The notes beneath the pieces are model-generated. The model was not told the DNA's origin and did not search any database. It saw only the letters and a list, made by a program, of their open reading frames with translations. A stretch of DNA of 64,000 nucleotides, taken from Bacteroidota bacterium (GTDB lineage Bacteria > Bacteroidota > Bacteroidia > B-17B0 > Aurantibacillaceae). Positions 1 to 64,000 of the stretch are shown here, piece by piece (the first letter of the stretch is position 1; each line of letters starts with the position of its first letter). The position numbers and the translations under genes were made by a program. The stretch lies in NCBI GenBank assembly GCA_029237825.1, contig JAQZBQ010000001.1, positions 310,001 through 374,000 of the forward strand, read 5' to 3'.

Positions 1-5
1 CTTGA

Positions 6-923
6 TCAATTTTCATCATCTTTCCAGTGTTTCGACTGTTGCTTTGAAAAGCGTAGTCCTAGCATCAATTCATGTGTACCCGTTGAATACTTTCTTAAGT
101 TGGTTGTTGTGAAATCATAAGAATATCCAATCATTAAATAATTCTTATACATAAACCCCAAAAGTGCAGTATAGGCGTCATTATGGCGGTATCCGCCGCC
201 AAGCCACACCTGTTCCTGATAAATGATCCTGGCACCGACATCCAATTTTACAGGCGCAGGGTTAGCATACTTTACCATAAATGAAGGCTCAACTTTAAAA
301 TCATCCCCCACACTAATTTTATATGCACCATTCACTAAAAAATGTGTTACCAATGTACCTTTGTGATCACCATCTTTATATAAGCGGATTGGACTCTGAT
401 ACAACTGCGGCGCACTTACTCCCAGATACCATTTCTCATTATGCACATAAATACCTGCTCCAAGGTCGGGTACAATTTTAGTCTGATACTGTGTGAGTAA
501 ATTCTCATCACCCGAATCGTGTAAATGCAATTTGTGACCATCAATTCCCCATTGCTGAATTCCGGCACTCAAGCCTAATGCCAGTTTCGTTTTTTCAGCG
601 AGTTTAATATGGTATGCATACGCGAGACTGATGCCCACCCTTCTGGTTGGCCCTACGATGTCTGTATAAATGTGTGTTCCAAGTCCCATATTTCTATTTT
701 TTAACGGGCTATGAAGTGTAAGCATGTATGTTCTGGGAGCATCAGTGAGTCCAACCCATTGATAACGGTTGTTGGACCGCACATCGGCATAATTATCCTT
801 ACCTGCCACCGCCGGATTGATAGCCATCTCATTTAACATATACTGCGTGTACTGAGGTAGCTGTTGCGCATGGAGATTTTCCATCACCCAAATAAAAACA
901 CATATTTTAAAAATTGTCTTCAT
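6..923 (-). CDS. PorP/SprF family type IX secretion outer-membrane protein
   Basis: A 305-residue protein with a signal peptide ending near HAQQ (residues 18-21), followed by the family opening QLPQYTQYMLNEMAINPAVAG. The rest is Gly/aromatic-rich beta strand with typical phrases such as GLGTHIYTD and GYSYDF, as expected for an outer-membrane barrel. In Flavobacterium johnsoniae SprF is needed for secretion of the SprB adhesin and is encoded just after sprB. The arrangement is the same here: the gene begins 1 base after the stop of the giant SprB-like gene, so the two are very probably one transcript. Role inferred: dedicated partner of that adhesin at the T9SS or cell surface. Family membership is secure; the partner assignment rests on position. 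Confidence 0.9.
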   Translation of the reverse strand: MKTIFKICVFIWVMENLHAQQLPQYTQYMLNEMAINPAVAGKDNYADVRSNNRYQWVGLTDAPRTYMLTLHSPLKNRNMGLGTHIYTDIVGPTRRVGISLAYAYHIKLAEKTKLALGLSAGIQQWGIDGHKLHLHDSGDENLLTQYQTKIVPDLGAGIYVHNEKWYLGVSAPQLYQSPIRLYKDGDHKGTLVTHFLVNGAYKISVGDDFKVEPSFMVKYANPAPVKLDVGARIIYQEQVWLGGGYRHNDAYTALLGFMYKNYLMIGYSYDFTTTNLRKYSTGTHELMLGLRFSKQQSKHWKDDEN

Positions 924-924
924 C

Positions 925-3900
925 TTATCTGAAAATGGTTAATGGACTGGTGAAAGCTTCCGGGTGCGAAGGATGATTCAAATTAATGATATAATAGTAT
1001 GTTCCTACTGGTAAATCCTTCCCTTTATATTGTCCGTTAAATGGAACAGAATATCCTTTTGAGTAAAACAGCTGTTCTCCCCAACGGTTGTAAACTTCAA
1101 CTTCACAGTCTGGAAATTGAGTGATGAAATCAATTTGCCAAACATCATTTTTCCCATCCCCATTTGGAGAGAACCCGTTCGGGATAATAATTTCAGGGTA
1201 AATGTAAACAGTTACAGTATCTGAATTAGTACAACCATTTGCATCCACCACAGTGACAGTATAAATAGTAGTTAAAGTAGCTGAAGATGTTGGATTAGAA
1301 TTCAATGCATTATCCAGGGAGGTTGACGGGCTCCAGCTATACACACTACCACTTGGCCCAGTTGGGCTACCACCGATAACCGCTGTAGATAAAGTTGGAA
1401 TCGATACGAAAGGACCGGCGTCAACGGATGGGAGCGGAAATAAACTTACGATAACACTATCTCTGTCAGAACAGCCCCCATCAGTAGCTATTAAAACATA
1501 AGTTGTTGTTCCTGCTGAGGAAGGAATAGTAGCAATTGCGGTATTTGATACAACCGTTGATAGCGGAAGCTCAATCCATTGATACGTTAAACCCCCAACC
1601 GAAGCAGATCCGTCAAGTGTAACGGGTCCATTTAGACAAAACATTGTATCTCTGCCAGCATCGGCGGTCACACTTATCAATGCATTTACCTGAATAACCG
1701 AATCTTTCTGGCAGCCACTATTATCGGTAATGGTAACAGAATAGTTCCCACTTAGAATAGCATTCAAATCTTCGGCGGATGAATTATTAGGAGTCCAACT
1801 GTAGGTATATGATGGATTGCCACCGGTTACAGTTATATTAATTGAACCATCCGCAACGGCACTGCAACTGGCATCAGTTACTGTTGCCGTTAAAACAATT
1901 TGCGCCGGATTAGTAAGTGAATAACTTTGGGAACTTGAACATCCGTTTACGTCGGTTACTGTTAATGAGTAACCACCAGCACATAATCCAGTTGCTGTTA
2001 AAGATGAAGAAGATGGCGGTGTCCAGCTGAATGTAAATGGTAAACTACCTCCAGAAGGTATAGCTGTAATTGAACCATCACAGCTATTATAACACGCGAC
2101 GTCAGAAACATTAGGTAAACTGAATATAACCGGCGGTAAAGTAACTAATGAAAAATTTTGAACTGCTTTACATCCTGCATTATCCGTAACGGTAACTGAA
2201 TACGAGCCTGCACAAACTCCGGTAATAGTATTTGTTACAGCCCCATTCGACCATTGCGAAGAATATGGAGAGCTTCCTCCGGTAATGGAAAGAGCGATAC
2301 TTCCATCGCATAAACCCCCGCAGGAAATGTCTGTCTTAGTGAAATTGATTGAAGGACCGTCAACATTCCCGATTGCATATACCTGTGTTTTTGAACATAC
2401 GCCGTCACTTACTGTGAGTGTATAATTCCCTGCTGCCACATTTGAGACCGTTGCCGTATTACCGGCAGGGAGCCACGAATAACTAATCGGGCCGTTACCA
2501 CCTGTAACTACCACAGAAATCGACCCTGTTGGGGATGAACATGATGACTGGGTAATATGTGGCGTTATGGTTAAAGTCGTTGCAGCACCAATAGTTACAC
2601 TTGCAGTACGAACACAACCGTTCGCATCTGTCATATTACAGTAATAGGTTCCGGCACAAAGGTCGGTTAATGTTTGGGATGCAGAATTATTATGTACCCA
2701 GTTGTAGGTTATTGGCGTAACACCTCCTGTGGCGCTCACTGTAACTGTTCCATCGCACGTCCCAGAACAGGATACATCAGCTTTTGTAATTGCTTCTCCG
2801 GTAATTGTGGAAGAACTATTGATCACAACGCTGTTATTTGAAACACAACCATTTCCATCCGTGATTTGAACCATATATAAACCGGCACATAAATTCGTTG
2901 CTGAATTTCCGGTCTGATTATTTGCGCTCCACAGATAACTGTATGATGGCGTTCCCCCTGAAGGGGTTACCGATGCTGACCCGTCACATAATCCACAGCC
3001 AGGCTGATTAACAACCGGTGTGAACGTAATTGGCGATGGTGAATTAATTAAACCCGACATTTCAATAAAACATCCGTTCACGTCTTTTATAGTAACTGTG
3101 TAATCACCATTGCATAAACCGCTGGCTAAAGGTCCTGATTGCCCAACCGGACCTGTCCAGTTGTATGAATAAGGAGGAATGCCTCCGGTTAAGTTGGTTG
3201 CCAAAATTGTTCCGTTACAATCGTTAAAACAATTATTATTGGTTACTACTGTGCTTCCGGTAATGCTAATGAGACTTGGTAAATTATATCCCGCTATAAG
3301 CGTGCATCCTAAAACATCCGTAATAGTTGCCGTATATACACCAGGACATAAATTTGAAATTGTGCCGGTATTTGCTGCCGGTGTCCAGGAATATGTATAT
3401 CCACCGTTTCCACCCGTTGGATTCAAGGCAATTGATCCAATGCAACTGCCCGCGCAAAGTGCACTCACAATATTTTCGTTATCATCAATCAACTGTGGTT
3501 CCAGAATAGTATCCGTTATGAAAAAGAGACAATTATTAGCGTCTTCAATTTGGGCGCTATAAAAGCCGGCACATAATCCGGTAATTAAGCTATTAGTAGA
3601 AACCGGATTAATCCAATTGACTGTATAAGGTGCGGCACCACCAACGGGATTACTAATAGACAAAGCGCCATTGCACTGATTTTTACAAGTAACGTTTGTG
3701 AATGATACAGTTGCTCCACTAGGTCCATTTGAATTGCTTAAGAAAATGGTCACAGTAGAACTACAAGACGCAGCATCATTCACCACCACGGTATAAATAC
3801 CTGCTGGAATTCCGGTTACAACGGTATTTGTTTGTTGTCCTGAGGCGATAATAACTGGGTTTAGCCAGTTATAGGTATAGCCTGGTGTACCACCGGAGGC

Positions 3901-6900
3901 ACTCGCGTTAATTGAACCATTGGACATACCGCAGGAGGCTGGCGAAAGACCAGGGGTAACTGTAATCGTTGAAATTGTTGTTAGTGTGACGGCCTGCGTA
4001 TCTCTGCAAGAATTCAAATCTGAAACAATTAATGTGTAATCACCAGCGCATAAACCAGTGACAGTTTGGTTTGTATTGGACGGCGCTGCCCATAAAAACG
4101 TATACGGTGCGGTACCGCCCACAGGGCTTGCAGAAACCACGCCGTTACAACCTGCACTACAAATTGGATTTGTAAACGTTATGTTTGAAATTAAGGCGGC
4201 AGGCGCAACCAGATTCGTTAAAGCCTGATGCGTACAGAGGCTGTCATCAGTAATTATCAGTGTATAGTTCCCGGCACATAAACCTGTTGCAGCTGGTCCG
4301 TTTCCGCCCGCTGGAAGCCAATTATATTGAAACGATCCGCTTCCACCCGTAACAGTTGTAGTGACAAAGCCATCACATACCGAATTACATTTAGGATTTG
4401 ACGGAGTAAGTGTACTTGAAATTGGTGGAGGTTGTGTAATTGTAAACGAGTGAGACGAGGTACAACCGTTAGCGTCAGTGACAATACCGTTATAAACCCC
4501 TATACATAAGTTATTTATAGTTTGGGATGTTGTTGGCGGGCTTGTATTGTATGAGAATGAATATGGAAGTGTTCCACCAGTTGGATTTAGAGAAGCACTA
4601 CCACTACACTGCCCATTACAAGTAACATTGCGCTTATTGATAGTTGATGTTAAAATGGCTGGCTCACCTATATTAACCGTACCCGAAATGATACAACCAT
4701 TAACATCGCGAATCGCTACTGAATAATTTCCCGAGCATAGGTTCACAATGGTGTCAAGATTGGATCCTGAAAAAGTACCCAATGGAGTCCATGTATATGA
4801 ATAGGGCGCTGAGCCCCCGCTTACTAATGCTTTAACAGAACCGGTACATCCTCCATTACAAAGGACATCTTTTTTGTTAAAGTTTAAAGTTAGAATCGGA
4901 GGTTGTGTGATAACAAACGTATTAGTAACAAAACAATTATTTATATCAGAAATGGTGACAGAATAATTTCCTGCACATAAAGCAGTAGGATCTTCAGCTG
5001 TACCACCAGAAGGAGTCCAGGAGTAAGTGTATGATCCGGCGCCGCCCGAAGCGGTAATATTAATTGAGCCAGAACAAATAGAGTTACAGGCAATATTAGA
5101 AACTATTCCCGACGATGAAATCTGAACAGGTTGAGCAATGTTCACAACCTGGTTGGTCGCACAACCATTACCATCTGTAATTGTTGCCTGGTAATTTCCA
5201 GCACACAAATTCGAAATAACTGTAGTTGTAGAATTTAACGGGGCCGCCCAACTAACATTATATGTGGGAGTTAATGAAGAAATAGTCAGGGACGCGGAAC
5301 CGGTACATGAACCAAAACAAATTACAGAATTAGAGGTAGCCGTAACTGTTGGGCCAAGTGGGTCGCTGAGAGTTGTAGTAAAAGATAATGTACAACCGTT
5401 TGAATCCCTAATGAAAAGAACATAGGTTCCATCACCAAGATTTATTAATGGGTTTGTTGATGGCCCCGGTGTCCATGTGAATGTATAAGAGCCTGAACCA
5501 CCACCGGGAACAAATGAAATAGATCCATCCGTAGTATTACAACCGGACGGATTTACGCTGGTAAACGACGCAGTTAAGACACTTGATTCGGTAATTGAAA
5601 CGACTTGGGTTTGTGAACAATTATTACCATCGGTGGCAGTAACAGTATAATCCCCTGCACATAAGCTGTTAATGGATGGCGTTGTAAATCCTTCCGGTTG
5701 CCACAGGTAAGTAAATGTGCCGGTGCCGCCTGTTGCAGCGACACTCGCAGAACCGTTGCACGAACCACTGCAGTTGATATTTGTTTGATTGACAGTAAGC
5801 GTAATAGCTGGCGGATTTGTGAAGGAAACTACATTGCTGTTGGAGCAACCATTTGCGTCAGAGACCACAACGGTATGTGACCCCGCGCATAAACCTGTTG
5901 CGGTTTGAACACTTTGAATGGGCGCAGGAGTCCAAGTATATGAATACGTTCCTGGTCCTGTTCCACCAGATGCATTAGCAGTAGCAACTCCTGAACAAAT
6001 ACCGTTACAAGATAATACATTACTATTTGCTGTAATAGCGATGTTAATGGTTTGATTTATCTGAACCGTTTGAGTGGATTTACAGCCTCGAATATCGGTC
6101 ACCTCTACAGTATGCGGCCCAACACACAAATTAGTTGGGGATGGTACACTTTGGCCTCCAGGTAACCAGACATAAGTGTAAGGAGCAGTTCCTCCTATCC
6201 CAGCAGCAGTGGCTGCTCCAATACAAATGTTACAGCTGGGTTGAACATTACTTACCGAAGTTGTTAGTACAGCAGGTTGCGCAACGGAGGCAACTGTTGA
6301 AGAAGTACAGCCTCTCGTATCTGTTACCGTAACGATATAATTCCCTGAACATAATCCTGTAGCTACAGACGAGGTTTGAACAGGCGAAGAGTTCCAGCTA
6401 TACACATAGCCCGCCGTGCCTCCTGAAGCGTTTACAAATGTTGTACCGTCACATGCCCCGGCGCAACTTACCGTTCCGTTTGTTGGTGTTAACGTTAGCG
6501 CCGGAGGAGCCACAATAGCAATGGTTTGTGTTTTTACACAACCTTTAAAGTCTGTCACCGTTGCCGTATATGTACCCGAACACAAATTGGAATTAACATT
6601 GCCAACTGTGCCATTGCTCCAGTTAATTGTATAATTCGGAGTCCCACCACTTACCGTTGTGGTTGCTATGCCATTGCACTGTGCATTACAATTAGGGTTA
6701 ACCCCCGTAACTGTAACAGTCATATCAGGAGGTGGAACAATATTTATTGAGGTGGTAGTCTGACAACCTTTGGAATCTGTAACAGTTGCCGTATGAACTC
6801 CGGCGCATTGGTTATTAACAGATGTACCTGTTAATCCACCAGACCAGTTAACTGTATAAGTTGGGGTTCCGCCATTAATTACTGTAGAAATCGTGGAATT

Positions 6901-9420
6901 ACACTGATTAAAACAATTTAAAGCGGTGGAAGATAAAGAGAGGGTTAAAGGATTGGGCTGTGTTAAATTGAGTGTTCTTGTCACAGTACAATTCAGGGCG
7001 TCACGGATAAATAACGTGTATGTCCCTGCGCATAGCCCTGTAAAAGGTGGAGACCCAATTACAGCAGGACCGGATGAAGGTTGCAAGGTAAATGAGTACG
7101 GCGCTGTGCCGCCAGATGGGTTTGAACTGATAATTCCATCACATTGGCCATTACAGGAAGGTGAGACACTACTCGTATTAGGTGTGATTACCAAAGGTTG
7201 AGTGATGGTAACGGTATTTGTCCGGAAGCATAGATTGGCATCGGTTGTTCTAACCGTATAGGTACCGGGACACAGATTTGTTACCGTGCTGGTACTTTGT
7301 CCGGTCGGGTTTCCGGGTGACCACGAATATGTATATGGACTGGTGCCTCCACCAACGCTAGCGGTAGCATTACCATTACAAACCCCAAAACAAGTAATAT
7401 CCGTATGGGCAACTGTTAACGTAATTGCGGGCGGCTGGGTGATTGTAACACTGTTTGAATACGTACAATTAACTGCATCTGTAAGCGTATAGGTATAAGC
7501 GCCCGCGCACAATCCCGTGGCAACTGAACTACTGGATACGGCAGGCGGGGACCAGGAATAAGTATAAGCGCCTGTTCCTCCTGAGGGATGAAGATTGATT
7601 GCACCTATACAAGTAGAATTACAAGCAAGGTTTGTTTGGGTTGGAACCGCAGTAAGTGTTGGAGGAGCTGTCAACGTAAACGTAATGGTTTTTACACAAT
7701 CCAGATTATCAGCTACGGTAACCGTATATGGGCCAGCGCAAAGCGCATTGTTACTAGGGCCAGTAGCCCCCCCGGAGCTCCAGGTATAAGTGTACCCAGC
7801 ACCACTACCCCCAGTTGCAGTGACAGAAGCTGTACCATCGCACAATGATCCACAAATAAGATTTGTTCTTGTAACTGTCAGGGTGATTGCCGGCGGCTGA
7901 GTAACGTTAGTAACGTAGGTAGCTGTACAACTCTTTGTATCGGTAACTGTTGCAGTGATAGCGCCTACACATAAACTGTTTTGCGAAGAACTGCCACCGG
8001 GTGTCAGCGACTGGGTGAACCCTGTGCTCCAGTTAACTGTATATCCGGGAGTTCCTCCTGTTGGCGACACATTTACCGCACCAGTACAAAATCCGTTACA
8101 AGTTATATTTGTTGTTAATCCGTTGGTGAGCAATTGTGGGGGCTGAGCTATTGTTGTTGTAAATGTCGCTGTACATGATTTGGAATCAATAGCTGAAACA
8201 GAAAGAACGCCAGCACACAAATTTGTTATAGACAATGGTCCATTTGTAGTTGTAAAGATAGGCGCAGCTGATGGCGGAGTAATTGTGAAATTATAAGGAG
8301 CAACACCACCTATAAAATTAATTCCTAATGACCCAGTACAAGCGGCGAAACATCTGATAGCATTACTGCCGGTAATAATGGCTGATATGTTAGGCGTTGT
8401 TACCTGAGAAGCCTGTGACTCAATAAATTGATTTTGGTCAAATAAAAGTAACGTGTAATCCGATCCACAGTTACACACACTGTCAATCGTATACGTTCCC
8501 GGAGCCAGGTTATTTATTCCGGGTATAGCGGAACATGATGCTGCATTGTTGATCAGGATATTAAAAGGAGGAGTAACAGGCGGTACGACGGCAGAATAAC
8601 ACGAGGAAGTAGTACTGGGAATTGTAAAGATAATTTTACCGTCGCAACCGGGCACACAGCTCGGTTTTACAACGGTTGGTGTTGGAATACATGGACTTGC
8701 CGGCGAAACAGGTGTTGCATTGAATTTATTAAGAAGTGTGTTTTGTCCGTTGATGTTTGAAGTTAGAAAGCTTCCTTTCAGATGTGAAGAATTAACCATT
8801 TCATCTGAATTATTTGACGAAGAAAACAAGCGGTTCACCTGAAGGTAAGAACGTTTAACATGCAACAAATTATTATTACTCAATCTTAACTCACCAACTT
8901 CAAGGTAGGCATTTTGAAAGGTGATGAAGCTGTTTTCTGCCGATAATAGATTATTGATCCCCGTGATGAGATTCTTAATTATCCATTTTCCGGAAAGAAT
9001 CTTAAAATCGGAATTTAAACGCGCCAAGCCTGTATTAATGGTATTTACTGAAGATGGGGTCGACGAAAACTGATAAGATACATCGGATTTAAAATCCCTC
9101 GAGGTATTTACAAAATCACTGGCTATCTCTAAAACTCCTTGTGGCCCTACACGTTTAAATTCTACGTTATTCCTGGAAACATGTATTGAATTAACCTGTG
9201 ATGCATTATGAATCGAAATGACGATAGGATTAGTAGCTTCCCCGTCGAAAAACACGTTTGAACTACTTGATGGGGAAACACCTGCAGGTATACCATCTTT
9301 TGTGTATGACCAGTGTGACCCATCAGTCCATGCTCCTGAACCTCCAACCCAATAGAAATTTTGGGCTTTTATCGTACAACTCGCTAAAAGAATTATAAAT
9401 AGTAGAAGTTTTCTCGACAT
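925..9420 (-). CDS. giant SprB-repeat gliding/adhesion protein with T9SS type B C-terminal signal
   Basis: A 2831-residue secreted protein. Residues 1-20 are a signal peptide (LLLFIILLASCTIKAQ), followed by the FYWVGGSGAWTDGSHWS opening common in Bacteroidota surface proteins. From about residue 340 to 2585 there are some 29 tandem SprB repeats of about 75 residues, with consensus C-N-G-x-C-D-G, GGTxPYTYSW, LCAGxYTVTVTDxNGC and QPPxITL; a degenerate copy precedes them. Two Ig-like domains follow, then the CHU_C/gliding-motility C-terminal domain (about 2742-2831: IPNGFSPNGDGKND, EVYNRWGEQLF, PVGTYYYIINL). This C-terminus is the type B T9SS sorting signal. By family knowledge it is a surface adhesin like SprB, moved or displayed during gliding. 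It is co-transcribed with the PorP/SprF gene. Gliding itself is inferred. Confidence 0.9.
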   Translation of the reverse strand: MSRKLLLFIILLASCTIKAQNFYWVGGSGAWTDGSHWSYTKDGIPAGVSPSSSSNVFFDGEATNPIVISIHNASQVNSIHVSRNNVEFKRVGPQGVLEIASDFVNTSRDFKSDVSYQFSSTPSSVNTINTGLARLNSDFKILSGKWIIKNLITGINNLLSAENSFITFQNAYLEVGELRLSNNNLLHVKRSYLQVNRLFSSSNNSDEMVNSSHLKGSFLTSNINGQNTLLNKFNATPVSPASPCIPTPTVVKPSCVPGCDGKIIFTIPSTTSSCYSAVVPPVTPPFNILINNAASCSAIPGINNLAPGTYTIDSVCNCGSDYTLLLFDQNQFIESQASQVTTPNISAIITGSNAIRCFAACTGSLGINFIGGVAPYNFTITPPSAAPIFTTTNGPLSITNLCAGVLSVSAIDSKSCTATFTTTIAQPPQLLTNGLTTNITCNGFCTGAVNVSPTGGTPGYTVNWSTGFTQSLTPGGSSSQNSLCVGAITATVTDTKSCTATYVTNVTQPPAITLTVTRTNLICGSLCDGTASVTATGGSGAGYTYTWSSGGATGPSNNALCAGPYTVTVADNLDCVKTITFTLTAPPTLTAVPTQTNLACNSTCIGAINLHPSGGTGAYTYSWSPPAVSSSSVATGLCAGAYTYTLTDAVNCTYSNSVTITQPPAITLTVAHTDITCFGVCNGNATASVGGGTSPYTYSWSPGNPTGQSTSTVTNLCPGTYTVRTTDANLCFRTNTVTITQPLVITPNTSSVSPSCNGQCDGIISSNPSGGTAPYSFTLQPSSGPAVIGSPPFTGLCAGTYTLFIRDALNCTVTRTLNLTQPNPLTLSLSSTALNCFNQCNSTISTVINGGTPTYTVNWSGGLTGTSVNNQCAGVHTATVTDSKGCQTTTSINIVPPPDMTVTVTGVNPNCNAQCNGIATTTVSGGTPNYTINWSNGTVGNVNSNLCSGTYTATVTDFKGCVKTQTIAIVAPPALTLTPTNGTVSCAGACDGTTFVNASGGTAGYVYSWNSSPVQTSSVATGLCSGNYIVTVTDTRGCTSSTVASVAQPAVLTTSVSNVQPSCNICIGAATAAGIGGTAPYTYVWLPGGQSVPSPTNLCVGPHTVEVTDIRGCKSTQTVQINQTINIAITANSNVLSCNGICSGVATANASGGTGPGTYSYTWTPAPIQSVQTATGLCAGSHTVVVSDANGCSNSNVVSFTNPPAITLTVNQTNINCSGSCNGSASVAATGGTGTFTYLWQPEGFTTPSINSLCAGDYTVTATDGNNCSQTQVVSITESSVLTASFTSVNPSGCNTTDGSISFVPGGGSGSYTFTWTPGPSTNPLINLGDGTYVLFIRDSNGCTLSFTTTLSDPLGPTVTATSNSVICFGSCTGSASLTISSLTPTYNVSWAAPLNSTTTVISNLCAGNYQATITDGNGCATNQVVNIAQPVQISSSGIVSNIACNSICSGSINITASGGAGSYTYSWTPSGGTAEDPTALCAGNYSVTISDINNCFVTNTFVITQPPILTLNFNKKDVLCNGGCTGSVKALVSGGSAPYSYTWTPLGTFSGSNLDTIVNLCSGNYSVAIRDVNGCIISGTVNIGEPAILTSTINKRNVTCNGQCSGSASLNPTGGTLPYSFSYNTSPPTTSQTINNLCIGVYNGIVTDANGCTSSHSFTITQPPPISSTLTPSNPKCNSVCDGFVTTTVTGGSGSFQYNWLPAGGNGPAATGLCAGNYTLIITDDSLCTHQALTNLVAPAALISNITFTNPICSAGCNGVVSASPVGGTAPYTFLWAAPSNTNQTVTGLCAGDYTLIVSDLNSCRDTQAVTLTTISTITVTPGLSPASCGMSNGSINASASGGTPGYTYNWLNPVIIASGQQTNTVVTGIPAGIYTVVVNDAASCSSTVTIFLSNSNGPSGATVSFTNVTCKNQCNGALSISNPVGGAAPYTVNWINPVSTNSLITGLCAGFYSAQIEDANNCLFFITDTILEPQLIDDNENIVSALCAGSCIGSIALNPTGGNGGYTYSWTPAANTGTISNLCPGVYTATITDVLGCTLIAGYNLPSLISITGSTVVTNNNCFNDCNGTILATNLTGGIPPYSYNWTGPVGQSGPLASGLCNGDYTVTIKDVNGCFIEMSGLINSPSPITFTPVVNQPGCGLCDGSASVTPSGGTPSYSYLWSANNQTGNSATNLCAGLYMVQITDGNGCVSNNSVVINSSSTITGEAITKADVSCSGTCDGTVTVSATGGVTPITYNWVHNNSASQTLTDLCAGTYYCNMTDANGCVRTASVTIGAATTLTITPHITQSSCSSPTGSISVVVTGGNGPISYSWLPAGNTATVSNVAAGNYTLTVSDGVCSKTQVYAIGNVDGPSINFTKTDISCGGLCDGSIALSITGGSSPYSSQWSNGAVTNTITGVCAGSYSVTVTDNAGCKAVQNFSLVTLPPVIFSLPNVSDVACYNSCDGSITAIPSGGSLPFTFSWTPPSSSSLTATGLCAGGYSLTVTDVNGCSSSQSYSLTNPAQIVLTATVTDASCSAVADGSINITVTGGNPSYTYSWTPNNSSAEDLNAILSGNYSVTITDNSGCQKDSVIQVNALISVTADAGRDTMFCLNGPVTLDGSASVGGLTYQWIELPLSTVVSNTAIATIPSSAGTTTYVLIATDGGCSDRDSVIVSLFPLPSVDAGPFVSIPTLSTAVIGGSPTGPSGSVYSWSPSTSLDNALNSNPTSSATLTTIYTVTVVDANGCTNSDTVTVYIYPEIIIPNGFSPNGDGKNDVWQIDFITQFPDCEVEVYNRWGEQLFYSKGYSVPFNGQYKGKDLPVGTYYYIINLNHPSHPEAFTSPLTIFR
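1660..8400 (-). repeat. about 29 tandem SprB protein repeats encoded in DNA
   Basis: This coding stretch holds about 29 repeats of roughly 220-230 bp. At protein level each carries four cysteines: two in CxxxC at the repeat start, one in LCxG and one in NGC. Four repeats (near 5360-5580, 3740-3960, 2380-2570 and 1660-1890) lack the second and third cysteines. The copies have diverged, so this is an old array and not a recent amplification. Plus-strand open frames opposite it are by-products of the repeat composition. Confidence 0.85.
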
Positions 9421-9445
9421 AACAATTTTTAACTTTTACGAATTT

Positions 9446-9470
9446 AACCTAGTTTAGGTTTCTAAATGTA
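9446..9470 (-). promoter_or_regulatory. putative promoter and inverted repeat upstream of the giant SprB-like gene
   Basis: On the minus strand a TACATTTA box (9463-9470) matches seven of eight positions of the Bacteroidota -7 element TAnnTTTG. Just downstream, near the expected transcription start, is a perfect 6-3-6 inverted repeat, AACCTA-GTT-TAGGTT (9446-9460). This could be an operator or a leader hairpin. Seen by eye only, with no second copy recognised in the window. Confidence 0.4.
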
Positions 9471-9535
9471 AGAAATTAACCCTAATATTAACAATCCAAC
9501 TGTGTGAAACCTATCATTCAGTGATTAAAGAAACG

Positions 9536-10111
9536 ATGAATAAAGACCCTTTAAATACCTGGAAAACACTTTCCTCCGAACTTATCTATGAATCTCCATG
9601 GATTGCCATAAACAAGCATCAGACGATCAATCCTGCCGGAAATCCTGCGATTTACAGTGTTGTTAATTTTAAAAACAAAGCGATCGGTGTACTTCCCTTG
9701 AGCGACGACGGCTTTACGTGGCTTGTGGGACAGTGGCGTTACCCGTTAAATGCCTACAGCTGGGAAATTCCAGAAGGAGGAGGCCCCTTAGATGAAGAGC
9801 CTCTCGATACAGCAGTGCGTGAATTAAAAGAAGAAACAGGCATAATTGCCGCCCATTTCGAGGAGATCATGCAGATGCACCTTAGCAATTCAGTAAGTGA
9901 TGAACATGCCTATATTTTTGTGGCAACAGGGCTTAGTTTTGGCGAGGCAGAACCTGAGGAAAGCGAAGATTTGAAAATTAAAAAAATACATTTTAAGGAT
10001 GTATTTAACATGGTTTTAGATGGTAAAATCACAGACTCGATCAGTGTGGCCGCAATATTTAAAGTAAAATATCTAATAGATCAGGGTAAAATAAAACTTA
10101 CCAACCTGTAA
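9536..10111 (+). CDS. NUDIX hydrolase, ADP-ribose pyrophosphatase-like
   Basis: A 191-residue enzyme with a complete Nudix box around residues 72-94: G-x5-E-x7-REL-x-EE-x-GI, read in GGGPLDE, EPLDTAV and RELKEETGI. This box binds divalent metal and places the catalytic glutamates. The surrounding sequence (WLVGQWRYPL, SWEIPEGG, LSNSVSDEHAYIFVATGL) resembles ADP-ribose/nucleoside-diphosphate-sugar pyrophosphatases of about 190-200 residues. The ATG at 9536 is preferred over the in-frame GTG at 9521. It converges on the KdsC-like gene, with the two stop regions overlapping by 14 bp. Exact substrate is not determined. Confidence 0.85.
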   Translation: MNKDPLNTWKTLSSELIYESPWIAINKHQTINPAGNPAIYSVVNFKNKAIGVLPLSDDGFTWLVGQWRYPLNAYSWEIPEGGGPLDEEPLDTAVRELKEETGIIAAHFEEIMQMHLSNSVSDEHAYIFVATGLSFGEAEPEESEDLKIKKIHFKDVFNMVLDGKITDSISVAAIFKVKYLIDQGKIKLTNL

Positions 10112-10610
10112 TTTCCCAATTCTGCTGAGACCTCAACACTTGTTCCACTACATCACGCACGCAGCCTTCCCCACCTTTTCGACTTGAAATATAAAGGCAA
10201 ATTTCCTTGATTTCAGTGGCTGAATCAAAAGGGCAAGTAGCGATTCCTACTCTTTTCATAACTTCATAATCAGGGAGGTCATCACCCATATACAAAATCT
10301 CCTCTTCCTTCAAATTGTGTTCATTGACGTAGTCCTTATAGCATTGAAGTTTATCGTGTTGTGATAGAAATACATCCTGGATACCCAAACCATGCAGCGC
10401 TTTTTTTACAATTTGACTGCTGCCACCCGTGATCATCGCAATCCGGTACCCTTTTCTTACAGCTAATTGTAACGCATACCCGTCTTTAGAATTCATATTG
10501 CGAAGGAATTCTCCGTTCTCTAATAAAAAAACCTGTCCATTCGTTAGTACACCATCTACATCAAATAACAAAGTTTTAATACGAGGTAACTTTTGCTTAA
10601 AATTTTCCAT
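10098..10610 (-). CDS. HAD-family phosphatase, KdsC-like (KDO 8-phosphate phosphatase)
   Basis: A 170-residue cap-less HAD phosphatase. Motif I is DVDGVLTNGQVFL (about residues 17-29), with the nucleophile Asp in the DxDG form. Motif II is the ITG of MITGGSSQIV, and motif IV is GDDLPDYEVM. Size and the VLTNG signature match the tetrameric KdsC/YrbI type that removes phosphate from KDO 8-phosphate in lipopolysaccharide inner-core synthesis. Other substrates are possible because no kdsA or kdsB is nearby. It is last in the minus-strand ccm run and overlaps the DUF2520 gene by 14 bp, suggesting translational coupling. Confidence 0.82.
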   Translation of the reverse strand: MENFKQKLPRIKTLLFDVDGVLTNGQVFLLENGEFLRNMNSKDGYALQLAVRKGYRIAMITGGSSQIVKKALHGLGIQDVFLSQHDKLQCYKDYVNEHNLKEEEILYMGDDLPDYEVMKRVGIATCPFDSATEIKEICLYISSRKGGEGCVRDVVEQVLRSQQNWEITGW

Positions 10611-11409
10611 GATGGATGTTTTGCTGCGTCTGAATGAGTTCAGACAGTTTTTTATAAACAGTAGTTAACTGCGGATTATCTTGTAAAAGTGTCAGGTGTT
10701 TCCGCATAACCGATTTGTCCTGTCTCTTAGCCGGGCCGGTTTGCGCCTCTTTAGGATGGATTATATCAAGTTTTGAAACCGTTTGCCGGATGAGGGGAAG
10801 CAAGAGGCTTGTTCTATTTTTACCTACATGCTCTTCAACAAGTTCAAATGCAGCAACATACAAAGCGTTAGTAAAATTACAAGCAAAAACCGCTGCCAGG
10901 TGCAACTGAAGCCGTTCTACCGAAGTCATTTTAAGAACCTTGTCAGAAACAGTGCTCGCCAGAAAACGCAAAAGAGCTAACGATTTTCGGGTTTCGCCTT
11001 CAATTAAAAGTGGCGTAGTTCTCCAATCGATAATGGCATTCTTATGAAAAGTTTGGAGCGGATAGTAAACGCCAATATGATGAGACACTCCCTTTAACAT
11101 TGACATGCTCACACTGCCGGATGTATGAGCCACAACACCTTTAATATTTAAAATTTTTATTTTTGATATTACCTCCGAAATCACCTCGTCTTTTACAGCA
11201 AGCAGATATATATCGGCAGTAGCATCAATTTTAGTGTAATCTGTTTGCAGATTACAACCAGCTGTTTTGGATAAAGAAACAGCATCGTTTGATCGCCGGT
11301 GATTAAACAGCTGAACTATCTGAAGATGTTCTTTTAGTTGGAAGGATTTGACCAAATGTTTTGCAACATTCCCTGTTCCAATGATTACTATATTAATTTT
11401 CTTTGTCAA
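10597..11409 (-). CDS. Rossmann-fold/DUF2520 domain protein
   Basis: A 270-residue protein with an N-terminal dinucleotide-binding fold (INIVIIGTGNVAKHL, residues 5-19) and a C-terminal helical DUF2520 region (about 130-255; LAAVFACNFTNALYVAAFEL). The family resembles NADP-dependent oxidoreductases/6-phosphogluconate dehydrogenase folds, but its substrate is unknown. Its start codon lies within the last bases of ccmF (4-base overlap) and its end overlaps the KdsC-like gene. Pairing of a DUF2520 protein with a KdsC-like phosphatase recurs in Bacteroidota from general recollection. Enzymatic role not assigned. Confidence 0.8.
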   Translation of the reverse strand: MTKKINIVIIGTGNVAKHLVKSFQLKEHLQIVQLFNHRRSNDAVSLSKTAGCNLQTDYTKIDATADIYLLAVKDEVISEVISKIKILNIKGVVAHTSGSVSMSMLKGVSHHIGVYYPLQTFHKNAIIDWRTTPLLIEGETRKSLALLRFLASTVSDKVLKMTSVERLQLHLAAVFACNFTNALYVAAFELVEEHVGKNRTSLLLPLIRQTVSKLDIIHPKEAQTGPAKRQDKSVMRKHLTLLQDNPQLTTVYKKLSELIQTQQNIHHGKF

Positions 11410-13997
11410 GCAACCGGAGTTATTGGCTTCTTATTTAATCTCCTGCGCTCTGCTATCGCTACTATTGTGCCGATGATCATCACAATGCAACCAAGCCACA
11501 GCACATTAATAAAAGGAAACATGTAGGCTTCCAGAACCACAAATTCTTTAGTATTGTTTACCTTTTCGCTCATTTGTATTTCGATACTACCCTCCTGCGG
11601 ATTAATTTTCCAGAAAATAAATTTTAATCCTAATTCATTCAGTTCAAACTGATCTGGAAGAACAGAATTGTTCTTCAAAATATATTTTGGTGTGGCGCGG
11701 TAAACATTACCATTGATATCGGTGGCCTTTAAAACCGCCGTTACAACTAATAAACTATCATTTTTGGAAAATTCTTCTTCCGATAAGTTAGTCGTGATAC
11801 TATCGATTAAAATGATCGCATTATCCGCAAATATAGTATCCTGCATATGCCCTACGTAATTGACAGGTTCTTTATAAGCATCTTTCTTAATTTCCCGGTT
11901 ATCGGACAGATCGGCATAGGTTATATGAGTATAGATATCGCTTCCAATAAAATGTTTCGTGTCGGGATTTGAAGCTTGACCCATTCTCGGATTATCCTGA
12001 ACCATTGGGCTCAAAGAGAAAGCTTTTACCAATTTTCCATTATGATCTTTGGTAAAATAATCCATATGAAAAAACACATCGATGCCCTTTCGCTCTTTTC
12101 CATTATAGGTTACTAGGTAATTTCCCATAGGTAACGTGTCACCTTTAGTTAAAACCAAACTTTTTTTTGCGCTGAAATTTTCCCCGAGGCTTGCAACGTT
12201 TTTCTGAGAAGTGTTTTGTGAAATTGTCAGCTTCTTTGAAGTTGAAATAAGTGCGCCCAATAAAATCAAAGCGAATCCTATATGAGCAATGGATGCTCCG
12301 GCATGCCTTGTTTTCCCCTTCAGCGTTCGCGTCCAGTAATCAAGATTGCAAAACACAGCGAATAATGCTGATATAAAAAGAAGCGCGTAAGATATTAAAT
12401 TCCATTTATCTATAGATTTTGAAACCGAATAATCTTTAAGAAAATATAATGGAATCACAGCCGATAAACCAAATACCAACGCAAAAATACCAGACCAGGT
12501 GATATGTCTGATAAAACGTTTTGGATCGGTTCGTTTATATTTAAAAAATTGAGTAATCCCTACAAGAATTAAAGTTACAATGGCAAAAGGAACCATCCAT
12601 AAATTATAATCCGAAACTTTAATTGGTGCTTTCTCCATCGAAAATAACTTATTGAAAACCGGAATTGAAGTAAAATAAGTAATGACTAACGATGAGAGCA
12701 GAAACACTAAAGATCCCACAAACATCCAGAATTCACGGGAATAAAGATTCTCCTCTTCCTCTTCCTTTGGGAAAAACTTCATATAGGAATAAATGGTAAT
12801 CATTAAACTTACAGCAAGCCAGGCCAGTAGTAAAACTATTTTATGCCCCATTACAATGCCCATAAATAGCATCATAAATGACACCATGATATACGAAACC
12901 CGCAATAATTTGTCATGGATAAGCAATACAACACAAATCATAATAAAAGTGAGTACATAAATAACCAATTGCGCCTGCATTCCCAGATCTGTAAACGCGT
13001 GCACAGAACTGTTACCTAAAATCCCGCTGCGGGTTAAAAAGGTTGAATACAAAACCAAAAGAAAAGAGGCGATAGCCATTAAATGAGTCATGAATAAAGA
13101 GCCGCCTTTATTTTTATTAATAATCATCACATGGCCTGCTCCCACCATAACCAGCCAGGGAACCAGGGAAGAATTTTCAACCGGATCCCATGCCCAAAAT
13201 CCCCCGAAACTCAATGCTTCGTATGCCCAGGCGCCTCCCATTAAAATTCCGGTTCCTAAAATCATGATGCTGAAAAACGTCCAGGTGAGGGCTGGTTTTT
13301 GCCATGTTGTAAAATCGCGTTTCCATAAACCTGCAACTGCAAAAGAAAACGGAACAAGTGTTGATGAAAAACCAAGAAACAAAGTTGGGGGATGAATGGT
13401 CATCCAGTAATTCATCAGTAAAGGATTTAATCCACGCCCATCAATTTTAGATGAAAAGTCGGGCATATTTAAAAATGGCATGTTAGCAAAATCCGGATTT
13501 TCCCTTAATAGTAAAAAAGGGTTTGTGCCCACTTTATAGTCGCCAATATATATACCTAAGAGCATACTGGCTATAAAAACCTGAACTAGTGAAAAGATAG
13601 CCATCGTTGGAGCTTTCCATTTTGCGTCAATAGTCTTTCTTAATATATTACCCAGCACAACGTTCCAGAATGCCCAAAGTAAGAAACTTCCCTCCTGTCC
13701 TTCCCAAAAGCAGGACATGATATATTCCATTGGCATTTCATTATTACTGTGCTGGTATACATAGGAATATTCATAATAATGATTGAAGAGCATGAAAAAA
13801 ATGGTAGCCGCTATCCCAATGATTGAAATAGAATGCAAGGTAAATGCAGTGCTGGCGAAACGCTTCCATTCGGTTCCGTTTTCTGCTTTTGAATTAAAAT
13901 AATATCCTATCGCGGAAAGAACGGCCGCAAGAAGAGACAAAATAATAAATCCATTCCCTAACTGCCCTACCCATAAATGCTCTCCGGTGCTACTCAT
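11406..13997 (-). CDS. ccmF: cytochrome c maturation heme lyase CcmF
   Basis: An 863-residue polytopic protein. The tryptophan-rich heme-handling motif is GGFWAWDPVENSSLVPW (about residues 262-278). Conserved histidines are in periplasmic phrases such as NYWMTIHPPTLFLG (about 195-208) and SGILGNSSVHAFTDLG (about 325-340). The last third contains a long periplasmic domain (about 600-815) and a final membrane helix. It is larger than the roughly 650 residues of E. coli CcmF, as is usual for Bacteroidota members. CcmF takes heme from CcmE and joins it to CxxCH cytochromes. It sits in one minus-strand run with ccmB, ccmC, ccmD-like and ccmE, separated from ccmE by a VOC gene. Confidence 0.9.
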   Translation of the reverse strand: MSSTGEHLWVGQLGNGFIILSLLAAVLSAIGYYFNSKAENGTEWKRFASTAFTLHSISIIGIAATIFFMLFNHYYEYSYVYQHSNNEMPMEYIMSCFWEGQEGSFLLWAFWNVVLGNILRKTIDAKWKAPTMAIFSLVQVFIASMLLGIYIGDYKVGTNPFLLLRENPDFANMPFLNMPDFSSKIDGRGLNPLLMNYWMTIHPPTLFLGFSSTLVPFSFAVAGLWKRDFTTWQKPALTWTFFSIMILGTGILMGGAWAYEALSFGGFWAWDPVENSSLVPWLVMVGAGHVMIINKNKGGSLFMTHLMAIASFLLVLYSTFLTRSGILGNSSVHAFTDLGMQAQLVIYVLTFIMICVVLLIHDKLLRVSYIMVSFMMLFMGIVMGHKIVLLLAWLAVSLMITIYSYMKFFPKEEEEENLYSREFWMFVGSLVFLLSSLVITYFTSIPVFNKLFSMEKAPIKVSDYNLWMVPFAIVTLILVGITQFFKYKRTDPKRFIRHITWSGIFALVFGLSAVIPLYFLKDYSVSKSIDKWNLISYALLFISALFAVFCNLDYWTRTLKGKTRHAGASIAHIGFALILLGALISTSKKLTISQNTSQKNVASLGENFSAKKSLVLTKGDTLPMGNYLVTYNGKERKGIDVFFHMDYFTKDHNGKLVKAFSLSPMVQDNPRMGQASNPDTKHFIGSDIYTHITYADLSDNREIKKDAYKEPVNYVGHMQDTIFADNAIILIDSITTNLSEEEFSKNDSLLVVTAVLKATDINGNVYRATPKYILKNNSVLPDQFELNELGLKFIFWKINPQEGSIEIQMSEKVNNTKEFVVLEAYMFPFINVLWLGCIVMIIGTIVAIAERRRLNKKPITPVA

Positions 13998-14003
13998 TTT
14001 TTG

Positions 14004-14402
14004 TCATCGTTTATTTTTATCGTCCCAGGCCATTGGCTGCCATAATTCGAGTTTGTTCCCAGCTGGGTCCATGATCCATGCAAAAACTCCATTTTCATGA
14101 TATTCAGGGCCTTTTTGAATCAAGACATCTGCTTCTTTGAGCTGATGGAGCATCTCTTCCATGTTATCCACCCGGTAATTAATCATAAAGGGAGATTCGC
14201 TTGGGAGAAACCATTTTGTATCCTCAGCGGCAACCGACCACACCGTTAAACCGGTATCGTCTGCTTTATCGTTTTGCCATTTAATGATAGCGCCTCCCCA
14301 GGATTCTAAATCTAATCCTAAATGTTTAGTATACCACTCCGCTAATTCTTTTGGGTTTTGGGTTTTAAAAAAAACACCGCCAATTCCTGTTATTTTTGCC
14401 AT
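14004..14402 (-). CDS. VOC/glyoxalase-like protein inside the ccm operon
   Basis: A 132-residue vicinal-oxygen-chelate protein. The opening ITGIGGVFFKTQNPKELAEWYTKHLGLDLE and closing NGVFAWIMDPAGNKLELWQP form the paired beta-alpha-beta-beta-beta modules of glyoxalase/bleomycin-resistance proteins. The putative metal ligand Glu is in KLELWQ; the first position seems not to be the usual His. It lies 6 bases upstream of ccmF and 15 bases after ccmE, so it is likely co-transcribed with the cytochrome maturation genes, although no role in heme handling is known. Specific substrate unknown. Confidence 0.8.
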   Translation of the reverse strand: MAKITGIGGVFFKTQNPKELAEWYTKHLGLDLESWGGAIIKWQNDKADDTGLTVWSVAAEDTKWFLPSESPFMINYRVDNMEEMLHQLKEADVLIQKGPEYHENGVFAWIMDPAGNKLELWQPMAWDDKNKR

Positions 14403-14417
14403 GTTCAGCTGATAAAA

Positions 14418-14801
14418 TTAAACTTGTGGTTTTCCGTCGTTATATTTACTAGGGCACTTCATCAAAATTTCGTTGGCGTGAAATTCTTCGCCCTGCATTT
14501 TACCAATTAAAACAATCTGTTCAGATTTTTGAAAGTCTTGTGGAACACTTTTGTGAAGCACTACTTTCTTTTCAACACCTTTGTTATCGATCATCATAAA
14601 TGAACATTCATCGGCGTTAATTTTAGGATTATACTCAACCGGAGATGTTTTGTTTAATTTTCCTACAACATGATATTCTGTTTCAGGGTTTGCGGAGGCT
14701 TCAATAAAATCGGAATACTTAGCGCTGCTTTGAAGTGAGGTGAAAATAACACCAATTGCAACTGCTATTACGATGATGCCAAGTATGTGAATCTTTTTCA
14801 T
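14418..14801 (-). CDS. ccmE: cytochrome c maturation heme chaperone CcmE, Cys-x-x-x-Tyr variant
   Basis: A 127-residue protein with one N-terminal membrane anchor (about residues 4-22) and an OB-fold periplasmic domain. The C-terminal motif is KCPSKY: Cys116 stands where the classical CcmE (HxxxY) has the histidine that binds heme covalently, and Tyr120 is the conserved tyrosine. CxxxY CcmE proteins are known from Desulfovibrio and archaea. The Cys codon (14454-14456) reads clearly as TGC. CcmE accepts heme from CcmC and passes it to CcmF, and both genes are in this operon. Identification rests on position, size, topology and the C-terminal motif. Confidence 0.85.
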   Translation of the reverse strand: MKKIHILGIIVIAVAIGVIFTSLQSSAKYSDFIEASANPETEYHVVGKLNKTSPVEYNPKINADECSFMMIDNKGVEKKVVLHKSVPQDFQKSEQIVLIGKMQGEEFHANEILMKCPSKYNDGKPQV

Positions 14802-14850
14802 TTATTTTTTCTCTTTAAATTATTGTGCGAAAAACGCGAACTTCTTCCTT

Positions 14851-15060
14851 TTAATTTCTCTTTTCGAGTTTTCTCAATTTTATATCCAGATAAACAAGGT
14901 AACCGATTAGGCAAAGGAAGATGATAGATATTACCGAAATGACCACATAAATTTTTCCGTCATTTCTAAATACATCTGCCATCTCCGGCTCTAACTCCTG
15001 AGCATTCGAAAGAAAAGGAATGAGGAGGCTAAACAATATGAGGCTGAGTTTAATTTTCAT
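14851..15060 (-). CDS. CcmD-like small membrane protein
   Basis: A 69-residue protein with a signal-like N-terminus (ending FLSNAQ), an acidic stretch (ELEPEMADVF) and one membrane helix (about residues 34-58: IYVVISVISIIFLCLIGYLVYLD; read in two parts), then a short basic tail KLRKLEKRN. Its position between ccmC and ccmE, its 11-base overlap with the ccmC end, and its size fit CcmD, which in other bacteria helps release heme-loaded CcmE from CcmC. Sequence conservation in CcmD is too low for motif proof. Confidence 0.7.
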   Translation of the reverse strand: MKIKLSLILFSLLIPFLSNAQELEPEMADVFRNDGKIYVVISVISIIFLCLIGYLVYLDIKLRKLEKRN

Positions 15061-15712
15061 TTTGTATGTGTGCTAATAGTGCCATTCGTTTTTTAATATC
15101 AAGAATCCAAAGACTTAACAATACCCAACCAATTACAGCAGGATAAAATACCAAGCGCATATTGCTATCCAAATCGTATTTTCCAAATGCAGGGTTTCCA
15201 CCATTTCCAGGATGAAGTGAATCGGTTAATCGGGGTAAAATCATTATGAAAACAAACATCATTACAAAAGCAAAAATATTATACACCGCGGAAATTCGTG
15301 CGCGCTTAAGTTCGTCATCAATTGAACTCCTGAGAATAAAATAGGCTAGGTAAATTAAAACGGCTATCGCTACTCCATTCAATTTCGGATCCTGAAATGT
15401 CCACCAGGTTCCCCAGGTAAACTTAGCCCACATAGATCCGGTTAATAATCCTGGTACCGCAAAAAACAATCCGGTTTGGGCAGCCTGATCACTTATGATA
15501 TCTGAAGTAAAGTTGTTCCCTGATAAATATTTGACGGCATGAACCACAGAATAACCCATTAAAAAAAGCATTGCAAACCAAATAGGAACGTGGTAATACA
15601 CGTTACGGATAGTTTCATGTAAAATGTTTAAACGGGGCACAGACCCTAACATACCCCAAACTAATGTATAGAATATGAGTAACGCCGCAAGTATTTTCCA
15701 CCATTTAATCAT
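15050..15712 (-). CDS. ccmC: heme exporter/transfer protein CcmC
   Basis: A 220-residue protein with about six membrane helices. The heme-contacting tryptophan motif is TWGTWWTFQDPKLNG (about residues 98-112), and flanking histidines fit the family: HVPIWFAM (about 41-48) and LHPGNGG (about 166-172). CcmC presents heme to CcmE at the outer face of the inner membrane. The gene starts 6 bases after ccmB and its end overlaps the ccmD-like gene, so the four genes are tightly coupled. Confidence 0.9.
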   Translation of the reverse strand: MIKWWKILAALLIFYTLVWGMLGSVPRLNILHETIRNVYYHVPIWFAMLFLMGYSVVHAVKYLSGNNFTSDIISDQAAQTGLFFAVPGLLTGSMWAKFTWGTWWTFQDPKLNGVAIAVLIYLAYFILRSSIDDELKRARISAVYNIFAFVMMFVFIMILPRLTDSLHPGNGGNPAFGKYDLDSNMRLVFYPAVIGWVLLSLWILDIKKRMALLAHIQNEN

Positions 15713-15718
15713 CGGAGA

Positions 15719-16378
15719 TTATTCTTTCCAAAGGTAATTAAATAAAAGCGTTGCCAATGCTACTACAACAAAATTTAGCATCACCAAAATAATCAGGTAT
15801 TTATAGCTAACACTCCAGTCTAAACCATCAATGGCATGTTTACTCACTTTAACAGAAACGAGTAACAGCGGCATTAATACCGGAAAACTCAATATGGCCA
15901 TTAAACTAATATTATTGTTTGCCTTGGAAGCTATGGCGCTCATTAAGCTTAATACGCCTGAAAAAGCCGAAGAACTAAACAAAAGTGTTAGCAAGAACAT
16001 TCCAAGGTCTTGTACCATACTTCCTACAAACCATGAATAGAAAAAAAAGGTCAAAAGACTTAACACAACCATTAAGATCATGTTATAAAAGATTTTACTT
16101 AAAATAAATTGCCGCGGACTATAATTTAAATAATTATATAGTCCTCTACCTTTCGTTTCCTGGATAAAACTCTTCCCTGAGACATTTACCGCAATGAACA
16201 TGAAGATTGTCCAAAAAAGCGCATTCCAAACCATAGGGTGAATAATCTTTTTAAAACATAGGGCAGAAATAAAAACCGTGGCAACGATGTAAACTAAAAT
16301 TCCGGCAAGAGTTGATTTTTGCCGGAATTCTAATACAAATTCTTTTTTTACAAGAGAGGATAATAGTTGAGTGGCCAT
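15719..16378 (-). CDS. ccmB: heme exporter subunit CcmB
   Basis: A 219-residue membrane protein from the ATG at 16378. An in-frame start at 16417 would add 13 residues and begin 2 bases after the upstream stop, but the family normally starts about ten residues before the KKEFVLEFR segment. Six hydrophobic helices follow, with the conserved phrase SGKSFIQETKGRGLYNYLNYSPRQFILSK cut here into its key parts: ETKGRG, then LNYSP. CcmB is the permease of the CcmAB(C) ABC complex that frees heme-loaded CcmE. No ccmA ATPase gene is in the window, so the ATPase must be encoded elsewhere. Confidence 0.85.
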   Translation of the reverse strand: MATQLLSSLVKKEFVLEFRQKSTLAGILVYIVATVFISALCFKKIIHPMVWNALFWTIFMFIAVNVSGKSFIQETKGRGLYNYLNYSPRQFILSKIFYNMILMVVLSLLTFFFYSWFVGSMVQDLGMFLLTLLFSSSAFSGVLSLMSAIASKANNNISLMAILSFPVLMPLLLVSVKVSKHAIDGLDWSVSYKYLIILVMLNFVVVALATLLFNYLWKE

Positions 16379-16419
16379 TTGACCGGCAAATTTACGGCCA
16401 AATCCATGAAATTCCAATA

Positions 16420-19400
16420 TTATCTTAGTACCTGAACGAACCCATTATACTTCTTATCTTCAGGAACATCCAAAACGTAAAAGTACGTTCCATCGTTTAA
16501 ACCCTCAGCTTTCCATTCATTCATATAATTCCCGCTCGAAAATACCTTTTTACCCCATCTGTCAAAAATTGTTAAAGAGGAGTTAGGATGGTATTCGATG
16601 TTCTTGATTTTAAAGAAATCGTTCGAACCGTCGCCATTTGGTGTTATGATATTGGCAATAACAATTTCACAGGCAGGCAATACAGTTATTACCTGAATAT
16701 CATTATCACTAAACCCACAACTGTCGGTTGCGGTAACCATAATCGAATAGGTTCCATCAGCCTGAGGACCCGCAGTGCTTAATACAGCAGAGGTGGATAA
16801 AACAGACAGCCCAGGGAACATTACCCAGCTATACACATAGGGAGCCCTGCCACCCGTTACAACTGAATTTAACTCAAATTCAGTTGTTGCACAAACTGCA
16901 GCCGAATCAGGAATAATTATATTCACATTTGTTGGAAAATTACTTACGATGACGCTTGCCGTTGCTGTATTTGCGCAAACCCCATTGACCGTTACAACAA
17001 ATGTAGTTGTTACAGGCGTTGAGGTAATGTAAGTAGTGTTTGTATTTGTTCCAACTGCGGGAGTCCAGTTATACGTATAGGGTTCCGCAGAGGAAGTTGC
17101 TACGTTTACTGTAAGCGTTGCAGAACCATTCATACATTTAATTACATCAGCTATTGGCGCGATGGTAAGTGTGGTCAAACTATTTACCATGGCGCTAACT
17201 GTATAAGTATTTACAGGTGCGCTGCAGAATCCCTGAGCAGATAATGTGAAGACATTTAATCCCGTCACAGTTGTGTTGAAAGAAGCGGCATTATTGATTG
17301 AATTCAGTGTTACTCCGTTATTATAGGTAATGGTGTAACTCTGTACAGGATCCAACGGAGAAACGGTTAATGTTATAGGAGAACCAATACAAACCACACT
17401 TGGAGTTGCAACCAACGCAGCATTTGTGATCCCCTGCATAACTTCAACGCTATTCGTGAACGTCGTAACCGGGCCGCTGCAAGGGCCTGCAGCAATAAGC
17501 GAATAGGTATGTGTACCAAAAACGGGAGATGCGATTGAAGCCGGAACAAAAGTAATCGGTGAATTGACCGAAACCTGGCTATTGCCATTAGCGTCCACAT
17601 ACGCGATCGTATATGAAGCAAGAGATCCCAATGCGCTCAATGTAACGGGACTTCCCGGACAAACGGATGGAGATGAAACAGACAATGTGCCTTCTGTTAC
17701 CCCCTGAATTACCTCGATAGTGTTGGTAAACATAGTTAAAGGACCGCCGCACGGACCCGTTGCCGATAAGCTATAAACGTATGCGCCGGTGATGGTTGGA
17801 GCGTTAAATGTTACAGGGCTCACCGTCGTAGTTTGTAGTCCTGCATTATCTGTGTACTGAATGGTGTAGGAAGTTAAAGTGCCCTGAGCTGAAAGGCTTA
17901 CAGTGCCACCCGGGCAAACAGAAGCGCTGGAAGTAGCAAGAGTACCCTGAGTGAGTCCTTGAACTGTTTCAACACATATCACAGTGTCTTTCGAACAATT
18001 CCCCAGGTTGCTGGTTAGGGTAACGGTATAACAGGAGATTCCAGAAGTTGATGGTAAATCAATTTGAATGGAATCATTTGAAGCAGGAATAACCACACCG
18101 GTTGTTGGCGTTACCACAACGTTAAATTGTGAACCCGATTGCTGAGAATTGCAATTTCCAAAAATCATATTTGGACGGTTTTGAGATGAGCCAAGTGATG
18201 CCGTAACAGGACACTGGTCTGAACCATCATCATCTACATACCTTGAAGCAATGTATCCCACGTTTGTATATTGAACATTGATATTACCGTCCCAGCTCTG
18301 ATTAAAAAAACACACATCTACTAGCAAGTTACTTGTTCCGTCCCACTCATAAGCCTGGGCGAAATTATAGGTATTAATACCCACAAAAGCATTTATGTTA
18401 TTTGGTCCGTAAACCTGTGAAAGTCCTGAATTATCTAATGTGCTCTGAACAGTATTATAAGTCACACATTTCAATTTAATTGAAAAATTATCAAAGGCGG
18501 TCGAATTACCATTAAGGTTTGTAACTCTGAATGCCAGGCTATTTAGTTTCCCCGGAGTTACACCGGCAGCAAGCAATTCACTGGCACGTATCAAATACTG
18601 ATGCCTTGCGCTCTCGTACAATCCTTCATACGGCGTGTAAGCACCGCCGCTTCCCTGAGTTGTTGCCGTACCAATCTGAACCGTACTTGAAACAGCACAA
18701 GGCGAGGTTGCAAGGCCGCAAGAAGTTGGAGCTCCACCTCCAAAACTGATTCCAATACGCGCCGAATCCTGATCCACACAATAAACCGAACCACTGGAAA
18801 TGGCATTGGCGCTATTCAATGTATAACTTGGCGATTCCCTCATAACAACCGTTGTGGTAGCAACGGAAACGCACCCGAATTGATTTGTGACAGTTACAGT
18901 ATACACGCCGCCGGTAGCAGAGGTACTCGCGGTATTAGCTGAACTTAAAGTTCCCGAAGAAGCTGCCCATGAATAAGTATGTGGTCCTTGAGATGAAGGG
19001 TTCAATGTATTTGTAGCGGTTAACACGGTGGACGCGGCATCACCATTGCAGTAACTGAGGTTTCCACTGATACTGGCTACAGGTACCGGATTAATATTAA
19101 TATCGCCTATGATTGTCTTTTGGCATAAACCTGAAGTAAGGGTAACGTAAATCAAAGAATCTGCAGCAACAGCGGTTGTGTAAGAAGTTGTTGGTGTTGT
19201 AAATCCATTGCTCCACAAATAGGAATCCGGCATACCACCGGTAACGTTAACGCTTGCACTGACAACACCTCCCGGACAAGCGCCTACTGTTGGGGTAATA
19301 GCTACAGATCCCATTAAATTACTTAGTGATCCATGGTTAACATTTACCACAAATTGCTGGGTTGATGTTCCAATCGGACTTCCATTATCTGTTGCAGTCA

Positions 19401-20586
19401 TTGTGATGATGTGATTTCCAGCGGATGCGACGCTGCCGTCAATCATAATATTTGCAACGGCCGAATTATTATTGGCAGTTATAAAATAACTTAAAGCTGA
19501 ACCAAGGGTTGGCGACGTTACGACAATACTCACGGTTTGAGTTACTTCCGGACCTATAAACGTATTAGAAATAATCAATGTATCATTTCCACACACACGC
19601 ATAGTATCACATTCCTGAATTTCATATAATGAAACCGGAGCAACGTTTGCACCGATCGGCGGACAGGCATCGAAATAGAAGCTTTTTCCATTGAGCCAGC
19701 TGATACCGTCACTATTCCCTAAAGGCCCGTCATAAGAAGTTCCCGGAATTCCAAAACGGCCGATGAGAAAATAATCAATATTATTACCGGCGTTCATACC
19801 AATAGTGGCTGGTGTTCCCGGTTGTGTCGCCGGAAACCCACCGGTTCCTCCGGATGCATCACCGGTTGTCCATTCCATCTTTCTGTATTTAAACCCCACG
19901 TTTTTTCCCGGAGGAAGAATCACATCATTTCCGTCTGTAAGAATTAATTGAAATGAGTTTAACTTATCGACGTGATTATTGAAGTAACCTATACTATCCC
20001 AGGAAATGATCATATGAGTAGGATTTGAAACTACTTTGATTTTGCCGTATGTAAATCCTCCGGAAACAACCATGGTTTCCCCATCCGCCCAAAATGGTGC
20101 AATCATATTTACAGCATTTGATGGAAACCCCGTTGCAGAAAATGCTGTTGAGTTTGTTGAAAATTGGACGTTCCCGTTTGCTGAAATATTTAATGAATTA
20201 TACGTTACGCCGTAAAAACAGAAACTAAATTGCAACGGCACCGTCGCTAACGGAGAATCGTCTACTTCCGTGTTATAGGCGGTAGGGCCTACATATGGGA
20301 TATAATCACAATACGTTAATGAAGTAGTTTTTGCAGTCAGCACATTGTTTTGTGGCAAAACTGCCATTTGAGTTTTTCCGGGGTTGATATCGTACTGATA
20401 TAATTTTCCTTGCTTTTTCAGTGCTGAATACGCTGCTGTTCCGGCTGTAACAACCGGTTTAGGCATTTTTTCTGAACGCTCAACTTTTAACTTTAAGGCA
20501 CTTTTTGAAGAGGAATTTTGCTTGCTTGTTTGCGCGCTATATAATAAAGGCAAACCCAACAAAGTAAAAAATAACAATTTTTTCAT
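16420..20586 (-). CDS. large secreted T9SS type B protein with NIDO-like domain and Ig-like repeats
   Basis: A 1388-residue protein. Signal peptide at residues 1-19 (LLFFTLLGLPLLYSAQ). Residues about 85-300 resemble a nidogen-like (NIDO) domain: ISANGNVQF, PFWADGE, ISWDSIGYF and NSFQLILTDGND. A second globular region (about 590-780) has the phrase HQYLIRASELLAAGVTPGKL seen in other Bacteroidota cell-surface proteins. Then come three tandem repeats of about 86 residues (VCPGG/VCPGS...TGPCGGP) and further Ig-like segments. The C-terminus (about 1300-1388: ITPNGDGSNDFFKI, IFDRWGKKVFSS, GTYFYVLDV) is the type B T9SS sorting domain. Probably surface-anchored or released. Transcribed ahead of the ccm genes; a relation to them is not implied. 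Confidence 0.85.
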   Translation of the reverse strand: MKKLLFFTLLGLPLLYSAQTSKQNSSSKSALKLKVERSEKMPKPVVTAGTAAYSALKKQGKLYQYDINPGKTQMAVLPQNNVLTAKTTSLTYCDYIPYVGPTAYNTEVDDSPLATVPLQFSFCFYGVTYNSLNISANGNVQFSTNSTAFSATGFPSNAVNMIAPFWADGETMVVSGGFTYGKIKVVSNPTHMIISWDSIGYFNNHVDKLNSFQLILTDGNDVILPPGKNVGFKYRKMEWTTGDASGGTGGFPATQPGTPATIGMNAGNNIDYFLIGRFGIPGTSYDGPLGNSDGISWLNGKSFYFDACPPIGANVAPVSLYEIQECDTMRVCGNDTLIISNTFIGPEVTQTVSIVVTSPTLGSALSYFITANNNSAVANIMIDGSVASAGNHIITMTATDNGSPIGTSTQQFVVNVNHGSLSNLMGSVAITPTVGACPGGVVSASVNVTGGMPDSYLWSNGFTTPTTSYTTAVAADSLIYVTLTSGLCQKTIIGDININPVPVASISGNLSYCNGDAASTVLTATNTLNPSSQGPHTYSWAASSGTLSSANTASTSATGGVYTVTVTNQFGCVSVATTTVVMRESPSYTLNSANAISSGSVYCVDQDSARIGISFGGGAPTSCGLATSPCAVSSTVQIGTATTQGSGGAYTPYEGLYESARHQYLIRASELLAAGVTPGKLNSLAFRVTNLNGNSTAFDNFSIKLKCVTYNTVQSTLDNSGLSQVYGPNNINAFVGINTYNFAQAYEWDGTSNLLVDVCFFNQSWDGNINVQYTNVGYIASRYVDDDGSDQCPVTASLGSSQNRPNMIFGNCNSQQSGSQFNVVVTPTTGVVIPASNDSIQIDLPSTSGISCYTVTLTSNLGNCSKDTVICVETVQGLTQGTLATSSASVCPGGTVSLSAQGTLTSYTIQYTDNAGLQTTTVSPVTFNAPTITGAYVYSLSATGPCGGPLTMFTNTIEVIQGVTEGTLSVSSPSVCPGSPVTLSALGSLASYTIAYVDANGNSQVSVNSPITFVPASIASPVFGTHTYSLIAAGPCSGPVTTFTNSVEVMQGITNAALVATPSVVCIGSPITLTVSPLDPVQSYTITYNNGVTLNSINNAASFNTTVTGLNVFTLSAQGFCSAPVNTYTVSAMVNSLTTLTIAPIADVIKCMNGSATLTVNVATSSAEPYTYNWTPAVGTNTNTTYITSTPVTTTFVVTVNGVCANTATASVIVSNFPTNVNIIIPDSAAVCATTEFELNSVVTGGRAPYVYSWVMFPGLSVLSTSAVLSTAGPQADGTYSIMVTATDSCGFSDNDIQVITVLPACEIVIANIITPNGDGSNDFFKIKNIEYHPNSSLTIFDRWGKKVFSSGNYMNEWKAEGLNDGTYFYVLDVPEDKKYNGFVQVLR
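17185..17960 (-). repeat. three tandem repeats of about 86 residues in the 1388-residue T9SS protein
   Basis: The copies begin TQGTLATSSASVCPGG, TEGTLSVSSPSVCPGS and TNAALVATPSVVCIGS, each containing a SYTI(Q/A/T)Y strand and ending near a second cysteine (GPCGGP, GPCSGP, GFCSAP) and a TFTN(T/S)(I/V)EV(I/M)QG linker. Two cysteines per copy suggest one disulfide per Ig-like unit. Boundaries are approximate. Confidence 0.75.
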
Positions 20587-20608
20587 TATAGTTTGATAAG
20601 AGTGTTTT

Positions 20609-20639
20609 CAAACATAGAGATAAATATAATTAAAATCAA
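20609..20639 (-). promoter_or_regulatory. promoter for the 1388-residue T9SS gene
   Basis: The minus strand reads TTG (20637-20639), 20 bases, then TATGTTTG (20609-20616), a perfect TAnnTTTG -7 box at normal Bacteroidota spacing. The start codon is at 20584-20586, giving a leader of about 15-20 bases. It may also drive the downstream ccm genes, since no separate ccmB promoter was recognised. Confidence 0.7.
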
Positions 20640-20650
20640 TAATGTTTGTC

Positions 20651-20658
20651 TACTTTTA
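20651..20658 (+). promoter_or_regulatory. putative -7 box of the glutathione peroxidase gene
   Basis: TACTTTTA matches seven of eight positions of TAnnTTTG and lies 7 bases before the ATG at 20666, so the transcript would have almost no leader. No convincing -33 element was seen. Confidence 0.4.
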
Positions 20659-20665
20659 GCCTACC

Positions 20666-21223
20666 ATGAAAGCTCTCTATATCGTTGCAGCACTTGTACT
20701 GCTTTTCCTGCTTTTTTACAGGTTTAAAAAACCTGCTGTAAAAACTACCATTTACCAATTTAAAGCGAAAACACTAGAAGGAAGTGAATTTGACTTTTCT
20801 ACCCTACGTGGAAAAAAAATTCTGATTGTTAATACGGCGAGTAAGTGCGGATTTACGCCTCAATACAAAGAGCTAGAAGAGCTCTATCAAAAATATAAGG
20901 ACAAGGATTTTGTAGTGATTGGATTTCCCTGCAATCAGTTCGGTGAACAGGAACCCGGTTCAAATGAAGAAATTAAAGATTTTTGCTCACGAAATTATGG
21001 CGTCACCTTTCCCATGATGGAAAAAACAAATGTAAAAGGTGACAGCATATCCCCGATTTATAAATGGCTGACCTCTAAGTCGGAAAACGGCGTTGAAAAC
21101 AGTTCTGTAAAATGGAATTTTCAGAAATATATGATCGATGAAAACGGTTTTCTAGTTGGCAATGTGTCTTCTCTAAAAGGTCCTATGACCTCTAAAATTA
21201 TTACCTGGATCGAAAAGAAATAG
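20666..21223 (+). CDS. glutathione peroxidase family (probably thioredoxin-dependent peroxidase)
   Basis: A 185-residue protein with an N-terminal hydrophobic segment (about residues 3-18) that would anchor it or export it. The catalytic set of the family is complete: Cys61 in NTASKCGFTPQY, Gln91 in GFPCNQFGEQEPG, and Trp150/Asn151 in VKWNFQKY. Cys107 (DFCSRN) sits where the resolving cysteine of plant and bacterial two-cysteine glutathione peroxidases lies, so thioredoxin is a more likely reductant than glutathione. It reduces hydrogen or lipid peroxides. The membrane anchor suggests action at the cell envelope. Single gene, divergent from the T9SS gene. Confidence 0.9.
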   Translation: MKALYIVAALVLLFLLFYRFKKPAVKTTIYQFKAKTLEGSEFDFSTLRGKKILIVNTASKCGFTPQYKELEELYQKYKDKDFVVIGFPCNQFGEQEPGSNEEIKDFCSRNYGVTFPMMEKTNVKGDSISPIYKWLTSKSENGVENSSVKWNFQKYMIDENGFLVGNVSSLKGPMTSKIITWIEKK

Positions 21224-21250
21224 GCAATTTTTAACTTTACATCTATAAAA

Positions 21251-22000
21251 TTACCGCATAACTGTTGTGGCATTTGCCTGCACACTGGGCATGATGATAA
21301 CATCATTAATATTAACATGTGCCGGCCGCGATGCTATCCAATAAATAGTCTCTGAGACATCTTCGGGCTTAAGTGGAATCATCTGATCATACACTTTCTT
21401 TGCGCGCTCTTCATCTCCCTCAAAACGAACGATACTGAATTCAGTTTCAACCATTCCCGGATTTACTGACGACACTCTTATTCCGAAAGGAAGCAAATCA
21501 ATCCGCATTCCCTTATTTAAAGCATCAACAGCGTGCTTAGTTGCGCAGTAAACATTTCCATTGGCATAAACTTCTTTCCCGGCTATGGAACCAACATTAA
21601 TAATATGCCCACTTCCGTTTTCAATTAATATTCTGGATACATGTTTAGTTACGTACAACAATCCCTTTACATTTGTATCAATCATTTGTTCCCAATGGTT
21701 GAGTTGCCCATCCTGGATGCCAGATAACCCGGCTGCCAAACCCGCATTATTCACTAACACGTCAATTCGCCTGAAATCACCCGGAATGGAATGTATGGCT
21801 TTTTCAACCTGCTTTTCGTCACGAACATCAAAACACAGATCTAATACCCGCACCAGATATTCTTTGGATATGAGTTCCTTTAAATCCATTAAGCGTTCCT
21901 GTCTTCTGCCAGTGATGATTACATCATATCCATTTCTTGCAAATTCAATTGCAGTTGAACGCCCGATACCTGATGTGGCTCCAGTAATTAATGCTACCAT
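21251..22000 (-). CDS. SDR family NADP-dependent oxidoreductase, YdfG-like
   Basis: A 249-residue classical short-chain dehydrogenase starting at the ATG at 22000; the longer open frame upstream lacks homology. Cofactor motif TGATSGIG (residues 7-14), an Arg in TGRRQER that suggests NADP(H), NNAG (about 85-88), catalytic Ser in VGSIAGKE, and YCATK (about 150-154) with Tyr and Lys. The sequence MRIDLLPFGIRVSSVNPGMVETEF, seen in part as VNPGMVETEFS, resembles E. coli YdfG, which acts on 3-hydroxy acids and malonic semialdehyde. True substrate not known. Its stop lies 27 bases after the peroxidase stop on the other strand. Confidence 0.88.
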   Translation of the reverse strand: MVALITGATSGIGRSTAIEFARNGYDVIITGRRQERLMDLKELISKEYLVRVLDLCFDVRDEKQVEKAIHSIPGDFRRIDVLVNNAGLAAGLSGIQDGQLNHWEQMIDTNVKGLLYVTKHVSRILIENGSGHIINVGSIAGKEVYANGNVYCATKHAVDALNKGMRIDLLPFGIRVSSVNPGMVETEFSIVRFEGDEERAKKVYDQMIPLKPEDVSETIYWIASRPAHVNINDVIIMPSVQANATTVMR

Positions 22001-22133
22001 AATTTTAATTCTTAAAAATTTAAATATATAACAAACGTCGTTTATAAAACTACAATCCACAAAAATAACTTATAAAAAAAGAGTATATTTATAGCACCTT
22101 TTTTAGGGATAACTTAATAATGATCTGCACTTT

Positions 22134-22157
22134 ATCAGCCGGAGTATCTTGGCTGAT
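22134..22157 (+). other. stem-loop in the leader of ricT
   Basis: ATCAGCC (22134-22140) and GGCTGAT (22151-22157) form a 7-bp perfect stem with a 10-base loop, ending 22 bases before the ricT start. It is not followed by a T-run, so it is not a terminator. The 179-base gap (22001-22179) otherwise shows only A/T-rich sequence and a possible -7 element near 22085. Confidence 0.4.
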
Positions 22158-22179
22158 GAGTGGTAAATAAATATATATT

Positions 22180-23694
22180 ATGGCATGTGGAAGTTGCTCA
22201 ACCGGGCAAGATAAAAATGGCGGAATCCCCGCTGGATGTAATAACAACGGATCCTGCGGGACCGGGAGCAGTTGCAACAAGTTAAACGTGTTCGACTGGC
22301 TCGGCAACATGAGCTTGCCCGAAGGCCAGGCACCATGTGATGTCCTGGAAATCAGATTTAAAAATTCTAGAAAAGAATTTTATAGAAACGTGAATAAACT
22401 AACCCTAAATGTAGGGGATATTGTAGCAACGGAAGCTTCCCCTGGGCATGATATTGGCGTGGTTTCGATTACCGGTGAATTGGTCAGGCTTCAATTGAAG
22501 AAGAAAAACATAAAATACGATAGCGAAGAAATTAAAAAAATTTACCGCAAAGCAAAACAGCAGGACATTGATAAATGGCGTGAAGCACAATCGCTTGAGG
22601 TAGAAACGATGTTTAAAGCCAGAACACTTGCACTGAAACTAGGGTTGCAAATGAAAATCAGCGACGTTGAATACCAAGGAGACAAAAGCAAAGCTGTGTT
22701 TTATTATACTGCAGACGGAAGGGTTGACTTCAGAGAATTGATCAAAGTGATGGCCGATGAATTTAAAGTAAGGATTGAAATGCGACAAATTGGTGCGAGG
22801 CAGGAAGCTGCCCGATTAGGCGCCATCGGATCGTGCGGAAGAGAATTATGCTGCTCAACCTGGCTTAATGATTTCCGGACAGTTTCAACGTCTGCGGCGC
22901 GCTATCAGCAATTATCCCTCAACCCATTAAAACTTGCAGGGCAATGTGGTAAATTAAAATGTTGTTTAAATTATGAGCTGGATAGTTACCTGGATGCGCT
23001 AAAAGAGTTTCCGGAAATTGATAACAGAAGGTTAGCTACCGAAAAAGGTTTTGCATTTCACCAAAAAACAGACATTTTTAAACGTATTATCTGGTGGAGT
23101 TATACCAGTGAACCGGATGTGTTTGTCCCTCTCTCTATTGCAAGAACGAAAGAGATATTTAAACTCAACGCTGAAAATATTAAACCGGCTGATTTATTAG
23201 AGCCTAAACAATTTAAAGAACTTGAAGTCGTAAAACAACCGGATTATGAAAATGTAGTTGGGCAGGATTCGCTTACCAGATTTGATGACCGCAAGAAAAA
23301 TAATCAAAACCGCAACAAAAACCACCAAAACAGAAAGCCACAAAATGGGCCGAAACCAGCGCACCATAACAATGCTCCTAAAGCAGAGAAAAATGTTCAG
23401 GCGCCCAAGCATGTTCATCAGCACCCCAACAAATCTTTAAATACTAATAAACCTCAGCCAACACAAAAAACAGGATCAGGACAGCCTGACAAACAAAATG
23501 GGCCTAAACAACACAAGCCCAATCCAAATCAAAACAAAGGCCAAAACCAAAACAAAGAGGCCGGACCAAACAAACCACAGCACACAAATCAGAATAAGCA
23601 GCGTAACCCTAACCAAGCGAATCCTGACCAAAAGAAACATGCACCTCATCATCATAAACCAAAACCAAAAACGGATGGAACAGATAAAGCGTAA
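22180..23694 (+). CDS. ricT: RicT/PSP1 (YaaT) family protein with Cys-rich head and long basic tail
   Basis: A 504-residue protein. Residues 1-32 contain six cysteines (ACGSC, GCNNNGSC, SSC). The PSP1 C-terminal domain spans about residues 85-290, with its own conserved cysteines in GSCGRELCCSTW and GQCGKLKCC; in Bacillus RicT such cysteines help bind Fe-S clusters in the RicAFT complex, which promotes RNA processing by RNase Y. From about residue 365 the protein is a low-complexity tail of Asn, Lys, Gln, Pro and His. The last 20 bases overlap gldH, so the two are translationally coupled, an arrangement often seen in Bacteroidota. Role here (RNA processing or membrane-linked regulation) is inferred. 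Confidence 0.85.
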   Translation: MACGSCSTGQDKNGGIPAGCNNNGSCGTGSSCNKLNVFDWLGNMSLPEGQAPCDVLEIRFKNSRKEFYRNVNKLTLNVGDIVATEASPGHDIGVVSITGELVRLQLKKKNIKYDSEEIKKIYRKAKQQDIDKWREAQSLEVETMFKARTLALKLGLQMKISDVEYQGDKSKAVFYYTADGRVDFRELIKVMADEFKVRIEMRQIGARQEAARLGAIGSCGRELCCSTWLNDFRTVSTSAARYQQLSLNPLKLAGQCGKLKCCLNYELDSYLDALKEFPEIDNRRLATEKGFAFHQKTDIFKRIIWWSYTSEPDVFVPLSIARTKEIFKLNAENIKPADLLEPKQFKELEVVKQPDYENVVGQDSLTRFDDRKKNNQNRNKNHQNRKPQNGPKPAHHNNAPKAEKNVQAPKHVHQHPNKSLNTNKPQPTQKTGSGQPDKQNGPKQHKPNPNQNKGQNQNKEAGPNKPQHTNQNKQRNPNQANPDQKKHAPHHHKPKPKTDGTDKA

Positions 23695-24157
23695 CTTTTT
23701 AGTGTTCAGTATTGTTGCTGCATGCACATTTCTTTTTTCAAGCTGTAACAAAAATGTTGTGTTCAGTGATTACACGAAACTCCCGGATGAAGGCTGGAGA
23801 ACAGAAAATCATTTAAAATTCGAAGTAAATATTGAAGATAATTCTCCCCTTTACAATGTGTATTTAAATGTTCGGCATGCTGATTCCTACCCTTATGCTA
23901 ATTTGTTTGTATTCTTAACTACTACTTACCCTGATGGAAAAATGTCGGTTGATACGCTCGAATGTATTTTCGCTGATAAAAAAGGAAAATGGGTGGGAGA
24001 TGGCGCAGGCGATTTATGGGATAACAAAATTCCTTTAAAAAAGAATTTGAAGTTTCCGAAGGCAGGTAAATACACGTTCAGTTTTGAACAAGGAATGCGC
24101 AGCAATCCCTTGCCATTAATTCTGGATTTTGGTATGAGGGTTGAAAAATCCGAATAG
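23675..24157 (+). CDS. gldH: gliding motility lipoprotein GldH
   Basis: A 160-residue lipoprotein. The ATG at 23675 gives a proper signal peptide (KRNFLVFSIVAACTFLFSSC) with lipobox Cys about residue 27; a longer open frame upstream only reads through ricT in another frame. Family features include a beta-rich domain with YNVYLNVRHADSYPYANLF, DTLECIFADKKGKW and GDLWDN. GldH is required for gliding in F. johnsoniae and influences stability of the GldK/L/M/N T9SS motor parts. Its start overlaps the end of ricT by 20 bases. Together with the T9SS cargo genes it supports a gliding or T9SS-competent cell. Confidence 0.88.
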   Translation: MEQIKRNFLVFSIVAACTFLFSSCNKNVVFSDYTKLPDEGWRTENHLKFEVNIEDNSPLYNVYLNVRHADSYPYANLFVFLTTTYPDGKMSVDTLECIFADKKGKWVGDGAGDLWDNKIPLKKNLKFPKAGKYTFSFEQGMRSNPLPLILDFGMRVEKSE

Positions 24158-24256
24158 AGAGTGCGCGCATGCTAAGTTCTATTGAAGTTTAATTCGTTCC
24201 GTTACTTATCGTTTCATGTGAAATTCCGTGATCTTGCCACCTAACAAAAACAGTCA

Positions 24257-26767
24257 ATGGTTTACACTATTCCTGATCATCTCAAAGGACTAACCGAAGA
24301 CGAATTAAAGATTTCACGGGAAGAATTTGGCTATAACCAAATCGAAAAAAATAAACAAATTACGTGGTTAAAATTACTTTTTGATGTCCTCAAAGAGCCC
24401 ATGCTACTTCTTCTTATAAGTGTAGCGGTTATTTACGTTATCGTAGGAAACTATTCAGAAGCAGCATTTATGTCCGGCGCTATAATCATTGTTTCAATGA
24501 TCTCTTTGTTTCAGGACAATAGAAGTAAAAAAGCGTTAGTAGCACTTGAAAAATTAAATGAGCCGTCAAGCATCGTTGTAAGGAACGGAAAAATCCATTC
24601 CATTCCTACGCATGAACTCGCTGTGGGCGACTTATGCATTATTGAAGAAGGTAAAATTATTAATGCAGACGGGCAGATAGTTCATAGCAACGATTTTTCT
24701 GTAAATGAAGCGTCATTAACCGGAGAAAGCTTTTCTGTTTTCAAGAGCAGCGAAACCAGCGATAAAAATGTATATGCCGGTACGCTTGTTGTTTCGGGTC
24801 TGGCTGTATTTAAAATCACCGGAATTGGAACGGCCACGAGGCTAGGAAAAATAGGTCAATCCATCAAAAATATCAGGGAAGAGAAGTCACCACTGAATAA
24901 GCAAATTTCCAGGTTAGTTAGGGTCATGGCATTTATTGGTGTGGCTATTTTTATTACCGTGTGGATTTTTAGTTACCTGCATACAAAGAATACCTTAGAT
25001 AGCCTTCTAACGGGGCTAACCCTGGCAATGTCGGTGTTACCTGAAGAAATTCCCGTAGCGTTTACTACGTTTATGGCCATTGGGGCGTGGAAACTGATGC
25101 GTGAAGGCATTATCATTAAACAAAGCAGCGTGGTTGAAACACTGGGAAGTACATCCGTAATATGCACCGATAAAACCGGCACAATTACTGAAAATTCAAT
25201 GCATTTAAAACACTTATATGATTTTAAAACAAACCGGATTTATCCTGAAGAAAACTTTAACGATCATCTATTAACCGATTTAATTTCCTACTCCATGTGG
25301 GGCAGCGAACCTGTACCTTTTGATCCAATGGAAAAAGCTCTCCATGCTACCTATCAAAAAACTCAGGCACCCGATGAAAGGCGCAATTTTCAAATGGAAT
25401 TTGAATATCCGTTAGAAGGCAAACCGCCAATGATGACCCATATTTTTAAGAACGCATCTGGTGACAGAATTATTTCAGCCAAAGGGGCTCCCGAAGCAAT
25501 CCTAACGGTAAGTAACTTAACCGAAAATCAAAAAAACAATGTCCGTCTGCAAATTCAAAATTTCGGCCAGCAAGGATTTCGGGTATTGGGTGTAGCCAGA
25601 TCGTTATTTAAAGGAGCTGTTTTTCCGATAAAACAACAGGACTTTGAATTTGAGTTCCTTGGCTTAACGGCGTTTTACGATCCTCCTAAACAAAATATTC
25701 AAGAGGTATTTCGTAAAATTTACTCGGCCGGGATTAAAGTGAAAGTAATTACCGGTGACAATGCTGACACCACCAATGCCATAGCAAAACAAGCTGGAAT
25801 TATAAATAATTTACCACCCCTTAATGGGGAAAAACTTATGACGTATGCTGAGGATGAACGTTTAAAGTTATCTGCAAATACAAATTTGTTTACGCGGATG
25901 TTTCCTGAAGCAAAACTTGTTGTGGTAAATGCTTTAAAACAAAACGGAGAAATTGTAGCAATGCTTGGCGACGGCGTGAATGACGCACCTGCGTTAAAAT
26001 CGGCACACATCGGCGTTGCCATGGGCACCAAAGGAACGGAAATAGCCAAAGCTGCAGCTTCACTGGTTATCATTAACGACGATTTACAAAAGCTCATTGT
26101 TGGGATTGAGGCAGGAAGGCGGATTTATGCCAATATTAAAAAAGCCATACGGTACATTATTTCCATTCATATTCCAATCATTCTTATAGTATCTATTCCG
26201 CTCCTTCTGGGCTGGGTATTTCCACATATTTTAACCCCGGTACATGTCATTTTTCTAGAACTCATTATGGGCCCGACCTGCTCCATTGTATATGAAAACG
26301 AACCAAGCGAAAAGAACATCATGAATCTGAAACCCAGGAAAATGACCGATTCATTTATTAACGCGAGTGAATTAACTGAAAGTATTTTGCAGGGATTAAT
26401 AATAACGCTTGGGTTGTTTCTTGTGTACCATTTAACCACCCTTAGTGGCGGTAGTGGACAAAAAACAAGAGCGGTTGTATTTACCACCCTGATTCTGGCA
26501 AATATTTTACTTAGCTTCGTAAACCGATCGTTTCATTACAGTATCATTGAAACCATCCAGAATAAAAATGTATTACTGTTTGGGGTTTCTGCAATAGCAG
26601 TCGCACTTCTATTAGGGATCCTCTATATTCAACCTCTCTCAGATTTTTTTAAAGTGACAACGCTCACGCTATTGGAATTTTCTTTATCGGCTATCATTGC
26701 TGTGATCTCCGTAGCCTGGTTTGAAATTTATAAATGGATAAAACGTAGGCGGATGTTATTAACTTAG
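24257..26767 (+). CDS. cation-translocating P-type ATPase (P2/P3-like)
   Basis: An 836-residue P-type ATPase with the full cycle machinery: actuator TGES in ASLTGES, phosphorylation site DKTGT with Asp305, nucleotide-domain KGAPEA, and hinge MLGDGVNDAPAL. Membrane helix M4 carries PEEIP (about residues 262-266). M6 reads FLELIMGPTCSIVYENEP, which lacks the N-x-x-T-D pattern used for calcium in SERCA-type pumps. It therefore belongs to the broad family often annotated as calcium-transporting, but its ion is open (H+, Mg2+, Ca2+ or other). Single gene, 99 bases after gldH, converging on the uridine kinase gene. Confidence 0.85.
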   Translation: MVYTIPDHLKGLTEDELKISREEFGYNQIEKNKQITWLKLLFDVLKEPMLLLLISVAVIYVIVGNYSEAAFMSGAIIIVSMISLFQDNRSKKALVALEKLNEPSSIVVRNGKIHSIPTHELAVGDLCIIEEGKIINADGQIVHSNDFSVNEASLTGESFSVFKSSETSDKNVYAGTLVVSGLAVFKITGIGTATRLGKIGQSIKNIREEKSPLNKQISRLVRVMAFIGVAIFITVWIFSYLHTKNTLDSLLTGLTLAMSVLPEEIPVAFTTFMAIGAWKLMREGIIIKQSSVVETLGSTSVICTDKTGTITENSMHLKHLYDFKTNRIYPEENFNDHLLTDLISYSMWGSEPVPFDPMEKALHATYQKTQAPDERRNFQMEFEYPLEGKPPMMTHIFKNASGDRIISAKGAPEAILTVSNLTENQKNNVRLQIQNFGQQGFRVLGVARSLFKGAVFPIKQQDFEFEFLGLTAFYDPPKQNIQEVFRKIYSAGIKVKVITGDNADTTNAIAKQAGIINNLPPLNGEKLMTYAEDERLKLSANTNLFTRMFPEAKLVVVNALKQNGEIVAMLGDGVNDAPALKSAHIGVAMGTKGTEIAKAAASLVIINDDLQKLIVGIEAGRRIYANIKKAIRYIISIHIPIILIVSIPLLLGWVFPHILTPVHVIFLELIMGPTCSIVYENEPSEKNIMNLKPRKMTDSFINASELTESILQGLIITLGLFLVYHLTTLSGGSGQKTRAVVFTTLILANILLSFVNRSFHYSIIETIQNKNVLLFGVSAIAVALLLGILYIQPLSDFFKVTTLTLLEFSLSAIIAVISVAWFEIYKWIKRRRMLLT

Positions 26768-26818
26768 TGAGCGAAGAGCCTACCGAGCAACTAACCTAAA
26801 ATCATAACCGGATGCGTA

Positions 26819-27463
26819 TCAATGAAAAATTGAATTAATATCCTGGTCCTTTTTCAAACCTAACTTTTGACGGATGGTAGAGGCAAGTATATTAATTGCA
26901 ACCGTGTTTTCCCCGCCAAGGGGAACAATCATATCTGCGAAGCGCTTAGTAGGTTCAATGAATTGTTCATGCATGGGCTTTACGGTCTCCACATAACGAT
27001 CCATTGTTTGTTCAACAGTTCTTCCACGTTCAATATGGTCGCGCCTTATAACGCGCAACAAACGTTCGTCGGCAGGGGCATCTACAAATACTTTAACATT
27101 GCATATGTTTCTGATTCGCTCATCAGAAAATAACAAAATACCTTCAATCAAAATCACTTCTTTACTATGAACAGGAATAGTAACTGAATCCCTTGTGCAG
27201 GTGATATAGGAATATACAGGTTTGCGAATGGAATTTCCTTTTTTCAACTCAACGATGTGGTCATACAACAAATCGAATTCAATGGAATTAGGATGATCAA
27301 AGTTAATCAACTTACGCTCTTCAGGCGGTATATGCGAATTGTCTTTATAATAAGAGTCTTGGGAAAGAATTACTACATGGTCGGAAGGAAGAATCTCGAG
27401 AATTTTATTTACTACGGTTGTTTTTCCGGACCCCGTTCCTCCGCATATACCAATGATCAACAT
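26819..27463 (-). CDS. udk: uridine kinase
   Basis: A 214-residue enzyme starting at the ATG at 27463; ten residues upstream in the open frame are not part of the family. The P-loop is GGTGSGKTT (residues 7-15). Family phrases follow: ILSQDSYYKD, NFDHPNSIEFDLLYDHI, VILIEGILLF and VFVDAPADERLLRVIRRD. It phosphorylates uridine and cytidine for pyrimidine salvage in the cytoplasm. Single gene facing the P-type ATPase stop; the 51-base gap between them has no clear terminator. Confidence 0.93.
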   Translation of the reverse strand: MLIIGICGGTGSGKTTVVNKILEILPSDHVVILSQDSYYKDNSHIPPEERKLINFDHPNSIEFDLLYDHIVELKKGNSIRKPVYSYITCTRDSVTIPVHSKEVILIEGILLFSDERIRNICNVKVFVDAPADERLLRVIRRDHIERGRTVEQTMDRYVETVKPMHEQFIEPTKRFADMIVPLGGENTVAINILASTIRQKLGLKKDQDINSIFH

Positions 27464-27581
27464 GCAAACTAGATTTCGGTACAAAAGTAACAAATAATTT
27501 AACCGGATTCCTTTTAATCTACCATCACTTTTTCCACCGAGATTTCCTTAAATTTACTGGAGATATTTTTCAGAACTGTTT

Positions 27582-27932
27582 ATGGACCATTCGCGGATTT
27601 ATAAGATGCCTTTTGCAAGTGTATATCCCTTGTATATTAAAAAGGCTGAAAAAAAAGGGCGTTCAAAACTAGAAGTGGACCAGATAATTTTCTGGTTAAC
27701 AGGATATACTTCAAAAACACTGAAGTTCCATTTAGACGCTAAATCCGATTTCGAGTGTTTCTTTGAACAAGCTCCGTCTTTAAACCCTAATGTATCCAAA
27801 ATTACCGGCGTGATTTGCGGTTACCGCGTTGAAGACATCAAAGAACCACTTATGCAAAAAATCCGATACCTTGACAAACTCATTGACGAACTTGCAAAAG
27901 GGAAGACAATGGAGAAAATTCTCCGGTCATAA
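27582..27932 (+). CDS. DUF2200 family protein
   Basis: A 116-residue soluble protein with the DUF2200 signature: [23 protein letters not shown], given here in parts as [11 protein letters not shown] and [16 protein letters not shown], then WLTGY and [18 protein letters not shown]. The family is widespread and of unknown function; the C-terminal part looks helical. It is followed 60 bases later by a YoaK-like gene and may share its transcript. Confidence 0.8.
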
Positions 27933-27992
27933 TCCTGATTGTGATATTAAAACTTTTTAATGGAACAGAAACTGGTTATTTAAAATATTTTT

Positions 27993-28691
27993 ATGTTTCA
28001 ACACCATGGCCATACACGAACACTTTCTCATAATTTACGTGCAGCATCCTTGTTATCATTTGTAGCTGGAATTGTAAATGTTGCAGGGTTTCTTGCGGTA
28101 CAGCGTTTAACTACCAATGTTACAGGCCATTTTGCATACTTTGCCGAAGAAATATTCGCATTGGATTTATGGAGGGCCTTCATTTACTTTCTTTATATCT
28201 TCTTCTTTTTCCTGGGCTCATTTATATCCAACTTTCTTATCGAATTATTGCAAAACTGGAGGTTCAAAAATGCCTTTATGTTTCCCGTAATTTTAGAAAG
28301 TCTTATTTTAGTTATTGCTACGCTTTCAGGTACATTTTTAATGACAAACTATCCTGATTTATTAGCATTCCTATTATTATTCTCCATGGGCCTTCAAAAC
28401 TCTCTGGTAACAAAAATTTCAAATTCCACTGTCAGAACTACACATTTAACAGGCTTATTTACCGACCTGGGAATAGAACTATCGCAATTAATATTTTACA
28501 GGGAGAAAAATCAAAAGGAAAAACTTTTATCATCCATCCGATTACGTTTTACAATCATCAGTTGTTTTTTTATCGGATGTATCACAAGCGGCATATTTTA
28601 TTCCAAAATAGGGCTTTTTGTTCTTTTCCTTGCCAGCGGAACATTATTGATTGGATTACTGCTTGATCAATACCTTTCTAAATTGGATTAA
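27993..28691 (+). CDS. YoaK/DUF1275 family membrane protein
   Basis: A 232-residue protein with about six membrane helices. The opening LSFVAGIVNVAGFLAVQRLTTNVTGHFAYFAEE, here GIVNVAGF and TTNVTGHFAYF, and the middle SMGLQNSLVTKISNSTVRTTHLTG, here GLQNSLVTKIS and RTTHLTG, are characteristic of the DUF1275/YoaK family. Members are proposed small-molecule transporters but are not characterised. A basic stretch YREKNQKEK lies in the last cytoplasmic loop. Facing obg, with 16 bases between the stops. Confidence 0.85.
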   Translation: MFQHHGHTRTLSHNLRAASLLSFVAGIVNVAGFLAVQRLTTNVTGHFAYFAEEIFALDLWRAFIYFLYIFFFFLGSFISNFLIELLQNWRFKNAFMFPVILESLILVIATLSGTFLMTNYPDLLAFLLLFSMGLQNSLVTKISNSTVRTTHLTGLFTDLGIELSQLIFYREKNQKEKLLSSIRLRFTIISCFFIGCITSGIFYSKIGLFVLFLASGTLLIGLLLDQYLSKLD

Positions 28692-28707
28692 GAAAAAAGG
28701 GGTTGGC

Positions 28708-29712
28708 TTAATTCAATTGTTCCCACAACATGTCTTTTAATTGTTGGATGTTATAGCCAGATTGCGAGGAAAAGAAAATATAAGGGATCTTAAATTTGCC
28801 TTTCATGCGTTTATTCAAATCCTTCTCCAATTCAACAATTAATTCTTCGTCAATTGTATCACATTTAGAAATTCCGAGAATTCTTTGTTTATCCAACAGT
28901 TCAGGGTTGTATTGTTTCAATTCGTTCAGAAGTATTTTGTATTCTTCGTAAATGTTATCGCTTTGGCAACTCACTAAAAACAATAATGTTGAGTTTCGCT
29001 CAATATGTCTTAAAAATCTCACACCTAAACCCTTTCCTTCACTGGCACCTTCTATAATACCTGGTATATCAGCCATTACGAAACTTTTATAATCACGGTA
29101 AGGAACAATGCCAAGATTGGGCGTAAGTGTTGTAAATGGATAATTAGCGATTTCAGGCTTTGCAGCAGATACAACGGAAAGCAATGTAGATTTGCCCGCG
29201 TTAGGAAAACCAACTAATCCAACATCAGCCAAAACTTTTAGTTCCAGAATTTTCCATTCCTCCTTCCCTTCTTCACCTGGCTGAGAATACCTTGGAGTTT
29301 GGTTGGTAGGTGACTTGAAGTGCGCGTTACCCCTGCCTCCCATCCCGCCGGATAATAAAATAACTTCCTGTCCATCCTCGGTGATTTCGCAAAGCACCTC
29401 ACCGGTTTCCATGTCTCTCGCTATAGTTCCCAGCGGTACATCTAATATTTCATCTTCACCCTCTTTACCAGACTTATGGGAAGAACCTCCGTCGCCCCCT
29501 GGCTTAGCAATGATGTGCTTGCGGTATTTTAAATGGATCAAAGTCCAAAATTGCTTATTTCCACGCAGAATGATGTGCCCCCCCCTGCCTCCATCTCCAC
29601 CGTCAGGACCACCAAAAGCCGTAAGTTTATCACGATGCAAATGGGTAGAGCCTTTACCACCCTTACCGCTCCGGCAACAAATTCTTACGTAATCAACAAA
29701 ATTAGAATCCAC
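28708..29712 (-). CDS. obgE: GTPase Obg
   Basis: A 334-residue GTPase. The glycine-rich Obg fold occupies about residues 1-158 ([38 protein letters not shown]). The G domain follows: G1 GFPNAGKST, switch I region with [11 protein letters not shown]3 DIPGIIEGA, and G4 SKCD in place of NKxD, then SSQSGYN. No C-terminal OCT domain is present, as in other short Obg proteins. Obg acts in late 50S ribosome assembly and stress signalling. It lies 73 bases after adenylate kinase and is probably co-transcribed with hpt and adk. Confidence 0.93.
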
Positions 29713-29785
29713 GTGTGTTATGTATTAAAAAACAAAAGATTTAAGAAACCGTTCACCCTAAATCCTTTTATTGTATCTCGATTTA

Positions 29786-30967
29786 TTATTTCTTTTTATT
29801 TACTTTTTTTGCAACCTTTTTTGCAACCTTTTTAGGTGCAGCTTTTTTAGGTACAGCTTTTTTTACAGGCTTGACTGCCCGCTTAACGGTCTTTTTTTGC
29901 GACGGTTGTTTTACTGCTTTTTTTGCAGATACTTTCTTTACAATTTTTTTTGCCACTTTTTTAGGCGATGACTTTTTAACAACTTTCTTCGCTGCTTTTT
30001 TAGGTGCAATCTTTTTAGCGGCCTTTTTCACAACCTTTTTGGAAGCACTTACTTTAGTTACTTTTTTCTTTGATGCTGCAGTTCTGACTTTATTCTTTTC
30101 GGCTGATAATTTTTTTACTGTTTTCTTTTTTCCAGATTTCTTTAAATCTGGCTTTGAACTTGTGGCTGCTTTCGAAGCTTTTTTAACATCGTTCTTTTTA
30201 GAAGGTTTCTGAGTGACCTTTTTAACTGGTACATCGGCTTTTTTTAACGTCGATTGTATCGCTGCACGAACTTCGTTGATATCATTTTTGAGTTCTTCCG
30301 AAATTTCAGTAGCCACCTCAAAATCATTGATTGTTAAATCCAAATGTTCAATATCATTCTCGAGCATGGTAAGTTCAATTTCAGCCTGAACAAATACGAT
30401 ACGGTCAGTTAACTGCTTAAAAATAGATTCAACTGACCCAATTCCGTTAATAGAATGGAACTTTGCCTGCTCAGAATAATACTTTTTCAATGGAAGTGTC
30501 TTTGTGTTGTATTCATTCACACGGTTACGAATGATGTCCTCATTTTGATCATCAGGTCGGCCAGACTCTTTTCCACGCAGTAACAAACGCTTTACTAACT
30601 CTTCATTATCTACTTCGAGGGCTAACATTGCACTAATAGCTGTCCCTTTCTTTTGCAAAAGGTCATCCAACGCAACTGCTTGCGCCTGAGTTCGCGGAAA
30701 ACCATCAAATATAAAACCATTGGCGTTCGGCGTTGAATCAAGTTTTGACTCAATCATACCAATCACAATATCATCGCTTACTAGTTCGCCACGATCCATT
30801 ATTTGCTTAGCCTCCATTCCAAGAGGAGTGCCTTTAGCAATTTCACTTCTCAAAATATCGCCTGTTGACAAATGCACTAAGCCATATTTTTCGATAAGCT
30901 TTTCAGATTGGGTGCCTTTACCGGCTCCCGGAGGTCCAAATAATACGATGTTTAGCATGTTATTCAT
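29786..30967 (-). CDS. adk: adenylate kinase with long Lys/Ala-rich histone H1-like tail
   Basis: A 393-residue protein. Residues 1-190 are a complete short-LID adenylate kinase: P-loop GPPGAGKGTQ, LSTGDILR, FIFDGFPRTQAQA, LLLRGKESGRPDDQ. After it comes an acidic, helical linker (about 195-235: TMLENDIEHLDLTINDFEV). Then about 155 residues are built almost only of Lys, Ala, Val, Pro and Ser, in phrases like KKVAKKIVKKVSAKKAVK, which resembles histone H1/HU-type C-terminal tails. A usual adenylate kinase is 190-220 residues. The frame is continuous and no separate start exists for the tail. The kinase balances AMP, ADP and ATP; the tail could bind DNA, RNA or acidic surfaces (inference). It lies 39 bases after hpt. 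Confidence 0.9.
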   Translation of the reverse strand: MNNMLNIVLFGPPGAGKGTQSEKLIEKYGLVHLSTGDILRSEIAKGTPLGMEAKQIMDRGELVSDDIVIGMIESKLDSTPNANGFIFDGFPRTQAQAVALDDLLQKKGTAISAMLALEVDNEELVKRLLLRGKESGRPDDQNEDIIRNRVNEYNTKTLPLKKYYSEQAKFHSINGIGSVESIFKQLTDRIVFVQAEIELTMLENDIEHLDLTINDFEVATEISEELKNDINEVRAAIQSTLKKADVPVKKVTQKPSKKNDVKKASKAATSSKPDLKKSGKKKTVKKLSAEKNKVRTAASKKKVTKVSASKKVVKKAAKKIAPKKAAKKVVKKSSPKKVAKKIVKKVSAKKAVKQPSQKKTVKRAVKPVKKAVPKKAAPKKVAKKVAKKVNKKK

Positions 30968-31006
30968 TGCACGTTATTTAAAGTGTATAATTTATCAGAT
31001 TAAAAA

Positions 31007-31546
31007 TTACTTCTGTTCTAAAACAAAAATTTCTTTCATATTTCTGCCAAGCCCATCGTAGTCCAAACCATATCCAACAACAAAATCATTCGGGATTTCG
31101 AGCCCTACATAATCAACCGGCATTGTCTTTTTATAGGCATCGGGTTTCAGTAAAAAAGAGGCAACTTTAATTTGCTTAACCTCCTTTTTTGTAAGGAGTG
31201 TAATTAATTTCTCCAGGGTAATTCCTGTATCAACGATGTCTTCCACAACTACAACAGTACGCCCTTTAATTTCTTCAGTCAAACCAATCATTTCGGTAAC
31301 TGTACCTGTACTACTGGTTCCATGATAAGAGGCTAATTTGATAAATGAAATTTCGCAGGGAATTGTAACTTCTTTTAATAAATCTGCTGCAAACATGAAT
31401 GAGCCATTTAACACAACTAAAAACAACGGCATGTCTTCGGCAAGGTCAGTGTTAAGTTTGGAAGCCATTTTCCTTACACTTTCCGAAATCTTGTCGGACG
31501 TAATGTATGGCACAAATGTTTTGTCTTTTAAAGTAACACGCTGCAT
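31007..31546 (-). CDS. hpt: hypoxanthine phosphoribosyltransferase
   Basis: A 179-residue enzyme. The PRPP-binding motif is VVVVEDIVDTGITLEKL (about residues 95-111), the flexible-loop region contains SYHGTSSTGTVTE, and the end VDYVGLEIPNDFVVGYGLDYDGLGR, read as VGLEIPNDFVVGYGLDY, binds the purine. It salvages hypoxanthine and guanine. The ATG at 31546 is the start: the in-frame GTG at 31565-31567 touches the -7 box. It heads an apparent operon with adk and obg, linking purine salvage and nucleotide balance. Confidence 0.92.
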   Translation of the reverse strand: MQRVTLKDKTFVPYITSDKISESVRKMASKLNTDLAEDMPLFLVVLNGSFMFAADLLKEVTIPCEISFIKLASYHGTSSTGTVTEMIGLTEEIKGRTVVVVEDIVDTGITLEKLITLLTKKEVKQIKVASFLLKPDAYKKTMPVDYVGLEIPNDFVVGYGLDYDGLGRNMKEIFVLEQK

Positions 31547-31566
31547 CAGGAGGGATTTGTAAAGCA

Positions 31567-31574
31567 CAAATATA
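31567..31574 (-). promoter_or_regulatory. -7 promoter box of the hpt-adk-obg operon
   Basis: The minus strand reads TATATTTG, a perfect TAnnTTTG, ending 21 bases before the hpt ATG. A T-rich stretch about 20 bases upstream may serve as -33. Its position excludes the upstream GTG start of the hpt frame. Confidence 0.6.
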
Positions 31575-31660
31575 ACAGAAATTTGATTTAAAAAGTGTTT
31601 GGGCTATGTTTTAAAGTTGAAATGGCTCTATAGGTATAAGCATTGAAATTAAATTTCACT

Positions 31661-31668
31661 TACATTTG
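31661..31668 (+). promoter_or_regulatory. -7 promoter box of the MATE transporter gene
   Basis: TACATTTG is a perfect TAnnTTTG and lies 7 bases before the GTG at 31676, so the transcript would begin at or just before that codon. This decides against the TTG at 31643 as start. Confidence 0.55.
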
Positions 31669-31675
31669 CAGGCTT

Positions 31676-33022
31676 GTGAAAACTCTCGTCAAAAATTTAC
31701 ACCTTAAGGAAACAGTAGCATTGTCAATTCCGTTGGTCCTTACCCAAATTGGCCACATCATTACCGGCATGGTTGATAATATTTTTTTGGGACGTATTGG
31801 AAACACCGAACAAGCCGCAGGAATTCTATCGAACAACCTGTATGTAATTTTACTGGTGTTTAGCATAGGCATGAGTTACGTTTTAACGCCCGCCGTTACC
31901 GACGCGCATGTGAAAAATCATGAAAAAGAGAAAGCTAACCTGTTCAAAAACTCGCTGTTTATTAATATAATTGTTGCGGTACTCCTTTTCATTATTCTGT
32001 ATTTCTCCTCTCCGTTGCTGGGCTATATGCAACAACCCAACGACGTGGTTCAGCTAGCCATACCTTTTTTTGAAGTACTGATATTCTCAATCATTCCAAT
32101 CGCGCTATTTTTTGTGTGCAAGCAATACACCGAAGGTTTAAGTAATACAAGAGCTGCCATGTACATCAGTATCGCTGGAAATATTTTAAATATCCTTTTA
32201 AATTACCTTCTGATATATGGGAAGTGGGGCTTGCCCGAAATGGGTTATATGGGCTCGTGCTGGGCAACCTTCATTTCGCGGTTTGTTATGGGAATTGCGT
32301 TTCTTCTCTATGTTTTTAACCATCCTTCCGTGAATTCTTTTGCCAAATACTTTGGAGAAGCAAAATTAAACGCACTTCATTTTTGGACACTACTTAAATC
32401 GGGGCTTGCCTCGGCCATGCAATTTACCTTTGAAGTAGCCGCATTTGCTATTGCCGGTTTATTGGCCGGAGTTTTTGGTAAAGAAGAAATTGATGCGCAT
32501 GGAATTGCTTTAAGCCTTGCCGCGTTTACCTATATGTTCGCCAGTGGAATTGCCAGCGCCACAACCATCCGCGTTGGAAGTTATTACGCCAAAAACGATT
32601 TACATAATATGAAGCAGTCAATTATTATGTCTTACAAGGCGGTGGTTGTAACAATGGGATTTATGGCAATTGTTTTTATCTGTTTTAATGCCCTGCTTCC
32701 AAAAATCTTTAGTTCCGATGAAGAAATCACTTTGATTGCATCCAGACTATTATTGTTTGCTGCATTATTCCAATTGTTTGACGGAACCCAGGTCGTAGCC
32801 ATTGGCGCGTTACGAGGCCTTGAAGATTACCGCTATCCCACATACATTGCCTTTGTTGGGTATTGGATCATTGCATTACCACTGTGCTACCTACTGGCAT
32901 TTCCTATGGGGTACGGTGTGTATGGAGTATGGCTGGCATTAAGCATCGGACTTGGCGTTGTAGCAGTGGCGTTGTCGCTGAGAATTAGAAACCTGATTCG
33001 TCTTAAAACTATATTAGGATAA
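31676..33022 (+). CDS. MATE family multidrug/metabolite efflux transporter
   Basis: A 448-residue inner-membrane protein with about twelve helices in two halves (opening KETVALSIPLVLTQIGHIITGMVDNIFLG, in parts SIPLVLTQIG and GMVDNIFLGRIG). It is of the NorM-like branch, which expels cationic drugs in exchange for Na+ or H+; the actual substrate is unknown. The start is placed at GTG 31676 because a consensus -7 box occupies 31661-31668, inside the longer frame. The stop overlaps that of the opposing membrane-protein gene by 14 bases. Confidence 0.85.
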   Translation: MKTLVKNLHLKETVALSIPLVLTQIGHIITGMVDNIFLGRIGNTEQAAGILSNNLYVILLVFSIGMSYVLTPAVTDAHVKNHEKEKANLFKNSLFINIIVAVLLFIILYFSSPLLGYMQQPNDVVQLAIPFFEVLIFSIIPIALFFVCKQYTEGLSNTRAAMYISIAGNILNILLNYLLIYGKWGLPEMGYMGSCWATFISRFVMGIAFLLYVFNHPSVNSFAKYFGEAKLNALHFWTLLKSGLASAMQFTFEVAAFAIAGLLAGVFGKEEIDAHGIALSLAAFTYMFASGIASATTIRVGSYYAKNDLHNMKQSIIMSYKAVVVTMGFMAIVFICFNALLPKIFSSDEEITLIASRLLLFAALFQLFDGTQVVAIGALRGLEDYRYPTYIAFVGYWIIALPLCYLLAFPMGYGVYGVWLALSIGLGVVAVALSLRIRNLIRLKTILG

Positions 33023-33614
33023 AGTAAATACTGGCTAAAAAAAATAAACCAAAAACGGTGAGGAGACCGTTTACCGTTAAATGTTTATTTACCTGATACA
33101 TAAAAAGCCCTAAAACCATTGCAAAAACACAAATTATAAAAACGGGATAGGTATATAAATGCCAAAAGGTTCGCTCATCATAGGAAAATTTCACTTTAAG
33201 TGTTTTTCCCATTATAAAATCGCTCCCAATACTGATTTGCTGCCCTACCTTCGGTTCAATGAATAAATGATTGGTTTTAACCGTTAGCACATCGCCTGAA
33301 CGGGTGTTGATCTCTATTGATGAAATGGATTGTTGGGCTGCGTCTTTGTCAAAATTATCATAAGAACATTTTATGGCATCAATGGAGGTAGTTTCCCATT
33401 GGCAAAATACCAGAATACTTAACACACAATAGGATAAAAAACCAGCCAGGAATATGTTGGCACGGTTAAAAAATTTATAAAAAAAACTCGCTTTTAAATC
33501 TGCTATGCGTTTAACTTCCTTTAATTCCCTGATTTTCTTGACATAAAAAATCTCTTCCTGGGTCAAGGGGATTCGCGGTCGCCTGCCTGATTTTTCCTCC
33601 TGCATTCCTTGCAT
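33009..33614 (-). CDS. hypothetical membrane protein co-transcribed with GT2
   Basis: A 201-residue protein not recognised. It has a charged N-terminus (QEEKSGRRPRIPLTQEEIF and KIRELKEVKRIADLKA, probably cytoplasmic), a membrane helix at about 53-70, an extracytoplasmic domain (about 75-145, beta-rich with SISSIEINTRSGDVLTVKT), and two more helices at about 150-200. It begins 6 bases after the glycosyltransferase gene, so a role alongside it in envelope glycan transfer is possible but not shown. The end overlaps the MATE gene on the other strand. Confidence 0.7.
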   Translation of the reverse strand: MQGMQEEKSGRRPRIPLTQEEIFYVKKIRELKEVKRIADLKASFFYKFFNRANIFLAGFLSYCVLSILVFCQWETTSIDAIKCSYDNFDKDAAQQSISSIEINTRSGDVLTVKTNHLFIEPKVGQQISIGSDFIMGKTLKVKFSYDERTFWHLYTYPVFIICVFAMVLGLFMYQVNKHLTVNGLLTVFGLFFLASIYFILI

Positions 33615-33620
33615 CGTGGA

Positions 33621-34580
33621 TTACAGGTTTATTTTCTTCTCCAATAAATAATTGTTTCTATCTGGGGAATTTCTTAAAATCAACTCACCGAGAAAACCGG
33701 CAAGAAATAACATGGTTCCTAATACCATGCAAGTTAAGGAAATAAAAAAAGAGGGTCGCTGCGTTAAAAGCCTTGCGGGATTATGGTTTAACACATGGTA
33801 AAGCTTGTCAACTCCAAGATAAAGCGCTGCGCAAAAACCTATCATAAACATCAGTGTTCCAATCAATCCGAAAAAATGCATAGGACGCTTCCCGAATTTT
33901 GAAAGAAACATAATTGTCAGTAAATCCAGAAAACCATTAATAAAGCGCTCCCACCCAAATTTACTAACGCCATATTTACGTGCCTGATGTTGCACAACCT
34001 TTTCTCCAATACGGTAAAATCCCGCATTTTTTGCTAAAACCGGGATAAAGCGATGCATTTCTCCATACACCTCAATACTTTTCACTACCTCTTTTCTATA
34101 AGCTTTCAACCCGCAATTCATGTCATGTAGCTTGATCCCGGAAATTTTTCTGTTAGTCCAGTTATAGAGTTTTGACGGTATGTTTTTCGAGAGCGCGTTA
34201 TCGAATCGCTTTCGCTTCCATCCGCTTACCAAATCGTACTTCCCTGAGCTAATCATACCATATAGTTCCGGAATTTCGTCGGGAGAATCCTGCAAATCCG
34301 CATCCATTGTAATTACCACGTCGCCCTGCGCATGTTCAAATCCTACATGCAAGCCTGGCGATTTTCCGTAATTACGGCGAAATTTAATAGCCCGCACGTT
34401 CATGTGATTTGTACCCGCAATTGCTTCAATAACTTCCCACGACCGATCTTTACTGCCGTCGTCGATAAAGAGTATTTCGTAAGTAAAGTTATTCTCATCC
34501 ATCACCCGTTTTATCCAGTCATGAAGTTCAGGCAGAGATTCTTCTTCATTAAACAAAGGAATGACAATGGAGATATTCAT
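33621..34580 (-). CDS. family 2 glycosyltransferase with C-terminal membrane helices (DPM1/GtrB-like)
   Basis: A 319-residue enzyme. The GT-A domain (about 1-225) starts ISIVIPLFNEEESLPEL and includes the nucleotide-binding IDDGSKDRSWEVI and the metal-binding DADLQDSPDEIPEL. DMNCGLKAYR and the basic VVQHQARKYGVSKFG are typical of polyprenyl-phosphate hexose synthases. Two membrane helices follow (about 232-255 and 275-300). It likely transfers a sugar from a nucleotide donor to polyprenyl phosphate at the inner membrane for later use on the periplasmic side. Specific sugar unknown. Confidence 0.87.
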   Translation of the reverse strand: MNISIVIPLFNEEESLPELHDWIKRVMDENNFTYEILFIDDGSKDRSWEVIEAIAGTNHMNVRAIKFRRNYGKSPGLHVGFEHAQGDVVITMDADLQDSPDEIPELYGMISSGKYDLVSGWKRKRFDNALSKNIPSKLYNWTNRKISGIKLHDMNCGLKAYRKEVVKSIEVYGEMHRFIPVLAKNAGFYRIGEKVVQHQARKYGVSKFGWERFINGFLDLLTIMFLSKFGKRPMHFFGLIGTLMFMIGFCAALYLGVDKLYHVLNHNPARLLTQRPSFFISLTCMVLGTMLFLAGFLGELILRNSPDRNNYLLEKKINL

Positions 34581-34601
34581 AGAGTATGATTAATGAAAGT
34601 C

Positions 34602-34632
34602 TAAATATAACTAAGTTATATTTTTTATCAAA
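34602..34632 (-). promoter_or_regulatory. promoter for the GT2 gene
   Basis: The minus strand has TTTG (34629-34632), 19 bases, then TATATTTA (34602-34609), close to the ideal Bacteroidota promoter with one mismatch in the -7 box. The start codon lies 22 bases downstream of the box. Confidence 0.6.
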
Positions 34633-34658
34633 ATTAGGCCATTAATGAAATAATTTGG

Positions 34659-34666
34659 TAATTTTG
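34659..34666 (+). promoter_or_regulatory. -7 box of the SRP RNA gene
   Basis: TAATTTTG is a perfect TAnnTTTG, 4 bases before the first paired base of the SRP RNA at 34671. Confidence 0.6.
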
Positions 34667-34670
34667 CCGC

Positions 34671-34765
34671 GGGTAAGTCTTTCACGACCAGCTCCTGTCA
34701 AATCCCCCAGGATGGGAACATAGCAAGGGTAGATGGTTGAGCGGTGCGATGAAAGTAGCTTACCC
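34671..34765 (+). ncRNA. ffs: signal recognition particle RNA, small bacterial type
   Basis: About 95 bases. The ends pair (GGGTAAG at 34671-34677 with CTTACCC at 34759-34765). The apical SRP54/Ffh-binding domain is clear: CAGGATGGGAACATAGCAAGGGTA, in parts AGGATGGGAACATAGC, with the conserved GGAA tetraloop and asymmetric A/C loop (AGCA). The 3' side (GGTGCGATGAAAGTAGC) matches the small-SRP pattern seen in Bacteroidota. A T-run begins immediately after the closing stem, giving termination. It partners Ffh in membrane protein targeting. Confidence 0.88.
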
Positions 34766-34772
34766 TTTTTTT
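34759..34772 (+). terminator. terminator of the SRP RNA
   Basis: The closing strand CTTACCC is followed by eight T residues (34766-34772 and the preceding base context), so the RNA's own terminal helix serves as a rho-independent terminator. Confidence 0.6.
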
Positions 34773-34794
34773 GTACCCGTCTTTTTTTTAGTGA

Positions 34795-34824
34795 ATTTAG
34801 AAATTCTAAATCGAAGTTAACTTC
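34795..34824. other. two adjacent perfect palindromes upstream of a small membrane gene
   Basis: ATTTAGAA-A-TTCTAAAT (34795-34811) is an 8-1-8 inverted repeat, followed one base later by the 12-base palindrome GAAGTTAACTTC (34813-34824). Neither has a T-run. They lie between the SRP terminator and the gene at 34910 and could be operators. Confidence 0.4.
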
Positions 34825-34909
34825 TCCTCCTTTCAACGTGAATATTTGAACTTCTAATTTTTATAGGTTCGGAAAACTTTGTAACTTGGATTATACTAAT
34901 AAAAACATC

Positions 34910-35248
34910 ATGACTACTTCTGATGAACTTTATCAAAGCTACTACGAACTCGCATTTTCGTTGCAGCACCAACACAGGGATCATGAAAAACTCACTTCTA
35001 TTTTAATTAGCAAGGGGTGCGATCAGGAGTTGGCCAACAACATCGTAACAGAACTTAAGCGTATCAACAACTTTTCGAAACGCCAGACCGGTATTAAAAT
35101 CATTGGTTTTGGGTGCGTGATTCTTCTGATCGGCTTCATCTTGACTTGCGCGTGCTACCATTATGATGCTCCTTTTCAAACAATCATGTTTGGTTTCACA
35201 ACTGTTGGACTTTTGATTCTTTTTATAGGGCTTACCTATATTTTTTAA
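34910..35248 (+). CDS. hypothetical small membrane protein
   Basis: A 112-residue protein from the ATG at 34910, chosen because a TAACTTGG -7-like box (34882-34889) lies 20 bases upstream and inside the longer frame's reach. Residues 1-60 are soluble and helical with His/Glu/Asp (QHQHRDHEKL, KGCDQELANNIVTELKRI); two membrane helices follow (about 68-87 and 94-112). The N-terminal part resembles short helical regions often found in small Bacteroidota proteins, but no family is recognised. Function unknown. Confidence 0.65.
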   Translation: MTTSDELYQSYYELAFSLQHQHRDHEKLTSILISKGCDQELANNIVTELKRINNFSKRQTGIKIIGFGCVILLIGFILTCACYHYDAPFQTIMFGFTTVGLLILFIGLTYIF

Positions 35249-35263
35249 AAAAGCCTATATAAA

Positions 35264-35288
35264 AAAAGGAGTAGTAGTTACTCCTTTT
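35264..35288. terminator. bidirectional rho-independent terminator
   Basis: GGAGTA (35268-35273) pairs with TACTCC (35279-35284) around a five-base loop, flanked by A and T runs that extend the stem and work on either strand. It serves the small membrane gene on the plus strand and the 1602-residue T9SS gene on the minus strand. Confidence 0.8.
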
Positions 35289-35313
35289 CCTTTTTCTCAA
35301 ACCACTTTGTACA

Positions 35314-38300
35314 TTACCTGAACAAATTCAGGCTACCCTGCTTTTCAATTACTTTTTCATTTCGTCCTGTTGCTTTTACGAAGAAGAAATAAGTGCCATC
35401 AGGAACTTCTTCTCCCTGTGTTGAAACCCCATCCCACGAAGCGTTACTTCCTGCAAACGTATAAAGCTTTTGACCCCAACGATTGAATATCTCCAACGAA
35501 ATGTCCTTAATGCCTTTGGTTTTTATAAAAAATACATCATTAGTACCGTCACCATTAGGGGTAAACACGTTTGGAATTTCAATAATCAGATCATCATCAA
35601 CAACAACGGTTGCATACGCGGTATCTGCGCACGGTCCGGCTGTGGCTACCAGCATAACGGTATAGGTAGCGCTACCTGTGAACACCTGAGAAGGATTAAC
35701 ATCCACAGATGTATTCCCATTTCCAAAAGTCCAGTTATAATCAACTGCACTTATACTTTGATTTGTGAAATCAACACTTAATGGAGAAACGCCTGATAAA
35801 GGATTGGCTGTAAATGCAGCTGTAATACTTCCTTGAGATACTGACACGGCTGCCGATGAACTGCATGAAGTTGTTAGGTCAGTAACGATAACCGAATACG
35901 TTCCCACTTCTCCTGCAACAGGCGAAGCAATATTACTGGAACCAATGATACTTAATGGACCGGGTCCGCTCCATGTATACGATACATTTGTATTAGTAGA
36001 ACTTGCGGTGAGTGTAACCGTTTGTGATGCACAAGGCAATATAGCCGATGCCGTTAGTAATGGAGGGAGCAGAATGTTACCGGTAACATTATAAGGCACT
36101 GTAGTTTCACATCCATTAGTTGTATTTGTTACTGTTACCGTTATAATTCCTGCGTTCGTAACTTCTGTAACTGCGGTATTATCTCCAGTTGACCAAAGAA
36201 AAGAAGTAGTTCCAGGATTAGCATTTACATTCAGGCTTACTGTAGGTGATGTACACGAAATTGTGCTGTTGCTGCTTATTGCTGAAACAGTTGCTGTTGG
36301 AAGAACTGTATCAGAAATTACTGTAACCACTGCGGTACTGCTACAACCGTTTGCAGGATCTGTAACTCCAATATTATAAGAACCATCCTGGCTTACCGTA
36401 ACTGTAGGGCTATTAGACGAACCTGCAGTTCCAGGGCCCGTCCAGGTATAAGTTGATGAAGCGGCGCTGCTACTAGCCCCCAATGGCACAGATGTAACCA
36501 CGCATGTAAGGGTCTGAGTCTGGCTCACAGTTAATGCGGGAGCTGTGGTATTTGTTGAAACACTTACGTTCGCCATGGTACTGCAGCTGTTAACCGTATT
36601 TGTAACCATCACACCGTAATTCCCCGGAACATTGAATTGCGGGTTATTTGTATTTCCTCCAGAAAGCGGAGCCGGTGTCCAACTATAGGTTAGGTCTGAT
36701 CCCACCGCCGTTGCTAAAACACTTATTGTAGTAGCAGAACAAGTAAGTTCAAGTGAACTTGCAGAAAGACTTACACTTGGAACGGCTGCGTCAGCAAATA
36801 CTTCAGCCGTTGCAGATGAAGATGAACATCCATTCCCTGTGTTTGTAATAACGAGGGTGAACACTCCGGTTCCTGAGGCTACCGGATTTACAATCGAACT
36901 ATTATTTAAAGAACCCGATGACGGAGATTGCCATGTATAAATTACAGAAGGCGTTGAAGTAGTTGCCGTTAGTTGCACGGTTGGTGAAGCACAGGTTGTT
37001 GTAAACGTTGCCGGGCCGATTGAAACTGTAGGAATAACTATATCCTGAGTAACAGTAACCGTCGCACCTGAACTACATCCATTATTAAGATCTGTTAAGG
37101 TTAAGCTATAGGCCCCTGGTTGATTAACAGTTGGAGAAGAAGTTGTAGATCCTGCAATAATACCTGGACCTGTCCAATTATATCCCAAACCACCATTTGG
37201 TGCATTTAAAACAAGGCTTGTCGTAGCACAGGTTAACAAACCGCTATTGCCTGCGCTTATTACGGCAGTTGGCGGGGTGTTGTCTACTACGGGAGAAACG
37301 GCTACGCTCGATGAACAACCATTGGAGGGATCATACACAAATACGGTAAAAGGTCCCGGTCCGTCAGCACTAACGTTTTGAGAATTGGGGGTCCCGTTTA
37401 TCGTACTACCTGCTGCTGCAGTCCATGTATAGGTAAGCCCTGCCGGTAGAGAAGTTAGTGAAACCGTTGATGAAATACATGTAACCGTGCTGGTCGAACT
37501 GGCAGACACGTTTGGAACGGATGTATCCTGTGAAACCGTTGCGGTTGACACGGAGGTACAACCATTCGACCCAGTCACCGTTAAAGTGTATGTGCCAGCC
37601 TGGTTCACAGTTGGGGTCGCTGTACTTCCTCCTGAAACAATTCCCGGACCGGTCCAACTATAACTCACACCGGAAGATGAATTTCCGTTAAGTGAAATAC
37701 TTGTTGCAGTACAGGTAATTATGCTGCTTGCTGTGGCAGTTGCACCAGGCACTGCGATATTCTGAGTTAATGGCACACTTGATGTTGACGTACATCCGTT
37801 TGAGGGATCAGTAACTGTTACATTGTAAGTTCCTGGTTGATTTGCAGTAGCACTGCTGGTATTGCCTCCCGAAACAATTCCCGGCCCTGTCCAGCTATAA
37901 TTCATTCCCGCAGGAGTGACAGACACCGGTACACTGGTAACAGCACATGTTAACGTACCACCAGTTGCCGCACTTGCGCCTGGAGGAGTGGTATTTTGTG
38001 AAACGGCCACGCTGGTATTTGCGGAACATCCATTGGAAGGATCTGTTACCGTTAAGTTGTATGTTCCAGGCTGGTTTACAGTAGGATTGGCGGTAGTCCC
38101 ACCTGATACGATACCAGGTCCAGACCAGCTGTAATTCATAGCTGCAGGTCCTCCGGTTAAAGAAATGCTTGAAGAAATACAATTGATGTTGCTTGCGGCA
38201 GATGCTGTCGCGGCAGGAGGTGTTACGTTCTGGGAAACCACAACGCTCGTATTTGATGAACAACCGTTAGATGGATCTGATACGGTTAAATTATAAGTAC

Positions 38301-40122
38301 CGGGTTGGTTAACATTTGGAGTTGAAGTATTTCCTCCCGAAACAATACCCGGACCCGTCCATGAATAGTTCATGCCTGCCGGACCAGCACTTAAATTTAC
38401 GTTGGTAGTAGTGCAATTTAAGGAACCACCTGCAGATGCCGAAGCTCCCGGAGGCGTTCCGTTTTGAGAAACCACGACACTCGTATTAGAAGAACATCCG
38501 TTGGATGGATCTGTAATGGTAAGGTTATATGTCCCAGGCTGATTGACACTTGGTGAAGAAGTGTTTCCTCCAGATGTAATGCCGGGCCCCGACCAGCTAT
38601 AATTCATCCCTGCGGGACTAGATGATAAATTGATACTCGTTGTAACACAATTGAGTACACCACCGGCTGCTGCAGAAGCACCCGGAGGAGTTGTGTTTTG
38701 TGAAACTACTACACTTGTATTGGATGAACACCCGTTCGAAGGGTCGGTTACAGTTAAGTTATAGGTGCCTGGCTGATTTACTACCGGACTGGCTGAACCT
38801 CCACCGGAAACAACTCCTGGGCCGGACCAACTGTAATTCATTCCCGAAGGACTGCTATTCAATGTTACATTAGTAGTAGCGCAATTCAATTGGCTGGGCG
38901 CAGTAGCACTTGCTCCTGGTGCTGTTACATTCTGGGTAACAAGTACGCTTGTATTAGCGGTACAGCCATTAGAAGGATTGGTAACCGTAAGGTTATAAGT
39001 TCCAGGTTGATTCACAACAGGGCTTGCCGTTGAGCCACCCGAGACAATGCCGGGACCTGACCAACTATAATTAACACTCCCTGCATTTCCATTTAACGTA
39101 ACATTGGGCGACGCACAGTTTATTGCTCCTCCTGATGCCGAGGCAATGGTTGGTGGGGTATTATCAGCGGCTACAGTTACAACGGCTGTACTGATAGCTG
39201 ACCCGCAGCTACTGGGATTATTAACAGTAACTGTATATGTTCCTCCTCCCTGTGCAGTAGCGTTTTGTGAGTTTACACCAGAGGTAATAGAACTTCCTGC
39301 CGGTGCTGACCAGGTATAAGATGCCGCTGCAATATTAGTTGATAGATTGACCGAATTATTGCTGCAGGTAACGTTATTGGATGCACTTGCCGAAGTGGAG
39401 CCGCTAGCTGGTGTAATGGATACATCATCCAAAAAATACCGGGTTGCACCCGATGAACCGGCAACTGCGCTTGTTGGTGTCGAAGCATCATTGTAAAAAT
39501 TACCAATCGCAAAATACAACAGGTTTGAAGCCGTTGGCGTATAACAAAATGAAATTTTAGTCCAACCAACTTTATCTGTAATAAACGGGCCAGTATAGTT
39601 TACGTCAGGTGTAGTGCTCCAAACACACATACTACCTGTGTAAACCCGTGAAGTTAGAAATTTTACCCCAATATTATTTGCAGCCCTGTTCGAATAATCG
39701 GCAAGGGATACATACATTTCTATTTTATAGGTGGTTCCAGCAACTAGAGCAGTAGAGAGCTGGCCCTGAATATATTCACGATAGGGCGTGCAGCCTCCGG
39801 ATCCATAGGTAAATAAAGCTGTCATTGAACTTCCTGTACGTGGAGCCTGGGAACCAACCGCAGATGGGTCCGTTGAAAACGGACTACAGAAACACGTCGT
39901 TGACAAACTTGTATGGAAAATATCTGTACTTCCATCTGTTGGCATATCCCAGTTTGAAATAGCCGCGGTCATCTCTGGATTTGAGAGATACCATGAACAT
40001 TTCAAATTACCTGTGTTAACAGTTTCAAAGCTTGGATTAAGCACCAGGTTTTGTGCAATGGAAGTATTAACTCTACCGGAAATTAACCATGCTGCAGCAA
40101 GGAGCGAGTAAACTTTTTTCAT
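35314..40122 (-). CDS. large secreted T9SS type B protein with about 15 Ig-like repeats and a PKD domain
   Basis: A 1602-residue protein. Signal peptide residues 1-24 (ends ISGRVNTSIAQ). Residues about 25-235 form an N-terminal galactose-binding-like domain (NLVLNPSFE opening, YFLDDVSI end) common in Bacteroidota surface proteins. Then come about fifteen repeats of about 75-80 residues, each with two cysteines (LNC and NGC) and the core YSW(S/T)GPGIVSGG, NQPGTYNLTVTDPSNGC. A PKD domain (about 1425-1505, VDYNWTFGNGNTS) and the type B T9SS sorting domain (about 1512-1602: VFTPNGDGTNDVFFI, IFNRWGQKLY, GTYFFFVKA) end the protein. Likely a stalked surface adhesin or carbohydrate-binding protein. 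It follows a small secreted-protein gene by 3 bases. Confidence 0.87.
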   Translation of the reverse strand: MKKVYSLLAAAWLISGRVNTSIAQNLVLNPSFETVNTGNLKCSWYLSNPEMTAAISNWDMPTDGSTDIFHTSLSTTCFCSPFSTDPSAVGSQAPRTGSSMTALFTYGSGGCTPYREYIQGQLSTALVAGTTYKIEMYVSLADYSNRAANNIGVKFLTSRVYTGSMCVWSTTPDVNYTGPFITDKVGWTKISFCYTPTASNLLYFAIGNFYNDASTPTSAVAGSSGATRYFLDDVSITPASGSTSASASNNVTCSNNSVNLSTNIAAASYTWSAPAGSSITSGVNSQNATAQGGGTYTVTVNNPSSCGSAISTAVVTVAADNTPPTIASASGGAINCASPNVTLNGNAGSVNYSWSGPGIVSGGSTASPVVNQPGTYNLTVTNPSNGCTANTSVLVTQNVTAPGASATAPSQLNCATTNVTLNSSPSGMNYSWSGPGVVSGGGSASPVVNQPGTYNLTVTDPSNGCSSNTSVVVSQNTTPPGASAAAGGVLNCVTTSINLSSSPAGMNYSWSGPGITSGGNTSSPSVNQPGTYNLTITDPSNGCSSNTSVVVSQNGTPPGASASAGGSLNCTTTNVNLSAGPAGMNYSWTGPGIVSGGNTSTPNVNQPGTYNLTVSDPSNGCSSNTSVVVSQNVTPPAATASAASNINCISSSISLTGGPAAMNYSWSGPGIVSGGTTANPTVNQPGTYNLTVTDPSNGCSANTSVAVSQNTTPPGASAATGGTLTCAVTSVPVSVTPAGMNYSWTGPGIVSGGNTSSATANQPGTYNVTVTDPSNGCTSTSSVPLTQNIAVPGATATASSIITCTATSISLNGNSSSGVSYSWTGPGIVSGGSTATPTVNQAGTYTLTVTGSNGCTSVSTATVSQDTSVPNVSASSTSTVTCISSTVSLTSLPAGLTYTWTAAAGSTINGTPNSQNVSADGPGPFTVFVYDPSNGCSSSVAVSPVVDNTPPTAVISAGNSGLLTCATTSLVLNAPNGGLGYNWTGPGIIAGSTTSSPTVNQPGAYSLTLTDLNNGCSSGATVTVTQDIVIPTVSIGPATFTTTCASPTVQLTATTSTPSVIYTWQSPSSGSLNNSSIVNPVASGTGVFTLVITNTGNGCSSSSATAEVFADAAVPSVSLSASSLELTCSATTISVLATAVGSDLTYSWTPAPLSGGNTNNPQFNVPGNYGVMVTNTVNSCSTMANVSVSTNTTAPALTVSQTQTLTCVVTSVPLGASSSAASSTYTWTGPGTAGSSNSPTVTVSQDGSYNIGVTDPANGCSSTAVVTVISDTVLPTATVSAISSNSTISCTSPTVSLNVNANPGTTSFLWSTGDNTAVTEVTNAGIITVTVTNTTNGCETTVPYNVTGNILLPPLLTASAILPCASQTVTLTASSTNTNVSYTWSGPGPLSIIGSSNIASPVAGEVGTYSVIVTDLTTSCSSSAAVSVSQGSITAAFTANPLSGVSPLSVDFTNQSISAVDYNWTFGNGNTSVDVNPSQVFTGSATYTVMLVATAGPCADTAYATVVVDDDLIIEIPNVFTPNGDGTNDVFFIKTKGIKDISLEIFNRWGQKLYTFAGSNASWDGVSTQGEEVPDGTYFFFVKATGRNEKVIEKQGSLNLFR
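37741..39146 (-). repeat. six near-identical tandem repeats in the 1602-residue T9SS protein
   Basis: Six consecutive copies of about 78 residues (about 234 bp) share long identical phrases (MNYSWSGPGIVSGG, VNQPGTYNLTVTDPSNGC, SNTSVVVSQNTTPPGA). The remaining copies to either side are more diverged. The pattern suggests recent expansion by unequal crossing over inside the gene. Confidence 0.8.
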
Positions 40123-40125
40123 GGC

Positions 40126-40587
40126 TTAAAATTTTATGATCGTTTTTTTCAACCCGAGTTGATTTATTGCATTCAAATCTGAAACGGGCTGCGGCTTTGA
40201 TTTTAGCTTATTCAGATAGAAATGCACATGAGCGGTTCCATCGTCAAACACAATGAGTTCCCCGTTGCCATGAGACGCTAAGTTCTTTAATATAAAATCC
40301 TTGACTTTTTGATTAGTAGTTGGCAGGTCCTGAAATGTATAACCATTCAGATCCCGTTCCATACCTTCGAACACATACACATTTTTTACCAATACATTAT
40401 CAGAGTAAATCTCTTTTCTGAAAAGAACATCTGACGCTTCAAAATAGAGCCAAGCTCCTTGTTTCATTCCCGATGCATCTATAATTTGCGAAGTAGGATT
40501 GCCATTTGCTGCGTATGTATTTTTAAATTGCCCGAACGAACCAAATGAAATTAATAAAAAAAGAAGGGATAAAGTGTAGTATCTCAT
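40126..40587 (-). CDS. hypothetical secreted protein with MORN-like segment
   Basis: A 153-residue protein with a signal peptide (LSLLFLLISFGSFGQ, cut near residue 19). The middle (ASGMKQGAWLYFEA and NVLVKNVYVFEG) has the G-x-W-x-x-Y pattern of MORN/YwqK-like repeats. The C-terminus has FDDGTAHVHFYLNKL. No known family assigned. It sits 3 bases upstream of the 1602-residue T9SS gene, so the two are probably translated from one message and may act together. Its product would be periplasmic or extracellular. Confidence 0.7.
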   Translation of the reverse strand: MRYYTLSLLFLLISFGSFGQFKNTYAANGNPTSQIIDASGMKQGAWLYFEASDVLFRKEIYSDNVLVKNVYVFEGMERDLNGYTFQDLPTTNQKVKDFILKNLASHGNGELIVFDDGTAHVHFYLNKLKSKPQPVSDLNAINQLGLKKTIIKF

Positions 40588-40809
40588 TATGTAAATTATA
40601 AGGAATTAGTACTATTACAGAGTTAAAATTTTGCAAAACACCTGTTCTCTCAAAAATAAGTTAAAATTTTTCTATATCCACTTTGGCTTAGTGAAGAATA
40701 GGTTTCAATGAGTAAAGCAATGTTCTAAAACTATTTAGTGAAAATCTTTTACGTAAAAAAAACTGGTTAATAGAACCAGCTTTTTTTACTTCATTTGACG
40801 TTGAACGCT
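40588..40809. other. 222-base gap between a small secreted-protein gene and carB
   Basis: No gene or RNA is seen. The gap holds the carB terminator (40755-40787) and A/T-rich sequence upstream of the gene ending at 40587, with no convincing TAnnTTTG box found. Confidence 0.6.
40755..40787 (-). terminator. terminator of carB
   Basis: CTGGTT (40763-40768) and AACCAG (40774-40779) pair around a five-base loop, with an A8 run upstream and T7 run downstream, so the hairpin with U-tract forms on the minus-strand transcript after the carB stop at 40810. It would work on the plus strand as well. Confidence 0.75.
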
Positions 40810-43620
40810 TTATTTACTTAAATATAAATTTCGCTCACTGTAAATATTCTGAAAATATTCGTCCTGTAAACTATCAATAAAATAAATGGCTTCACCAGTT
40901 GACTTCATTTCAGGACCTAATTCTTTCTGTATTTCAGGAAATTTTTCATAACTAAATACTGGTATTTTTATGGCATATCCCTTTTTCTTCGGCTCGAACT
41001 TAAAGTCTTTAACTTTAGCACCAAGCATAACTTTTGTAGCATAATTCACGTATGGCTCATCGTAAGCTTTAGCGATAAATGGTACAGTTCGTGATGCTCT
41101 GGGGTTCGCTTCAATAATATACACAATCCCATCCTTTATGGCAAATTGAATATTGAGCAAACCTACTGTATTCAAAGCTACCGCTATGGTTTTAGTATGT
41201 TCTTCCATCTGACGTAATACGTCATCCGATAAATCAAAGGTTGGTAACACGGCATAACTATCACCACTATGAATACCAGCCGGCTCAATGTGTTCCATCA
41301 TCCCAATTATATAAACATCTTTCCCGTCACAGATGGCATCCGCTTCCGCTTCAATGGCACCTTGCAAAAAATGATCTAACAATACCTTGTTATCCGGCAA
41401 ATCATTCAGCAACTTTACCACATGTTGTTCCAGTTCCTCTTCATTGATCACAATCTTCATCGATTGTCCGCCAAGTACATAACTCGGACGAACAAGCAAT
41501 GGAAACCCTAACTCTTTTGATAGGTTGATTGCTTCTTCGGCATCATTAATTACACCAAATTTAGGATAGGGAATGTTATTCTCTTTTAATAACGTAGAGA
41601 AACTTCCCCTGTCTTCGGCCAGATCCAATGATTTAAAATCGGTGCCGATTATTTTAATACCATACCGTTCAAGTTTTTCTGCCAATTTTAAAGCCGTTTG
41701 GCCGCCAAGCTGAACGATCACTCCCTCGGGTCTTTCATGAAGAATAATGTCATAAATATGTTCCCAGAAGACAGGTTCAAAATAGAGTTTATCTGCCGTA
41801 CTAAAATCCGTACTAACGGTTTCAGGATTACAGTTGATCATGATAGTTTCATAACCCATTTCTTTTGCAGCTAATACGCCATGCACACAACTGTAATCAA
41901 ACTCTATTCCCTGGCCAATCCGGTTAGGCCCGGAGCCTAAAATAATCACTTTCTTTTTATCCGTACGCATACTTTCATTTTCATCCTCGAAAGTGGAATA
42001 ATAGTAAGGAGTTTTTGCTTCGAATTCGGCAGCGCAAGTATCTACTAATTTAAATACTCTGTTTATGTTAAACTCTTTTCGTTTATTATAAACTTCACTT
42101 TCAAGACAGCGTAATAAATGCGCTACCTGACGGTCAGCATATCCCATTTGCTTGGCCTCATACAATAAATCTTTAGGGATATCTGAAAGTCTGTATTTGC
42201 TGATTTCGTTTTCCAGGGCGATCATTTGTTCAATTTGCTCCAGGAACCACATATCGATGCGAGTGAGTTTTTGGATGGTTTTAATAGAAATCCCCAGTTT
42301 CATTGCATCATAAATCATGAACAAACGATTCCAGCTTGGTCTTTCAAGACCAGCCAATAATTCGGACTGGTTGGTGTTTTCTTTACCATCAGCACCTAAT
42401 CCGTTACGTTTTATTTCTAAACTCTGACAGGCCTTTTGAAGGGCTTCCTGGAACGATCTGCCTATAGCCATGACTTCGCCTACAGATTTCATCTGAAAAC
42501 CAAGTTCACGATTACAACCTTTGAATTTATCGAAGTTCCAACGAGGAATTTTCACAATGACATAATCCAAAGTTGGTTCAAAATACGCTGAAGTGGATTT
42601 AGTAATCTGATTGATCAATTCATCAAGCGTGTACCCAATTGCCAATTTACTGGCAATACGGGCGATGGGGTAACCCGTTGCTTTACTTGCCAGGGCTGAA
42701 GATCGCGAAACACGAGGATTAATTTCGATCGCGATGATTTCCTCTTTTTCATCATCACTTACTGCAAATTGCACATTACAACCACCTGAAAAATTCCCTA
42801 TACTACGCATCATTTTGATAGCCATAGTCCGCATCTTTTGATAGGTGCTATCACTCAATGTTTGCGCCGGCGCAACAGTAATACTGTCGCCAGTGTGAAC
42901 CCCCATCGGATCAAAATTTTCAATCGAGCAAATTATCGCCACATTGTCATTTCTATCGCGAAGAAGTTCTAATTCGTATTCTTTCCATCCTAAAACTGCT
43001 TTATCTATCAACACTTCATGAATTGGTGAAGTTTGCAAACCGCGATTTAATAAATGATCGTAATCTTCTTTTTTGTAAACAACCGATCCTCCACTCCCTC
43101 CTAGCGTAAACGAAGGCCTGATCACTAATGGAAAACCAAATTCCTGAGCAATGGATTTACCTTCGAGAAAAGATTTCGCAATTTTAGAAGGTGCCATTGC
43201 TACTCCGATTTCTTCCATGCGCGCACGAAACAAGTCCCGGTCTTCCGTAACCTTAATGGCGTTAATATCCACGCCAATCATCCTTACATTATACTTCTTC
43301 CAAATCCCGAGGTCATCACATTTTAGTGCGAGATTAAGCGCCGTTTGACCTCCCATGGTGGGTAACACAGCATCAATCTTGCGTTCTTCCAAAATTTTCA
43401 TAATGGACTTTACCTCTAGAGGTAAGAGGTATATATGATCGGCAGTAACTTTATCCGTCATAATTGTAGCGGGATTGGAATTTATTAAAGTAACTTCAAT
43501 TCCTTCTTCACGCAAACTTTTGGCTGATTGCGAACCTGAGTAATCAAACTCACAAGCCTGGCCAATAATGATAGGTCCTGAACCAATAATTAAAACGGAT
43601 TTTATAGATGTATCTTTCAT
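40810..43620 (-). CDS. carB: carbamoyl phosphate synthase large subunit, lacking the C-terminal allosteric domain
   Basis: A 936-residue enzyme with the two ATP-grasp synthase units: the first from about 1-400 (LIIGSGPIIIGQACEFDYSG, then RPSFTLGGSGGS), the connector at about 400-550, and the second from about 550 (ILGSGPNRIGQGIEFDYSC, RPSYVLGGQSM). The E. coli subunit has about 1073 residues; the last about 135 form the MGS-like domain that binds UMP and ornithine. That domain is absent here: the protein ends soon after GEAIYFIDSLQDEYF. Bacteroidota CarB proteins are often this short. It makes carbamoyl phosphate for pyrimidines and arginine with a CarA partner, not in the window. Confidence 0.92.
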   Translation of the reverse strand: MKDTSIKSVLIIGSGPIIIGQACEFDYSGSQSAKSLREEGIEVTLINSNPATIMTDKVTADHIYLLPLEVKSIMKILEERKIDAVLPTMGGQTALNLALKCDDLGIWKKYNVRMIGVDINAIKVTEDRDLFRARMEEIGVAMAPSKIAKSFLEGKSIAQEFGFPLVIRPSFTLGGSGGSVVYKKEDYDHLLNRGLQTSPIHEVLIDKAVLGWKEYELELLRDRNDNVAIICSIENFDPMGVHTGDSITVAPAQTLSDSTYQKMRTMAIKMMRSIGNFSGGCNVQFAVSDDEKEEIIAIEINPRVSRSSALASKATGYPIARIASKLAIGYTLDELINQITKSTSAYFEPTLDYVIVKIPRWNFDKFKGCNRELGFQMKSVGEVMAIGRSFQEALQKACQSLEIKRNGLGADGKENTNQSELLAGLERPSWNRLFMIYDAMKLGISIKTIQKLTRIDMWFLEQIEQMIALENEISKYRLSDIPKDLLYEAKQMGYADRQVAHLLRCLESEVYNKRKEFNINRVFKLVDTCAAEFEAKTPYYYSTFEDENESMRTDKKKVIILGSGPNRIGQGIEFDYSCVHGVLAAKEMGYETIMINCNPETVSTDFSTADKLYFEPVFWEHIYDIILHERPEGVIVQLGGQTALKLAEKLERYGIKIIGTDFKSLDLAEDRGSFSTLLKENNIPYPKFGVINDAEEAINLSKELGFPLLVRPSYVLGGQSMKIVINEEELEQHVVKLLNDLPDNKVLLDHFLQGAIEAEADAICDGKDVYIIGMMEHIEPAGIHSGDSYAVLPTFDLSDDVLRQMEEHTKTIAVALNTVGLLNIQFAIKDGIVYIIEANPRASRTVPFIAKAYDEPYVNYATKVMLGAKVKDFKFEPKKKGYAIKIPVFSYEKFPEIQKELGPEMKSTGEAIYFIDSLQDEYFQNIYSERNLYLSK

Positions 43621-43798
43621 ATTAATTTAATGTTTGCAGGTTAGGAATGATAAGAGAAGTTAATAGGAGAAAAAAGGCTAATCCATTAAATTTCACTATA
43701 AATCCTTCAAACCATTGGAAAAAACAAACTTGGTAAAGATAGCGCTTTGATGGGTTTTTTCGAATTAAGATTTTAACATTTAATTAATAGAGGTCACG

Positions 43799-43806
43799 TA
43801 ACTTTA
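43799..43806 (+). promoter_or_regulatory. putative -7 box of the secreted-protein gene at 43824
   Basis: TAACTTTA matches seven of eight positions of TAnnTTTG and is 17 bases upstream of the GTG start. The 203-base gap 43621-43823 between carB and this gene shows nothing else firm. Confidence 0.4.
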
Positions 43807-43823
43807 ATTTGTAAGTTTAAAAT

Positions 43824-44375
43824 GTGTTTCGTTGTGCGCATATCGTTTCCTGGATTTTTACATTCCTTTCATTTTTGAGTTTTGCGCAAGACGAGTATGT
43901 GGTTTTTTCACCCCGCGACTATGTAAAAAATCCTGCGAAAACGGCAGGGTATTTGGAATTAGGGGGTAATGCAGGATTATATTCGCTTAACATTGAGAGA
44001 ATTTATCATTATCGGGAAAAAATTAAACTGAGCGTTCGCATTGGTTTTGCACCGCACTTCAATGGCATTTATATCGAGCAGATTTATATAACAGAAAACA
44101 ATTTCATTTTTTTAAAAAACCCGCATCATGTGGAAATTGGTTTAGGTGGAACCATGCAACGCAGATTTAATGAACTTCCTGGGAAACCGGACAGGTACGT
44201 TTGGGAAAACATTGTTTTTGGGGTTGGAAGGGCTGGATATCGCTACCAAAAACAGGATGACGGTTTCTTTTTCAGGGCGGCAATTACACCTGTTATCACT
44301 AGCAGGGATGCCCTCGGGTTTCACAGCAATTATTTCCAGTTCTGGGCCGGACTCTGCCTTGGCCTTAGCTTTTAG
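43824..44375 (+). CDS. hypothetical secreted protein, probably small outer-membrane barrel
   Basis: A 183-residue protein starting at GTG 43824 (an overlapping ATG two bases earlier is in another frame). Signal peptide ends near FLSFAQ (residue 21). The rest is aromatic, Gly-rich alternating strand (YLELGGNAGLYSLNIERIYHY, given as LGGNAGLYS; VEIGLGGTMQRRF; FQFWAGLCLGLSF with a terminal Phe), as for small outer-membrane barrels. No family recognised. It converges on the pyrC-like gene, 6 bases away. Confidence 0.7.
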   Translation: MFRCAHIVSWIFTFLSFLSFAQDEYVVFSPRDYVKNPAKTAGYLELGGNAGLYSLNIERIYHYREKIKLSVRIGFAPHFNGIYIEQIYITENNFIFLKNPHHVEIGLGGTMQRRFNELPGKPDRYVWENIVFGVGRAGYRYQKQDDGFFFRAAITPVITSRDALGFHSNYFQFWAGLCLGLSF

Positions 44376-44381
44376 TGTATG

Positions 44382-45650
44382 TTATTGACCAATAAACGTG
44401 TTTTTGTTTATGATCCCAATAACTTCACCTTTCAATGCCTTTCCTAAAAATCCTGAGTTTTTATTAGACGACACAATTTGAGATTTGGTAAATACGTTGC
44501 TTTTTTCAGGATTAAACAACGTGAGGTTGGCACGCTCCCCTTCCTTTACCTTAACCTCAGGCAGTCCTAGAATGTTTCTGGGATTTGAGGTAAGGACATT
44601 AACCGTTAGTTCGAGTGCAACCTTCTTCTCCATTGCTTTATTTAGAACACCAAAACAACTTTCCAAGCCTATCATTCCGTCATCCGCATGATCAAACTCC
44701 AGATCCTTGCTTTCCACATCCTGAGGTATATGATCACTTACAATAACATCGATCGTTCCGTCAGCAAGGCCCTTTTTTAAAGCCTCAATATCTTCTTTGG
44801 TTCTCAGAGGCGGATTAAGTTTAAAGTTTGTATCAAAACCTTCCAATTCTGAATCGTCTAGCAACAAATTATAAGCAGCTACACCGCAGGAAACATTTAA
44901 TTTTTTTGCTTTCGCTCTTCTTAAAATTTCTACGCTTCCTTTTGTGCTGATGGTAGGTATATGAAGTTTTCCGCCCGCATATTCCAAAACTTGAAGGTTT
45001 CTCTGAAGCATGATTTCTTCAGCAAGGGCCGGCATTCCTTTTAAACCCAATCGCGTTGAAACTGCACCTTCATTCATTAAACCACCATGTGATATCGTTT
45101 TATCATCGCAATGGGTGATAATAAAGCTGCCAATGTTTTTGGCATACTGAAGGGCGCGTAAAATCAAACCGGCATCTTTCACTGCTTTTTTATAATCACC
45201 AAAAGCAACGGCGCCCGATAATTTCATATCATACATTTCTGACAAATCTCTCCCCTCCTGAAGCGCGCTAAGTGTCCCAACCGGAAATACTTCCACTGGA
45301 TTTAACTTTGATTTATTAATGACATAATCGATCTGCCCTTTATTTTGGAGTGGCGGATTTGTTCCACTCATCAGTGCTACACCGGTAAATCCGCCCTTAG
45401 CGGCGGCCTTCAAACCATTTTCCAAAGTCTCTTTGTGCTCAAATCCAGGATCGCAAAAATTAACCTGCATGTCGAACCATCCTGCCGACACGTGTAAATT
45501 CTCACTGCTGATTACCTTCATACCTTTTTCGGGCTGAATTGATTTTCGGATTTGTGTGATCACACCGCGCTCAATAAGTAAATCCATCGTCTTTCCATTA
45601 TAAGGACTTTCAGAATCGATAATGGTAGCTTGCTTGATTAATGCATTCAT
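44382..45650 (-). CDS. dihydroorotase-like protein lacking most metal ligands
   Basis: A 422-residue amidohydrolase of the type I/multifunctional-complex dihydroorotase family (GWFDMQVNFCDPGFEHKET; FDTNFKLNPPLR; VIVSDHIPQ). The family's first metal motif HxH is replaced by Gln62-Val-Asn64 in DMQVNF, and the third His position in HICHVST reads Thr233 (HIPTIST). His180 (ITHCDD) and Asp306 (VSDHIP) remain. Activity as a classical zinc dihydroorotase is therefore doubtful; a structural or regulatory role is possible, like the inactive dihydroorotase subunits that support aspartate carbamoyltransferase in some bacteria. A true PyrC may be elsewhere. It is 97 bases downstream of the BatA gene on the same strand. 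Identity to the family is certain, activity is not. Confidence 0.85.
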   Translation of the reverse strand: MNALIKQATIIDSESPYNGKTMDLLIERGVITQIRKSIQPEKGMKVISSENLHVSAGWFDMQVNFCDPGFEHKETLENGLKAAAKGGFTGVALMSGTNPPLQNKGQIDYVINKSKLNPVEVFPVGTLSALQEGRDLSEMYDMKLSGAVAFGDYKKAVKDAGLILRALQYAKNIGSFIITHCDDKTISHGGLMNEGAVSTRLGLKGMPALAEEIMLQRNLQVLEYAGGKLHIPTISTKGSVEILRRAKAKKLNVSCGVAAYNLLLDDSELEGFDTNFKLNPPLRTKEDIEALKKGLADGTIDVIVSDHIPQDVESKDLEFDHADDGMIGLESCFGVLNKAMEKKVALELTVNVLTSNPRNILGLPEVKVKEGERANLTLFNPEKSNVFTKSQIVSSNKNSGFLGKALKGEVIGIINKNTFIGQ

Positions 45651-45747
45651 CTTTAGATTTTAAAAGAGCAAAACACTCTTTGTTATTAATTTGGTTTGTA
45701 TATAAAGTTGGCCTTTCTCGGGTATTTATCACAAAAATTCAAAGTTG

Positions 45748-47820
45748 TTAATTCCGAAATAGTCTGATAATTAAAATTTCACTGAGTAAAAACAATAAGG
45801 CTAAAATTAAAAACAATTTCCATAATTTTTTATTCCCATCGACTTCCTTTAAAACCTGTTCTAATGAATCGCCGCTTGGTGAAAGAATTCTGATATTGTT
45901 TAATCCCGTTTCATCCAACTGTTGTTGAATCTCGCCAATTGTATGAAATGTCAAATCAGATTCCCTACGGTCAAAATTGAAAGAGAGCATTTTAAGAACT
46001 AGGGTATCGTTTAAAATTTTATAATGTCCTGCTTGTGTGATCTGGCTTTGCGTGAACAGGGTTGTGGCATTTTCAATCACGCGGGATTCGGGGATAATAT
46101 CGAGTTTTGGTTTATTATCTGTAGTCTCGTTTTCATCCTTGATAATATGTAGTGGCTTATCTGTTTCATTAGTAATGTTATTTAAAACTATAGGCTCATT
46201 TACCCCGGTATTGTAATAAATTCGCGTAGGCCTCAAACTTAATATCGACATCTTAATAAGTGTTGGAACAAACAATGCATGTCTCAATAAATTAGTAGCT
46301 GTTTCATCCGATGGTGTCGAAAACAGATATATTTTTCCATTACCAAACCGGTTTAAAGAAATCAAAAAATCACCGTTTTGTAACCTTACCAGAGATTCTG
46401 AACTGTTTCGGGTTGCCTTCACAAATTCAAAATGTTCAAATACTTTCGGAAGATCCATTCGTTGGTCAACCCTCTCAAACACGCCTTCGTACAGGCCTTG
46501 CTCAAAGTTTATTTCCTGTGTTCTTGTATCGGACGAATCCAACCGCAGAACTTGCGGCAGTTGAAGCAGCTTAAATGCATTGTTGTAGGAAGATATATCC
46601 GCATTCTTCGATGGAAAAACAACCAGACTACCACCGTTTGAAACAAATTTCTGAAGTTCGGAAGCCAGACCCGAAGTTAGGTTCGTCAACTCATTTAAAA
46701 CAATGATATGAGATTCCGGAAACAGCCGATAGTCAATCGCAGTTTCATTACTTTCTCCGTATTCAAACAAACTATCACCCTGCATTAATGATCGGAAATT
46801 CCCTGATGTCCGGGTATCCTTTCCATTGATTACAAGGCTCTTTATCGTGGTGTGTGCATCAAAACTAAAATAAAAATCATCATCGTAGGTAATTGGGTCG
46901 TCTTCAATTCTTAAAACGCCTTTATTAATTCCATTTGTTTTTATCGTAAAAGAGAGGCTCACGTCCTTCTTCCCGCCCTCTGAAATATCATAAGAACTGA
47001 GGGACACCTGGGATCCATTGAGAAACAATTTTAATGTCCCATTCACAATCGCTTTTTCACTTTTATTCACAATTGAGGCATGAAGGATCTGATGCGTCCC
47101 AAATTGCTGTACCGGAGATTCAAACCAAACGCTATCAATGAACACGTTATTCGACTCGGAAGCCTCAACAGGAACGAGGTTTACCGCGATTGTGGTATCA
47201 CAATCACTTTTTTTCATGAATCCGGCATTTTTCTGAAAATCACTTAATAGGTAAATCCGCTTATTCCCGCGGTAACTATTTTGCAAAAAATCCTGCTGAC
47301 GTTTTAAAATATCGTTTAACATACGGGAAGCCGATGATATTTTAATTTCATTAAGCTGTTCTAAAAACTCATCTCTTGATAAAAACCGTTGATGCTTTCC
47401 TTCAAAATCGTTGGTAATTAATTGAATTTTATCTTCAGCATCAAGAGAACCCGCAATTTGCGCGGCATATTCTTTTGCATTTTCCAACAAACTTCCTTTA
47501 CGGTTTGTGGATTCCATAGAGTAAGAATTATCCACGTAAATACTTACCGACCTGACTCCTACTTCAGTTTTCGTTGACCCCGGAATGAATGGTTGGGCAA
47601 AAGCGAAAACAAGCGCAGTGATTGCCAAAACACGCATGGCTAATATCAAAAGCTCCTTTAGTTTTGATTTGCTATCGCTTTCCTGTTTAAGTTCTTTTAA
47701 TAAATGAACGTTGGTGAAATATATTTTCTTGTACTTTCTGAAGTTGAAAAGATGAATAATTATAGGGATTGATATAGCGAACAATCCAAATAAAAATGTG
47801 GGAAACAAGAAATTCATCAC
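45748..47820 (-). CDS. BatA/VWA domain membrane protein
   Basis: A 690-residue protein. The BatA opening covers residues 1-85: two hydrophobic helices (FLFPTFLFGLFAISIPIIIHLF and LILAMRVLAITALVFAFA, each abbreviated) around FRKYKKIYFTNVHLLKELK. A von Willebrand A domain follows (about 88-200) with the metal-site DxSxS form in YVDNSYSMES. The middle holds beta-rich and glutamine-amidotransferase-like segments (about 320-430), and a last helix is near 668-686. Such proteins are envelope-anchored and of uncertain function, often in aerotolerance-like gene sets. It precedes the dihydroorotase-like gene. Confidence 0.82.
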   Translation of the reverse strand: MMNFLFPTFLFGLFAISIPIIIHLFNFRKYKKIYFTNVHLLKELKQESDSKSKLKELLILAMRVLAITALVFAFAQPFIPGSTKTEVGVRSVSIYVDNSYSMESTNRKGSLLENAKEYAAQIAGSLDAEDKIQLITNDFEGKHQRFLSRDEFLEQLNEIKISSASRMLNDILKRQQDFLQNSYRGNKRIYLLSDFQKNAGFMKKSDCDTTIAVNLVPVEASESNNVFIDSVWFESPVQQFGTHQILHASIVNKSEKAIVNGTLKLFLNGSQVSLSSYDISEGGKKDVSLSFTIKTNGINKGVLRIEDDPITYDDDFYFSFDAHTTIKSLVINGKDTRTSGNFRSLMQGDSLFEYGESNETAIDYRLFPESHIIVLNELTNLTSGLASELQKFVSNGGSLVVFPSKNADISSYNNAFKLLQLPQVLRLDSSDTRTQEINFEQGLYEGVFERVDQRMDLPKVFEHFEFVKATRNSSESLVRLQNGDFLISLNRFGNGKIYLFSTPSDETATNLLRHALFVPTLIKMSILSLRPTRIYYNTGVNEPIVLNNITNETDKPLHIIKDENETTDNKPKLDIIPESRVIENATTLFTQSQITQAGHYKILNDTLVLKMLSFNFDRRESDLTFHTIGEIQQQLDETGLNNIRILSPSGDSLEQVLKEVDGNKKLWKLFLILALLFLLSEILIIRLFRN

Positions 47821-47950
47821 CTGTAAAAATACATTTTTTTAAGATATGAGGTTTTTAACGAACGATGCGAACAATTTTCACCACTCTTGTTTATTCACCT
47901 TATTACAAAAACTTCACTTTTTTTCTTGCACCCCCCCATTTTTTAATATA

Positions 47951-47958
47951 CTTTTGCC
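47951..47958 (+). promoter_or_regulatory. -7 box of glutamine synthetase with flanking C-tracts
   Basis: TACTTTTG is a perfect TAnnTTTG; a TTG (47926-47928) lies 22 bases upstream as a loose -33. C-tracts CACCCCCCC (47929-47937) and CACCCCCC (47984-47991) lie on both sides of the box within the 185-base gap 47821-48005. Confidence 0.55.
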
Positions 47959-48005
47959 AAAAACATGACATTTTTCAATAACACCCCCCAATAAATTATA
48001 AAATT

Positions 48006-50195
48006 ATGAGCACAAGACGCGTTTTAGCCATGCAGGATGTTGTAAAAAGAACTCCGGTTGAATTCAATAACAACAACCAACAAGTCTCACAATATTATGG
48101 ATCCAATGTATTTGGTTTGGATGCCATGCGTGAATTCCTTTCCGAAGAAGCCTTTAACAGCATTCAAAACTCCATGAATCAGGGAACAATTGTTGAACGA
48201 AAAATGGCAGACCAGGTAGCAGCCTGTATGAAAGCCTGGGCTCAGAGCAAAGGCGTTACTCATTTTACGCATTGGTTTCAGCCTCTTTCCGGTGCAACGG
48301 CTGAAAAACATGATGGCTTTTTTGAACCAATTGAAGGCGGACGTGCGATTGAACGTTTTAGCGGAAATGCGTTAGTTCAGCAAGAACCCGATGCATCCTC
48401 TTTTCCTAACGGTGGTATTAGAAACACTTTTGAAGCCCGTGGTTACACTGCCTGGGACCCAACATCGCCAGCATTCATCTGGGGCGAAACATTATGTATT
48501 CCAACAATCTTTATTTCTTATACAGGAGAATCACTCGATTTTAAAACCCCGCTATTAAAAGCCCTCCATGCTGTGGATAGAGCGGCTACGGATGTGTGTC
48601 AGTACTTCGATAAAAATGTAACCAAAGTTATAGCCACACTTGGTTGGGAGCAGGAATATTTTTTAATTGACTCTGCCTTGTATAATATCCGGTACGATAT
48701 TCACCAAACAGGCAGAACTTTATTTGGCCACGCGGCTGCCAAGGGTCAGCAGTTGGAAGACCACTACTGGGGCTCTATTCCGGAGAGAGTTTCCGCCTAC
48801 ATGCGCGATTTTGAATACGAGGCGCATCTATTGGGAATCCCCGTTCGCACACGGCATAACGAAGTAGCCCCCGCTCAGTTTGAATGCGCACCGGTATTTG
48901 AAGAAACCAATCTGGCCGTTGACCATAATTTATTACTGATGGACGTAATGGAAAAAGTTGCTATCCGCCATAACTTCCGTGTACTAATGCACGAAAAGCC
49001 CTATGCCGGCGTAAACGGAAGCGGCAAACACAATAACTGGAGCTTGGCTACCAATACCGGAAAAAACTTATTATCGCCGGGGAAAACACCGAAAACAAAT
49101 TTACAGTTCCTTACTTTTTTCATTACCACGGTTCGTGCTGTTTATGAGCATGCGGATTTACTGCGTGCTTCCATTGCCTCCGCAAATAACGATCACAGGT
49201 TGGGTGCGAACGAAGCGCCTCCTGCAATCATGTCCGTATTTCTTGGAGAACAGCTTTCTAAAGTGCTCGATGAATTGGAAAAATCGGTGCATTCAGGTAA
49301 AATGAGTCCTGAAGAAAAAACCGCTCTAAAAATGAACATCGGCCGTATTCCTGATATATTATTGGATAACACCGATCGTAACCGAACGTCTCCTTTTGCG
49401 TTTACGGGAAATAAATTTGAATTCAGAGCGGTTGGATCAAGCGCTAACTGTGGCGGGCCGATGACTGTATTGAATGCGATTGTTGCGGATCAACTTGTAG
49501 CATTTAAAAACGAGGTTGACGCGTTGATCAATAAAAAAGTAGAAAAAGATGAAGCCATTTTTCAAATACTTAAAAAATATATAATTGAAAGCAAAAAAAT
49601 CCGATTCGAAGGAAATGGTTATGGCGATGCGTGGAAAGCAGAAGCAAAAAAACGCGGCTTAAATAATATTCCAACTACTCCGGGTGCATTAGAAGCAATG
49701 ATTTCAAAGAAAACATTGAATATGTTTGAATCACAGGGGATTTTAAACCATCGTGAACAGGAAGCAAGATATGAAATCGCACTTGAAACCTATACCAAAA
49801 AAATCCAGATCGAGTCGCGTATCATTGCGGATATGGTAAGCAACCAGATAATTCCTGCAGCGCTCAACTACCAGAAAACCCTGGTAGAGAATGTGCGTGG
49901 GATGAAGGAGATACTTTCTCCCGCTGAGTTTAAAGTCGTTGCTAAAAGCCAATTGGAACTCATCAAAGAAATTTCCGAAAAAGTTACCATCATTAAGACA
50001 GAAGCGGAATTAATGACAGAGGAGCGGAAAAAGGCCAATAAACTGGATAATGCCAAGAAACAAGCTCATGCTTATTGCGAGAAAGTGAAGCCTTATTTTG
50101 AGTCGATGCGTTATAATGTAGATAAACTCGAAGGCATCGTAGATGACGCGACATGGCCTTTACCTAAATATCGCGAAATGCTATATTTAAGATAA
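48006..50195 (+). CDS. glnN: glutamine synthetase type III
   Basis: A 729-residue enzyme of the GSIII class, which is far longer than GSI or GSII and typical of Bacteroidota. Features include the class opening VFGLDAMREFL, the GSIII-specific HWFQPLSGATAEKHDGF, GWEQEYFLID, RHNEVAPAQFE, KPYAGVNGSGKHNNWS (the ammonia/glutamate site region) and NDRTSPFAFTGNKFEFR-like segment read here as DRNRTSPFAFTGNKFEFR. The C-terminal part is helical. It makes glutamine from glutamate, ammonia and ATP. Single gene with its own promoter. Confidence 0.95.
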   Translation: MSTRRVLAMQDVVKRTPVEFNNNNQQVSQYYGSNVFGLDAMREFLSEEAFNSIQNSMNQGTIVERKMADQVAACMKAWAQSKGVTHFTHWFQPLSGATAEKHDGFFEPIEGGRAIERFSGNALVQQEPDASSFPNGGIRNTFEARGYTAWDPTSPAFIWGETLCIPTIFISYTGESLDFKTPLLKALHAVDRAATDVCQYFDKNVTKVIATLGWEQEYFLIDSALYNIRYDIHQTGRTLFGHAAAKGQQLEDHYWGSIPERVSAYMRDFEYEAHLLGIPVRTRHNEVAPAQFECAPVFEETNLAVDHNLLLMDVMEKVAIRHNFRVLMHEKPYAGVNGSGKHNNWSLATNTGKNLLSPGKTPKTNLQFLTFFITTVRAVYEHADLLRASIASANNDHRLGANEAPPAIMSVFLGEQLSKVLDELEKSVHSGKMSPEEKTALKMNIGRIPDILLDNTDRNRTSPFAFTGNKFEFRAVGSSANCGGPMTVLNAIVADQLVAFKNEVDALINKKVEKDEAIFQILKKYIIESKKIRFEGNGYGDAWKAEAKKRGLNNIPTTPGALEAMISKKTLNMFESQGILNHREQEARYEIALETYTKKIQIESRIIADMVSNQIIPAALNYQKTLVENVRGMKEILSPAEFKVVAKSQLELIKEISEKVTIIKTEAELMTEERKKANKLDNAKKQAHAYCEKVKPYFESMRYNVDKLEGIVDDATWPLPKYREMLYLR

Positions 50196-50240
50196 AACCC
50201 AGTAAAACAGCGACGAACTTCCCGTTTTTTCTCAATAAAT

Positions 50241-50271
50241 TTTTGAAGTTTTAAAATAATATATATATTAG
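50241..50271 (+). promoter_or_regulatory. promoter for the OmpA/PorE-like gene
   Basis: TTTTG (50241-50245), 18 bases, then TATATTAG (50264-50271), one mismatch from TAnnTTTG. Leader of about 20 bases before ATG 50296. Confidence 0.5.
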
Positions 50272-50295
50272 CACCTTACAAAGTTTAATTTACCT

Positions 50296-52356
50296 ATGAA
50301 AAACTTAAAAAACCTAGCACTAACCACTTTCGCTATGTTAGCGTTTGTATTTTCTGTAAGCGCTCAGAAAAATTATTTAAAAGATGCTGATGTTGCCTAT
50401 GAAAATCATCAGTATTTTAATGCGATTGAGCTTTATAAGCAAGCTTATACAAAGGTTAAGAAGGCGGATGCTAAGGCGAAAATATTATATAGAACAGGAA
50501 ATTCCTATCATGAAATTAATGATTTAAAAGGTGCTGAGACATATTACAGCAAAGCGATCAAGGCTAAATACCCGGACCCAATTGTTTACCTGAATCTTGC
50601 TGATGTTTTAAAGACTCAACAGCGTTACGAAGAGGCGATTGTAGAATATAACAACTATAAAAAAGAAATGCCGTCTGACCCTCGCGGTGAGAACGGGATT
50701 AAATCCTCTGAGCTAGCTAAACAATGGAAAGATGCTAAGAACACGCCAGAAACCCGCATGAAAGTGGACAACATGGCGTTATTGAATTCCAAAGAGTCGG
50801 ATTTCAGTCCGGCTTATGCAGATAAGAAATTTACTACGCTTATTTTTACTTCTACCCGTCCGGGAGGTCAGGGCGCTATCGACGTGACTACAGGCCAAAA
50901 CCACTCTGACTTATACGAGGCAAAATTAGATAAAAATGGAAAGTGGAGCACTCCGGCACCGTTAGCAAGTACAATCGTATCTAAAATGAACGAGGCATCA
51001 GTAGCGGTTTCTAAAAAAGGCGATGTGATGTTTATGACCCGTTGTCCTGAAGGAAAAAACAAACAATTGAAATGTCAATTGTACGTTTGTAAAAAACAAG
51101 GTCCATCATGGGCTGAACCTGAGTTATTGCCATTCTGCGTTGATTCAATTCCATTTGCACACCCATCAATCTCTGTAAATGGAAAAGTATTGTACTTCAC
51201 ATCAAAATTACCTGGTGGTTATGGCGGAAAAGACATTTGGATGAGTGTTTACGATGATAAAGGTAAAGCCTGGGGTCAACCGGTAAATGCTGGCCCATCC
51301 ATTAACACTCAGGGCGATGAAATGTACCCGTACATAGCTGAAGACGATAAAACACTTTACTTTTCATCAAACTACCACTTAGGCATGGGTGGTTTGGATA
51401 TTTTTAAAGCTGAAAAAGGCGCTGATGGAAAATTCACTAAAGCTCCTGAAAATTTGAAATACCCAATGAATTCTGCCGGAGATGATTTCGGGATCATTTT
51501 CGAAGGTAAAAAAATGAAAGGATATTTCACATCTAACCGTGAAGGTGGAAAAGGAAGTGATGATATTTATTCGTTTATCTTACCTCCATTAAATTTCAAC
51601 TTAACCGGTACTGTAGTTAGTGCCGAAAACAATGAGCCAGTATCGAACGCGCTCATCCATTTAAAAGGTTCAAGTGGTGACATGTATGAATTTAAGACAA
51701 CTGCGGATGGTAAATACAACTTTAAGTTAAAAGAAAATACCTCATATGAAGTTACAGTTGCTACCGATAAGAGTACAATGTCACAAACTTTTAAATTGGG
51801 TTTCCTTGCTAATAAAGACATGGGCAAACTTACAACCGTGGATGAAAATGAATCAAAAGATTTCGTAAAAGATTTCGCACTTACACCGGTGAAAGCTGAA
51901 ATCCGTTTCCCAGCAGTTCAGTACGATTTAGGAAAAGCTACTTTGCGTCCTGAATCGAAAGATTCTTTGAATTTCTTATACCAAACATTAATCGACAATC
52001 CTTCTATTGTTATCGAATTACAAGCACACACGGATAGCCGTGGTAACAATAAAGCAAACCAGGAATTATCTGAAGCGCGTGCAAAATCCTGTGTAGATTA
52101 TTTAAACGTTGAAAAAAAGATTCCATTAGAGCGTCTAAAATCTAAAGGTTGGGGTGAAGAGAAATTGTTAATTAAAGACGCTGTAATTAACAAAGCAAAA
52201 ACAAAAGAAGAAAAAGAAGCATTGCACCAGAAAAACCGTCGTACAGTTTTCCGTATCGTAAACTGGGACTATGTTGATCCAAATGCACCAAAATCGGATA
52301 AGCCTATTTACAAACCTCAGGTAAAAGGTGAAGAAAATTCTGAAGATGTAGAATAA
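50296..52356 (+). CDS. OmpA family protein with TPR, WD40-like and carboxypeptidase-regulatory domains (PorE-like)
   Basis: A 686-residue protein. Signal peptide residues 1-23 (ends FVFSVSAQ). Then TPR-like helices (about 30-150: ADVAYENHQYFNAIELYKQA), a WD40/PD40 propeller (about 165-425: repeated FSSN, YFTSNREGGKGSDDIYS), a carboxypeptidase-regulatory-like Ig fold (about 430-520) and an OmpA C-terminal peptidoglycan-binding domain (about 545-665: QAHTDSRGNN, SEARAKSCVDYL). This domain order matches PorE of the Porphyromonas T9SS, which links the machine to peptidoglycan, and many Bacteroidota paralogues. Whether it is a true T9SS part is inferred. Confidence 0.87.
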   Translation: MKNLKNLALTTFAMLAFVFSVSAQKNYLKDADVAYENHQYFNAIELYKQAYTKVKKADAKAKILYRTGNSYHEINDLKGAETYYSKAIKAKYPDPIVYLNLADVLKTQQRYEEAIVEYNNYKKEMPSDPRGENGIKSSELAKQWKDAKNTPETRMKVDNMALLNSKESDFSPAYADKKFTTLIFTSTRPGGQGAIDVTTGQNHSDLYEAKLDKNGKWSTPAPLASTIVSKMNEASVAVSKKGDVMFMTRCPEGKNKQLKCQLYVCKKQGPSWAEPELLPFCVDSIPFAHPSISVNGKVLYFTSKLPGGYGGKDIWMSVYDDKGKAWGQPVNAGPSINTQGDEMYPYIAEDDKTLYFSSNYHLGMGGLDIFKAEKGADGKFTKAPENLKYPMNSAGDDFGIIFEGKKMKGYFTSNREGGKGSDDIYSFILPPLNFNLTGTVVSAENNEPVSNALIHLKGSSGDMYEFKTTADGKYNFKLKENTSYEVTVATDKSTMSQTFKLGFLANKDMGKLTTVDENESKDFVKDFALTPVKAEIRFPAVQYDLGKATLRPESKDSLNFLYQTLIDNPSIVIELQAHTDSRGNNKANQELSEARAKSCVDYLNVEKKIPLERLKSKGWGEEKLLIKDAVINKAKTKEEKEALHQKNRRTVFRIVNWDYVDPNAPKSDKPIYKPQVKGEENSEDVE

Positions 52357-52374
52357 TTCACTTTAAAAAAATTT

Positions 52375-52406
52375 AAAAAACCCCTTCAGATTTGGAGGGG
52401 TTTTTT
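52375..52406 (+). terminator. rho-independent terminator after the PorE-like gene
   Basis: CCCCT (52381-52385) pairs with AGGGG (52396-52400), flanked by A6 and T6 runs that extend the helix; symmetric, so partly bidirectional. Confidence 0.8.
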
Positions 52407-52486
52407 CTTACATCAATCCCGCAAATAATGTTAATTACAAGGTTAATGTATTAAAAACCTTAATTTTACTGCACAAAAGAATAACC

Positions 52487-52693
52487 GTGAGAGACTTAAT
52501 TTGGACCATTATCGGCCTGTGGATTGTATGGAAAATTTTCAACGCTTTTACCGGTAAGCAAAAATCCCATCATAATCGGCCAGACTTTCAACCTAATAAG
52601 GAAGGAGAACTAAAAGTGAATAAAAATGGTTCAACCAATAACCGTTTTAATCCTGACTGTGCGGAGTATGTAGATTATGAAGAAGTAAAATGA
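52487..52693 (+). CDS. small membrane protein, DUF4834-like
   Basis: A 68-residue protein starting at GTG. One N-terminal helix (LIWTIIGLWIVWKIF) is followed by a charged tail ending EYVDYEEVK, the ending seen in the small DUF4834 proteins of Bacteroidota. Function unknown. The last four bases overlap the next gene (ATGA), so translation is coupled. A possible -7 box TAATTTTA is at 52461-52468. Confidence 0.6.
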   Translation: MRDLIWTIIGLWIVWKIFNAFTGKQKSHHNRPDFQPNKEGELKVNKNGSTNNRFNPDCAEYVDYEEVK

Positions 52694-53268
52694 GAGCCGG
52701 CCTAATTTATATTGTTGTCTTAAACCTAATTTTGACGGTAGGATTTGGCCAGGAAAATCCACCCACAAACGTTCCCCCTGCCCAGAACAATCAATCAACA
52801 CTTTTACCAAAAGATTTTAGCAGCTTTAAAGAACGTTTGTTTTTTGGAGGAAATGTAGGCGCTTGGTTTGGATCTACAACATACCTGAATATTTCTCCGT
52901 TAGTAGGATATAGAGTCACTAAAAAATTCTCGGTAGGCGTTGGGGGCACTTATAACTATTTTAGCCAAACTTATATGAATCAGAAATACACTTCTACAAT
53001 TTATGGAAGTAATGTATTTGCCCGCTATTTAGTCCTTGAAAATGTTTTCGCGCAGGTAGGATGGGACCGCTTAAGTGTTTCCGATTACACCTCACCGATT
53101 CCGAACAGCCGAGTTTGGATACATAATTTATTAGTGGGTGGCGGAGTACGGCAACCATTTTCGGATAAAGGCAGTTTTATAGCTGCAGTATTCTATAACA
53201 TTAATCAAACCCCTTTATCGCCCTACCCCAATCCAATTATTCAGGTTGGATTTAATATTGGAATATAG
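52690..53268 (+). CDS. hypothetical outer-membrane beta-barrel protein
   Basis: A 192-residue protein with a signal peptide (ends VGFGQ, residue 21), a short Pro/Gln/Asn linker, then strands typical of an eight-stranded barrel (FFGGNVGAWFGSTTYLNISP, VGVGGTYNYFSQTY, VFARYLVLENVFAQVGWDRL, each abbreviated), ending in FNIGI. No close family recognised. It is translationally coupled to the preceding small membrane protein. Confidence 0.72.
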   Translation: MRAGLIYIVVLNLILTVGFGQENPPTNVPPAQNNQSTLLPKDFSSFKERLFFGGNVGAWFGSTTYLNISPLVGYRVTKKFSVGVGGTYNYFSQTYMNQKYTSTIYGSNVFARYLVLENVFAQVGWDRLSVSDYTSPIPNSRVWIHNLLVGGGVRQPFSDKGSFIAAVFYNINQTPLSPYPNPIIQVGFNIGI

Positions 53269-53386
53269 TTTATAAGTCAAAAATAATTATCATTTTTGTA
53301 TTCTATTACTCTTGCGTTTGTTTCGAATGTTTTCGAAAAGTATACAAACAGTTGTGGTAAATGCTTAAAAGCTTAGCATTGAATTT

Positions 53387-53467
53387 GCCCAGGTGTTGGA
53401 ATGGTATACAAGTACGCTTGAGGTGCGTATGTCGCAAGACGTGGGAGTTCGAGTCTCCTCCTGGGTA
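53387..53467 (+). tRNA. tRNA-Leu (anticodon GAG)
   Basis: An 81-base tRNA. Acceptor GCCCAGG (53387-53393) pairs with CCTGGGT (53460-53466) with one G-T pair. Anticodon stem TACGC/GCGTA encloses loop TTGAGGT, giving GAG, which reads CUC/CUU. A long variable arm places it in the leucine class. T-arm GGGAG-TTCGAGT-CTCCT is intact. CCA is not encoded. Confidence 0.93.
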
Positions 53468-53472
53468 CAAGC

Positions 53473-53500
53473 AAAACCTCAGTTTAAAACTGAGGTTTTT
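53473..53500 (+). terminator. terminator of tRNA-Leu
   Basis: AAAACCTCAG (53473-53482) pairs with CTGAGGTTTT (53490-53499) and is followed by more T residues: a strong hairpin with U-tract directly after the tRNA. Confidence 0.8.
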
Positions 53501-53512
53501 GTTTTTAACACC

Positions 53513-53614
53513 AAAATCTCTCATTTATTATTTTTGAGATTTTAACACAATACTTAGAAGATAAAAAGTATTGCGTAAAACTATTTTGCTGAACAGGCAT
53601 TTCTGTAAATGCCT
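53513..53614. other. cluster of three short inverted repeats after tRNA-Leu
   Basis: AAAATCTC/GAGATTTT (53513-53520 and 53536-53543), AATACTT/AAGTATT (about 53550-53573) and AGGCATTT/AAATGCCT (53595-53614, loop CTGT) follow one another. None has a terminator-like T-run. The last covers the start of a 35-codon frame. Confidence 0.4.
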
Positions 53615-53716
53615 GATTTCAGCGATTTCAAAGACGATGCAGAAACACGTAAAAAGTTGTTTGACGATTTTAAACTGTTAAACAATGTTCACCGACGTAA
53701 CTTTGAATTAAAATAA
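53609..53716 (+). CDS. possible 35-residue peptide
   Basis: ATG at 53609, stop at 53714-53716; product begins MPDFSDFKDDAETRKKLFDDF and is charged and helical-looking, ending FELK. No ribosome-binding site or family is evident. The downstream lipoprotein promoter overlaps its last codons. It may be a real small protein, a remnant of a lost gene, or chance. Low confidence. Confidence 0.25.
   Translation: MPDFSDFKDDAETRKKLFDDFKLLNNVHRRNFELK
53698..53705 (+). promoter_or_regulatory. -7 box of the lipoprotein gene at 53729
   Basis: TAACTTTG is a perfect TAnnTTTG, 24 bases before the ATG at 53729. No clear -33 element at 19-21 bases. Confidence 0.5.
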
Positions 53717-53728
53717 AATATTTGTACC

Positions 53729-54244
53729 ATGAACACATTAAGAAACAAGTTTTGGGCACTGCTTTTGATCACGCCAGTAGCCTTTTTAAGCTGTAAAAAA
53801 GACGATCAACTATCCCCGGTAATCAATTCAAGTACTACCGTAAATAACCAACCAAATACTGCGGAATATAAATGGAAAGTAAGCTCCTATAATATAGGCC
53901 GTGTTTCAGAAACGAATGCTTTAAATCAATACAAATTCAAGATCACAGATACTGGAATTGAATCATGGAAGGATAACCTTGTTGAGAAAGGAACCTGGGC
54001 TTTGGCACAAGACAGTGTGACGATTAACTTTTCAAATACTGCTAACTTAGCCAAATTAAATCAACGGTGGAAAGTGGTGAACATTTCGCCAAAAAAGATC
54101 ACACTGGAGCATCTAAATAAAGAAGGCGAAAAAATAAGCGTTAATTTTTCCAGTGCAGTAGATGCAGGTGAAAATCCAAATCAAGGTTTCAATCCTGAGA
54201 TCGCTGAACCTACCATTATAGACAACACCAACTCTCAGCCTTAG
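53729..54244 (+). CDS. hypothetical lipoprotein with lipocalin-like domain
   Basis: A 171-residue lipoprotein: signal LLLITPVAFLSC with lipobox Cys at about residue 22, then KKDDQ, a linker, and a beta-rich domain (about 50-150: YKWKVSSYN, YKFKITDTGIESW, KGTWALAQDSVTINF, ITLEHLNKEGEKISV) that resembles the lipocalin-like proteins common in Bacteroidota. Ends in an acidic, Asn/Pro-rich tail. Probably in the outer membrane; ligand unknown. Single gene with its own promoter and terminator. Confidence 0.78.
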   Translation: MNTLRNKFWALLLITPVAFLSCKKDDQLSPVINSSTTVNNQPNTAEYKWKVSSYNIGRVSETNALNQYKFKITDTGIESWKDNLVEKGTWALAQDSVTINFSNTANLAKLNQRWKVVNISPKKITLEHLNKEGEKISVNFSSAVDAGENPNQGFNPEIAEPTIIDNTNSQP

Positions 54245-54264
54245 TATAACTAAGAACACTCAAG

Positions 54265-54294
54265 AAGGCTGTTCATTACTGAACAGCCTTTTTT
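54265..54294 (+). terminator. terminator of the lipoprotein gene
   Basis: AAGGCTGTTCA (54265-54275) and TGAACAGCCTT (54280-54290) form an 11-bp perfect stem with loop TTAC, followed by four further T residues. Confidence 0.85.
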
Positions 54295-54400
54295 ATGTTA
54301 GAAATTCATAGCACACAATCTTCTAATTAAAACATGTATAGGAAAAATAAACAAAAGGAACTTCGTCTGAAAATCCCTATATTGAATGCTAAATTAAATT

Positions 54401-56680
54401 ATGGGACACATTCCGGACTTAATATTAGACCTTGCACTCATCCTTATAGCCAGCTCGGTGGTTGTGTTGCTATTTAAACGAATTAAACAACCACTCGTTC
54501 TTGGGTATATCATTGCTGGTTTTTTAGTTGGTCCATATTTTAAATTGTTTCCCACCATTGCTGATTTAGACAATATAGAAATCATCGCTGAACTTGGTGT
54601 TATATTTCTTTTATTTGGCTTAGGACTTGAATTCAGTTTTAAAAAATTAATGCGGGTAGGTGGTTCTGCTTCCATTACAGCATTTGTCGAAATCATTTTT
54701 ATAACAACCTCGGGATACCTTTTGGGGAAATGGTTGGGTTGGTCAACAGTAGACAGCTTATTCCTCGGTGGTATGCTAGCAAGTTCTTCAACTACAATTA
54801 TTATTCGTGCATTTGACGAATTGGGAGTGAAAACGAAGCAATTTGCGACCATCGTTTTTGGAGTTTTAATTGTTGAAGACATTGTTGTGATTCTCCTGAT
54901 GGTATTACTATCCACCATGGCTGTTACCCAACAGATACAAGGAGGGGAAATTGCCTTCACGGTTTTGAAATTGTTATTTTTTCTTGCGCTTTGGTTTATC
55001 ATGGGGATCTTCCTTCTTCCTTCCTTTCTCAAAAAATCCAAAAAGTGGTTAGATGATGAAAATCTACTCATTCTCTCACTGGGACTTTGTCTTGGAATGG
55101 TGGTTCTCGCAGTAAAAGCAGGATTCTCAGCTGAACTAGGCGCATTTATTATGGGCAGTATCATCGCGGAAACAACCTCTGCTGAAAAAGTAGAGCACTT
55201 AATCAAACCAATCAAAGATTTATTTGGCGCTGTTTTTTTTGTTTCCGTCGGGATGCTCATTGACCCTCAAACCATTTTGCAATATAAATGGTCAGTGATC
55301 GCTGTGACGCTTTTGACTTTATTCGGAAAGATCTTCAGTACAACAATCGGAGCGGTCATTTCAGGACAACCAATGAAACAATCTGTTCGTGTAGGATTGA
55401 GTATGGCTCAAATTGGAGAGTTTGCATTCATTGTAGCAGCGCTGGGAGTTTCTCTAAAAGTGACCTCGGATTTTTTATTTCCTGTAGCAGTAGGGGCTTC
55501 TGCAATTACAACTTTTACAACACCCTATTTAATCAAATACTCCGATCCGCTTTATAATTTTATTGAAAAACTTCTGCCAGACAAACTGGTGACCCGATTA
55601 AACCGTTATTCATCAGATACTCAACATATACAGGCAGAAAGCGGTTGGAAGACTCTGTTAGCATCTTACGCAAAAATCCTCTTCACCAACGGAATTGTGC
55701 TGATTTCTATTGCTCTGATGATCCGGTTCGGCACGCCATATCTTAATTCAATAATTGAAAACGAAACATTTCGGAATGTAATCATATCGCTCATCGCACT
55801 TGCTTTGGCTACTCCATTCATTTGGGCAATTATGGCAAGAAAGCCTAATAACGCTATTTATAAAGAATTCTGGCTAAGAAAAAAGATTTATCGGAGAGGA
55901 CCACTACTATTCATTGAAATTGTAAGAGTCATTCTGGGAATTGTCCTCATCGGCTTATGGGCTCTCTATTTTTACAAACCACTCATAGCTCTACTCGTAA
56001 TTTTTCCGATCGCCCTCATTGTTTTTCGGATTTTCAAGAAACGTATTGAAGAATTTTATAGTCGTATTGAGGGACGATTTATTACCAACTTATCCGAACG
56101 TGATGAAGCAGCTTATAACACCCTGGAAGCAACCGTAAATCGAAAAAACACAGAAATAGAGACTCATTTAAGTCCTTATGATGCTCACATTGTGCAACTC
56201 GAAATTCCACCGCATGCAACATTTATCGGAAAAGACCTTTCGCAATTGGGTTGGCGAGAAAAATACGGAATCAACATTGTTTACATCCGACGGGGAAATG
56301 GTATTATTCATATTCCCTCCCGTGATAACATTTTAATCCCTTTTGATAAAGTCGGTTTATTGGCTACAGACGAACAAATCACCTCATTAAAATCATATTT
56401 TGATGAACAGGAAGTTGCTGATATACAGGATATCCAAATTGAAGACGTGGGTCTCCATCAATTTATAATTGGAGAGAACCATTGGCTCAAAGGGGAAACA
56501 ATAAGAACATCAGGGATAAGAGAGCAAGCCCATGGAATTGTCATTGGAATTGAACGCAGTGGTAACCGAATTCTGAATCCCGATTCTACAACCGTGTTTG
56601 AAACTGGTGACGTTATCTGGGTAGTAGGAAATATCAAAAAAATTAAGCAATTTAAAAAAAGCCATAAACGTTTGGTTTAA
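54401..56680 (+). CDS. CPA2 (Kef-type) monovalent cation:proton antiporter with two RCK_C domains
   Basis: A 759-residue protein. Residues about 1-390 form the twelve-helix Na+/H+ exchanger fold (PLVLGYIIAGFLVGPYF; ELGVIFLLFGLGLEFSF; GAFIMGSIIAE). Four more hydrophobic helices lie at about 420-550. Two tandem TrkA-C (RCK_C) domains follow, about 600-680 (ATFIGKDLSQLGW) and 690-759 (GETIRTSGI, GDVIWVVGN). There is no TrkA-N nucleotide-binding domain between, unlike E. coli KefB/C. It likely exports K+ or Na+ in exchange for H+, gated by a ligand bound to RCK_C. 22 bases before a universal stress gene. Confidence 0.87.
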   Translation: MGHIPDLILDLALILIASSVVVLLFKRIKQPLVLGYIIAGFLVGPYFKLFPTIADLDNIEIIAELGVIFLLFGLGLEFSFKKLMRVGGSASITAFVEIIFITTSGYLLGKWLGWSTVDSLFLGGMLASSSTTIIIRAFDELGVKTKQFATIVFGVLIVEDIVVILLMVLLSTMAVTQQIQGGEIAFTVLKLLFFLALWFIMGIFLLPSFLKKSKKWLDDENLLILSLGLCLGMVVLAVKAGFSAELGAFIMGSIIAETTSAEKVEHLIKPIKDLFGAVFFVSVGMLIDPQTILQYKWSVIAVTLLTLFGKIFSTTIGAVISGQPMKQSVRVGLSMAQIGEFAFIVAALGVSLKVTSDFLFPVAVGASAITTFTTPYLIKYSDPLYNFIEKLLPDKLVTRLNRYSSDTQHIQAESGWKTLLASYAKILFTNGIVLISIALMIRFGTPYLNSIIENETFRNVIISLIALALATPFIWAIMARKPNNAIYKEFWLRKKIYRRGPLLFIEIVRVILGIVLIGLWALYFYKPLIALLVIFPIALIVFRIFKKRIEEFYSRIEGRFITNLSERDEAAYNTLEATVNRKNTEIETHLSPYDAHIVQLEIPPHATFIGKDLSQLGWREKYGINIVYIRRGNGIIHIPSRDNILIPFDKVGLLATDEQITSLKSYFDEQEVADIQDIQIEDVGLHQFIIGENHWLKGETIRTSGIREQAHGIVIGIERSGNRILNPDSTTVFETGDVIWVVGNIKKIKQFKKSHKRLV

Positions 56681-56702
56681 TGAAACTAATAACCATTAAA
56701 GA

Positions 56703-57518
56703 ATGATGATCAAAAAAATATTGGTTCCAACTGATTTCTCGGAAACAGCAGATAATGCTTTAATGTATGCGTGTTCAATGGCCATAACTTTAAACGCCGA
56801 AATAGAAATCGTTCACGTTTTTATGGTACCTCTTTTAACGGCACGTGGCATTCCCATTTTACCCGAAAACGATGTCCTACAATCCGATTTAAAATACGCA
56901 ACAGAAAAACTCGAAAAATTAAAAGCTTCTGTTTCAGAACATCATAATCTGAAGTTACATATCAATGCGGTGTTAATTCATTGGCAAATCGAATTTACAG
57001 AAGCAGTTCACAACCAAAACGCCGACTTAATTATTATTGGTAATACAGGGGCTACAGGATTAAAAAAAATCTTTATGGGAAGCAACGCAGCACGAATCAT
57101 ACGCGACGCGCCGGTGCCAGTGATAGCTGTGCCACGAAATGCTTCATTTAAACACTTGAAGAAAGCAGGATTTGCCTATGACGGTCTTCCATTAAATAAC
57201 TTATCAAAGTTTAGAATTTTAAAGCTACTAAAAAGCATACCTGGTGTCACAATACAAGCTTTTCAAATCATTACTGGAAAGTCACCATCTGTTTTATTCC
57301 CGCCAGAATTAACTGAATTCGTTTCTACCCCAGAATACATTGAAATACACGATGATGATGTGTACAACGGGATTTTAACAGCAGTTGAATTAAATCAATA
57401 CGACATGGTTATTCTTCTTCCCCGAAAAAAAGGTTTTTTCAGAAACCTGATTTACGGAAGCATAACCGATCGCGTTGGTTATGAACTATGTGTGCCCTTG
57501 CTCGCTATCCGGGAATAA
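56703..57518 (+). CDS. universal stress protein with two UspA-like halves
   Basis: A 271-residue protein. The first half (about 1-147) is a good UspA domain: KKILVPTDFSETADNALMYA start, and the ATP-loop signature GNTGATGLKKIFMGSNAARI with VPVIAVP after it. The second half (about 150-271) is a degenerate Usp copy with only the end SITDRVGYELCVPLLAI recognisable. Such tandem proteins are typical of Bacteroidota. It follows the antiporter by 22 bases, so it may sense ATP or stress for that transporter (inference). Converges on the efflux operon, 4 bases from its stop. Confidence 0.87.
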   Translation: MMIKKILVPTDFSETADNALMYACSMAITLNAEIEIVHVFMVPLLTARGIPILPENDVLQSDLKYATEKLEKLKASVSEHHNLKLHINAVLIHWQIEFTEAVHNQNADLIIIGNTGATGLKKIFMGSNAARIIRDAPVPVIAVPRNASFKHLKKAGFAYDGLPLNNLSKFRILKLLKSIPGVTIQAFQIITGKSPSVLFPPELTEFVSTPEYIEIHDDDVYNGILTAVELNQYDMVILLPRKKGFFRNLIYGSITDRVGYELCVPLLAIRE

Positions 57519-57522
57519 GGAA

Positions 57523-60500
57523 TCATTTCCAACCTCCTCCTAAAGACCTGTAAAGATTAATCACTGTTACGTTTTGTCTTTTATTATAATTCACCAGTTC
57601 CCGTTGTGATTGAAGGGCGTTTTTCTGAGCCATAATCACCTCCATGTAATTCGCACGGCCAGCCTTAAATAGTTCCGAGGAAGTAATTACAGATTGCTTC
57701 AGGACTTCTACTTCCTCGGCTTTAGTCTTATACATCTCGGTAATATTTTTAATTGCATTTAACGCGTTTGAAACTTCCATAAACCCATTCACTACACGTT
57801 TTTCATAATTAATATAAGCTGTTCTTTGTTCAGCTTTAGACATCATTAAATCTGCTTTCAGACGTCTTCTGTTTAATAAAGGAGCCGCTAAGCCCGCTGC
57901 AGCGCTATAAGCCAGTGAAGCCGGTGCATCAAATAGTAACGCAGCACTAAACGATTGCAGGCCTAAAAACGCGTTGATATTGATACTTGGAAAAAAAGCC
58001 TTTCTTGCCGCAACCACATCAGCTCCGGTTGCCTTTAATTCAAATTCAGCCTGCCTTATGTCAGGACGATTGATTAACAGATCATCCGGGTTACTGGTTT
58101 TAATTGCTGTCTGTATGTGATTGGAATGAATCGTAGAATCGCGCTTAACAGCACGCGGGTAGCTTCCGCATAAGAAATTTAATTTACTTTCACACTCAAT
58201 GAGTTGTTGCCTTACCTCTAACAAACTTGCTTTTGAATTTAATAATTGGGCTCGCATCATTTCAACAGCAAGTTCATTTGCCCTGGCTGTTTGCTTTTGC
58301 ATAATTATCACGTCAAGAGCGTTCTGTTGCAATTTTATATTACTTTCTAATATTTCTATCTCCTCATCCAGTGCTAATAAATCAAAATAAGTTGCTGAAA
58401 CTTCAGCGATCAAATTTGTGACAATCAAATCCTTCCCATATTCACTGGCGATGAATCGTGCGGCGACAGCCTTTTTCTTATCCTTTAATTTACCGTATAG
58501 ATCAATCTCCCACGATGAATGTACACCTACATAATAATCGGGAAGTGGATTTGGAATTTGTTGGTCCTTGCTAATATTCGTGGAAAATTGTGTATCATAA
58601 TTTCCAACACCATCCATCGTGTAATCTCCAAATTTTCTTTGACCAACGCTTCCTGCCAATGAAAGATCCGGTAAACGAATGCCTTTTGTAAACCTAATAC
58701 CTGCTCGCGACATTTCAACTTTTTGCAAAGCCAGTTGCAAATCGAAATTATGTTTCAACGAACTATCTATTAGTATAGCCAATTGCTTGTCGAAAATGAG
58801 CTCCCGCCAGTCCTTAATCCGGGAGAAGGAACTGTCATTCCCTAAATTATAATTGGATGGAAGTTTGCTAGTGTTTTTTACAACTAACATTTCGGCAGGT
58901 TTACAACCTGCAAAGATGCCTGACAAAGCAATGATAAAAAAGCCAATGCTTAGTTTCTGGTTCTTTAAATCAACTGTGGAACGTTTTTTCTTTTCATTTA
59001 CCCCCGCAAAAAGCACATATAACCCTGGAATAACTAGTACTCCGAAAATAGTCCCAAATAACATTCCGCCCGCTGCCGCTGAACCAATGGTTTTATTTCC
59101 AATAGCGCCTGCACCCGAAGCAAGTATTAGTGGAATTAACCCTGCAATAAAGGCAAAAGATGTCATTAAGATAGGACGCAGTCGTGACATGGCACCTTCA
59201 ATTGCCGCTTCCAAAACGGTTTTGCCTTCTTTCTGTTTGTGTATCGCAAATTCCACAATCAAAATCGCATTTTTTCCCAGTAAACCAATCAGCATTACCA
59301 TGGCAACCTGGGCGTAAATATTATTCTCTAAGCCAAAGAAATACAAAGTAAAAAGGGAACCAAAAATTCCAACCGGCAACGATAACAATACAGGTAACGG
59401 TAATAAGAAACTTTCATATTGGGCTGACAATAAAAGGTAAACGAACAATAAACAAATCGCGAAGATAAATACAACCTGGTTTCCTGAAAGAATTTCCTCG
59501 CGCGTCATCCCTGACCACTCATAGGAATAACCTCGTGGTAATTTTTCCTTTGCAACCTCTTCAATTGCATTGATGGCATCACCACTGCTATACCCGGGCG
59601 CTGCTTCCCCATTTAGCATTGCAGAGATGTACATATTGTAGCGTGTTAATTGTTCGGGTCCATAAACACGTTCGATTTTGCTGAACAGCGAATAAGGAAC
59701 CATCTCTCCATCTTTATTTTTCACACGCAATTTCAAAATATCTTCCGGTTGAGCTCTGAACTTGGGGTCGGCCTGAAGCATTACTTTATACATTTGGCCA
59801 AACCGAATAAAGTTCGTCGCATAAAAACTTCCCATGAGGGTTTGAAGATTACTCATTGCATTATCAACACTAATACCCTTTTTAGATGCTACATCCTGAT
59901 CTACATGGATTAAATATTGAGGAAACGTTGGGTTAAAACTTGTAAATATATTTTTCACTTCTTTCCGCTTCCTTACTTCCTCCATAAAATTTTGAGTTAC
60001 CCTATATGTTTCCTGAAGGTTACCTGACCCGGTTTTATCCAGTAAACGCAATTCATAACCGCTGGCATTACCAAAACCAGGAACTGCAGGCGGAGGAAAA
60101 AACTGAATCTCCGCGTCTTTTATGTGCTTTGTTTTTTCCTGGAGAACAGAAATAATATCATCCGCCGTAAGGGTTCTTTCATTCCATGGTTTTAAACTTA
60201 TCGTACTCATTCCAAAGGACGCACCTGAACCATCCGTCATCATACTAAATCCTGCAAGCGTTGATACGGATTCAATTTCATTTACTGTCTTTGCTACTTC
60301 ATCAATCTCACTCATCACTTTTTCTGTTCGTTCCAAGGTTGCTCCTACTGGCGTCGTAACATTTACATACACCGTTCCCTGATCTTCCGTAGGAATAAAT
60401 CCCGTTGGTAAAACTTTTCCAACACCCCAGGTAGCAAAACAAAAAATAACAAGAACACCCACGGTTAAAGTTCTCCGATTCACAATCACACTCAAAAAAC

Positions 60501-62094
60501 TACGGTACTTAAGTGCAATGGAATCATAATACCGGTTAAACCCATCAAAGAAACTGCTCAGTCCATTTTTAGGTTTTGGATGATGGTGATGATTTTTAAG
60601 CATAATAGCGCAAAGCGCAGGAGTGAGCGTGAGAGCATTAATTCCTGAAATGACAATGGATATAGCCATGGTTACGGAAAACTGTCGGTAAAAAACACCA
60701 ACTGGTCCGTCGAGGAACGCTACAGGAATAAACACTGCCGACATAACAAGGGTAATGGCTACAATTGCACCGCCAATCTCACCCATTGCCTGCATAGTCG
60801 CAGTTTTAGGATCCGAATGATTTTCTTCCATTTTTGCATGAACTGCCTCTACCACTACAATCGCATTATCAACCACAATCCCGATAGCCAATACCAACGC
60901 GAAAAGCGTTAATAAGTTGATAGAAAATCCAAACAACTGCATAAAGGCAAAAGTCCCAATTAAGGACACAGGAACCGCCAGCACCGGAATAAGAGTTGAA
61001 CGCCAGTCCTGAAGGAACAGAAAAACTATCAGTGCGACAAGTAAAAACGCTTCGATAAGTGTTTTAATAACTTCATAAATAGACGCATCCAAAAATCTGG
61101 AAACGTCATAACTGATAGTATAATCCATCCCTGGCGGAAACGAAGAGCTTTTAATAAACTCGAGTCGCTCTTTTATGTTGGAAATTACTTCACTTGCATT
61201 TGAACCAGGCCGTTGTTTTAAAATAATAGCAGCAGATGGTCGACCATTCTCCTTCGATAAAACATCATAGTCTAATGAACCAAATTCAACGTCGGCCACA
61301 TCTTTCAGCCTCAACATCTCGCTTCCTTCAGAAACTTTAATGACAATATTCTCATACTGCTCTTTCTGAGTTAACTTTCCGGTATAACGTAGCACGTACT
61401 GTAACGCCTGTGAATTCCGCCCCGAACTCTCTCCTACCTTACCAGGGGCCGCTTCGATATTCTGAGCCCTTAATGATTGAATAATCTCGTCTGCAGAAAT
61501 TTTGTACGCATCCATGCGTTGTGGTTTAAGCCAAACACGCATGGCATATTCCCTCTGTCCCATAATGTCTGCAAACCCAACGCCATCGATTCGCTTCAGC
61601 TCCGCCAAAACATTAATATCAGCAAAATTATAAATAAACTTTTCATCCAGAGTACTGTCGCTGCTCACCAGGTTTAAATACATCAACATACTGTTCACTT
61701 CCTTTTCAGTTGAAACACCGGCTTTAATAACTTCTTCAGGAAGTTCATCCAAAACAGTAGCTACCCGATTCTGCACATTCACTGCAGCTAAATCGGGGTC
61801 TGTACCGACTTTAAAATATACCTGAATAATACTGGTACCATCATTGCCTGAAACAGAAGTCATGTAAGCCATCCCTGGCACACCATTAATTGCACGCTCG
61901 AGCGGCGTAACAACTGCCTTGGCACAAACTTCCGCATTAGCTCCGGTATACTTTGTGGTTACTGCAACCGCCGGAGGAGCAATATCCGGATATTGGGTAA
62001 TTGGCAGCTGATTTAAAGCCAATAGCCCTAGTAATGTAATAAACAAAGAAATTACGAGGGAGAGCACGGGCCGTTGAATGAATTTTTTTAACAT
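57523..62094 (-). CDS. RND (HAE1) efflux permease fused to an outer-membrane factor
   Basis: A 1523-residue fusion. Residues 1-1045 are a full HAE1-type RND permease (QYPDIAPPAVAVTTKYTGA start; twelve helices; GFSINLLTLFALVLAIGIVVDNAIVVVE, in part AIGIVVDN; GLLGKNAILIVEFA). In the proton-relay helix the usual Asp-Asp pair is Asp409-Asn410. The junction (about 1043-1064) carries a lipoprotein-type signal: basic KNQKLS, hydrophobic IGFFIIALSGIFAG, and Cys1064. Residues 1064-1523 are a NodT/OprM-like outer-membrane factor (SSWEIDLYGKLKDKKKAVAARF, here SWEIDLYGKL; NRPDIRQAEFEL). If signal peptidase II cleaves at Cys1064, the pump would yield two proteins. It lies 7 bases after the adaptor gene. 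Drug range unknown. Confidence 0.92.
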   Translation of the reverse strand: MLKKFIQRPVLSLVISLFITLLGLLALNQLPITQYPDIAPPAVAVTTKYTGANAEVCAKAVVTPLERAINGVPGMAYMTSVSGNDGTSIIQVYFKVGTDPDLAAVNVQNRVATVLDELPEEVIKAGVSTEKEVNSMLMYLNLVSSDSTLDEKFIYNFADINVLAELKRIDGVGFADIMGQREYAMRVWLKPQRMDAYKISADEIIQSLRAQNIEAAPGKVGESSGRNSQALQYVLRYTGKLTQKEQYENIVIKVSEGSEMLRLKDVADVEFGSLDYDVLSKENGRPSAAIILKQRPGSNASEVISNIKERLEFIKSSSFPPGMDYTISYDVSRFLDASIYEVIKTLIEAFLLVALIVFLFLQDWRSTLIPVLAVPVSLIGTFAFMQLFGFSINLLTLFALVLAIGIVVDNAIVVVEAVHAKMEENHSDPKTATMQAMGEIGGAIVAITLVMSAVFIPVAFLDGPVGVFYRQFSVTMAISIVISGINALTLTPALCAIMLKNHHHHPKPKNGLSSFFDGFNRYYDSIALKYRSFLSVIVNRRTLTVGVLVIFCFATWGVGKVLPTGFIPTEDQGTVYVNVTTPVGATLERTEKVMSEIDEVAKTVNEIESVSTLAGFSMMTDGSGASFGMSTISLKPWNERTLTADDIISVLQEKTKHIKDAEIQFFPPPAVPGFGNASGYELRLLDKTGSGNLQETYRVTQNFMEEVRKRKEVKNIFTSFNPTFPQYLIHVDQDVASKKGISVDNAMSNLQTLMGSFYATNFIRFGQMYKVMLQADPKFRAQPEDILKLRVKNKDGEMVPYSLFSKIERVYGPEQLTRYNMYISAMLNGEAAPGYSSGDAINAIEEVAKEKLPRGYSYEWSGMTREEILSGNQVVFIFAICLLFVYLLLSAQYESFLLPLPVLLSLPVGIFGSLFTLYFFGLENNIYAQVAMVMLIGLLGKNAILIVEFAIHKQKEGKTVLEAAIEGAMSRLRPILMTSFAFIAGLIPLILASGAGAIGNKTIGSAAAGGMLFGTIFGVLVIPGLYVLFAGVNEKKKRSTVDLKNQKLSIGFFIIALSGIFAGCKPAEMLVVKNTSKLPSNYNLGNDSSFSRIKDWRELIFDKQLAILIDSSLKHNFDLQLALQKVEMSRAGIRFTKGIRLPDLSLAGSVGQRKFGDYTMDGVGNYDTQFSTNISKDQQIPNPLPDYYVGVHSSWEIDLYGKLKDKKKAVAARFIASEYGKDLIVTNLIAEVSATYFDLLALDEEIEILESNIKLQQNALDVIIMQKQTARANELAVEMMRAQLLNSKASLLEVRQQLIECESKLNFLCGSYPRAVKRDSTIHSNHIQTAIKTSNPDDLLINRPDIRQAEFELKATGADVVAARKAFFPSININAFLGLQSFSAALLFDAPASLAYSAAAGLAAPLLNRRRLKADLMMSKAEQRTAYINYEKRVVNGFMEVSNALNAIKNITEMYKTKAEEVEVLKQSVITSSELFKAGRANYMEVIMAQKNALQSQRELVNYNKRQNVTVINLYRSLGGGWK

Positions 62095-62101
62095 GAGGTT
62101 T

Positions 62102-63220
62102 CTATTTAGCTTTCAACTGACTAATGATGGTTCGCATACTAATGAAATCCGGCCTAAGGCTCATTCCATTTTTTACATTCTGGATTCCTTCATAGATAAT
62201 TTTTTCACCCTCCTTCAATCCTTTTGTGACTATGAATAAATGCGGCAACCGGTGTTTGGATTCAATATTTCTGACTGAAAGTTTATTATCCTTATCCAGA
62301 ACATACACGTAAAGTTTATCTTGAATTTCGAATGTGGATTTTTGAGGAATGACAATAACTTCCTCATACTTTTTTCTTAACCGAATTTTCCCACTCGCTC
62401 CATGTTTGATAATTTTATCCGGATTTTTAAAGCGTGCTCTGAACGCAATATTACCTGTACTTTCATCGATCTCACCTTCAATGGTTTCAATCCTTCCCTT
62501 ATAATTATGTTCCGAACCATCCGCTAAAATGAGCGATACGACTCTTGAATCCACACTATCCTTTTTTATGTTCCTCGCGTATTGAAGGTATTCTTTTTCA
62601 GACACGTCAAAATAAGCATACACCTCGTCATTTTCCGATATGGAAGTAAGAAGGGTTCCCTCATCAATTAAGCTACCTATTTTATGAGGAATTCTGTTGA
62701 TGATTCCATTAAATGGCGCACGAATCTCTGTTTGTTCGAGTTTAAGTTTTGCATGCGCCTGGTGCGCCAAAGCCTCTTCTAAATTTGCTTTTTGCGTTTC
62801 CAATTTACTCTTTGCAACTTCTACCTCAGTAATTGATACAATCTGCTTTTCAGCTAACAGTATGGCATTCTTAAGTTCAAGTTCGGCCGCATGAACCTGA
62901 GCCGCTGCGCTTTTATACATCGCTTTAGCTTTAGTAAGTTCTTCCACATACTCCCTGTTGTTAATGCTAAACAATAATTGCCCTTCTTTCACGTATGCTC
63001 CTTCATCTACATGAAACCGTTCAAGGTAACCTTTAACACGGGCACGTATTTCAACATTCTGCAAAGCATGTATCTCCGTTACGTAATCGGAGTAAGAAGA
63101 AGTATCCATTTTAATGGCAGAGGTTACCGGAAACTGTTCGTATGACTGCTGATCATTTTTTGGCGCATTACAAGATCCAAGTAACATGATGCATCCGGAA
63201 AACAAGCTGATCTTTTTCAT
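62102..63220 (-). CDS. RND efflux periplasmic adaptor lipoprotein
   Basis: A 372-residue membrane-fusion protein starting at the ATG at 63220. Signal peptide with lipobox Cys (FSGCIMLLGSCNAPK; Cys about residue 17). Adaptor features in order: the first lipoyl half (VEIRARVKGYLERFHVDEGAYVKEG, in part RVKGYLERFHVDEG), a coiled-coil hairpin (about 80-140: AKAMYKSAAAQVHAAELELK), the second lipoyl half (IRAPFNGIINRIPHKIGSLIDEG, in part APFNGIINR), and a beta-barrel plus membrane-proximal domain. It bridges the RND permease and outer-membrane factor; here those two are one polypeptide encoded next in the operon. Confidence 0.9.
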   Translation of the reverse strand: MKKISLFSGCIMLLGSCNAPKNDQQSYEQFPVTSAIKMDTSSYSDYVTEIHALQNVEIRARVKGYLERFHVDEGAYVKEGQLLFSINNREYVEELTKAKAMYKSAAAQVHAAELELKNAILLAEKQIVSITEVEVAKSKLETQKANLEEALAHQAHAKLKLEQTEIRAPFNGIINRIPHKIGSLIDEGTLLTSISENDEVYAYFDVSEKEYLQYARNIKKDSVDSRVVSLILADGSEHNYKGRIETIEGEIDESTGNIAFRARFKNPDKIIKHGASGKIRLRKKYEEVIVIPQKSTFEIQDKLYVYVLDKDNKLSVRNIESKHRLPHLFIVTKGLKEGEKIIYEGIQNVKNGMSLRPDFISMRTIISQLKAK

Positions 63221-63286
63221 TATACTAAAATATTTTAACAGCACGACCGTGCTGCAGGATTAATGATTTAACTAAAAAAAGATTGA

Positions 63287-63625
63287 TTATCCTAATTGCA
63301 CTTCTGGTGGAAGCAAGGGTGTTTCGTAAAACCTTTTTGGGAGCTCAAAATTATGGAGTTTTCGCGTGTTAATGATAAGAAAAACCGGCGAACTTAAAAG
63401 GATCCACTCGTCTGAGATGATCACAATTAAAGATTCCTGACTAACATCTTCATCCATGTGAGTTGATTCATGTTGCGAATTACAATCTATGCAGGAAATT
63501 TGAATACTTCCTGAAATACCATTAAAGTAAGAGGTAACAAGTAAAAAAGAAAAGCTAAAAATTAAAATAGCAACCATAGATAATGGAGCCCTTTTGAATC
63601 GATTTAACTTTAATGCTATTTTCAT
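63287..63625 (-). CDS. hypothetical small membrane protein heading the efflux operon
   Basis: A 112-residue protein not recognised. A basic start (KIALKLNRFKR) precedes one helix (about 15-34: MVAILIFSFSFLLVTSYF), then a periplasmic segment with SCIDCNSQHESTHMDEDVSQES, which has two Cys, two His and several acids (key parts CIDC and HESTHMDED), and a hydrophobic ILLSSPVFLIIN stretch. The clustered Cys/His/Asp could bind metal. A perfect -7 box lies 18 bases upstream and the adaptor begins 66 bases downstream, so it seems to be the first gene of the efflux operon. Confidence 0.65.
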   Translation of the reverse strand: MKIALKLNRFKRAPLSMVAILIFSFSFLLVTSYFNGISGSIQISCIDCNSQHESTHMDEDVSQESLIVIISDEWILLSSPVFLIINTRKLHNFELPKRFYETPLLPPEVQLG

Positions 63626-63642
63626 TTTAAGAATGATTCTGG

Positions 63643-63650
63643 CAAAGCTA
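63643..63650 (-). promoter_or_regulatory. -7 box of the efflux operon
   Basis: The minus strand reads TAGCTTTG, a perfect TAnnTTTG, 18 bases before the ATG at 63625. It places the small membrane-protein gene first in the operon and separates it from the upstream hemD-like gene. Confidence 0.6.
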
Positions 63651-63697
63651 TTTTTTATTTTCTAATAAACACCCGCATAAATTAAAATTGACATTTT

Positions 63698-64000
63698 TTA
63701 GCTTTTTACCTGATTCATCAACAGATCAACGATGCCATTTTCATCAAAGGCATCAGGCATGAAAGCTCCGTTTACTCCATACTCATTGAGTTTATTCTTT
63801 GTGGATGTACCCATTGCAATAACAATCTGCCGAACATCGTGTTTATATTTTTGATAATACCCTGTCGCATTGGAAGGACTTGTAAAAATTAAAACATCCG
63901 AAAAAGGAATATCAAATCCGGAACAAATGTTCGTTTTATAAACATATAAATTATAGCAGGTATTTGTGAAGGCCAATTGCTTTTGAATGGTTTGATATGA
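63698..64000 (-). CDS. hemD: uroporphyrinogen-III synthase, C-terminal part (cut by window edge)
   Basis: The frame is open to base 64000; 100 residues are visible. Recognisable HemD C-terminal features are VLIFTSPSNATGYYQKY, VIAMGTSTKNKLNEYG and the ending DENGIVDLLMNQ. HemD closes and inverts ring D of hydroxymethylbilane on the path to heme. An internal TTG at 63976 is not the start. The gene's beginning is outside the window. Low sequence conservation in HemD leaves some doubt. Confidence 0.75.
   Translation of the reverse strand, partial: SYQTIQKQLAFTNTCYNLYVYKTNICSGFDIPFSDVLIFTSPSNATGYYQKYKHDVRQIVIAMGTSTKNKLNEYGVNGAFMPDAFDENGIVDLLMNQVKS

Follow-up and report, generated by a model that had tools for sequence, protein, structure and literature searches.

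A predicted permease-channel polyprotein with an internal lipobox in an RND efflux operon of Bacteroidota

The stretch of Bacteroidota DNA analysed here (64,000 nucleotides, hereafter the window) encodes an HAE1-type RND permease and an outer-membrane factor in a single open reading frame whose junction resembles a lipoprotein signal. We consider it likely that the product is a permease-channel polyprotein with an internal lipobox cut by signal peptidase II, and that it arose by in-frame joining of a formerly separate lipoprotein gene to the permease gene. The open frame, its domains, the loss of the start codon and the conservation of the Cys and of the residue ahead of it across independent fusions are established directly; the topology, lipidation, cleavage and sorting of the protein are what we infer from them.

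The fused frame occupies positions 57523-62094 of the reverse strand, as do all features of the fusion given below, and runs uninterrupted for 1523 amino acids, which bears out the earlier note's single permease-channel frame. Residues 1-1039 (58978-62094) match the full-length HAE1 RND permease model TIGR00915 at 1098 bits (cut-off 940) as well as PF00873, a family with 12 TM helices; the narrower NF000282 model gives 1232.5 bits, slightly below its cut-off of 1250, and homologues in the PDB include AcrB, MexB and CmeB. Residues 1065-1521 match TIGR01845 (NodT), likewise over its full length, at 234 bits (cut-off 210), identifying an OMF/NodT-type outer-membrane efflux lipoprotein with two repeats of the Pfam OEP domain (PF02321) and with SilC, CusC and OprM as PDB homologues. 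The mature channel, if cleaved, would comprise residues 1064-1523 (57526-58905). A periplasmic adaptor (MFP) gene with its own lipobox (MKKISLFSGCIMLLGSC) lies 7 nt upstream in the same operon (62102-63220, reverse strand), and the arrangement would be that of a dicistronic efflux operon in which the adaptor is followed by the polyprotein. Convergent to this operon, on the forward strand at 54401-57518, are genes that by eye encode a CPA2/KefB-like cation antiporter and a two-domain universal-stress-like protein.

The junction between the two halves has the order GVNEKKKRSTVDLKNQKLS-IGFFIIALSGIFAG-C. Its first element, a K/R-rich loop at residues 1031-1049 (58948-59004; six K/R and two D/E), has comparable counterparts in 61 other fusions; it is expected to be cytoplasmic and to correspond to the tail of the RND permease together with the n-region of a signal. 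The hydrophobic h-region that follows, residues 1050-1063 (58906-58947), falls within a helix spanning 1044-1063 in an AlphaFold model of residues 1041-1523 (mean pLDDT 77), and this helix stops right before Cys1064. The codon of that residue (TGT) lies at 58903-58905, where the earlier note had placed it, and would provide both the +1 position of the lipobox and the site of lipidation and signal peptidase II cleavage. On visual inspection and in comparison with aligned relatives, the segment combines a positive n-region (KKKR...K..K), a hydrophobic stretch (IGFFIIALSGIFA) and a small residue at -1 (G-C). Phe at -3 is less usual than Leu in a lipobox and counts against our reading. An ordinary lipoprotein signal stands at the N-terminus of its precursor, whereas the one in the window sits internally after 1049 residues, and what we claim is that this internal segment acts like a lipoprotein signal without being an ordinary one. 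The window's genome encodes both Lgt and Lsp (matches to PF01790 and PF01252), and cleavage by signal peptidase II would be the simplest reading of the junction.

In the processing that we propose, the permease half would insert with a cytoplasmic C-terminus, the K/R loop would remain inside, and the hydrophobic stretch would serve as an internal signal carrying the channel into the periplasm. After Lgt had added a diacylglyceryl group to Cys1064, signal peptidase II would cut the Gly1063-Cys1064 bond. The Lol route would deliver the channel, now lipidated, to the outer membrane, and the permease would retain the spent signal as a 13th helix. Such a lipobox-mediated cut into a permease and a lipidated channel had been put forward in the earlier note, and our analysis supports it as a prediction from sequence; the exact 1:1 ratio of permease to channel would follow only if every chain were cut and both products were stable.

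A survey of HAE1 fusions for a conserved internal lipobox, which had been suggested at the outset, drew on scans of GTDB genomes and on the families of G061 and G309, and it gave the expected pattern. It yielded 69 fused HAE1-channel ORFs, 61 of them unique besides the window's and many from cultured isolates, with hosts among the Sphingobacteriaceae (Sphingobacterium, Olivibacter), Chitinophaga, Flavitalea and others in Bacteroidota. Each of the 61 shows a loop with positive charge, a hydrophobic stretch and a Cys, which is preceded by Ser (39), Gly (13) or Ala (9); with the window included, the lipobox Cys is kept in 62 of 62, a conserved junction signal such as marks a polyprotein. Mean pairwise identity of the h-region (-16 to -2) across the fusions is 19%. 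When the 62 fused rows were scored on a tree for which only permease columns had been used, the Cys showed no amino-acid change, each other position from -14 to +9 showed between 12 and 38, and the Cys codon had been swapped synonymously between TGT and TGC at least nine times. Free-standing relatives are no stricter at -1, three of them having H, K or Q ahead of the Cys. The fused or separate state changes seven times among 171 permeases, at least six of these changes being forced, although this tree was made by a rapid method with SH-aLRT as its only support values, and long branches lead to some of the fused rows, so that the number of origins is approximate. The lipobox-type fusion appears to have arisen several times, within that approximation, and never to have lost its Cys. 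In 26 of the 61 fusions there is no ATG, GTG or TTG between the permease end and the signal, so the channel of these proteins can come only from the fused chain and the signal must act inside it. An ATG is missing at that place in 46 of the 61, and its loss seems typical of established fusions.

Closer to the window the two genes are separate, and no fused member of its own clade was found besides the window's. Among 60 relatives searched with the window query, no other fused frame remained once stop-containing frames had been set aside; long open frames listed for G443, G309, G339 and others turned out on reading to be separate genes, and the listed frames with internal stops were likewise two genes each. 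The genes most similar to the window's, those with permease identities of about 74-92%, encode permease and channel separately and side by side, and even the sister L041, at 92% RND identity, still has two genes. In most close relatives (e.g. L041, L063, L071 and L090) the channel gene overlaps the end of the permease gene in the +1 frame. A frame break in other strains had been named beforehand as the observation that would speak against the polyprotein; compared across species only, the closest relatives have separate genes and other clades fused ones. The channels near the window open with lipoprotein signals of 18-21 residues whose lipobox aligns with the window's internal one. Since the separate channels of close relatives carry such signals, the likeliest origin of the internal lipobox is the signal peptide of a once separate lipoprotein gene, kept in frame. 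That gene, overlapping in the +1 frame as it does in the relatives, would have come into the permease frame and would then have lost its own start codon.

The same comparison turned up several records whose labels and contents disagree. In two of them, named Methylomonas methanica (L064) and Candidatus Methylobacter (L073), a permease/channel pair resembles those of Bacteroidota and shares about 59% identity with the window, through either gene transfer or binning error. The permeases of L109, a complete chromosome labelled Glaciecola amylolytica, and of L105, labelled Cellulophaga sp., fall inside the window's wider Bacteroidota clade, that of L105 beside Flectobacillus, and the labels of both look doubtful.

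The most serious alternative to a genuine fusion concerns the reading frame itself. The earlier note had seen no start codon for a separate channel, and this holds in frame: there is no ATG, GTG or TTG at a usable distance, 14-35 codons upstream of Cys1064, an in-frame GTG lying 37 codons upstream at the end of TM12 and an in-frame TTG inside the h-region. The window has, as a polyprotein gene should, one ORF without a separate start for its second product. The note had missed, however, an out-of-frame (+1) ATG at 58995-58997, at which a channel gene of its own would begin if the sequence downstream had one more A. Lengthening the A6 run at 58984-58989 to A7 would split the ORF into an RND permease ending ...VNEKKKTFHS* and the channel MKRKKRSTVDLKNQKLSIGFFIIALSGIFAGC. 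A single-base indel in this run would mean that the window truly, or until very recently, held two overlapping genes and that their fusion into one frame reflects an assembly error or a frameshift of recent date, which we regard as unlikely. The change would restore separate genes in the same +1 overlap as in the four relatives named above, in a clade where the window's fusion is a singleton, and another one-base break occurs in a CzcA fusion on contig C13 of the same genome. The restored channel would, however, have a signal peptide of 31 residues, an outlier against the 18-21 of the close relatives checked, and only 5 of 104 separate channels have a signal of 28 residues or more. The start codon homologous to that of the relatives' channels is also gone from the window, an absence of the kind that established fusions typically display, and fusion is itself not a rare event, having occurred several times on the tree. 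Finally, a coding-frame HMM scan over 430 kb of the window's contig, with 400 kb from G026 as control, points to about one probable frameshift after reading of the four strongest candidates, making an error within this stretch of about 60 nt improbable beforehand.

Two of those scan candidates, at 55838 and 125878, look like ordinary gene ends when read, and another lay at 423009. The remaining one looks like a true frameshift, in a beta-barrel-like protein at about 295158 of the window's own contig (G000:C22). The C13 locus (L032:1576-6000; G000:C13, about 70575-75000) encodes an RND-channel fusion of the CzcA type with an AQ signal inside it; a frameshift of one base within a short run of G interrupts the channel half, which makes the locus either a pseudogene or the product of an assembly error. 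Single-base errors or mutations do occur in the window's assembly, as this break and the probable frameshift on the window's contig attest.

A fusion that is real but stays uncut, with the hydrophobic stretch as a plain 13th TM helix and the channel tethered to the permease, is highly improbable. The two domains are covalently joined in the sequence and their separation is deduced, but a simple anchor needs no invariant Cys with Ser, Gly or Ala ahead of it. Geometry also speaks against a tether: in the AlphaFold model about 32 residues without secondary structure separate Cys1064 from the channel fold, reaching at most about 11 nm when extended, whereas MexAB-OprM bridges 23 nm between the two membranes with no contact between permease and channel (PMC4754349). 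An uncut channel could therefore not take up its usual position in the outer membrane. Least probable of all is a separate channel made from the same mRNA, through a non-standard start or through the out-of-frame ATG followed by -1 slippage; the A6 run does form a slippery heptamer, A AAA AAC, in phase with that ATG, and a -1 slip would enter the channel frame, but no stable downstream RNA structure was found (z = +0.76 and +1.47), on which ground programmed frameshifting at the heptamer was rejected, the resulting signal peptide would be unusually long, and the 26 other fusions devoid of any start codon still have a lipobox.

The internally cut polyprotein that we favour has a parallel in the second RND class of the phylum. 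Fusions of a CzcA-type RND permease to a channel, about 1450 aa long, occur widely in Bacteroidota, and 30 of these CzcA/CusA (HME) fusions were read at junctions located by BLAST placement (L181-L210). Like the window's protein they carry permease and then channel in one chain with an internal signal, but that signal is of the signal peptidase I type: AxA or a near variant followed by Gln in 30 of 30, and a lipobox in none. The first pattern, AxA followed by Gln, matched 28, the remaining two reading YQAQ and MQAQ. There is no start codon between the halves in 8 of the 30. It is a published rule that signal peptidase I substrates of Bacteroidetes have Gln after the cleavage site (PMC5837995). 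The two fusion classes thus keep two different, complete cleavage signals, a lipobox in the multidrug (HAE1) pumps and a signal peptidase I site in the heavy-metal (HME) pumps, and both patterns point to cleavage. We think it likely, if with slightly less assurance than for the window's protein, that RND pumps of Bacteroidota are repeatedly produced as polyproteins and then split by a signal peptidase, by signal peptidase II in the one class and signal peptidase I in the other.

The components of the window's system are familiar. Its permease, adaptor and channel belong to the same families as those of the HAE1 tripartite pumps MexAB-OprM and AcrAB-TolC, in which permease and channel are nevertheless separate genes, and OprM and CusC are outer-membrane lipoproteins. 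The other Bacteroidota HAE1 fusions share the window's domain order, K/R loop, hydrophobic stretch and lipobox Cys but have origins independent of it. The cytochrome b/c1 polyprotein FbcH of Bradyrhizobium likewise joins a polytopic membrane protein to an exported protein through an internal signal cut by a signal peptidase; it differs in using signal peptidase I, in having no lipidation and in consisting of unrelated proteins. No description of RND-OMF fusions, or of RND-channel polyproteins with an internal lipobox, was found in the open-access literature, a scope that makes this weak evidence of novelty. RND permeases, channels and lipoboxes are all textbook matter, and a polyprotein cut by a signal peptidase has precedent, but the RND-channel polyprotein with an internal lipobox is apparently undescribed.

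If our reading is true, permease and channel come from one chain, the supply of the pump is tied to lipoprotein processing and the permease is left with a 13th helix. The reading predicts equal synthesis of permease and channel, and globomycin would offer a simple handle on pump assembly. Textbooks offer few examples of a bacterial polyprotein that is cut by a signal peptidase, and here two kinds of pump within one phylum would use two types of signal. Annotating such proteins as permease alone would overlook a channel.
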